This document shows positions 1 to 24,214 of a stretch of DNA of 24,214 nt, one piece after another. Each line of letters opens with the position of its first letter. Within the stretch, counting starts at the first letter, position 1. The notes under the pieces are model-generated. The model made no database searches and was not told the DNA's origin. It was given only the letters and a program-made list of their open reading frames with translations. This DNA comes from a virus, in the IMG/VR virus record IMGVR_UViG_3300009176_000074, positions 1 to 24,214 of that record, one strand, 5' to 3'. Both the position numbers and the translations under genes were made by a program.

Positions 1-234
1 CGGATCGATCTCATCCCAGATGCACCAGAAACACACCAGGTCACCGGGCCGGTAGTCGGCGAGCGGGATGTACTCATATCCCGGCTTGCTCATCTGCTCC
101 TCGGTGACGATGTCGCTCGCAGTAAACATCGGCATATCGCAGCCGCAGCCAGCACAGCGCGGCCGCTCGATGTTGAGGTCGCGGATGATTGCGCGAAGGC
201 GCAACCGCTCGAGCTGCTCATGTGTCATGTGCAT
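1..234 (-). CDS. Cys-rich, probably zinc-binding small phage protein (C-terminus cut by window edge)
   Basis: The reading frame is open from ATG at 234 to the window edge (78 codons). GGAGG lies 6 nt before the start; a second ATG at 228 is less well placed. The protein has a cluster C27-x2-C30-x-C32 and a later C68-x2-C71, a spacing that suggests one zinc site. It is the most distal visible gene of the leftward run after the winged-helix gene, 15 nt away, so probably co-transcribed. The family is not recognised and the function is unknown. Confidence 0.7.
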   Translation of the reverse strand, partial: MHMTHEQLERLRLRAIIRDLNIERPRCAGCGCDMPMFTASDIVTEEQMSKPGYEYIPLADYRPGDLVCFWCIWDEIDP

Positions 235-249
235 AGAATCCTCCGCTCA

Positions 250-582
250 TCAAAGCAGCGGCAATTGCGCCTGCGTCTCGGCGGGCGCTGCTATTGTCTT
301 GACCAAAACACAAACCTCTGCCGGGCTTCCGGTGTCGGTCGGTCGGGTTTGCCCGGTGCCGATAATCACGCCATCGTTTTTCAGATCGGAGAATCGCGCC
401 GAGCAGGTTTGATGGCGCATGCCGAGCGCAATCTCGGCTTCATAACAGGTGCAACCAGAACGCCCACAAGACCAAATATGTTGGAGCACCCGAGCACGAT
501 CTTGCGATTTGCGAGTCCGCTTGTTGGCCTCGACGCTTTGCGGATTTCCACCGTGATAGTTTCGCGTGATGTCGTCGCTCAT
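250..582 (-). CDS. Winged-helix DNA-binding-like phage protein
   Basis: A 110-residue protein. Residues about 28-95 look like a winged helix: a first helix (RARVLQHIW), a turn, a recognition-helix-like segment (GMRHQTCSARFSDLKNDG) and a beta-hairpin wing (VIIGTGQTRPTDTGSPAEV). Proteins with the pattern LG.RHQT.SAR..DL...G are common in phage early regions and are assumed to bind DNA; no target is known. The ATG overlaps the methyltransferase stop in an ATGA junction (579-582) with GAGGAGG upstream, so the two are translationally coupled. Confidence 0.75.
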   Translation of the reverse strand: MSDDITRNYHGGNPQSVEANKRTRKSQDRARVLQHIWSCGRSGCTCYEAEIALGMRHQTCSARFSDLKNDGVIIGTGQTRPTDTGSPAEVCVLVKTIAAPAETQAQLPLL

Positions 583-1193
583 TCCGCAGCCTCCTCGAAT
601 TTACCGACCTCCTCGCCCCATGAATCCCAACCATTGCGACGGCTGCGCGCGAACAGCTCGAGATAAGGGCCCGCCACCAGGCGCTCGATGCGGCCGTGTA
701 CGCAGGCAGGCTTGCGGCTGTGCTCGCGCCGCGGCTCGATGATGGCCTGGCGCACGTCGGCATTGATGCGCTTCGGCTGGCCGCGGGTGGCCAGGAGGCA
801 GGCCTCGGTGTTTGCCCGCGTCCAATAGCCGAGCCCCATCTGGTCGGTCACATCATCGCGGAATAGCTCGAGCTGCCGCGCATGTGCCTTTGTCCAGACG
901 AATGCCACCGTCTTATAGGTGAAACCCCATGCTTCGATGACGCGAATCGCGTCGGGCAGCGAGGGCCACACCATCCACAGAAACAGCACACAATCGGCGG
1001 CCGCCAGCTCACCCACCGGCAGCTCGCACAGCGCCTCGGTGCTTTCGGTTTCATAATGCCGCTCGACCGCGCGCGAGGTGTTGCTGTCGCTGCGCGCCCA
1101 CCATGGCCGCCGTGACCAATTGTAGAATCGCCATGGTGGATCCGCGAGGATGGCACCGTAATTCCCGGCGAGCTGCTCGAATGGTGTTGCCAT
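579..1193 (-). CDS. MT-A70 family DNA N6-adenine methyltransferase
   Basis: A 204-residue protein with the catalytic DPPW motif of the MT-A70 family at residues 18-21, the following aromatic-rich segment, a strand-forming VLFLWMVWPSLP (69-80), and the family's late signature EPRREHSRKP (153-162) followed by GPYLELFARSRRNGWDSWG. Phage members methylate adenine in DNA, usually shielding the phage from host restriction or mimicking a host methylation pattern; the target site cannot be read from sequence. The start at 1193 has AAGG 8 nt upstream and a 7-bp hairpin before that. It overlaps the winged-helix gene by 4 nt. Length is normal and no key motif is missing. Confidence 0.92.
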   Translation of the reverse strand: MATPFEQLAGNYGAILADPPWRFYNWSRRPWWARSDSNTSRAVERHYETESTEALCELPVGELAAADCVLFLWMVWPSLPDAIRVIEAWGFTYKTVAFVWTKAHARQLELFRDDVTDQMGLGYWTRANTEACLLATRGQPKRINADVRQAIIEPRREHSRKPACVHGRIERLVAGPYLELFARSRRNGWDSWGEEVGKFEEAAE

Positions 1194-1201
1194 CGCTCAC
1201 G

Positions 1202-1232
1202 CCTTGGCATGCGCGCGCGTGGTGTGCGCGCG
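1202..1232 (-). promoter_or_regulatory. Leader hairpin before the methyltransferase, possible relative of the TTGACG-loop leaders
   Basis: On the minus strand CGCGCGC (1232-1226) pairs with GCGCGCG (1218-1212) around the loop ACACCAC. Six nt later AAGG (1205-1202) serves as ribosome binding site 8 nt before ATG 1193. The order stem, about 6 nt, AAGG, ATG matches the four TTGACG leaders elsewhere in the window, but the loop differs. The rest of the 1194-1335 gap holds no gene I can support and no clear promoter. Confidence 0.45.
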
Positions 1233-1335
1233 ACGGGCAGTTAACTGATACTTGAAATTCGGAAACGGTTGCCTCGACGGCACCATGCGCCCGTGAGCAG
1301 GCGCGAAGCAAGTCAACGCGCGGAAAAATTCCCCG

Positions 1336-1545
1336 CTATCCCTCGCGCTCGACGCGCCAGCTCGCCGCGGCCTCCTGCGAAATCAAAATGCGGCGGCCGA
1401 TTTTCATTTCTCGCGGCGCTTCCTTGCGCTTCCTTAGAACGTAATACATGCGAGTGCTAATCCCATGCGCCTCGCAGAATTCCTGAATCGAAAACGCCGC
1501 GATGCTTGTTCCCGCTGGCCGTCGCCGATGCTTCCCCTTGGGCAT
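1336..1545 (-). CDS. AlpA/excisionase-like helix-turn-helix protein
   Basis: A 69-residue basic protein. Residues about 17-65 follow the AlpA/excisionase-type winged HTH pattern: FSIQEFCEAHGISTRMYYVL (helix-turn-helix), a basic turn RKRKEAPREMKIGRR, then ILISQEAAASW. Such proteins either bend DNA as recombination directionality factors or regulate integrase genes. Position directly downstream of the integrase on the same strand favours an excisionase role, but this is inference. ATG 1545 was chosen because GAGG lies just upstream; longer in-frame extensions run into the structured gap. It could also be an ordinary phage regulator. Confidence 0.7.
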   Translation of the reverse strand: MPKGKHRRRPAGTSIAAFSIQEFCEAHGISTRMYYVLRKRKEAPREMKIGRRILISQEAAASWRVEREG

Positions 1546-1590
1546 GCTTGCACCTCTAACGTAGTTGGGATGCAGCACCATAGAATCAGG

Positions 1591-1680
1591 AAGGCGCCAC
1601 ACCATGACGGTGCGGCGCCTTGCTGTTGCTTGCAATGTTTTCCGCTTGTGGAAAACGGGGGTAGTGCCACCGTGTCACTA
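1591..1680. other. Cluster of three inverted repeats after the integrase (terminator and/or attachment-site candidate)
   Basis: Three inverted repeats occur in 90 bp: a 13-bp arm pair with one G-U in the leftward RNA (1591-1603 with 1609-1621, 5-nt loop), GTTTTCC/GGAAAAC (1637-1643 with 1650-1656), and TAGTG/CACTA (1662-1666 with 1676-1680), the last overlapping the integrase stop. The large hairpin lies where an integrase terminator would be, but neither strand has a proper T-run after it. The position beside int and the xis-like gene also suits attP arm sites. No tRNA-like sequence is visible. Which role applies cannot be told here. Confidence 0.5.
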
Positions 1681-2877
1681 TCTTAGCGGCACCACGTTAC
1701 CGACCAGCGGCAGCTCGACCTCGAGCAGGCCCGCACGTGCCGAGTCGTCGTACTGGTCGATGTCGCGCGCATAGTTGCGCTCGATCATCACCACCGAGGT
1801 ATCATGGATCGCAGCGATGGTGCGCAACGGCACCCGGTTCGCCTTGATGCGCCGCACGATGCTCGAGTGGCGCAGCGCGTAGTAGGTCACCTTGCGCGGA
1901 TGGTCGGCCAGGCCAGCCACCACCACCGCACGCGCGAACGGCCGGGCATAGTCGGAGCTGCTCGCCGACCAGGCGTCACCCGTGCTGCGCACCAGGAGCG
2001 GCTCGCTCGGCCCGCGGTTGGAACGCAGCTTGGCAGCGAGCGCCGGTGTAATCGGCACCGCGATGTGGCGCGCCTTGCTGCCGGTGCCTTTCTTGCTGGT
2101 CGGCATCATCAGCCGCGGCGCACCCTCGGCCTGCAGATCGCGCACCTCGAGCCGCACAATCTGCGAGGGCCGGGCGCCGGTCACCGCGCCGACCTCAACG
2201 AACAGGCCGAACGCCGGATCCTCACGATAGGCTGCGGCCACCAGGTCGCGCACCTGGTCATCGCTTAGCACCACGTTGTTGGCGGCATGGCCGTGCGGCT
2301 TTTGCTTGAGCCCGATGCGCCACGCCTCGGTCGAGATCCCTTGCTCGGGGTAGGCATCGGCCGCGCCGGTGAGCGCCGACTTGAGGATGCGCACCGTGCG
2401 GTTGACGGTGGCAGGCGCCGCGGTGATGCCATCACGCCAGGCCTTTAGCTCGCGGGCGGTGAGCTGCTGCACCTCGCGGCCGAGGAGCTGCGGCGCCACC
2501 TGGTTGAGCCAGTAGCGCACCCGGCTGACGTTGCCCGGATGGCGGTCGGCATTGCCCGCGGCATACTCATCGAGCGCACGCGCCACCGTCAGCGCACCCT
2601 CGAGCGCCGGTGCCCGGTTGAGCTTGCGTGCCTTGTCCTCGGCCTGCTCATAGGTCAGCACCTCTAACCCATTGGCCTCCTCGAGGTCATCCGCCAGGCC
2701 GATGGCCTTGAGCTTGTTGTTGCCCTTGCCGTCAGCCAGGCGGGCCGACCAGGTGCCCGCGCGGCCCTCGAGTCGGCGATAGCCGAGCGAGATCCCAGGC
2801 GTGGCGGTGGCGATGAAGTAGGGCTTGCCGCGGGCCAGGAGGCGAGCGCGGGCCTTGATGGTGGTGAGCGTGGTCAT
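1678..2877 (-). CDS. int: Tyrosine recombinase, phage integrase
   Basis: A 399-residue protein. An N-terminal DNA-binding region (about 1-90) is followed by a SAM-like core-binding domain (about 95-190, containing LTARELKAWRDG and TVNRTVRILKSAL) and the catalytic domain (about 200-385). Catalytic residues visible are R236 in TGARPSQI, the K263 region, R336 in TYYALRHS, H359 in AIHDTS and the nucleophile Y369 in MIERNY. The usual first His of box II is Y333, a substitution I recall from rhizobial phage integrases. It catalyses site-specific integration and, with an RDF, excision. Start 2877 was chosen over TTG 2907 because AAGGAC sits 7 nt upstream in a conserved stem-loop leader. Confidence 0.95.
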   Translation of the reverse strand: MTTLTTIKARARLLARGKPYFIATATPGISLGYRRLEGRAGTWSARLADGKGNNKLKAIGLADDLEEANGLEVLTYEQAEDKARKLNRAPALEGALTVARALDEYAAGNADRHPGNVSRVRYWLNQVAPQLLGREVQQLTARELKAWRDGITAAPATVNRTVRILKSALTGAADAYPEQGISTEAWRIGLKQKPHGHAANNVVLSDDQVRDLVAAAYREDPAFGLFVEVGAVTGARPSQIVRLEVRDLQAEGAPRLMMPTSKKGTGSKARHIAVPITPALAAKLRSNRGPSEPLLVRSTGDAWSASSSDYARPFARAVVVAGLADHPRKVTYYALRHSSIVRRIKANRVPLRTIAAIHDTSVVMIERNYARDIDQYDDSARAGLLEVELPLVGNVVPLR

Positions 2878-2884
2878 GTCAGGT

Positions 2885-2912
2885 GTCCTTGTGTTGGGCC
2901 GCGTCAACGGCC
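2885..2912 (-). promoter_or_regulatory. Leader stem-loop A (TTGACG loop) before integrase
   Basis: Minus strand: GGCCG, loop TTGACG, CGGCC (2912-2897), then CAACAC, then AAGGAC (2890-2885) 7 nt before ATG 2877. The TGA stop of the upstream secreted-protein gene is inside the loop. No good promoter is visible just upstream, so here the element may act in a read-through transcript. One of four leftward copies; see 3782, 4775 and 9049. Confidence 0.75.
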
Positions 2913-3299
2913 GATTACGCTGCCGGTTAGTACGTCAGTCATGGAAAATTCGATCTGCTCGCGATACCAGCCCGACCGCCTGGCCTTGGCATCACGGCAT
3001 CGCGCCGCCACGGCGAACGTGCTGCGGTCGGTTTGCTTGATGGTCATGAACTGGCAGGTGATGGGCTGCGGCACCTCGCTGACTTCCAGGTGCTCGACAT
3101 AGCCGCGGGCGCCGAGCTGCAGCCAATCGCCGGTACAGGCCTGGCGCGTGCTGCGCTGGTAGGTCGAGCTAACCCGGCCCTCGCTGTCGGTTATGCCGGT
3201 GGCGCACCAGCCACCGAGCATTTCCTTGTGCAGCTCATCGGCGTGGGCGCTGCCCGCCAGGAGGGCGAGCAGCGCGGTGGTGGCGAGGAGGCGCGTCAT
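2904..3299 (-). CDS. Secreted Cys-rich small protein
   Basis: A 131-residue protein with a clear signal peptide: basic MTR, hydrophobic LLATTALLALLAG, and an AHA cleavage motif before D21. The mature part has four cysteines (C32, C55, C82, C101), likely two disulfides in the periplasm. WCATG and the C...C pattern recall small host-type exported proteins, but no family is recognised. AGGAG lies upstream of ATG 3299, which overlaps the preceding gene by 4 nt. A secreted cargo gene immediately before a phage integrase could be a lysogenic conversion factor (inference). Its stop codon lies inside the integrase leader stem-loop. Confidence 0.75.
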   Translation of the reverse strand: MTRLLATTALLALLAGSAHADELHKEMLGGWCATGITDSEGRVSSTYQRSTRQACTGDWLQLGARGYVEHLEVSEVPQPITCQFMTIKQTDRSTFAVAARCRDAKARRSGWYREQIEFSMTDVLTGSVIGR

Positions 3300-3520
3300 T
3301 GCCCGCGCTCCTGCAGGAAGGCATCACGCTGCGCGCGGGCGGCCTGGTAGCCCTCGAGGAAGGCGAGCTGCAGGGCCTTGTCGGTGAACCTGGCCGAGGC
3401 TGTGCGCGCGACCGCAACCAGCAGCTCATCGGGCGCCTGGTGGTGGTGCTCACGGCCTTGCTCGCGGGCCGCCTCTGCTGCGGCCGCCGCCTGCACGATG
3501 GCCCATTGCTTGCGGTTCAT
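3296..3520 (-). CDS. Small helical protein of unknown function
   Basis: A 74-residue protein that is Ala/Arg/Gln rich and predicted helical, with a His run (REHHHQAPDE) near residue 25 and the segment LAFLEGYQAARAQRDAFLQE at the C-terminus. It is linked by ATGA overlaps on both sides (3517-3520 upstream, 3296-3299 downstream), which supports it as a real gene in the 3774-2904 operon. No domain recognised. Confidence 0.65.
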   Translation of the reverse strand: MNRKQWAIVQAAAAAEAAREQGREHHHQAPDELLVAVARTASARFTDKALQLAFLEGYQAARAQRDAFLQERGQ

Positions 3521-3774
3521 CGCTTGCCCCCGATCACCTGCGCCTCAACGATCTCGACGGTGACATCGTCTCGGGTCCAGCTCCGGGCCTGCTTCTGCGC
3601 CAGGGCGAGCGAACCGGCCCAGGAGGTTTTATCGTAGGCCGGGATCCAGGTGCCGGTTACCTTGCTGGTGTAGCCTTCGAAATGGATCACCACGCAATGG
3701 GTGTAGGTGCGGCCCGCGGTGGTGCGGGTGTGGCGCTTGCCGGTGGCGTCGTGAGCTTCATACTTGGTCGTCAT
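3517..3774 (-). CDS. Small conserved-type phage protein of unknown function
   Basis: An 85-residue protein starting MTTKYEAHD. The pattern ATGKRHTRTTAGRTYTHCVVIHF then W...D..V.VEIVEA suggests a compact beta-rich fold found in small phage proteins, function unknown. Two ATGs are available (3780 and 3774); 3774 is chosen because AAGGAC then lies 7 nt upstream, the same spacing as in the integrase and 52-aa secreted-protein leaders, whereas 3780 would leave only 1 nt. First gene of a three-gene overlapping set ending with the secreted protein. Confidence 0.7.
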   Translation of the reverse strand: MTTKYEAHDATGKRHTRTTAGRTYTHCVVIHFEGYTSKVTGTWIPAYDKTSWAGSLALAQKQARSWTRDDVTVEIVEAQVIGGKR

Positions 3775-3781
3775 GGTCATG

Positions 3782-3812
3782 GTCCTTGTGTTGTGGCCCG
3801 CGTCAACGGGCC
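3782..3812 (-). promoter_or_regulatory. Leader stem-loop B (TTGACG loop)
   Basis: Minus strand: GGCCCG, loop TTGACG, CGGGCC (3812-3795), then ACAACAC, then AAGGAC (3787-3782), 7 nt before ATG 3774. The 12-nt tail CAACACAAGGAC is identical to copy A. The third base pair differs from copies A and C with pairing kept. TAGGAT at 3824-3819 is in position for a -10 but has no convincing -35. Confidence 0.75.
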
Positions 3813-3821
3813 GGGTTTATC

Positions 3822-4766
3822 CTACGCCGCGCGGCGCAGGAATTCGGGGATCTCGAAACCGTCAACCGGCACCAGGGCGGGCGCGTCGACCAGCTTAACC
3901 GGCGCCTCGCAGCCGTGGCGGTAGGCGAACAGCCAGCGGTCCACCTCGCTCGAGCCCGGCGCCGTGGCGCGGTCGAGGTCGGCATGGAATTGCGCGAGGT
4001 GCTCGAGCGTCGGGCGCGCCACCTGGTGCGGTGCCTCCGGCCCGGCGCTCGCCTGGATCTTGCCGTCCACCCGCGCTGCGGTCTGCGCAATGGTCGAGCC
4101 CTGGCGAGCGGCGCGGCAATGATTCCTCGCCACGTTGGTGGAGTCGGAGGAGTCGAACGGATAGAGGTGGGCCATCTCCTGCGCCCGCATCATGTGAATG
4201 CGCGGCCGCACATAGGCGCCCTCGCCGTCGATCTCCCACTGGTCAATCGCGGCGAACACCTCGGCGATGCGAGCGCGCCAGGCCGCCGACCGCGGCTTGG
4301 CATAGGCGCCGCTCGAGCCGATGCCGACATAGCCGAACCCCTCGCAGAGGTGGAGCAGGTAGCCGATGGACTCGTGCATGTGCCAGATCGGCATCACGCG
4401 GTCGGTGTCATCGAATAGGTAAGTAGTCTCGGCAATCAACTGCGCGTTCTGCTGCTCGGTGCCGTCGATGACATCGGGCAACACCGCCACCGCCTGCGGG
4501 CAACGGTCGAGGATATCGTTTGCCCACTCGGCAAAGCCCTCGAGGTAGGCCTCATCGTTCATGGTGTCGACACCGGATTGCCAGGCGCTAAAGGCGCCGT
4601 TGTCGACCAGGAGGATGCCCTCGCTGCCGACCAGGTCGATGGCCTGGTCGAGCTGCTTGCCGAGCTTCTGGCGGGTGCCGTAGCTCACGCAAAAGGAGGC
4701 GCCGCGGAGCTGCTCGAGCGCAGGCATCGGGTTGAGCGGCAGGCCATAGATGGTGGTCTTGTTCAT
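3822..4766 (-). CDS. TGT-superfamily protein resembling DpdA (7-deazaguanine DNA transglycosylase)
   Basis: A 314-residue protein with the motif order of the tRNA-guanine transglycosylase TIM barrel: VDNGAFSAW (D55), VLPDVIDG (D98, D101), MPIWHMHES (H129, H131), YVGIGSSGAY (146-155), RIHMMRAQEM (H191) and LYPFDSSDSTN (D205, D208). Bacterial TGTs exchange a tRNA guanine for preQ1; phage DpdA relatives insert 7-deazaguanines into DNA and thereby evade restriction. The phage setting, with an adenine methyltransferase nearby, favours DNA modification. No preQ0 synthesis gene is visible, so the base would have to come from the host or from genes outside the window. Start 4766 follows AAGGAC by 8 nt. 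A tRNA-acting enzyme or another TIM-barrel function cannot be excluded. Confidence 0.72.
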   Translation of the reverse strand: MNKTTIYGLPLNPMPALEQLRGASFCVSYGTRQKLGKQLDQAIDLVGSEGILLVDNGAFSAWQSGVDTMNDEAYLEGFAEWANDILDRCPQAVAVLPDVIDGTEQQNAQLIAETTYLFDDTDRVMPIWHMHESIGYLLHLCEGFGYVGIGSSGAYAKPRSAAWRARIAEVFAAIDQWEIDGEGAYVRPRIHMMRAQEMAHLYPFDSSDSTNVARNHCRAARQGSTIAQTAARVDGKIQASAGPEAPHQVARPTLEHLAQFHADLDRATAPGSSEVDRWLFAYRHGCEAPVKLVDAPALVPVDGFEIPEFLRRAA

Positions 4767-4774
4767 TTGCTTTT

Positions 4775-4809
4775 GTCCTTGTTTTCTCGGTGGCCGCGTC
4801 AACGGCCAC
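4775..4809 (-). promoter_or_regulatory. Leader stem-loop C (TTGACG loop) at the RNA 5' end
   Basis: Minus strand: GTGGCCG, loop TTGACG, CGGCCAC (4809-4790), a 7-bp perfect stem, then CGAGAAAAC and AAGGAC (4780-4775), 8 nt before ATG 4766. The strong promoter at 4844-4816 would start RNA at about 4809, so the stem would be the first structure of the transcript. Confidence 0.8.
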
Positions 4810-4815
4810 GCCCCC

Positions 4816-4844
4816 AATATAGTGTCCCGGCCATGTCCTGGCAA
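4816..4844 (-). promoter_or_regulatory. Strong sigma70-like promoter for the DpdA-like operon
   Basis: Minus strand TTGCCA (4844-4839), 17-nt spacer, TATATT (4821-4816). The predicted start is near 4809, exactly at leader stem-loop C. The spacer contains the 13-mer GGACATGGCCGGG, which recurs 198 bp upstream, suggesting an operator between the -35 and -10 boxes. Confidence 0.7.
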
Positions 4845-5036
4845 GCGTAATGCGCACCCATGCAGCTCAATTCACCTCGGTGCGGGTGGCTCAATGATTA
4901 CAAGGGCTTAGCAACCGGCCATGCAGCTCGGTGCGCAATGCACGTGCCCTATCGCGGCCTGCCAGCCGGGCGCGGCAATGCCGATTCCATGCGGGTTTAG
5001 CCCCGGTCAGCCGTGCCCCATGCCCCGGCCATGTCC
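4826..5036. repeat. Repeat-rich non-coding region with a 13-bp direct repeat and shorter repeats
   Basis: The 431-bp gap 4767-5197 has no supportable gene. It contains CCCGGCCATGTCC exactly twice (4826-4838, 5024-5036), CATGCAGCTC twice (4859-4868, 4920-4929) and CTCGGTGCG twice (4876-4884, 4927-4935). The last two fuse into one block in the second copy. Short palindromes such as GTGC/GCAC (4931-4943) are also present. The left part is the promoter of the DpdA-like gene and the right part holds the terminator of the ParB-like operon. Operator array or iteron-type origin are the two readings; I cannot decide. Confidence 0.55.
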
Positions 5037-5044
5037 CGGCCAGC

Positions 5045-5069
5045 AAAAAGGCCCCGGTTTCCCGAGGCC
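5045..5069 (-). terminator. Rho-independent terminator after the ParB-like operon
   Basis: Minus strand GGCCTCGG, loop GAAA, CCGGGGCC, then TTTTT. The stem is 8 bp with one G-U and a GNRA tetraloop, followed by five T (5049-5045). It closes the leftward transcript that carries the two ParB-like genes and isolates the promoter at 4816. Confidence 0.85.
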
Positions 5070-5197
5070 TCCTGGCTGCGGTCGATGACCTTGAACGGAG
5101 TTTTGCCTACCAGGCGCCAGGCCTGGCCGAGGAGGGCCGCAGGTCACCTTTCGTTGCGTCGATGCCGCCGCCCACCGGCGTAAGCCCCCTCCTCGCT

Positions 5198-6205
5198 TTA
5201 GTCCTCCGGCGGCGCCGTCCAGGCGCTCGCCGCCGCAACGATGGCTTGGATCTGCGGCAGCACCGCCACCAGCTCGGCCTGGCATTGCTTGAGGTTGCGG
5301 CCCCAGACCTTGCGGCCGCCGCCTGGCATGCCCTCGAGCGTCATCACCAATTCGGCCGGGGAAAGCGACCGCGGCAGGGCGAGAAACTTCTGACACAACA
5401 CCCCAACGTCGCGCACGATGGCGATGATGGCGCGCGCCGCCTGCTCGTTCTGCCCCTTGATCTTGTCGGTCAGGCGATGCGTCTGCACGAACCCGTGCTG
5501 CTTGTGGAACACATCCAGGCGAGTCCAGCCGGGGTAATCCGGGTGCGGTTCGTTGGCAATTTCCGGCCCCGGCTTGCCGATCTCCTCGCAGGTGAATTTA
5601 GGCAGCGGTGGCGGCGGCGGCTTGACCGGACCACGCGGATCCAACCGCGGCTTGCGCGGCTTGTATTTCAGCGGACGCAGGCCTCGACTTGTCTGCACCT
5701 TTTTCGGCTGCTTCGATGAATCTGAATCGCACTGTGCGATTGAGACTCTCGATTCACGCAGTTTTCGCACATAGCTTTCGACAACCCCGGCCGCCTTGGC
5801 AACGTCAACGTTGCTCATGGCCTGCCCGCGCTCGGTTTCGAGGAGCTGGCGCACCGAAAATTCCTTGTCTGCAGGGCTGCGCTTCAAGCCCTCATGCGCC
5901 TGCGCCTGCACCGCCCACAGCACCACCTGCTCGCGGTCCTCGGCTGGCGTCACCCGCACCTTGATCAACGCCGTACCGTTGAGCAGGTAGGCTTGCTTGC
6001 GCAGGAACCCATCATAGACCAGCAGCTCGCCCCCGACCTCGGCGCAATCGAGCGGCGGGAAATCCGAGCCGTCCCGCATCAGCGTGGCATAGGCCCGGAT
6101 GGTCTTTTGCGGCAACACCTGCCGCATCTGCAGATCGGAATAGCAGGCCGCCTTTTCGGTCGGCACCTCGATGAGACGGTAGATCCGTTCGTCCTTGCTC
6201 AACAT
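5198..6205 (-). CDS. ParB/Srx-fold nuclease-like domain protein with HTH
   Basis: A 335-residue protein. Residues about 8-90 have the ParB/sulfiredoxin pattern (LPQKTIRAYATLM, then PPLDCAEVGGELLVYDGFLRKQA), with DGFLR (65-69) in place of the usual DGxHR. SNVDVAKAAGVVESYVRKLR (131-150) is a helix-turn-helix as in ParB. A Pro-rich linker with PPPPP (about 188-202) precedes a C-terminal helical domain. ParB-type phage proteins act in partition, transcription or as CTP-dependent DNA clamps or nucleases; which applies is unknown, and no ParA is visible. Start 6205 has GGAGGAGG upstream; an upstream in-frame extension would run through a terminator hairpin. Confidence 0.75.
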   Translation of the reverse strand: MLSKDERIYRLIEVPTEKAACYSDLQMRQVLPQKTIRAYATLMRDGSDFPPLDCAEVGGELLVYDGFLRKQAYLLNGTALIKVRVTPAEDREQVVLWAVQAQAHEGLKRSPADKEFSVRQLLETERGQAMSNVDVAKAAGVVESYVRKLRESRVSIAQCDSDSSKQPKKVQTSRGLRPLKYKPRKPRLDPRGPVKPPPPPLPKFTCEEIGKPGPEIANEPHPDYPGWTRLDVFHKQHGFVQTHRLTDKIKGQNEQAARAIIAIVRDVGVLCQKFLALPRSLSPAELVMTLEGMPGGGRKVWGRNLKQCQAELVAVLPQIQAIVAAASAWTAPPED

Positions 6206-6223
6206 CGCTTGTCCTCCTCCTAG

Positions 6224-6253
6224 AAAAGGGAAAGGGCCTTGCGGCCCCTTCCC
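6224..6253 (-). terminator. Terminator or attenuator between the two ParB-like genes
   Basis: Minus strand GGGAAGGGGCC, loop GCAA, GGCCCTTTCCC, then TTTT. It is an 11-bp stem with one G-U and a GNRA loop. It ends only 18 nt before the downstream ATG at 6205, abutting its ribosome binding site, so it probably lowers read-through from the first gene into the second. Confidence 0.7.
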
Positions 6254-6272
6254 CCTAGTCCTGCCGTTTCTT

Positions 6273-7286
6273 CTATTGGGCAGCTTCCTCGACGGCCGCG
6301 GCATCTTCAAACCGCGGAAACGTTTCGTCGACGCGCACCTGCACGGCCTTCATGGCCTGGTGGATATGCCAGGCACCGAACGCCTTGATGATGTGCGCCA
6401 GGATCATCGACACCGAGGTGAGCTTGCGCTTGCCCCCGGCCGGGATCGCCCCGTTGTCGGAATCCTGGTAGGTCTTGAGCTTCTTGCGCAACGCAACAAG
6501 CGGATTGCCTGCCGTGTTGGGCCCGTCAGCCTCGGCCGCTATCAGGCCGCGCATGAATTCGTCCAAGGTGTCCTCACCGAACAAGGTCAGGATCTTGAAG
6601 GCGACGAATCCGGCAACATGCTCGCGCAGCATGATCTCGATGGCGCCGGGATACTCCGAGGCCACCAAGCCAACGGCCTCTTGCAGCCCGTCGTGTGCCA
6701 CCAGGTAGCGCAAGACCTCGATGGGCGAGGCCTTGTTCATGTGGCCTTTGCTCGCAGGCGTCATCACGCCTGCGTCATAGTGCCGGGCCAGCCGGATCAC
6801 CGCGGTGATTTCCCGCGCTAATCCATTGTGCCCGGCAGTCTCGAGCGCATCCGCCGCCGACCTGATTTTCGAGTTGTCGATATAGGCAAACCCGTTGTTG
6901 ATCTCAGGTGCGGTTGCCACGACATAGGTGCGGAACGTAACGCCCGACAGCAATCCTGCCCAAGCGCGATGTTGCCCATCACGGTCCTGCAGGATGATGG
7001 TCTGGCCGGTCGGCTGCCAATCCCCATCGATCATCATCTGTGCATAGTAGGCCACAGCGTTGAACGATGGAGTCCGGTTCGCCTTGTGCATGACCGTGCG
7101 CCGGAGAAACGCTAACGAATGCTCCGGCGTCCAATCGTGCCAGCCGTCGCCCAGAGTAATCGACTCCGGTGGCGGCTGTTCGTTCGACCAGGCGGTGAAA
7201 TCCGCAACAAGCTGCTTGAACTCTTTCGCCGTTGCGGTGGCGAGGTTGAATCCCGCAATGGGATTCGGGGTAGTAGTCGTCTGCAT
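6273..7286 (-). CDS. ParB-like DGQHR-motif phage protein
   Basis: A 337-residue protein. The segment NAVAYYAQMMIDGDWQPTGQ, followed by TIILQDRDGQHRAWAGLLSG (97-116) and TYVVATAP, is the ParB/sulfiredoxin-like core with a canonical DGQHR (103-107). The FAYIDNSKIRSAADAL stretch and a helical C-terminus follow. Similar proteins are frequent in rhizobial and other phages; their function is not established, though regulation or DNA binding and cutting is assumed. GAGGAGGG precedes ATG 7286, and a small hairpin (7301-7314) lies just upstream. It is divergent from the Cro-like gene at 7395, whose product may control it. Confidence 0.72.
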   Translation of the reverse strand: MQTTTTPNPIAGFNLATATAKEFKQLVADFTAWSNEQPPPESITLGDGWHDWTPEHSLAFLRRTVMHKANRTPSFNAVAYYAQMMIDGDWQPTGQTIILQDRDGQHRAWAGLLSGVTFRTYVVATAPEINNGFAYIDNSKIRSAADALETAGHNGLAREITAVIRLARHYDAGVMTPASKGHMNKASPIEVLRYLVAHDGLQEAVGLVASEYPGAIEIMLREHVAGFVAFKILTLFGEDTLDEFMRGLIAAEADGPNTAGNPLVALRKKLKTYQDSDNGAIPAGGKRKLTSVSMILAHIIKAFGAWHIHQAMKAVQVRVDETFPRFEDAAAVEEAAQ

Positions 7287-7340
7287 GACGACTCCCTCCT
7301 CTGCTAACGAGCAGGGTGCTGGCCCTCATGCGCGAGGCGC

Positions 7341-7368
7341 TTGCGCTGCTCGACGGTCAGCCTAGACT
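7341..7368 (+). promoter_or_regulatory. Promoter for the Cro-like repressor
   Basis: TTGCGC (7341-7346), 16-nt spacer, TAGACT (7363-7368), giving a start near 7375 and a 20-nt leader before ATG 7395. The whole 7287-7394 gap separates two divergent genes and should hold operators, but no clean palindromic operator is seen apart from hairpin CTGCT/AGCAG at 7301-7314. Confidence 0.45.
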
Positions 7369-7394
7369 ACCGAATATCAACTTGGCAAGGGACC

Positions 7395-7601
7395 ATGACC
7401 GGCACCGCTAAAGATTTTCAAGACCGCCCATTGCAATTGGCGCTCGAAAAGGCTGGCGGTGTCCGGGCGCTCGCTCGCGCGCTCGGCATCAGCCACACCG
7501 CCATCCTGCAATGGCGGCGGGTGCCCTATGAACGGTTGCTCGAGGTCGAGAAAATTACCGGCATTCGCCGCGAGACATTGCGGCCGGAACTCTACCGCTA
7601 A
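7395..7601 (+). CDS. Cro/YdaS-like helix-turn-helix repressor
   Basis: A 68-residue protein. PLQLALEKAGGVRALARALGISHTAILQWRRVP is a classic Cro/YdaS-type HTH (AL.K.GG...LA..LGIS...I.QW..VP), followed by RLLEVEKITGIRRETLRPELY, the typical tail of this family. It binds operator DNA and in phages controls the lytic/lysogenic decision. It lies divergent to the ParB-like gene and is the only rightward gene in the left arm. Start 7395 follows AAGGGA closely; a longer frame upstream lacks a ribosome site. It abuts the convergent gene at 7602 with no gap. Confidence 0.88.
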   Translation: MTGTAKDFQDRPLQLALEKAGGVRALARALGISHTAILQWRRVPYERLLEVEKITGIRRETLRPELYR

Positions 7602-7835
7602 TCAGCCGCAGGTGAGCCGGGCTGGATCCTCGACGCGATAGAACCGAACCGAGTCCACCCGCAGCCACACCGAACCGTCCTTGCGCTGCAGCAGCGGCAG
7701 GCCGCCGCAGGTGCCGCGCACAATCGCACCCTCCCACTCGCCCGAGGATGACGGCACCACGATCACAATGAACACCGCCGCGAGCAGTATCGAGGCGCTC
7801 ACAATCCACACCGCCAGCGGCCACCATTGGATCAT
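7602..7835 (-). CDS. Small single-pass membrane protein
   Basis: A 77-residue protein. Residues 3-27 (WWPLAVWIVSASILLAAVFIVIVV) form one transmembrane helix. The remainder contains C43 and C76 and the strand-like GSVWLRVDSVRFYRVED. The ATG overlaps the zinc-ribbon gene stop by 4 nt (7832-7835). Last gene of the small-protein cassette 9041-7602. Function unknown. Confidence 0.65.
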   Translation of the reverse strand: MIQWWPLAVWIVSASILLAAVFIVIVVPSSSGEWEGAIVRGTCGGLPLLQRKDGSVWLRVDSVRFYRVEDPARLTCG

Positions 7836-8017
7836 GGCGTGCCCTCCTGCGCGCCCGGCCGTTTCTTGGAATAGGCCAGCGCGATGCGAGCAGGTAGCAC
7901 CACCTCCTCATCGCACCGCTGGCAGCAGCGGCCATCGGTGATGGGCCATGCGTCATTCGACCAGCCGAGCGCGGTGATGCCGCAGATCGAGCACACGAAT
8001 GGCGGACGCGGTTTCAT
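7832..8017 (-). CDS. Zinc-ribbon small phage protein
   Basis: A 61-residue protein with C9-x2-C12 and C32-x2-C35 (C31 also present) around GWSNDAWPITDGR, a layout seen in many small rhizobial phage proteins assumed to bind zinc. VLPARIALA follows the second pair. Start 8017 was chosen because it forms an ATGA junction with the gene at 8014-8178; the frame is open further upstream but without a ribosome site. Confidence 0.72.
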   Translation of the reverse strand: MKPRPPFVCSICGITALGWSNDAWPITDGRCCQRCDEEVVLPARIALAYSKKRPGAQEGTP

Positions 8018-8178
8018 GGCTCGGCTCGCTGCGCCGCATAGATTTCCCGCAGGAGTCGATGCAGCCTTGGCCATTGGCTTTCGGAGAGAGCTGCAATTTG
8101 GTTGTCGGGCAGGGCCATAATCATGCGGCCCTTCGAGTCGGGCTGAATGCAGATTTCAATCTTGAGTCCTTTGGTCAT
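8014..8178 (-). CDS. 54-residue phage protein of unknown function
   Basis: It starts MTKGLKIEICIQ and reads as a beta strand, a turn (PDSKGRMIMALPDN) and an amphipathic helix (SQWPRLHRLLREIYAAQRAE). GAGGAGAG lies 4 nt before ATG 8178. It overlaps the zinc-ribbon gene by 4 nt. No domain recognised. Confidence 0.65.
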   Translation of the reverse strand: MTKGLKIEICIQPDSKGRMIMALPDNQIAALSESQWPRLHRLLREIYAAQRAEP

Positions 8179-8195
8179 GCTCTCTCCTCCTCTGG

Positions 8196-8282
8196 TCATG
8201 GTGCCACCCCACGCATGATGGCCAGCCAGGCCACCGCGGTAGCGAGCACCAGCGCGATCATCACCACCTCGCGGGCGCTCAT
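8196..8282 (-). CDS. 28-residue membrane micro-protein
   Basis: The product starts MSAREVVMIALVLATAVAW and is one hydrophobic helix of about 20 residues followed by a basic end (MRGVAP). The ATG overlaps the stop of the upstream gene in an ATGA junction (8279-8282), the same coupling as its neighbours, and the gene fills a gap otherwise lacking coding. Too short for homology; judged from coupling and the membrane segment. Confidence 0.55.
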   Translation of the reverse strand: MSAREVVMIALVLATAVAWLAIMRGVAP

Positions 8283-8686
8283 CGCTTTCTCTCAATCGTG
8301 CTGCCGGAATACCGGCCTTGCCCGTCATAGTAATTGGTCGTTGGCCCCACCCGCACCGAGCTGCCGGAGAACCGCCCGGCCCCATCGTAATAGCTGGCAC
8401 CGTTCGGGCGGCTCACCGAGCTGCCCGCAAAGCTGCCGTTGGCGTTATAGAATTGCTTGCCCTCGGCCCTGGCGCAGCTCACCACCGCCCACAGCACCAC
8501 GCCCCACACCAGCGCCCGCTTGAAGCACCACCAGCCCCACAGCGCGGCGGCCTGGCGGGTGTCCTGGTTAATCTGCGCCAGGCGGGCACGGGCAATCTCC
8601 ACCTCGAGCCCGGCCAGCTCCTCGAGCAGCGCGTCGGCCGTGGGCGGCATCGGGCGCCGCCGACCGGGGAATTGCACCACGCTCAT
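8279..8686 (-). CDS. Membrane protein with three C-terminal 20-residue repeats
   Basis: A 135-residue protein. A Pro/Arg N-terminus and acidic helix (ADALLEELAGLEVEIARARLA) lead into a transmembrane or signal-anchor segment (about 56-72, ending VVSCARA). After it come three tandem units with period 20 and the core (F/Y)Y(N/D)xxGx(F/Y)(A/S)GS(S/T), starting near residues 79, 99 and 119. Such repeats are seen in small exported proteins of rhizobia, role unknown. ATGA overlaps on both sides tie it into the cassette. Confidence 0.68.
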   Translation of the reverse strand: MSVVQFPGRRRPMPPTADALLEELAGLEVEIARARLAQINQDTRQAAALWGWWCFKRALVWGVVLWAVVSCARAEGKQFYNANGSFAGSSVSRPNGASYYDGAGRFSGSSVRVGPTTNYYDGQGRYSGSTIERKR

Positions 8687-8883
8687 CGCCCGCCCTCCTG
8701 CTCGAGGGCGCGCATGGCCTCGGCCACGGTCGGGTGCCGACTGATGATCACGTAACCCGCCACGTATTCCTCGGTGATGACATAGGGCTGGCCGTCCCAG
8801 GCGTCCTTATCATAGGACACGCCGCGATGCAGGCACGGCCCGAGCTGGCCGATGTGGCCAACGGGGATTTGCTTGCGGCCCAT
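8683..8883 (-). CDS. 66-residue phage protein of unknown function
   Basis: It contains the segments CLHRGVSYDKDAWDG and YVITEEYVAGYVIISRHPTVAEAMRALEQEGG, consistent with a small alpha/beta fold. Start 8883 is preferred over 8895 because GGAGG lies 5 nt upstream and the ATG overlaps the TAA of the upstream gene (TAATG). No family recognised. Confidence 0.65.
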   Translation of the reverse strand: MGRKQIPVGHIGQLGPCLHRGVSYDKDAWDGQPYVITEEYVAGYVIISRHPTVAEAMRALEQEGGR

Positions 8884-9041
8884 TAGATCCTCCAATCGGC
8901 GTGGCCGAAACAGGCCGCCGGTGCTGGTGTTGGCAGATAAACGATGGTGGCCGTTGCTTGCGCCGCCCGGCCGAGCTGCCAGCCGGTGAACGGAAGTAAA
9001 GACACGGCTGCGAGCAGCAGCCCCGCGATTAGGATTTTCAT
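8883..9041 (-). CDS. 52-residue secreted or membrane-anchored protein, first gene of its operon
   Basis: The product starts MKILIAGLLLAAVSLLPFTG, an N-terminal hydrophobic segment with one Lys, followed by a short Ala/Pro-rich tail with a single Cys (AACFGHADWRI). It could be a small exported protein or a signal-anchored peptide. AAGGAC lies 7 nt upstream within stem-loop leader D, and a divergent promoter lies 45 nt further. The stop overlaps the next start. Confidence 0.62.
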   Translation of the reverse strand: MKILIAGLLLAAVSLLPFTGWQLGRAAQATATIVYLPTPAPAACFGHADWRI

Positions 9042-9048
9042 TGCCTGA

Positions 9049-9076
9049 GTCCTTGGTTGCGGCGCGTCATACGCCG
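9049..9076 (-). promoter_or_regulatory. Leader stem-loop D (TATGACG loop)
   Basis: Minus strand: CGGCG, loop TATGACG, CGCCG (9076-9060), then CAACC, then AAGGAC (9054-9049), 7 nt before ATG 9041. The stem bases differ from copies A-C but pair fully. The leftward promoter at 9114-9086 would start RNA near 9079, about 3 nt before the stem. Confidence 0.72.
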
Positions 9077-9085
9077 GGGTTCACA

Positions 9086-9126
9086 CATATATACGGTTGC
9101 CAGCGGGCGGGCAAGCGGCGTATATA
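9086..9126. promoter_or_regulatory. Symmetric divergent promoter pair
   Basis: Leftward: TTGCCC (9114-9109), 17 nt, TATATG (9091-9086). Rightward: TTGCCA (9097-9102), 18 nt, TATATA (9121-9126). The -35 boxes face each other as TTGCC (9097-9101) and GGCAA (9110-9114), with TATATA-like boxes at both ends, so the region is an imperfect palindrome centred near 9105. The two promoters should compete or be controlled together. Confidence 0.68.
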
Positions 9127-9135
9127 CGAGTCCGA

Positions 9136-9323
9136 TGACGCCCAAGGACAAGCGGCGGCCGCGCCGAGGTGGGCCGCGTAAACTCTACACCACCCGCATC
9201 TTGCTTTCGCTCGCGCCGGGCGTGCTCGAGCGCATCGACCGCGTGTTGCACCAGGATGAGAGCCGCCTGGCCTTCATCCGCGCTGGCATCGAGCGTGAGT
9301 TGGCGCAACGGGGATATAAATGA
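9136..9323 (+). CDS. Small ribbon-helix-helix-like protein, first gene of the recombination operon
   Basis: A 62-residue protein. A basic N-terminus (KDKRRPRRGGPRK) precedes YTTRILLSLAPGVLERIDRV and ESRLAFIRAGIERELAQRG, which fits strand-helix-helix as in MetJ/Arc repressors. It probably binds DNA and may autoregulate the divergent promoter. The predicted rightward RNA start (about 9132-9134) is only 2-4 nt before ATG 9136 and no ribosome site is visible, so it may be translated from a leaderless mRNA. The stop overlaps the exonuclease start. Confidence 0.7.
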
Positions 9324-10270
9324 TGACCGTTGAATGCCACCCCATCGCACCAGGCGAGGCCGGTCGTCAGGAGTGGCTCACCTGGCGCAGCCGCGACATC
9401 ACCGCCAGCCGGGCCGGTGCCCTGTTCGGGTGCGACATGCCCGACAAGAATCTAACCGTGCTGCGGCTATGGGCCGAGCACCGCGGCGCCGAGTTTCACG
9501 TGAAACCGGAAAATAAATTCATGCGGCGCGGCCGCAAGCTCGAGCGCCTGGTGGGCGAGGAGGTCGAGGAGCTGCAGCCAGCATGGAAGATTCACCCGGT
9601 CGGTTGCTATTACCGCGATGCAGATTTGCGCCTCGGCGCCACGCCTGACTTTTGGGTGCTCGGGGATCCGCGCGGCCGCGGTGTGCTGCAGGCAAAAACG
9701 GCGGGCGGCAATGTCATCGCCTCGAAATGGGATGGCGGCCGGGTGCCACCCGATTGGATCCTCTGGCAGGTGCGCACCGAGATGCTGCTCACCGATGCGG
9801 CCTTTGGCGCCATCGCCGTGCTGGATCCCTTTACATGGGATTGTCACCTTATCGAGGTCGAGCGCGACCAGCTCGCCGAGGTGGCGCTGGTCGCTGCGGT
9901 AGCTGAATTCTGGAAGCACGTTGCCGAGGGCACCGAGCCGCCGGTGGATTTCGCCCGCGATGCCGAGGCGGTGAAGGCGCTCACCGCGCGAGCTGTGCCC
10001 GGCGAGGTGCGCGACCTGACCGGCAACAATGAATTGCCCGAGCTGCTCGAGCAGCGCGCCCGGCTGATGGCCTCCATTAAGGTTATGGAATCGCGGTGCG
10101 AGGCCATCGAAACCGAGTTGAAGTATTTGCTCGGCCCGGCCGAGCTGGCCACCGGCCTGCCGGGCTGGCGCATCACCTACAAGACCGAGCACCGGAAGGA
10201 ATACACGGTTAAGGCCAGGAGCGGCCGCGTGTTGCGCGTCTATAACAAGCGAGAGGAGGGCGAGAAATGA
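9320..10270 (+). CDS. YqaJ-type viral recombinase/exonuclease
   Basis: A 316-residue protein of the PD-(D/E)XK nuclease superfamily: RQEWLTWRSRDITASRAGAL (start of the YqaJ domain), GRKLERLVGEEVEE (E75, E79/E80), LGATPDFWVLG with D110, and GVLQAKTAGG (Q124, K126), followed by WQVRTEMLLTD. The E/Q-x-K position is Q here. A helical C-terminus (about 240-280) ends in a basic strand. It degrades one strand of linear duplex DNA to feed the single-strand annealase encoded at 10467. ATG 9320 overlaps the upstream stop by 4 nt. Confidence 0.88.
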   Translation: MMTVECHPIAPGEAGRQEWLTWRSRDITASRAGALFGCDMPDKNLTVLRLWAEHRGAEFHVKPENKFMRRGRKLERLVGEEVEELQPAWKIHPVGCYYRDADLRLGATPDFWVLGDPRGRGVLQAKTAGGNVIASKWDGGRVPPDWILWQVRTEMLLTDAAFGAIAVLDPFTWDCHLIEVERDQLAEVALVAAVAEFWKHVAEGTEPPVDFARDAEAVKALTARAVPGEVRDLTGNNELPELLEQRARLMASIKVMESRCEAIETELKYLLGPAELATGLPGWRITYKTEHRKEYTVKARSGRVLRVYNKREEGEK

Positions 10271-10470
10271 AGCAGCTTATTGAACACCAGCCCGATTGCA
10301 CCCCGCTACATCCCTGCGCGGCCTGCGAGCTGGTGGCCTGGCTGCGCGAGAAACTCGAGCCGGAGGATTTTAGCCACCTGGTCGAGCGCCTTAATGAACT
10401 CGAGCCGCCAGCATCAAAACGGCCACGCAAACGCAACCGCAGTTCCGCACCCAAGGAGGCCACGGCATGA
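10267..10470 (+). CDS. Small protein between exonuclease and RecT
   Basis: A 67-residue protein with C11, C17 and C20 near the N-terminus (PDCTPLHPCAACELVAWL), an acidic helix (EPEDFSHLVERLNELE) and a basic C-terminal tail (KRPRKRNR). Coupled by ATGA overlaps to both neighbours (10267-10270, 10467-10470), so probably produced with the recombination proteins. Family not recognised. Confidence 0.68.
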   Translation: MKQLIEHQPDCTPLHPCAACELVAWLREKLEPEDFSHLVERLNELEPPASKRPRKRNRSSAPKEATA

Positions 10471-11444
10471 CCGACATCACCACCATCGCCGCGGGCAAGC
10501 CTCCCATGGTCATGCTGCGCGAGCGTTTCGAGGCGCGCAAAACCGAATTAAAAAACATGCTGCCCTCGGATATCTCGCCCGATGTTTTCATCCGAGCGTT
10601 CACCACCGGCGCCACGCTCAACCCCAAGATCCAGGCCTGCACCTGGCAATCAATATGGGATGCCTGCATTAAGGCGGCGCGCGCCGGGCTGCTGCCGGAT
10701 GGAGTCGAGGGCGCCATTGTGCCGTTCAAGGCAGAGGCGCAATGGATCCCGATGGTGCAAGGCGTGCTGCGCAGCGCGCGGCGCTCCGGCCAATTGGCCT
10801 GGATTGATGCCAACGTCGTGCGCCAGGGCGAGGCGTTTGAGTATGCCATCACGCAAGACGGCCCGCGCTTCCGGCATGAACCGGGCGAGGATTTTAATGC
10901 GCCCATCCTGCGCGCCTATGCGGTGGCGCGAACCAAGGACGGCGCCTTCTATTCCGCGGTGATGTCAAAGGCCGAGATCGACAAGCACCGTTCCTATAGC
11001 CGAGCCGCCCGCGAGGATTCGCCGTGGAATTCCTGGTATGAGGCGATGGCAATTAAAACCGCCATCAAAGGCCTCGGCAAATTCCTGCCATCGGTGCGCG
11101 ATGCCGTGGCCGATGACGACTCATTGGCCGAGGTGTCGGATCCGCCGCGGCTACCAGCTCCGTTGCCCGCAGAAATCTTGCCTGAGTCTGCGGGTGCGTC
11201 ACCGGAGGGCGGCGCGCCGGGCGCGGTTGTACACCCCACCGCACCGGCCGCCGTCAGTACGGAGCAGGCCGAGCCCGAGCGCGAGATCCTGGTGGCGTAC
11301 AACAATGGCGCCGATGCCAGGGCGAGCGGCGAGGCGCGCAAGAATGTTCCCAAACACTATCGCGAGGCCGACCGGGTGCGCGAGCAAATCGCCTGGCTGG
11401 CCGGGTTCGATTCCAAACCGATTCCGACATTCGAGGAGGAGTAG
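10467..11444 (+). CDS. recT: RecT family single-strand annealing protein
   Basis: A 325-residue protein. Residues about 15-225 match the RecT core: PDVFIRAFTTGATLNPKIQ, CIKAARAGLLPDG, AQWIPMVQGVLRSARRSG, and SRAAREDSPWNSWYEAMAIKTAIKGLGKFLP. It anneals complementary single strands generated by the neighbouring exonuclease. A Pro/Ala-rich linker (about 227-272) leads to a C-terminal extension (AYNNGADARASGEARKNVPKHYREADRVREQIAWLAGFD) that may be a protein-binding tail; this extension is longer than in RecT of Rac. Coupled to the 67-residue gene by ATGA. Confidence 0.92.
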   Translation: MTDITTIAAGKPPMVMLRERFEARKTELKNMLPSDISPDVFIRAFTTGATLNPKIQACTWQSIWDACIKAARAGLLPDGVEGAIVPFKAEAQWIPMVQGVLRSARRSGQLAWIDANVVRQGEAFEYAITQDGPRFRHEPGEDFNAPILRAYAVARTKDGAFYSAVMSKAEIDKHRSYSRAAREDSPWNSWYEAMAIKTAIKGLGKFLPSVRDAVADDDSLAEVSDPPRLPAPLPAEILPESAGASPEGGAPGAVVHPTAPAAVSTEQAEPEREILVAYNNGADARASGEARKNVPKHYREADRVREQIAWLAGFDSKPIPTFEEE

Positions 11445-11447
11445 CCG

Positions 11448-11957
11448 ATGGCCGACAAGCCCGCACCCATGCCTAAGGTCACCCCGATGCCGCCACCGGC
11501 GGCCAGGCCCAACCGCGTCCAGCATGACGCCTACGCCGAGGAGGCCTTGCGCGCAGCTCAACGCCACATCGACCAGATCCAGGAGATCGACCGGCTCGGC
11601 CAGGAGCTTGAGGAGTGGCGCCGCCGGGCCCAGCTCGCCGAGGCCGAGGCCCGCCGCCTCGACCAGCGCAATGAGGATCTGCAGGGCATGCTCGAGCGCG
11701 AGCGCGAGCGGCTCACCGATGAGCGAGACGCCTACCGCAACCGGGTCAATGCCCTGGTGGCGGGTTTCCACACCGCGGGCGGCATCATCCTGCGGCTGCT
11801 CGAAACCGCGCAGGGCGAGGTGCGGCCAACGGTGAACCTCACCACCCTGGCGGATGAGGTCGACCGCGTGCAGAAGGCACAGCTCGAGCTGCCCGATGGC
11901 TCGCCCGATGAGCCGATGCCGCGGGCGGTTACCGCGGGCCCGCGCTCCGATGGGTAG
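11448..11957 (+). CDS. Coiled-coil phage protein
   Basis: A 169-residue protein. A Pro-rich N-terminus (1-23) is followed by a long charged helix (about 27-100, rich in E, R, Q and L), a short hydrophobic stretch (VAGFHTAGGIILRLLETAQG) and an acidic tail. GAGGAGGAG overlaps the end of recT just upstream. It may be a structural partner of recombination proteins, but no domain is recognised. Confidence 0.7.
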   Translation: MADKPAPMPKVTPMPPPAARPNRVQHDAYAEEALRAAQRHIDQIQEIDRLGQELEEWRRRAQLAEAEARRLDQRNEDLQGMLERERERLTDERDAYRNRVNALVAGFHTAGGIILRLLETAQGEVRPTVNLTTLADEVDRVQKAQLELPDGSPDEPMPRAVTAGPRSDG

Positions 11958-12291
11958 CGGGCGTGTCTATACCGGCCACCGCAAACCGGATGGCTCGACG
12001 GTGGTGCACGTCATCGGGCGCGATGGCGACTCGCGCCGCCTGCGCCTGCATCCGTCCAAATGCAACCACAGCCCCACCGGCTTTGAGTGGGGATATGGCG
12101 GCAGCGGGCCCGCACAGCTCGCCTTCGAGATTCTGTTTAATGTTTTCGAGGATTCGGATCTCGCCTGGCGATTGCACCAGGCATTTAAGCGCGAGCGCAT
12201 TGCGGCATTGCCACGCCATAGCTCCTGGCACATCGGCGAGGGCGAGGTGATCGTGTGGGCCGCCAAATTCGCCGGAAGCGAATGGCCTTAG
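11950..12291 (+). CDS. DUF6166-like phage protein
   Basis: A 113-residue protein with the pattern RVYTGHRKPDGSTVVHVIG, then SPTGFEWGYGGSGPAQLAFEIL and WRLHQAFKRERIAALP, ending HIGEGEVIVWAAK. This order (tyrosine-containing start, F.WGY.GSGPAQLA) is that of the DUF6166 family of phage and plasmid proteins, function unknown. ATG 11950 overlaps the previous gene by 8 nt. Confidence 0.75.
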   Translation: MGSGRVYTGHRKPDGSTVVHVIGRDGDSRRLRLHPSKCNHSPTGFEWGYGGSGPAQLAFEILFNVFEDSDLAWRLHQAFKRERIAALPRHSSWHIGEGEVIVWAAKFAGSEWP

Positions 12292-12312
12292 GCTGTTTAA
12301 AACGAGGATAAA

Positions 12313-12510
12313 TTGACCGACCAACCGTTAACCGATGCCGAGGCGTTGCTGCTGCACCGCATGCTGGCCAACTATCACGCCGTCATCGCAGCCACCACCC
12401 GAGTCGCCACCCGGTTTGATTACCATGACGATCTCGCCTGGCGGCTCGGGCATGAGGCCGACCGATTGCAGGATGAATTAGTCGACCGAGGAAGAAATGC
12501 ACACCCTTGA
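12313..12510 (+). CDS. Small helical protein, TTG start
   Basis: A 65-residue protein, acidic and all-helical (TDAEALLLHRMLANYHAVIAA, LAWRLGHEADRLQDELVDRG). TTG 12313 is taken as start because GAGGA sits 4 nt upstream; ATG 12361 lacks a site. The end overlaps the next gene by 14 nt. No function assigned. Confidence 0.6.
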   Translation: MTDQPLTDAEALLLHRMLANYHAVIAATTRVATRFDYHDDLAWRLGHEADRLQDELVDRGRNAHP

Positions 12511-12946
12511 AAACGCTTTGCTTATGCTCGCCGATGAATGCAAGCACCAGTATCACAGCCCCGAATGGCTCGCCGATACGCTGCGCGCCTTTGCCGGTGC
12601 CGCCGCGGAATATGAGCCGCCGGTAGGCATGCAGGATCCGCTCGAGCAATTTAACCGGCAGCTCACCGAGGCCTGCGAGCGCAGGCGCGTGGTGGTCGAG
12701 GTGCTCGAATTCGCCCGCCGCAAACGGCGCCTCACCTGGCCGGAATTCCGCACCTGGTATGTGGGCGTGAACACCGAGCCGGATGAGCCTAACCAGGAGG
12801 CGCCCGACACCCGCCGCCTAAAGGCGGCGCTGGCGGGCCTGGTGCGCTCGGGCACCCTGCGCCGCTATGGTCGCTGCGGTTATGAATACGTGCCGGAGCG
12901 GCAGCGTAGCGGGCCGCGCCCGGTTGACGCCGAGGCGCGGCCCTAA
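12497..12946 (+). CDS. Hypothetical protein whose end encodes stem-loop E
   Basis: A 149-residue protein. An N-terminal helical part (ENALLMLADECKHQYHSPEWLADTLRAFAGAAAEYEPP) is followed by a second part, FNRQLTEACERRRVVVEVLEFARRKRRLTWPEFRTWYVG ... LKAALAGLVRSGTLRRYGRCGYEYV, which resembles a winged-helix domain (helices, then GTLRRYGRCGYEYV as wing). GAGGA precedes ATG 12497. The last codons form the large hairpin at 12911-12943. Confidence 0.65.
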   Translation: MHTLENALLMLADECKHQYHSPEWLADTLRAFAGAAAEYEPPVGMQDPLEQFNRQLTEACERRRVVVEVLEFARRKRRLTWPEFRTWYVGVNTEPDEPNQEAPDTRRLKAALAGLVRSGTLRRYGRCGYEYVPERQRSGPRPVDAEARP

Positions 12947-12974
12947 TCACCACGGCGCAACCAGGCCCAAGGAC
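12911..12974 (+). promoter_or_regulatory. Stem-loop E with apical TTGACG loop on the + strand
   Basis: GGGCCGCGCC (12911-12920) pairs perfectly with GGCGCGGCCC (12934-12943). Inside, CGG pairs with CCG around the loop TTGACG, leaving one bulged A. After the stop codon at 12946 come CAACCAGGCC and CAAGGAC (AAGGAC at 12969-12974), recalling the leftward leaders. The nearest convincing start is ATG 13039 with its own GGAGG; TTG 12984 is 9 nt after AAGGAC but has no supportable product. No T-run follows, so it is not a standard terminator. Confidence 0.5.
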
Positions 12975-13038
12975 ATAGGCCCGTTGCGGCGCTCGGTGAC
13001 TGTTCGGAAATCTAATGCAATGCGGGAGGATCTGAAAG

Positions 13039-13266
13039 ATGGCCGGGTATGTGTTGGCCCACGGCTATTGCTTTGGCTGCGGTGCCTTGTTCTCATTCAA
13101 CCCGGTGCACGTCCCGAGCATAGGCGTGCACGGCGTGCGCGAGCCGGTGTGCCGGGCCTGCGTCGAGCGCGTCAATCCGCAGCGCATCACCAACGGCCTG
13201 GCGCCTATCGAGCCGCACCCGGAGGCGTATGAGCCCTGCAGTGAAATCGAGCTGCACTATGATTGA
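13039..13266 (+). CDS. Zinc-ribbon small phage protein
   Basis: A 75-residue protein with C11-x2-C14 and C38-x2-C41 flanking FSFNPVHVPSIGVHGVREPV, then ERVNPQRITNGLAPIEPHPEAYEP. This is a familiar small phage family with the pattern CFGC...FNP..VPSI...G.REPVCRACVER.NP.R...GL.PI; zinc binding is inferred and the role unknown. GGAGG precedes ATG 13039. Last substantial gene of the rightward operon. Confidence 0.78.
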   Translation: MAGYVLAHGYCFGCGALFSFNPVHVPSIGVHGVREPVCRACVERVNPQRITNGLAPIEPHPEAYEPCSEIELHYD

Positions 13267-13339
13267 CCGGCTCGGCCTGGTGCTGGCGCTGGCCGTCATC
13301 CTGGCGGTGCTGGCGAGCTGTCAGATGCCGCTGCGCTGA
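13259..13339 (+). CDS. 26-residue predicted lipopeptide
   Basis: The product (MIDRLGLVLALAVILAVLAS, then CQMPLR) is a short signal peptide ending in a lipobox LASC, so lipidation at C21 would leave a six-residue peptide. It starts 8 nt before the stop of the zinc-ribbon gene; no strong ribosome site is seen. It resembles entericidin-like or very small phage lipoproteins in design only. It lies at the end of the early operon, before the convergent terminator. Confidence 0.5.
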   Translation: MIDRLGLVLALAVILAVLASCQMPLR

Positions 13340-13414
13340 CAAAATAATGGCCCCGGAGTCGCATCGCTGCGAGGCCGAGGCCCGTCATGCATGGCGCCAG
13401 GGTTTGGGGGGACA

Positions 13415-13454
13415 ATAACCGGGGTAACCAGGCGATGACGTTGGCCCCGGTTAT
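13415..13454. terminator. Convergent terminator between early and late operons
   Basis: ATAACCGGGG (13415-13424) pairs with CCCCGGTTAT (13445-13454) across a 20-nt loop. On the + strand ATTTTT follows within 13 nt (13462-13467). It separates the rightward early genes from the leftward late genes. A second small hairpin (TCGCA/TGCGA, 13359-13372) sits upstream; nothing else is seen in 13340-13465. Confidence 0.6.
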
Positions 13455-13465
13455 AGCACAGATTT

Positions 13466-13669
13466 TTAATCGGTGGGCGACTCATCCTCCTCCGGCTCGA
13501 GGCCCGCGAGCGTCTCGCTCACCGCGCCTGCCGTCTGTGCCAGCTCGGCCAATTGCGCCTCGGCCTCGGCCGGATCGTCCTCGGCAAGGGCCTGCCGCAC
13601 CAGCTCGGCCAGCTCCTCGATGCGTTGCGCAGCCGCATGTAGCGAAGCGATTTGCCGTTGCGTTGTCAT
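13466..13669 (-). CDS. Small acidic coiled-coil protein, last gene of the late operon
   Basis: A 67-residue protein that is nearly all helix (QIASLHAAAQRIEELAELVRQALAEDD, EAEAQLAELAQTAGAVSETLAGLE) with an acidic tail. GAGGG precedes ATG 13669. It follows two membrane genes at the end of the late operon. Unknown function. Confidence 0.62.
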   Translation of the reverse strand: MTTQRQIASLHAAAQRIEELAELVRQALAEDDPAEAEAQLAELAQTAGAVSETLAGLEPEEDESPTD

Positions 13670-13678
13670 CGGTAGCCC

Positions 13679-13903
13679 TCACCACTTTAGAACGGGAAAG
13701 CTGACATGGCCGAGCGCACCCGCAACCCAAACGACAAGCAGGATCAGGCAAATCAATCCGACAATGATCTTGGCAAATTTCATCACCATCGGATCGATGG
13801 CAACGCCGAACCAATCGCGCACCACCCATAGGATCGCATAGGCGATGCACAGCACGATGGCGATATAGAGCAGCAGATATAGAAACGATATCAGTAAGCC
13901 CAT
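13679..13903 (-). CDS. Two-helix small membrane protein (holin candidate)
   Basis: A 74-residue protein with two transmembrane segments: LLISFLYLLLYIAIVLCIAY (3-22) and FAKIIVGLICLILLVVWVAG (about 43-62), separated by a short loop WVVRDWFGVAIDPMVM. The layout resembles the Thivi_2564-type small membrane proteins. Position downstream of the endolysin makes a holin role possible but unproven. AGGAGG lies 5 nt before ATG 13903. Confidence 0.68.
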   Translation of the reverse strand: MGLLISFLYLLLYIAIVLCIAYAILWVVRDWFGVAIDPMVMKFAKIIVGLICLILLVVWVAGALGHVSFPVLKW

Positions 13904-13912
13904 CCGAACCTC

Positions 13913-14011
13913 CTATCGTCCGAGCAGCACCAGCACGATGACGATGATGGCAACGGCGAGCGCGAACCACGCGACATTTTGGGCAAATGCTCGCCAGGCC
14001 TGGCGGGCCAT
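13913..14011 (-). CDS. 32-residue single-pass membrane micro-protein
   Basis: The product has an amphipathic start (MARQAWRAFAQNVAWF) and a hydrophobic helix (ALAVAIIVIVLVLLG) ending in R. ATG 14011 overlaps the upstream TGA as TGATG, and its TAG overlaps the AGGAGG of the next gene, so it is embedded in the coupled chain. It could be a holin or antiholin partner; this is inference. Confidence 0.58.
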   Translation of the reverse strand: MARQAWRAFAQNVAWFALAVAIIVIVLVLLGR

Positions 14012-14454
14012 CACATAGGCTGCGGCGCGCCGACCGGGCTAATGGTGCCCGCCACTGCCTCGCCCGCCACGATCTCGATGTCCATGGTGGTGACCAGCTC
14101 GCGCGTGCCCTCGCCGAGGTCGGCATCGGCGCTGCAGCTCACCTGCACCTGGCCGACCTGGCCGTTTGGCGTAACGGTGGCGCGCGTGCTGTCATTGGCA
14201 TCAACGTCCACCGTCGCGATGTTGGCATCCGAGGTGTCCCAGGTCACCGCGCCATCGATGTTGGCCGGGTTGCCGTGCGAGTCGACGTAGGCGACTTGCA
14301 CCTGCACCAGGTGATCATTCGGGAGGGTATAGGCCATGTCCTGTCCTTTCGCTGTGATGGTGAATCGATCATATGTGATCGTGATAAGCGCGTAGCCTTC
14401 CGGCTCAGTAACGAACTTGAGCGTGCCGCCGAGCTGAAATTGAACCGTGCTCAT
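14011..14454 (-). CDS. Ig-like (BIG2-type) domain phage protein
   Basis: A 147-residue protein. Residues about 42-135 read as an Ig-like beta sandwich (VQVQVAYVDSHGNPANIDGAVTW, NIATVDVDANDSTRATVTPNG, VGQVQVSCSAD, ELVTTMDIEIVAGEAV), as in phage decoration or fibre-associated proteins. An N-terminal beta-rich extension (STVQFQLGGTLKFVTEPEG) precedes it. ATG 14454 forms an ATGA junction with the upstream gene. A second in-frame ATG at 14337 has AAAGGA 6 nt upstream and would give a 108-residue product covering just the Ig domain. Confidence 0.7.
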   Translation of the reverse strand: MSTVQFQLGGTLKFVTEPEGYALITITYDRFTITAKGQDMAYTLPNDHLVQVQVAYVDSHGNPANIDGAVTWDTSDANIATVDVDANDSTRATVTPNGQVGQVQVSCSADADLGEGTRELVTTMDIEIVAGEAVAGTISPVGAPQPM

Positions 14455-14783
14455 TCCTTGCTCGCGCAAGATGGTGGATCCCACGCAACCGCCAGCTTCC
14501 TTGCCCTGGAATGGGCATTGATGGCGTTAGTAGTCCCTACCTGCGCTCGCTGTGGCTGCGAATTAGTTGGATCCCTCTGCCAAATCTCAAACAGGTGGGC
14601 CATTGCTTCCACCAAGCCCTTATCAATGCCATCGAACGCTAGTTGTCTCACCCGCTCCCGCTCGGTGGGATCGACACAGTCGTAAGGCACCTTGGATTGC
14701 GCCTCCAATAGCGCCAGCAGAAGGAGCGTGACCACCACGGTGATCACACCGACTGCGAGAGCTATCCATCGGTCGCGAGTCAT
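14451..14783 (-). CDS. Membrane-anchored protein, paralogue of the preceding gene
   Basis: A 110-residue protein. One N-terminal transmembrane helix (IALAVGVITVVVTLLLLALL, 7-26) is followed by a helical domain with the pattern GLVEAMAHLFEIWQRD ... RAQVGTTNAINAHSRA. The same L..IW..D...A..G..NA..A pattern occurs in the product of 14780-15151, so the two are diverged tandem duplicates. C36 and C106 are in the extra-membrane part. ATGA overlaps on both sides. Possibly part of the lysis region; no family recognised. Confidence 0.66.
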   Translation of the reverse strand: MTRDRWIALAVGVITVVVTLLLLALLEAQSKVPYDCVDPTERERVRQLAFDGIDKGLVEAMAHLFEIWQRDPTNSQPQRAQVGTTNAINAHSRARKLAVAWDPPSCASKE

Positions 14784-15151
14784 GGCCTGGCTTTCGATTC
14801 GCGCTCTCGGTCTTCGATTGCTTTCATGCTTCTAATGTAGGCGTCGCGCGCGTTGCGCGCACCTACTACTGCCTTCGGTGGAATGCGCGGCTGATAGGCG
14901 TCAGTGACCCAAATGCTGTAGAGCTGCATGATGTGCTTTTTAAAGGCTTCGTCTAATGCCTGCCGTTCTAGCGCGTCGATGTGATCATCGTATTTCGACG
15001 GCGGCACCGGAGTGCCCTGCGCCCCCGCCTCATCCCATCCGCCGGTGAGATAGCCGATGATGGCGAGCGCAAACAGGATCGCAAGCACGATGATAACCGT
15101 CAGCGCGACGCGATGTCCGATGCTGATGCGGTTAAGCAATCCCATCGACAT
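14780..15151 (-). CDS. Membrane-anchored protein of the endolysin region
   Basis: A 123-residue protein. The N-terminal transmembrane helix (VALTVIIVLAILFALAIIGYL, about 15-35) is followed by a linker and a helical domain (ERQALDEAFKKHIMQLYSIWVTDAYQPR, AVVGARNARDAYIRSMKAIEDRE). ATG 15151 lies 20 nt inside the endolysin gene with AAGAG upstream; ATG 15145 is an alternative. Its N-in, C-out layout could fit an inner-membrane spanin, but the size and the second copy next door are unusual. Confidence 0.65.
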   Translation of the reverse strand: MSMGLLNRISIGHRVALTVIIVLAILFALAIIGYLTGGWDEAGAQGTPVPPSKYDDHIDALERQALDEAFKKHIMQLYSIWVTDAYQPRIPPKAVVGARNARDAYIRSMKAIEDRERESKARP

Positions 15152-16619
15152 ACTCTTGCACGGCGCGGAACATGGACTCCGAGTCTTTTTTCAGCTCGGT
15201 TTCGTGGCGGATAATTGGGCCGTAGTGATTGGCAAGATTCCGCAGCGTCAATGCGTGCGACTCGGCAGCGAATGCGGGCATGACCTTGCACATGAGCTGA
15301 AACTGCTGACCGCGCCCCGAGCCGTAGCAATCCCAATCGCTGCTCGAGCAGGAGACATCCACCGCAAAGGCCATCAGATAACCCGGCGATTGCCGCCGCG
15401 CATACTCATCCATCAGCCGATCAAATTCCGGGTTGCTGGCACCGGCGGCATTGTATGAGGTCTGGAAAGCTCCGGCCTCGCAGGTTGTGCTGTCATAGTT
15501 GGAAGCAGATTGATCCCGACCACAGCAATGTTGCCCGCTCGATTCCCGCATGCCGCTGCCGAGCATTAAGGCGTAGAGATTCCGCAGCACGTCCGCGCCT
15601 GCCTCCTCATTCGACAGGCCCAACGCGGTAAAGTCCTTGCGGTAGAGGTTGAGCGCATCCTTATCCGAGTCGGTCCTGGCCTTGGCCATGTCGAGCGCAG
15701 CCGGATGCCCGGCCTTGAGCTTGAGATAGGTTTGTGCGAACGCCAGGGCCATGCCTTGAATGTATCCGGTCGGCGCGACGCCGCGGTCATCCCAGGAGTA
15801 GAAAGCAATATCGCTATCATTGGCGAGCCGCGCGATCCGTTCCCGGTCTGCGACCGAGAGCGCATCGGGTGGCGGTGGCGGCAACGGTATCGGCTCGGCG
15901 TCCTCATACAATGCCGTCCATGTTTCTTGCCCTGCAATGCCGTCGACCTCGAGGCCGCGTGACGCCTGGTAGCGCAACACGTTCTGCTCGGTCGCTGGCC
16001 CGAAATCACCATCTATCGTGTCGGTGAAATTCGGGATCATGCGCTGCAGATCCACGACATCCGGCCCGCTATCGCCGCGCTCGAGCATGGGGCGATCCTC
16101 AACCGGAATCTGCGGCACGTCACCGGCAGCGGTCGGCCAGATCAGCCCGACAACCTCGGCAGGATTATACGATTGCACATTGACCTGGTCGGATTGATTG
16201 CCGCCCCTGCAGCGGTACCAACCGTCGTCGTCCAGCTCCTCGAATAGGGTGACGTGGCCACCACCCTCCCTTTCCTTTACGACAACGCAACCCTGCACCG
16301 GAGCGCCGATGAGCTGGCCGCCGCCATGCATCCATGGTTTCCACGATAACGCCCACATCCACTTGTCCGTATCGGTCGGGCCCCAGGGTGGGCGAATGTC
16401 AGCGACGGCCATGCAGAATGCGGCAGTCAATCCGCACCAGGCCGTTTCGTCGTGTTGGTACAGATCGCAATAGCTTTGCATGTCCGGGTATTTCCGGGCG
16501 ATGTACTTTGTCATAGCGAGGATCCGCGGATTATCCGCATCGCCTGGCGCCTCGGTCAGTCCGGTGATTGATCGCATCACTAGCAGCCAGGGCGCGACCT
16601 CTGGTTTTTTCTCGGGCAT
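15132..16619 (-). CDS. Endolysin with CHAP/NlpC-like peptidase, peptidoglycan-binding and lysozyme-like domains
   Basis: A 495-residue protein. Residues about 15-165 resemble the TIGR02594/CHAP-type cysteine peptidase: TAWCGLTAAFC (C62), GGHVTLF (H122), RGGNQSDQVNV (N141). Residues 180-238 are a peptidoglycan-binding domain (LERGDSGPDVVDLQRMI ... IDGDFGPATEQNVLRYQ ... VDGIAGQETW). After a PIPLPPPPP linker, residues 255-495 form a second putative catalytic region with GSGMRESSGQHCCGRDQ (E359), whose ESSG resembles lytic transglycosylases, and six cysteines. It cleaves host peptidoglycan at lysis. ATG 16619 has AAAGGA upstream. About twice the length of common endolysins. Confidence 0.82.
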   Translation of the reverse strand: MPEKKPEVAPWLLVMRSITGLTEAPGDADNPRILAMTKYIARKYPDMQSYCDLYQHDETAWCGLTAAFCMAVADIRPPWGPTDTDKWMWALSWKPWMHGGGQLIGAPVQGCVVVKEREGGGHVTLFEELDDDGWYRCRGGNQSDQVNVQSYNPAEVVGLIWPTAAGDVPQIPVEDRPMLERGDSGPDVVDLQRMIPNFTDTIDGDFGPATEQNVLRYQASRGLEVDGIAGQETWTALYEDAEPIPLPPPPPDALSVADRERIARLANDSDIAFYSWDDRGVAPTGYIQGMALAFAQTYLKLKAGHPAALDMAKARTDSDKDALNLYRKDFTALGLSNEEAGADVLRNLYALMLGSGMRESSGQHCCGRDQSASNYDSTTCEAGAFQTSYNAAGASNPEFDRLMDEYARRQSPGYLMAFAVDVSCSSSDWDCYGSGRGQQFQLMCKVMPAFAAESHALTLRNLANHYGPIIRHETELKKDSESMFRAVQEYVDGIA

Positions 16620-16731
16620 GGTGTTGTCCTTTTGCATCATCACGTGGCGCGCCCCGGCGCAGGGCGGCCGCCAGCCGATCATAGAATGCGAGCATTGCGC
16701 GGCGGCTTTCCTCGCAGCGTTGGCAGCTCAT
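16531..16731 (-). CDS. Small CxxC protein overlapping the endolysin start
   Basis: A 66-residue protein starting MSCQRCEESRRAMLAFYDRL, with C3 and C6, then a basic tail. ATG 16731 forms an ATGA junction with the upstream gene (16728-16731). The last 29 codons overlap the first part of the endolysin in another frame, which is long even for this phage. The N-terminal half looks protein-like; the basic tail may only reflect the overlap. Confidence 0.42.
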   Translation of the reverse strand: MSCQRCEESRRAMLAFYDRLAAALRRGAPRDDAKGQHHAREKTRGRALAASDAINHRTDRGARRCG

Positions 16732-16991
16732 CGCCGCTGCGTCCGCAATGTGCCGGGCATTGGTCCCGGCATCATCACGATGGGCCGATGGCGAGTTGCG
16801 TGCACCACCGGCACCGGCGCCGGTCGCGGCGGCAGATTGGCGGGAGGCGTCACCGGAGTCATCGGCGTTAACGGCTGAATCACCGGCAAGATGCGAACGT
16901 GCATCGCCAGGCGTTGGCGCGCCACCCAATCCTCCGCGGGCGCCTGGATGACCTGGCGCTGATCCGCGAGCCATTGCGTACCGCCGACCAT
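16728..16991 (-). CDS. Pro-rich small protein of unknown function
   Basis: An 87-residue protein. A helical start (WLADQRQVIQAPAEDWVARQRL) is followed by a Pro/Val-rich tail (LTPMTPVTPPANLPPRPAPV) and a basic end. AAAAGGA lies 8 nt before ATG 16991, 5 nt after the stop of the upstream gene. The Pro-rich part could be a low-complexity linker. Confidence 0.5.
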   Translation of the reverse strand: MVGGTQWLADQRQVIQAPAEDWVARQRLAMHVRILPVIQPLTPMTPVTPPANLPPRPAPVPVVHATRHRPIVMMPGPMPGTLRTQRR

Positions 16992-16995
16992 TGCA

Positions 16996-17319
16996 TCATT
17001 CCTTTTCCGGCGGTGGCTGCGGCGGCATGATTGGCGGCAGCTCTGGCGGTGGCGCTGATGTTGGAGTCTTTGCGCCTGCCCTTCCGAATGGAGTCATGAC
17101 CATTTTCGGAACACCACGCGCGGCCGCGGCCTCGGCACCGTCACCGAACAGCATTGACTTGGCCCACGCCTCGCGCGCGGCTCGGTCAAATTGAATCATG
17201 TCCTTCCAATCTTCATTCGGTGTGGTCTGCCGCTGCTCGGCCTCGGGGAATGTTTCCACGAAATCGGCGGGCAATTCCGGTGCGGTGCGAGGAGCTGCTG
17301 CCTTGGGATCATCAGCCAT
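16996..17319 (-). CDS. Pro/Ala-rich phage protein of unknown function
   Basis: A 107-residue protein: N-terminal PKAAAPRTAPELPADFVETF, a central acidic part EDWKDMIQFDRAAREAWAKSMLFGDGAEAAAARG, and a Pro-rich C-terminus (SAPPPELPPIMPPQPPPEKE). Start 17319 was chosen because GGAG lies about 10 nt upstream. It overlaps the preceding gene by 8 nt. It is downstream of fibre-associated genes, so possibly a tail accessory protein. Confidence 0.62.
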   Translation of the reverse strand: MADDPKAAAPRTAPELPADFVETFPEAEQRQTTPNEDWKDMIQFDRAAREAWAKSMLFGDGAEAAAARGVPKMVMTPFGRAGAKTPTSAPPPELPPIMPPQPPPEKE

Positions 17320-17620
17320 TTTTGAGTCTCCATTCGGCTTGGCGTTGCTCGGCCTGGCGCCTGTTTTCCGCCAGCGTGTCCTCTTGCTCTTGCTTGGCAG
17401 CGTGCCAGGCATCGACATATTTTTGATAAGGTTCGAAATCGTCAATCGGCGTGTTGGCCTTGAACTCCGAGGCGTTCGGTGGATTGACATATTCGATATG
17501 CCCGGCGGCGCCGTCCCATTGAATCACACTGATGGCCGGATCGAGTCCGCTGCAATCGACGGTTAATCCCACGCCGTCAACGACAACGATATTATCGGGC
17601 CGAACGATTGTTTCGCTCAT
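17312..17620 (-). CDS. Putative tail fibre assembly or fibre-associated protein
   Basis: A 102-residue protein. It has a beta-rich N-terminus (IVVVDGVGLTVDCSGLDP, ISVIQWDGAAGHIEYV), then FEPYQKYVDAWHAAKQEQEDTLAENRRQ, a charged helix. A beta-domain followed by a long helix, encoded just after a fibre gene, resembles tail fibre assembly chaperones, but the similarity is one of layout only. ATG 17620 has GAGGG upstream and overlaps the previous gene by 29 nt. Confidence 0.6.
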   Translation of the reverse strand: MSETIVRPDNIVVVDGVGLTVDCSGLDPAISVIQWDGAAGHIEYVNPPNASEFKANTPIDDFEPYQKYVDAWHAAKQEQEDTLAENRRQAEQRQAEWRLKNG

Positions 17621-17915
17621 CGCGGATTTCCCTCGGTGGTTCATGCATAGGTAAAGCAACCTGGTCGTTTAGCTTGACCATCTCATTTCTGAAACTCTCG
17701 ACCGCGGCGCCGGTTTGCCGCTGCTGCTGGCTGTTCTCAATCAACAGGATTGGAAGCCAGGCTAGCGCACACTTCCACATATCCAATTCTTCATTGCTCT
17801 GCGGATGCTTGCCGCGCACCTGCACCCACAACGGACACTTGTGGCACACCTTTGATGTGTCCACCTTGTGCAGCGGACAAATCAAACCCGCATCGGCGCG
17901 CGGAATTTGCGGCAT
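17592..17915 (-). CDS. Cys/His-rich phage protein of the fibre region
   Basis: A 107-residue protein. C13-P-L-H16, C24-x2-C27 (KVCHKCPLWVQVRGKHP) and C49 form a likely zinc site. WKCALAWLPILLIENSQQQRQTGAAVESFRNEMV is a helical segment seen in similar small proteins of rhizobial phages, all without known function. It begins 9 nt after the end of the collagen-like fibre gene. Confidence 0.68.
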   Translation of the reverse strand: MPQIPRADAGLICPLHKVDTSKVCHKCPLWVQVRGKHPQSNEELDMWKCALAWLPILLIENSQQQRQTGAAVESFRNEMVKLNDQVALPMHEPPREIRDERNNRSAR

Positions 17916-17924
17916 TCGCTACCC

Positions 17925-19451
17925 TCAATTCTTGCTGCAAATGATGGTGTCAACATAGGCCACGCGCATGTCGAGCCCGTGCGAGTGCGAGTTGCTGCCG
18001 CCGGTGTTTGCCAAGCCCTGCAAATCAAACCCATAGGCGGCACCCGCATCAAAGGTATATGAGGGCCAGGAAATCATCGCCGGTGAATTGCCCGCAATGC
18101 CGTAGTGAGTATGCGATGGCATTTGCGCCGCCGACAAGGTCATGGCATCGGTTGCGGTGCGGCCGAACAGCGTTGTGAATCCGAGCGAGCCACCACCCGT
18201 TCCTCCGGTCGTTCCCGAGACAACGCGCAGGGCCTTGTTGTCGTGCGTTGTTAGCTTCGTCCATCCCACCGGCGCCGCGGCCTGCACAAACAGCATCGTT
18301 GTTCCTGGTGGCCCGACAATGGACGCTGCCACGAAACCCGTTGTTGCGACCTTTGCCGAGCTGTCACCGGCTGGCGGTGGTGTCGCAACCGTTGGCGCCC
18401 CTGGCAGCACCGCGTTGCTGGCAATGCCGAGCTGGCTACCAACGACTCGCAAGGTCGCATCATTGGCAATCGCAACACTCGAGCCAGCAATGAGGAGCGG
18501 AGCTGTTGCCGCCGATATGATGCCCGGCGGTCCCTGCGTTCCTTGCGCTCCTACTGGTCCCTGGTTCCCTTGCGGCCCCGGCGGCCCGGCAGGCCCGACC
18601 GCACCGTCCGCACCGTCCGCCCCGGCCGGGCCGGGCACACCCTGCGGGCCGATGGGCCCGCCAGGCGTTCCGGGCGGGCCAGCCGGGCCCGCCGGTCCAT
18701 CCGGCCCCGCGGGCCCCAGCGGCCCCGCAGCTCCTGTTGGTCCGGTTGGTCCCGCAGGCCCGACAGGCCCCTGCACGCCCTGCGTGCCGGTCGGCCCGAT
18801 CTGCCCGCGCTCACCGGAAAGATTGATCGTCCAGTTGTTGAACGTGCCGGTGCCGCCAATCAGATCGACCGTCATAATCAGCGAGGTGCCGCTGTAGGTC
18901 GTAACCTTTCCTTCCACCCAATTCGACGGCGAGGCCACCGAGGTTGCGCGCGCTCGCGCACCAACCGAATAGGCAAGACCGGATTGCGTGACGAAAGTTA
19001 ACGGGCCGGTCGCAACAATGTTTGAGGATACCGAGGTGGCCTTGTAGCCCGGCCCGCCCGCTGGCCCCGGATCCCCTTCCGGGCCTTGCGGGCCTGCAGC
19101 TCCGCGTTGGCCTGGCTCGCCTGCCACGCTGATAGTCCAGTTGTCATAGGTGCCAGCGCCGTGCAGCAAATCAATTTGCACTACCAGGTTTTGCACCTCG
19201 TATGAGGTTACAATGCCTTCCATCCAGAAGTTGACGGGATCGTCGGTGAATGCAGCTCGCACCCGAACGCCAGGCAGGAAGCCAAGGCCGAATTGCTGCA
19301 TGACAAAGTTGATGGGCCCGAGGCCAATCGTCACCGTCGAGGCTGATGTGCCTGCGATAACCGGGCCGCGCGGCGCAAACGGCGCCGTCGCCACAACAGC
19401 GATGGTGTTGAGCGTTTCCAGCTCAATGTTAGTTACGCCGGTGATGGCCAT
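17925..19451 (-). CDS. Collagen-like tail fibre protein
   Basis: A 508-residue protein. Two related beta modules (about 35-110 and 140-212, ending G.GT(Y/F)(D/N)NWTI...GE.GQ.G) are each followed by Gly-X-Y collagen-like stretches (111-135 and 213-310). Then come a linker (about 310-360), [11 protein letters not shown] (typical of fibre proteins) and a tail-collar-like GWTKL. The C-terminal domain has SHTHYGIAG and [20 protein letters not shown], His pairs that may bind metal. It probably forms trimers and contacts the host surface. It overlaps the 134-aa gene by 19 nt. The C-terminal domain has a second copy at 23960-24214. Confidence 0.88.
18522..18815 (-). repeat. Collagen-like Gly-X-Y coding repeat
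   Basis: About 33 consecutive Gly-X-Y triplets, rich in GPAGP and GPQG, encoded by GGNCCN-rich codons that make the DNA internally repetitive. Slippage or recombination could change its length. A shorter stretch lies at about 19045-19121. Confidence 0.85.
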
Positions 19452-19837
19452 TTGGTCACACCCTCAACGATGGTTAATTGTAATTGCATTATCTTGCGCG
19501 AGAACTTGTCATCGCGGCCGACCACATCGCCGATATAGTCGCCAGGCACCTGATGTTTCATGTAATCCGCCAGGATGTAGAAAACGAAATAGCCGTAATC
19601 GGGAGGCACTCCCACCGATAGCGAGCCGTCATCCGAATTGGCAGATAAAACCACCTCATGGTTTCCCAAGGCGCGGCGAATTTCCATCTCGAAATAGATG
19701 TCGCGCAAATCAACTTGTGCCGGATTCAAATCGTTGTCATCGACCGGCGCAACATATTTAACCGTGTCGATCCAATCCTCATTGTTGCCGGTCTGCACCT
19801 CGAGGAGGATCAGCGGCAGCGCAAGCAAGTTACTCAT
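19433..19837 (-). CDS. Small tail/fibre-region protein of unknown function
   Basis: A 134-residue protein starting [22 protein letters not shown], followed by [33 protein letters not shown] and [30 protein letters not shown]. Beta-rich, with the layout of small baseplate- or fibre-linked proteins found between fibre genes; no family recognised. Start 19837 was chosen over TTG 19843 because GGATGA lies upstream. Confidence 0.66.
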
Positions 19838-19843
19838 GGTCAA

Positions 19844-21427
19844 TCATCCATACACTGACGATGCATCGACAGCACCGTCGATGTTGCCGGGCAGGTAGTA
19901 GGGCCCGCCACCGTTCACCACTATCGATGAATTGTAATAACCGAGATAGCGATAGCCGTAGGCCGAACCGGCAAATTGACACCAGCCATAGGCAATGTAC
20001 GCCGTTGAGCCCGAGCAATTCACGAACGCATTCATGCCAACGCCGTGCATATTGATGAGCGTGAACCACAGCCCGATGGTCAGCGATGCGCCAATGGCAA
20101 GACCGGCAAAGCCCGCCGATGTATTATACACATCGATGTACCCGGAGACGGTGACGGTGCCGCCGAACGATCCAATACAGCCACCGTCAACTACCGTCAC
20201 ACCAGAAAACGCCAGGTTAGAAATGTAAACATTGGCGCCGTAATTGCACTCGACCATATTCCCCCGCGACGATCTCATATAGACCGTGAAGCCATTCAGC
20301 GACACGCTGGTCCCGGATCCGCTCATGACAATAACGCGAGGATATTGACCGCCGCTTTCTGCCGTGCCCTGCACAGTATAGCCGCCTATGTTTGCGCTAT
20401 CGCCGCGAATTTGAATCGAGCCCGGCAAATCCTGAATCAGCACCGAGCCCTGATATACGCCAGGCACCCCGAGCTGAATGGTCACCGTTCGGCCTGCCGT
20501 CACAAAACTACTTCTGACGAAATTAACCGCCGCCTGAATTGTGCGGAAGGCGTGCGCGTCGTCGTTCAATGAACCGTCGTTGTTGTCGTTCCCGGTCGGC
20601 CGAACATACAGGATCAAATCGGCCGACAGCTTGAACCATACCTGACTCCGCACCAGCCGGAGCATTTGCCAGTAGGTCGTATTAAACTCAATCAATATGC
20701 ATTCGTCGGCGAGCACGTCCGAACCTTGCAGCGGTTGGCCGTCATTGCGTTTAACCGCTTGAGCGCCCAGGCCATTGATTGCAATTGTCACCGCGCCGGT
20801 GTTGCGATTCTTTAGCTTGACCAGAACGATGTCACCGGCTGACACGGCGGTGATGGCAGGAGTGAAATTCGCAATGACGATGTTCGGCGTGGTGCTGACA
20901 TCCTCGGCGTAGGGAATATGGATCTGGTAAAAATTACTAATGCCGCCAGCCGCACCGAGGTAGTTCATCACCTGGAAGCGTGTACCGTCATCGACCAGCA
21001 AGACAACCTGGCCTGCGCGAATGTCATCAGGTTCTAGCTGCGCCCCGTTCGAGCGAACCACCGGGCGATTGCCGAGCGAGTTGACATTGATCGTCGTTGG
21101 CCCGCTGTTGTTGTTGGCGCACAACACCCGCAGCGGCGTGCCCTGGCGATAGGCTTCCAACGCTGGCAGCAATGCCACCGACATTGCATTGACGGCGCCG
21201 GAGTCAACGCAGAAATTCACCCATTGGCTGCGCGCCGAGCGCGTGAGCTGGTGCAAATCATTGTCGGTCGGGACTAGGTCGCTATCCAAAATATAATTGA
21301 CGATCTCACGCTGCGGATATTCCGCGGCCGCGGCTGGCAAGATAGATCCTTGCCGCGCAATTGACGGATCGCCATTGACGTATGGAGCATCGGGATCGTT
21401 CACGCCATAGGGAGGTGCGTATTTCAT
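19844..21427 (-). CDS. Tail fibre/spike with parallel beta-helix (pectin-lyase-like) domain
   Basis: A 527-residue protein. The N-terminus (1-95) should attach it to the particle. Two related modules (99-156 and 198-258, core TI.(V/I)N.LG...V.R..G..L...D......ILI) follow. From DLILYVRPTGNDNNDGSLND and FRTIQAAVNFV (about 270-304) onward the sequence is that of right-handed beta-helix proteins with many short strands, ending in a Gly/Tyr/Ser-rich region. Phage beta-helix spikes bind and often cleave surface polysaccharide; depolymerase activity is inferred. GAGGGA precedes ATG 21427. Confidence 0.82.
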   Translation of the reverse strand: MKYAPPYGVNDPDAPYVNGDPSIARQGSILPAAAAEYPQREIVNYILDSDLVPTDNDLHQLTRSARSQWVNFCVDSGAVNAMSVALLPALEAYRQGTPLRVLCANNNSGPTTINVNSLGNRPVVRSNGAQLEPDDIRAGQVVLLVDDGTRFQVMNYLGAAGGISNFYQIHIPYAEDVSTTPNIVIANFTPAITAVSAGDIVLVKLKNRNTGAVTIAINGLGAQAVKRNDGQPLQGSDVLADECILIEFNTTYWQMLRLVRSQVWFKLSADLILYVRPTGNDNNDGSLNDDAHAFRTIQAAVNFVRSSFVTAGRTVTIQLGVPGVYQGSVLIQDLPGSIQIRGDSANIGGYTVQGTAESGGQYPRVIVMSGSGTSVSLNGFTVYMRSSRGNMVECNYGANVYISNLAFSGVTVVDGGCIGSFGGTVTVSGYIDVYNTSAGFAGLAIGASLTIGLWFTLINMHGVGMNAFVNCSGSTAYIAYGWCQFAGSAYGYRYLGYYNSSIVVNGGGPYYLPGNIDGAVDASSVYG

Positions 21428-21446
21428 AGTTCAGTCCCTCGATATT

Positions 21447-22148
21447 TTAGGGTGTGCCCGCGAACGATCCGCCGGTCGACAGCAGCGAATAGTCGTAAAT
21501 GATTCGGGTGTGGGCCGGTTGCCAACGATTGAGCAGGCATTCAAGGTCGGTCGCGAGGCCGATCTCTAGGTGATGGTCAACACCACACTCGCCCATACCG
21601 CAGCGAAACCAAGTCAGCTTGGCGCGGTCGACATAGACTTTCCAATAGAACCGAATTTCAGGCCGCGCGATTTCCCAACGCGGCATTCCGATATCATCGA
21701 GCGTCGTTCCGCAGCGGCTAATGCCGACAATCCAGGGCGCATATTCACCGATGCGGATCGTGTAGCCGAGCCATGCTGAGACATCGATAAACCACTGCCG
21801 CGACTGCGCGCCGAGCAGCGTCATGTGCAACAGCAGCATTCGGCGCCGGTCGCCGACCGTCAGCGGTTCCTTGAAGCATGGATCCGGCAACCCCCAGGCC
21901 CGTTCCCAATCGGGCAGCAGCTCTAATGTTTTGCGCGGGTCCGATTCCTGCTCGAGCAAATCAGCGGCGCGGCCGTCAACAAATCCCCACACCTGCGCCA
22001 GGCCACGGCAGGTTCGATAGAACACCGAGCCGACATCCTCGGCGGGCCAGGCGATGCCCTTCGGTAATAGGTTGAGCAGCGCCCCCGTGTAATCGTCACC
22101 CGTGCGCCGGACGTGACGGTCGCGCGGCGGCTCAGAGTGTGACGCCAT
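21447..22148 (-). CDS. Baseplate/tail-fibre-connector protein, Mu gp48 type (DUF2313-like)
   Basis: A 233-residue protein. YTGALLNLLPKGIAWPAEDVGSVFYRTCRGLAQVWGFVDGRAADLLEQESDPRKTLELLPDWERAWGLPDPC is the hallmark segment of Mu gp48-like (DUF2313) proteins, and EC..NR..PAHT...YDYS ends the domain. In Mu-like phages this protein is part of the baseplate next to gp47. Start 22148 is preferred because GGGGGA lies 8 nt upstream; ATG 22157 would abut it. It overlaps the baseplate J gene by 17 nt. Confidence 0.9.
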   Translation of the reverse strand: MASHSEPPRDRHVRRTGDDYTGALLNLLPKGIAWPAEDVGSVFYRTCRGLAQVWGFVDGRAADLLEQESDPRKTLELLPDWERAWGLPDPCFKEPLTVGDRRRMLLLHMTLLGAQSRQWFIDVSAWLGYTIRIGEYAPWIVGISRCGTTLDDIGMPRWEIARPEIRFYWKVYVDRAKLTWFRCGMGECGVDHHLEIGLATDLECLLNRWQPAHTRIIYDYSLLSTGGSFAGTP

Positions 22149-23223
22149 AGGACACATCCCCCAACACTGCGAGGTGCCCAGGCGAGGGCATCAGGTCATC
22201 ATTCGAGAATGCGAGATCGAAATGCTCAACGCCTGGCGTGTCCTGAATCGCGTGGTATTTCCAGGCGGCATAGATCGTCGCGCCAGGAGCGGCCCAGCGC
22301 CGCAGCATCGCTTGCAGACTCGCCTCGATTGCCGCTCGCATCGCGGCGGTGTCAGGCACCAGGTTGCGAACGTCCACGTCGACGCGCCTTGGGATCGGCG
22401 CAACCACGAAGAAATCCTTAACCGCGACCGGCCTCACCTTATCGAGGTAGGCAGTCACGGTTTGAATATCGGCCGCAGCCGGAAAGCCATCGCTCGACGC
22501 GCGCAGATCGTCCATCATGAAACGCAGCGTGACGCATCCCATCCCCATCTCGAGCGGGCCAGACCAGGCACGCGTGACGCCCGCGACGGCGAGCGCCCAT
22601 TGCACATAATCGTTTTGATCCCCGCCCATCGGCGGCTGACGAATGCGCATCAATACGCGGATGCGCAGATCTTCGTCGTTCTCCTCATCGGTGCCGCCCG
22701 CCATCGTGATGACCTCGGCGGTGGATCCGACATTCACAATGGGCGGGGTCACCGCCAGGAATGCGCCGGGCTCGGCATTGCCGAGGGTGCCAGGATCGAG
22801 CGCGCGCACGGGCACGTTGACCGGCGCGCCACCGTCTGCGGTCATCGCCTCCATGGTGGTTTCGTAGGCTGTGTCGTCGCCCTCGAGCCGCGTTCCCAAC
22901 GGGATCACAACGCCCTCGAATGTGCCGGTAATGCCGACCTCGCCAACCGCATAGGTCGCCATCTTGCGGCCGACCGTGCCGTCCGCATTGACCAGCCAAA
23001 TGTCACCGTGCCGGTCGAGCCATTCCGTCTCGGCGGTGTCGGGTAGGAGCTGCAGCGCCAGCCACGCGATATATTGCAGGACATGGTGCGCCAGGCCCGC
23101 CTTGGCGTCGGCCATGACGCGCAGCACGTTGTTGCCGATGAATGCCGCGCCATAAAGCGACGCGGTGATATCATCGCGCACCATCTCTCGCACCTTGCGG
23201 AGCGTCGGTGTTGACCAGGGCAT
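22132..23223 (-). CDS. Baseplate J family protein (Mu gp47 type)
   Basis: A 363-residue protein: PTLRKVREMVRDDI at the N-terminus, LQLLPDTAETEWLDRHGDIWLVN, VVIPLGTRLEGDD, and GGTDEENDEDLRIRVLMRIRQPPMGGDQNDYVQWALAVAGVTRAWSGP, the typical baseplate J signature, followed by VRPVAVKDFFVVAP. It forms the wedge of the contractile-tail baseplate. No strong ribosome site is seen; the start is 15 nt after the previous stop, so re-initiation is likely. Full length. Confidence 0.94.
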   Translation of the reverse strand: MPWSTPTLRKVREMVRDDITASLYGAAFIGNNVLRVMADAKAGLAHHVLQYIAWLALQLLPDTAETEWLDRHGDIWLVNADGTVGRKMATYAVGEVGITGTFEGVVIPLGTRLEGDDTAYETTMEAMTADGGAPVNVPVRALDPGTLGNAEPGAFLAVTPPIVNVGSTAEVITMAGGTDEENDEDLRIRVLMRIRQPPMGGDQNDYVQWALAVAGVTRAWSGPLEMGMGCVTLRFMMDDLRASSDGFPAAADIQTVTAYLDKVRPVAVKDFFVVAPIPRRVDVDVRNLVPDTAAMRAAIEASLQAMLRRWAAPGATIYAAWKYHAIQDTPGVEHFDLAFSNDDLMPSPGHLAVLGDVSYGVTL

Positions 23224-23238
23224 GAAAGATTCCGAGGA

Positions 23239-23784
23239 TTAGACCGGATAGCCGGTTACAAAACGATCCTTCGCGCCGACCGGGATCGGCTCGCCGGTGA
23301 CCTTGTCCCATAGATATTGATAGCGCAGCTCAATGAGCCGCCGCGGCCCGCGCCACATGACAATGGAAACGGTGATCTCCTGGCGGCCCGTGCGCTCGGC
23401 CTCGACATCGACACGCGAGCAGATCCGCCGGTCGATGAATGGTTGTAACGCCTCGCGATTGTAGGCCTTGGCCCGCACCAGGGTGGCGCTTTCCCAGGAG
23501 GGATCATCCGAGATCTTTGAGCGCATCAGCAGCCAATTCTTTGAGCCGATGGGCCAGCCGCCCCATATCGCTTCGGCGTCCATGTCGCCCCACCAGCCGC
23601 GGCGGTCCTCGCTGTCGAGGTCGGGCAATGGTTCGTTGAGGTCGGCGAGCGCATCGGTGGCGATGGCGACGCGCACCGCGGTGGCGAGTTCCTCCTCCTC
23701 GCTCAACGTGCCATCGGGTTGCTGCAGCCAATCCAGAAACGTGCCGCGCAAATCGACTTGCTGCTGCAGCTTAATGTCGGTCAT
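23239..23784 (-). CDS. Phage GP46 family protein (Mu gp46 type)
   Basis: A 181-residue protein. LATAVRVAIATDALAD, PDLDSEDRRGWWGD and IGSKNWLLMRSKI match the GP46 family, a baseplate component encoded just before gp47 in Mu-like phages. A C-terminal strand-rich part (RQEITVSIVMWRG) is longer than the minimal domain. ATG 23784 forms an ATGA junction with the upstream small gene. Confidence 0.9.
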   Translation of the reverse strand: MTDIKLQQQVDLRGTFLDWLQQPDGTLSEEEELATAVRVAIATDALADLNEPLPDLDSEDRRGWWGDMDAEAIWGGWPIGSKNWLLMRSKISDDPSWESATLVRAKAYNREALQPFIDRRICSRVDVEAERTGRQEITVSIVMWRGPRRLIELRYQYLWDKVTGEPIPVGAKDRFVTGYPV

Positions 23785-23954
23785 TGATCCTTGCCCCGGT
23801 AATGCTGCTCACATTGCAGGTGCAGCCAGATGAGCTGGCCATCGATGGTGCGCAAGACCAGCTCTTGCCGATAGTTCGGCGGGCGCTCGAGCAAGCTGCC
23901 CGCGCCGGGCTCGGTGTCGCACCACACACAGGTTGGTCGCGTAGCGCCCGCCAT
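23781..23954 (-). CDS. Small zinc-binding-like protein
   Basis: A 57-residue protein with C9-x2-C12 and H45-x2-C48-x2-H51 around a strand-rich middle (RQELVLRTIDGQLIWLHLQ), a plausible single zinc site. AAGGA lies 9 nt before ATG 23954; a TTG further upstream would overlap the fibre gene. It sits between a fibre end and the baseplate genes. Confidence 0.66.
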   Translation of the reverse strand: MAGATRPTCVWCDTEPGAGSLLERPPNYRQELVLRTIDGQLIWLHLQCEQHYRGKDQ

Positions 23955-23959
23955 CGGGA

Positions 23960-24214
23960 TCAATCCTTGCTGCAAATTATCGCGTCGACATAGGCAACGC
24001 GCATATCCAACCCGTGCGAATGCGCGCTGCCGCTACCAGTGTTTTGCAAGCCTTGGACATCCATCCCAAAACCAGCCCCCGCAGGAAATTGATATGTGGC
24101 ATAGCCAATCAATGCAGGCGCGTTGCCAGCGATGCCGACATGAGTATGCGCGGGCATCTGCGCCGCAGTCAGCGACAATGCATCGGTGGCGGTGCGCGCA
24201 AACAAGGTGGAAAA
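23960..24214 (-). CDS. C-terminal end of a second tail fibre protein (cut by window edge)
   Basis: The frame is open from the window edge to the stop at 23960 (84 codons). LFARTATDALSLTAAQMPAHTHVGIAGNAPALIG ... [27 protein letters not shown] matches the last 84 residues of the collagen-like fibre at 17925, residue for residue in the His motifs. It is thus the end of a paralogous fibre or fibre-like protein upstream of the baseplate genes. The rest lies beyond 24214. Confidence 0.85.
   Translation of the reverse strand, partial: FSTLFARTATDALSLTAAQMPAHTHVGIAGNAPALIGYATYQFPAGAGFGMDVQGLQNTGSGSAHSHGLDMRVAYVDAIICSKD

What the first reader, a model, noticed from the sequence alone, without database searches (positions are those of the whole stretch)
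2885..9076. Family of start-associated stem-loops with variable paired stems and a conserved TTGACG loop
Four leftward genes carry the same leader: stems GGCCG, GGCCCG, GTGGCCG and CGGCG each pair perfectly with their partner arm although the bases differ, while the loop (TTGACG three times, TATGACG once) and AAGGAC are kept; the tail contains CAAC in three of the four. AAGGAC is always 7-8 nt before ATG. Copies: 2885-2912, 3782-3812, 4775-4809, 9049-9076. Variable but paired stems with a constant loop are the mark of an RNA structure rather than a DNA operator. A loop-binding protein could co-control integrase, the DpdA-like gene and two others. Cluster K mycobacteriophage start-associated sequences are the nearest precedent I know.
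Basis: partly seen in the sequence, partly recalled or inferred. Interest (0 to 1): 0.85.

Follow-up and report, generated by a model that had tools for sequence, protein, structure and literature searches.

The report
Phage mRNA leader hairpins, constant loop
Several genes of two related, uncultured phages begin their messages with a small RNA hairpin whose stem letters differ from gene to gene but always pair, while the loop stays UUGACG (or a near variant); this points to a shared RNA tag that marks a set of accessory genes for common control, by something not yet identified.

Summary
A search for any leader hairpin, loop unspecified, finds exactly the four reported ones in the window; shuffled sequence gives 0.37 on average and never two with the same loop. 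The decisive addition is a second phage (IMG/VR contig 3300015200_000006; shared proteins 55-91% identical), reached through its DpdA-like gene, not through the motif. It carries four more leaders: CCGG[TTGACG]CCGG, GGTGG[TTGACG]CCACC, GCCG[TTGACG]CGGC and CGAGC[GTTGACG]GCTCG, each followed by CCAAGGA and ATG. A covariance model built from three window copies ranks three of them first in that genome (E 6e-6 to 1e-4). Four of five stem pairs show two-sided changes; 0 of 500 shuffles reach the covariation score. Six of eight leaders lie 6-9 nt behind a sigma70-like -10 box, so the hairpin is probably the 5' end of the mRNA. Predicted folds do not mask the Shine-Dalgarno site. No Rfam match; in IMG/VR the strict motif is confined to this lineage. 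Conclusion: a lineage-specific RNA leader element, probably recognised through its loop by an unidentified factor. The RNA structure is well supported; the factor and the direction of control are inference.

The parts
2885..2914 (-). Leader 1 (integrase, CDS 1678-2877): hairpin 2912-2897 GGCCG[TTGACG]CGGCC, linker CAACAC, SD AAGGAC 2890-2885
   Evidence: (model built partly from it); no clear promoter (p 0.17)
3782..3813 (-). Leader 2 (87/85-aa gene 3517-3780): hairpin 3812-3795 GGCCCG[TTGACG]CGGGCC, linker ACAACAC, SD AAGGAC 3787-3782
   Evidence: -10-like TAGGAT 6 nt before the stem but no -35 (p 0.045)
4775..4809 (-). Leader 3 (DpdA/TGT-like gene 3822-4766): hairpin 4809-4790 GTGGCCG[TTGACG]CGGCCAC, linker CGAGAAAAC, SD AAGGAC 4780-4775
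   Evidence: the dpdA of the second phage has the same leader with other stem bases
4816..4844 (-). Promoter of leader 3: TTGCCA-17-TATATT, -10 ends 6 nt before the stem
   Evidence: p 0.0001; consensus match, not a mapped start
9049..9078 (-). Leader 4 (52-aa hydrophobic peptide gene 8883-9041): hairpin 9076-9060 CGGCG[TATGACG]CGCCG, linker CAACC, SD AAGGAC 9054-9049
   Evidence: found as held-out copy by model R1, E 0.013
9086..9114 (-). Promoter of leader 4: TTGCCC-17-TATATG, -10 ends 9 nt before the stem
   Evidence: p 0.0047
1678..2877 (-). Tyrosine integrase gene under leader 1
   Evidence: phrog_1 E 2e-28, Pfam Phage_integrase E 2e-4, below its cut-off
3517..3774 (-). 85-aa gene of unknown function under leader 2
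   Evidence: no family hit
3822..4766 (-). DpdA / queuine tRNA-ribosyltransferase-like gene under leader 3
   Evidence: phrog_887 E 1.5e-36
8883..9041 (-). 52-aa peptide gene under leader 4
   Evidence: no family hit

Best explanation
Each leader is an RNA element at, or near, the 5' end of a phage mRNA: a 4-7 bp stem of nearly free sequence but obligatory pairing, closed by a loop with the constant core UGAC (usually U-UGAC-G), then a 5-9 nt A-rich linker, an accessible ribosome-binding site CAAGGAC, and the start codon. Most likely (inference) the loop is recognised by a trans-acting factor, phage- or host-encoded, that docks just upstream of the ribosome site and so sets the translation or lifetime of a group of accessory genes together (integrase, DpdA-like enzyme, small unknown proteins). 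Shown here: the recurrence, the covariation, the second phage, the promoter spacing. Inferred: the factor, and whether it represses or activates.
For: Loop-blind scan finds only these hairpins. Second phage found by protein carries four more with different stems. Covariation 0/500 shuffles, two-sided changes in 4 of 5 pairs. Model from three window copies finds leader 4 (E 0.013) and three leaders of the second phage as top hits, E 6e-6 to 1e-4. Loop core UGAC 8/8 while stems turn over: selection on loop letters, not only on having a hairpin. Hairpin at +1 behind sigma70-like promoters in 6 of 8. SD not masked by the hairpin in predicted folds. Leaders 1 and 2 lack a clear promoter and may be internal in the mRNA, which suits a binding site better than a 5' cap. 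UNAC-type loops are used for protein binding in other phages (T4 gp43 operator UAAC, PMC3014915; phage 21 boxB CUAACC, PMC12550061).
Against: No binding protein identified; no expression or probing data; only two phages and eight copies; one invariant stem pair (G-C next to the loop, 7 of 8). A stability role could by itself favour one good loop. UGAC as a UNAC-like fold is not documented in the papers read. The covariation test on seven copies uses an alignment fitted to the model.
Confidence: 0.45

Rival explanations
1. A generic 5'-terminal stabilising hairpin: the stem at +1 leaves almost no unpaired 5' bases, hindering pyrophosphate removal and 5'-end-dependent RNase E attack; the loop is constant only because UGAC with U.G closure is a compact, stable cap. 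No dedicated factor.
For: Stem starts 6-9 nt after the -10 box in 6 of 8 leaders. Pyrophosphohydrolase prefers unpaired 5' ends and 5' stem-loops stabilise mRNAs (PMC3997798). Some DpdA relatives have other hairpins, with other loops, between promoter and SD (L005, L006, L007, L013).
Against: Loop core identical in 8/8 although stems changed at 4 of 5 pairs; other stable loops would serve as well. Leaders 1 and 2 have no clear promoter, so their hairpins may not be 5'-terminal.
Confidence: 0.32
2. An antitermination signal of the boxB (nut) or put kind, loaded by an N-like protein at the start of the transcript.
For: Position at the transcript start; variable stem with constant loop is also seen among lambdoid boxB hairpins (own knowledge); phage 21 boxB has a UNAC-type hexaloop CUAACC (PMC12550061).
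Against: With the stem at +1 there is no transcribed room for a boxA upstream; one hairpin, not the two of put; the hairpin is tied to the SD at 5-9 nt and stands before short single genes; no N-like shared arginine-rich protein recognised.
Confidence: 0.07
3. A DNA operator: TTGACG is the target of a DNA-binding protein, and the arms are incidental.
For: All copies lie near promoters; conserved core of fixed sequence.
Against: In a dimer operator the arms are conserved and the centre varies; here it is the reverse. Pairing persists through two-sided changes; U.G pairs only make sense in the sense RNA; fixed distance to SD and ATG.
Confidence: 0.04
4. The loop holds a start codon (TTG or ATG followed by ACG): a leader peptide or an N-terminal extension.
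For: The loop reads [T/A]TG-ACG; in 5 of 8 leaders it is in frame with the gene's ATG (by hand).
Against: 5 of 8 in frame is not significant (binomial p about 0.09); in the other three the frame differs; no SD can precede it when the stem is at +1; stem bases change without regard to codons.
Confidence: 0.02
5. A small-molecule or base-modification element tied to DpdA (preQ1-like aptamer, or a hairpin modified by the TGT-like enzyme).
For: The DpdA-like gene carries the leader in both phages; hairpin plus A-rich tail plus SD recalls small preQ1 riboswitches (own knowledge).
Against: No Rfam hit to any preQ1 family even at E up to 5 in 2600-9300; a 6-nt loop is too small for the preQ1-I pseudoknot and has UGA, not the UGU that bacterial TGT needs (own knowledge); integrase and unrelated genes carry it; other DpdA relatives lack it.
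Confidence: 0.03

Closest known systems
T4/RB69 gene 43 (DNA polymerase) translational operator
   Same: Phage mRNA hairpin upstream of the start codon with a UNAC-type loop (UAAC) in which loop letters matter for protein binding (PMC3014915)
   Different: [quoted passage not shown] here one loop on at least six unrelated genes, none a polymerase, no binder known
5'-terminal stabilising stem-loops (ompA, papA leaders)
   Same: Hairpin at or near +1, single-stranded linker, then SD (PMC3997798)
   Different: Those are single leaders and, as far as I know, their loop letters do not matter; here one loop is repeated while stems vary
Lambdoid boxB / phage 21 boxB hairpins
   Same: Short phage RNA hairpin with a UNAC-type hexaloop, early in the transcript (PMC12550061)
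   Different: No boxA, no recognised N-like protein; tied to SD and start codon of single genes
Cluster K mycobacteriophage SAS/ESAS
   Same: Repeated element close to many start codons of one phage group
   Different: SAS is a constant 13-mer GGGATAGGAGCCC that contains the SD; ESAS are conserved 17-nt arms with a variable spacer (PMC12699233). Here arms vary, loop and SD are constant, and the SD lies outside the hairpin

Membership tests
Cluster K SAS/ESAS | Constant 13-mer GGGATAGGAGCCC within 2 mismatches at the start codon | tested here: not met
   Leaders read in full: no such sequence; SD is CAAGGAC outside the hairpin. Definition from PMC12699233
Cluster K SAS/ESAS | ESAS: paired imperfect 17-nt inverted repeats, variable spacer | tested here: not met
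   Arms are 4-7 bp and vary in sequence; the centre is constant
boxA-boxB nut site | boxA in the RNA upstream of boxB | tested here: not met
   Stem starts 6-9 nt after the -10 box in 6 of 8 leaders, so no transcribed room upstream; judged from predicted promoters
boxA-boxB nut site | Phage N-like arginine-rich antiterminator | tested here: inconclusive
   No family hit; only weak basic-armed candidates
Phage translational operator (gp43/MS2 type) | Hairpin next to the ribosome site, conserved in structure, with constant loop | tested here: met
Phage translational operator (gp43/MS2 type) | Specific phage protein binds it and lowers translation | not testable with these tools
   needs binding and reporter assays
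5'-terminal stabilising stem-loop | Stem at the transcript 5' end with few unpaired bases | tested here: inconclusive
   Predicted for 6 of 8; no clear promoter for leaders 1 and 2; starts not mapped
5'-terminal stabilising stem-loop | Longer mRNA half-life with the hairpin | not testable with these tools
   needs half-life measurement
Any Rfam 15 family, incl. preQ1 riboswitches | Match to the family covariance model | tested here: not met
   No gathering hits in the window or G001; no relevant hit at E up to 5 in 2600-9300
Intrinsic terminator | G+C-rich stem followed by a U run | tested here: not met
   Tails are A-rich CAACACAAGGAC-type

The most novel reading that the evidence does not exclude
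A phage post-transcriptional regulon: one lineage marks its separately expressed accessory genes with a common UGAC-loop RNA tag read by a dedicated, still unknown phage RNA-binding protein, so that integrase, the DpdA-like modifying enzyme and small proteins rise and fall together.
Probability: 0.3. Interest if true: 0.72.

Novelty: new variant of a known kind. Interest (0 to 1): 0.58.

Why it matters
Hairpins of free stem and fixed loop, repeated before unrelated genes and shared by two diverged phages, are strong comparative evidence for an RNA-level regulon in a phage with an integrase; phage RNA operators are mostly known one gene at a time. It offers a small, defined element (about 30 nt) whose partner can be fished for, and if it couples integrase to other accessory genes it would add a post-transcriptional layer to the choice between lysogeny and lysis. 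If it proves only a stabilising cap, it is a compact natural leader cassette.

Tried and rejected
Megablast of the window against named phages: no match. Relatives through integrase and the 6273-7286 gene: none in IMG/VR. The looser TGACGS scan gave two candidates of interest outside the lineage: L227, ATAGC[ATGAC]GCTAT directly after TTGACT-17-TATAAT and before AACAAACAAGGAC-ATG; and L178, GCCCC[ACGTGAC]GGGGC before AAGGAC-ATG. Both were picked by a pattern that contains TGACG and AAGGAC, so their scores are biased and chance is not excluded. The covariance-model hits in other whole records that I read look like chance or coding matches. Same-phage contig G012 (99.96%) holds only leader 4; relative G013 ends before the region. 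An exonuclease search in bacterial genomes gave only 23-26% identical clostridial proteins, so no host was found. Loop-tail pseudoknot (UUG with CAA) considered: fails for leader 4, whose loop changed while the tail did not. Ribbon-helix-helix-like protein 9135-9323 considered as partner: no homologue in G001 in the protein comparison made (which covered its frame).

Full report
OBSERVATION. The window is a 24,214-base IMG/VR virus record with no near match among named phages. TTGACGCG N5-25 AAGGA occurs three times against 0.03 expected. To avoid choosing the motif after seeing it, I scanned both strands for any hairpin (stem of at least 4 bp, loop 5-7 nt) ending 3-12 nt before AAGGA-N5-10-ATG. 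The window gives four, precisely the reported ones; first-order shuffles give 0.37 on average and never two with the same loop.

A SECOND PHAGE. The DpdA-like protein led to 17 IMG/VR relatives. One, contig IMGVR_UViG_3300015200_000006 (G001, 40,649 b), has the same leader before its dpdA with a different stem, CCGG[TTGACG]CCGG-GAAAAACC-AAGGAC-ATG, and three more: GGTGG[TTGACG]CCACC before a 59-aa gene, GCCG[TTGACG]CGGC before a 137-aa protein with a signal-peptide-like start, and CGAGC[GTTGACG]GCTCG before a 147-aa gene. The loop-blind scan finds five hairpins there, four of them these. G001 is a true relative of the window: exonuclease 61-63%, RecT-like 55-58%, the 11448-11957 protein 82%, a 110-aa protein 91%. 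G001 was found by protein, not by motif, so these copies are an independent test.

COVARIATION AND HELD-OUT TEST. On six equal-length copies, 4 of 5 pairs show changes on both sides; cells paired 96.7% against 71.8% in shuffles; covariation score 0.667 against 0.219, 0 of 500 shuffles. With leader 4 added (seven copies; an alignment fitted to the model, so leaning towards it) the score is 0.752 against 0.197, 0 of 500, and sliding the partner by 1-3 columns drops it to 0.17 or less. The copies are few and partly paralogous, so the shuffle counts are not probabilities. A covariance model from leaders 1-3 alone (R1) ranks leader 4 fourth in the window (E 0.013) and finds three G001 leaders as its three best hits there (E 6.3e-6, 4.8e-5, 1.2e-4); the fourth ranks fifth (E 0.2), its closing pair being C-G. 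One stem pair is U.G in the sense strand (G001 dpdA), and RNAfold closes the loop with U.G in most copies; both would be A.C mismatches on the other strand. The element therefore most likely acts as sense RNA.

POSITION. A sigma70-like site with its -10 ending 6-9 nt before the stem is present for six of eight leaders (empirical p 0.0001 to 0.0047 each); the integrase leader (p 0.17) and the 87-aa gene leader (p 0.045) lack a clear one. So in most cases the hairpin should be the first thing transcribed. Leaders 1 and 2 lie in short gaps of the leftward gene run and may be internal, or use activator-dependent promoters. Stem to SD is 5-9 nt and SD to AUG 6-8 nt. Partition-function folding leaves SD and AUG about as open with the hairpin as without it (the w_int row matched the dpdA copy by mistake and is corrected), so the hairpin does not simply mask the ribosome site in cis.

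DISTRIBUTION. A strict pattern (GTTGACGC, A-rich linker, CAAGGAC, ATG) over all of IMG/VR hits three G001 leaders and two other places without stems; the window's own record may be left out of such scans. A looser scan and model searches of 40 whole records add no convincing family member outside the lineage; L227 and L178 are possible single cases. No Rfam family matches. The element is lineage-specific at the present depth of sampling.

MECHANISM. The eight stems are nearly free in sequence, whereas the core UGAC is the same in 8/8 and UUGACG in 7/8. If only a stable hairpin were needed, loops should drift as the stems did. I therefore favour recognition of the loop by a factor that docks next to the ribosome site (inference). 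UNAC-type loops serve for protein binding in the T4/RB69 gene 43 operator (UAAC; PMC3014915) and in phage 21 boxB (CUAACC; PMC12550061). UGAC itself is not documented in those papers, so the likeness of fold is inference. The main rival is a 5'-terminal stabilising cap, since pyrophosphohydrolase prefers unpaired 5' ends (PMC3997798). The two are not exclusive. Antitermination, DNA operator, start codon in the loop and preQ1-like aptamer were weighed and are unlikely for the reasons given under rivals. No partner protein could be named: shared candidates are an HTH_17/excisionase-like protein with an MPKGKHRRRP arm (1336-1605) and the 91% conserved 110-aa protein, neither with a known RNA-binding fold.

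COMPARISON. Cluster K SAS/ESAS elements (PMC12699233) have a constant 13-mer, or conserved arms with a variable spacer; here the arms vary and the loop is constant, so membership fails although the place near start codons is alike. The best description is a new, lineage-specific variant of phage mRNA hairpin leaders. Limits: two phages, eight copies, a nearly invariant closing pair, no mapped transcripts and no expression data.

Noticed in passing
G001 (IMGVR_UViG_3300015200_000006) upstream of the leaders at 18.0k, 20.3k and 28.7k: The three promoters share TTGACCCAT in the -35 and spacer start, two of them with a CCAT(T/G)ATGG palindrome in the spacer: a likely shared DNA operator on top of the RNA leader.
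   Followed up: no
L005, L006, L007, L013 upstream of their DpdA-like genes: Hairpins with other loops also stand between a promoter-like site and the start codon (for example GCGGGCGAATTGCGCCCGC in L006): the promoter-hairpin-start layout may be more general than the TTGACG loop.
   Followed up: partly
L227 6640-6715: TTGACT-17-TATAAT, then ATAGC[ATGAC]GCTAT, then AACAAACAAGGACAAGACAATG in an unrelated phage contig: possible distant or convergent case; chance not excluded.
   Followed up: partly
window 250-582 (-): 110-aa protein with no confident family hit, 91% identical to G001, the most conserved protein between the two phages.
   Followed up: partly
window 1336-1605 (-): HTH_17/excisionase-like protein with basic arm MPKGKHRRRP next to integrase; two paralogues in G001 (31536-31805 and 27859-28140).
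   Followed up: partly
window 9135-9323 (+): Small protein, ribbon-helix-helix-like by eye, with arginine-rich start MTPKDKRRPRRGGPRK, divergent from leader 4 and just before the YqaJ exonuclease gene.
   Followed up: partly
window 5198-7601: ParB-like gene (phrog_1033, weak) and a phrog_5931 gene beside a divergent YdaS/Cro-like regulator at 7395-7601 (+).
   Followed up: no
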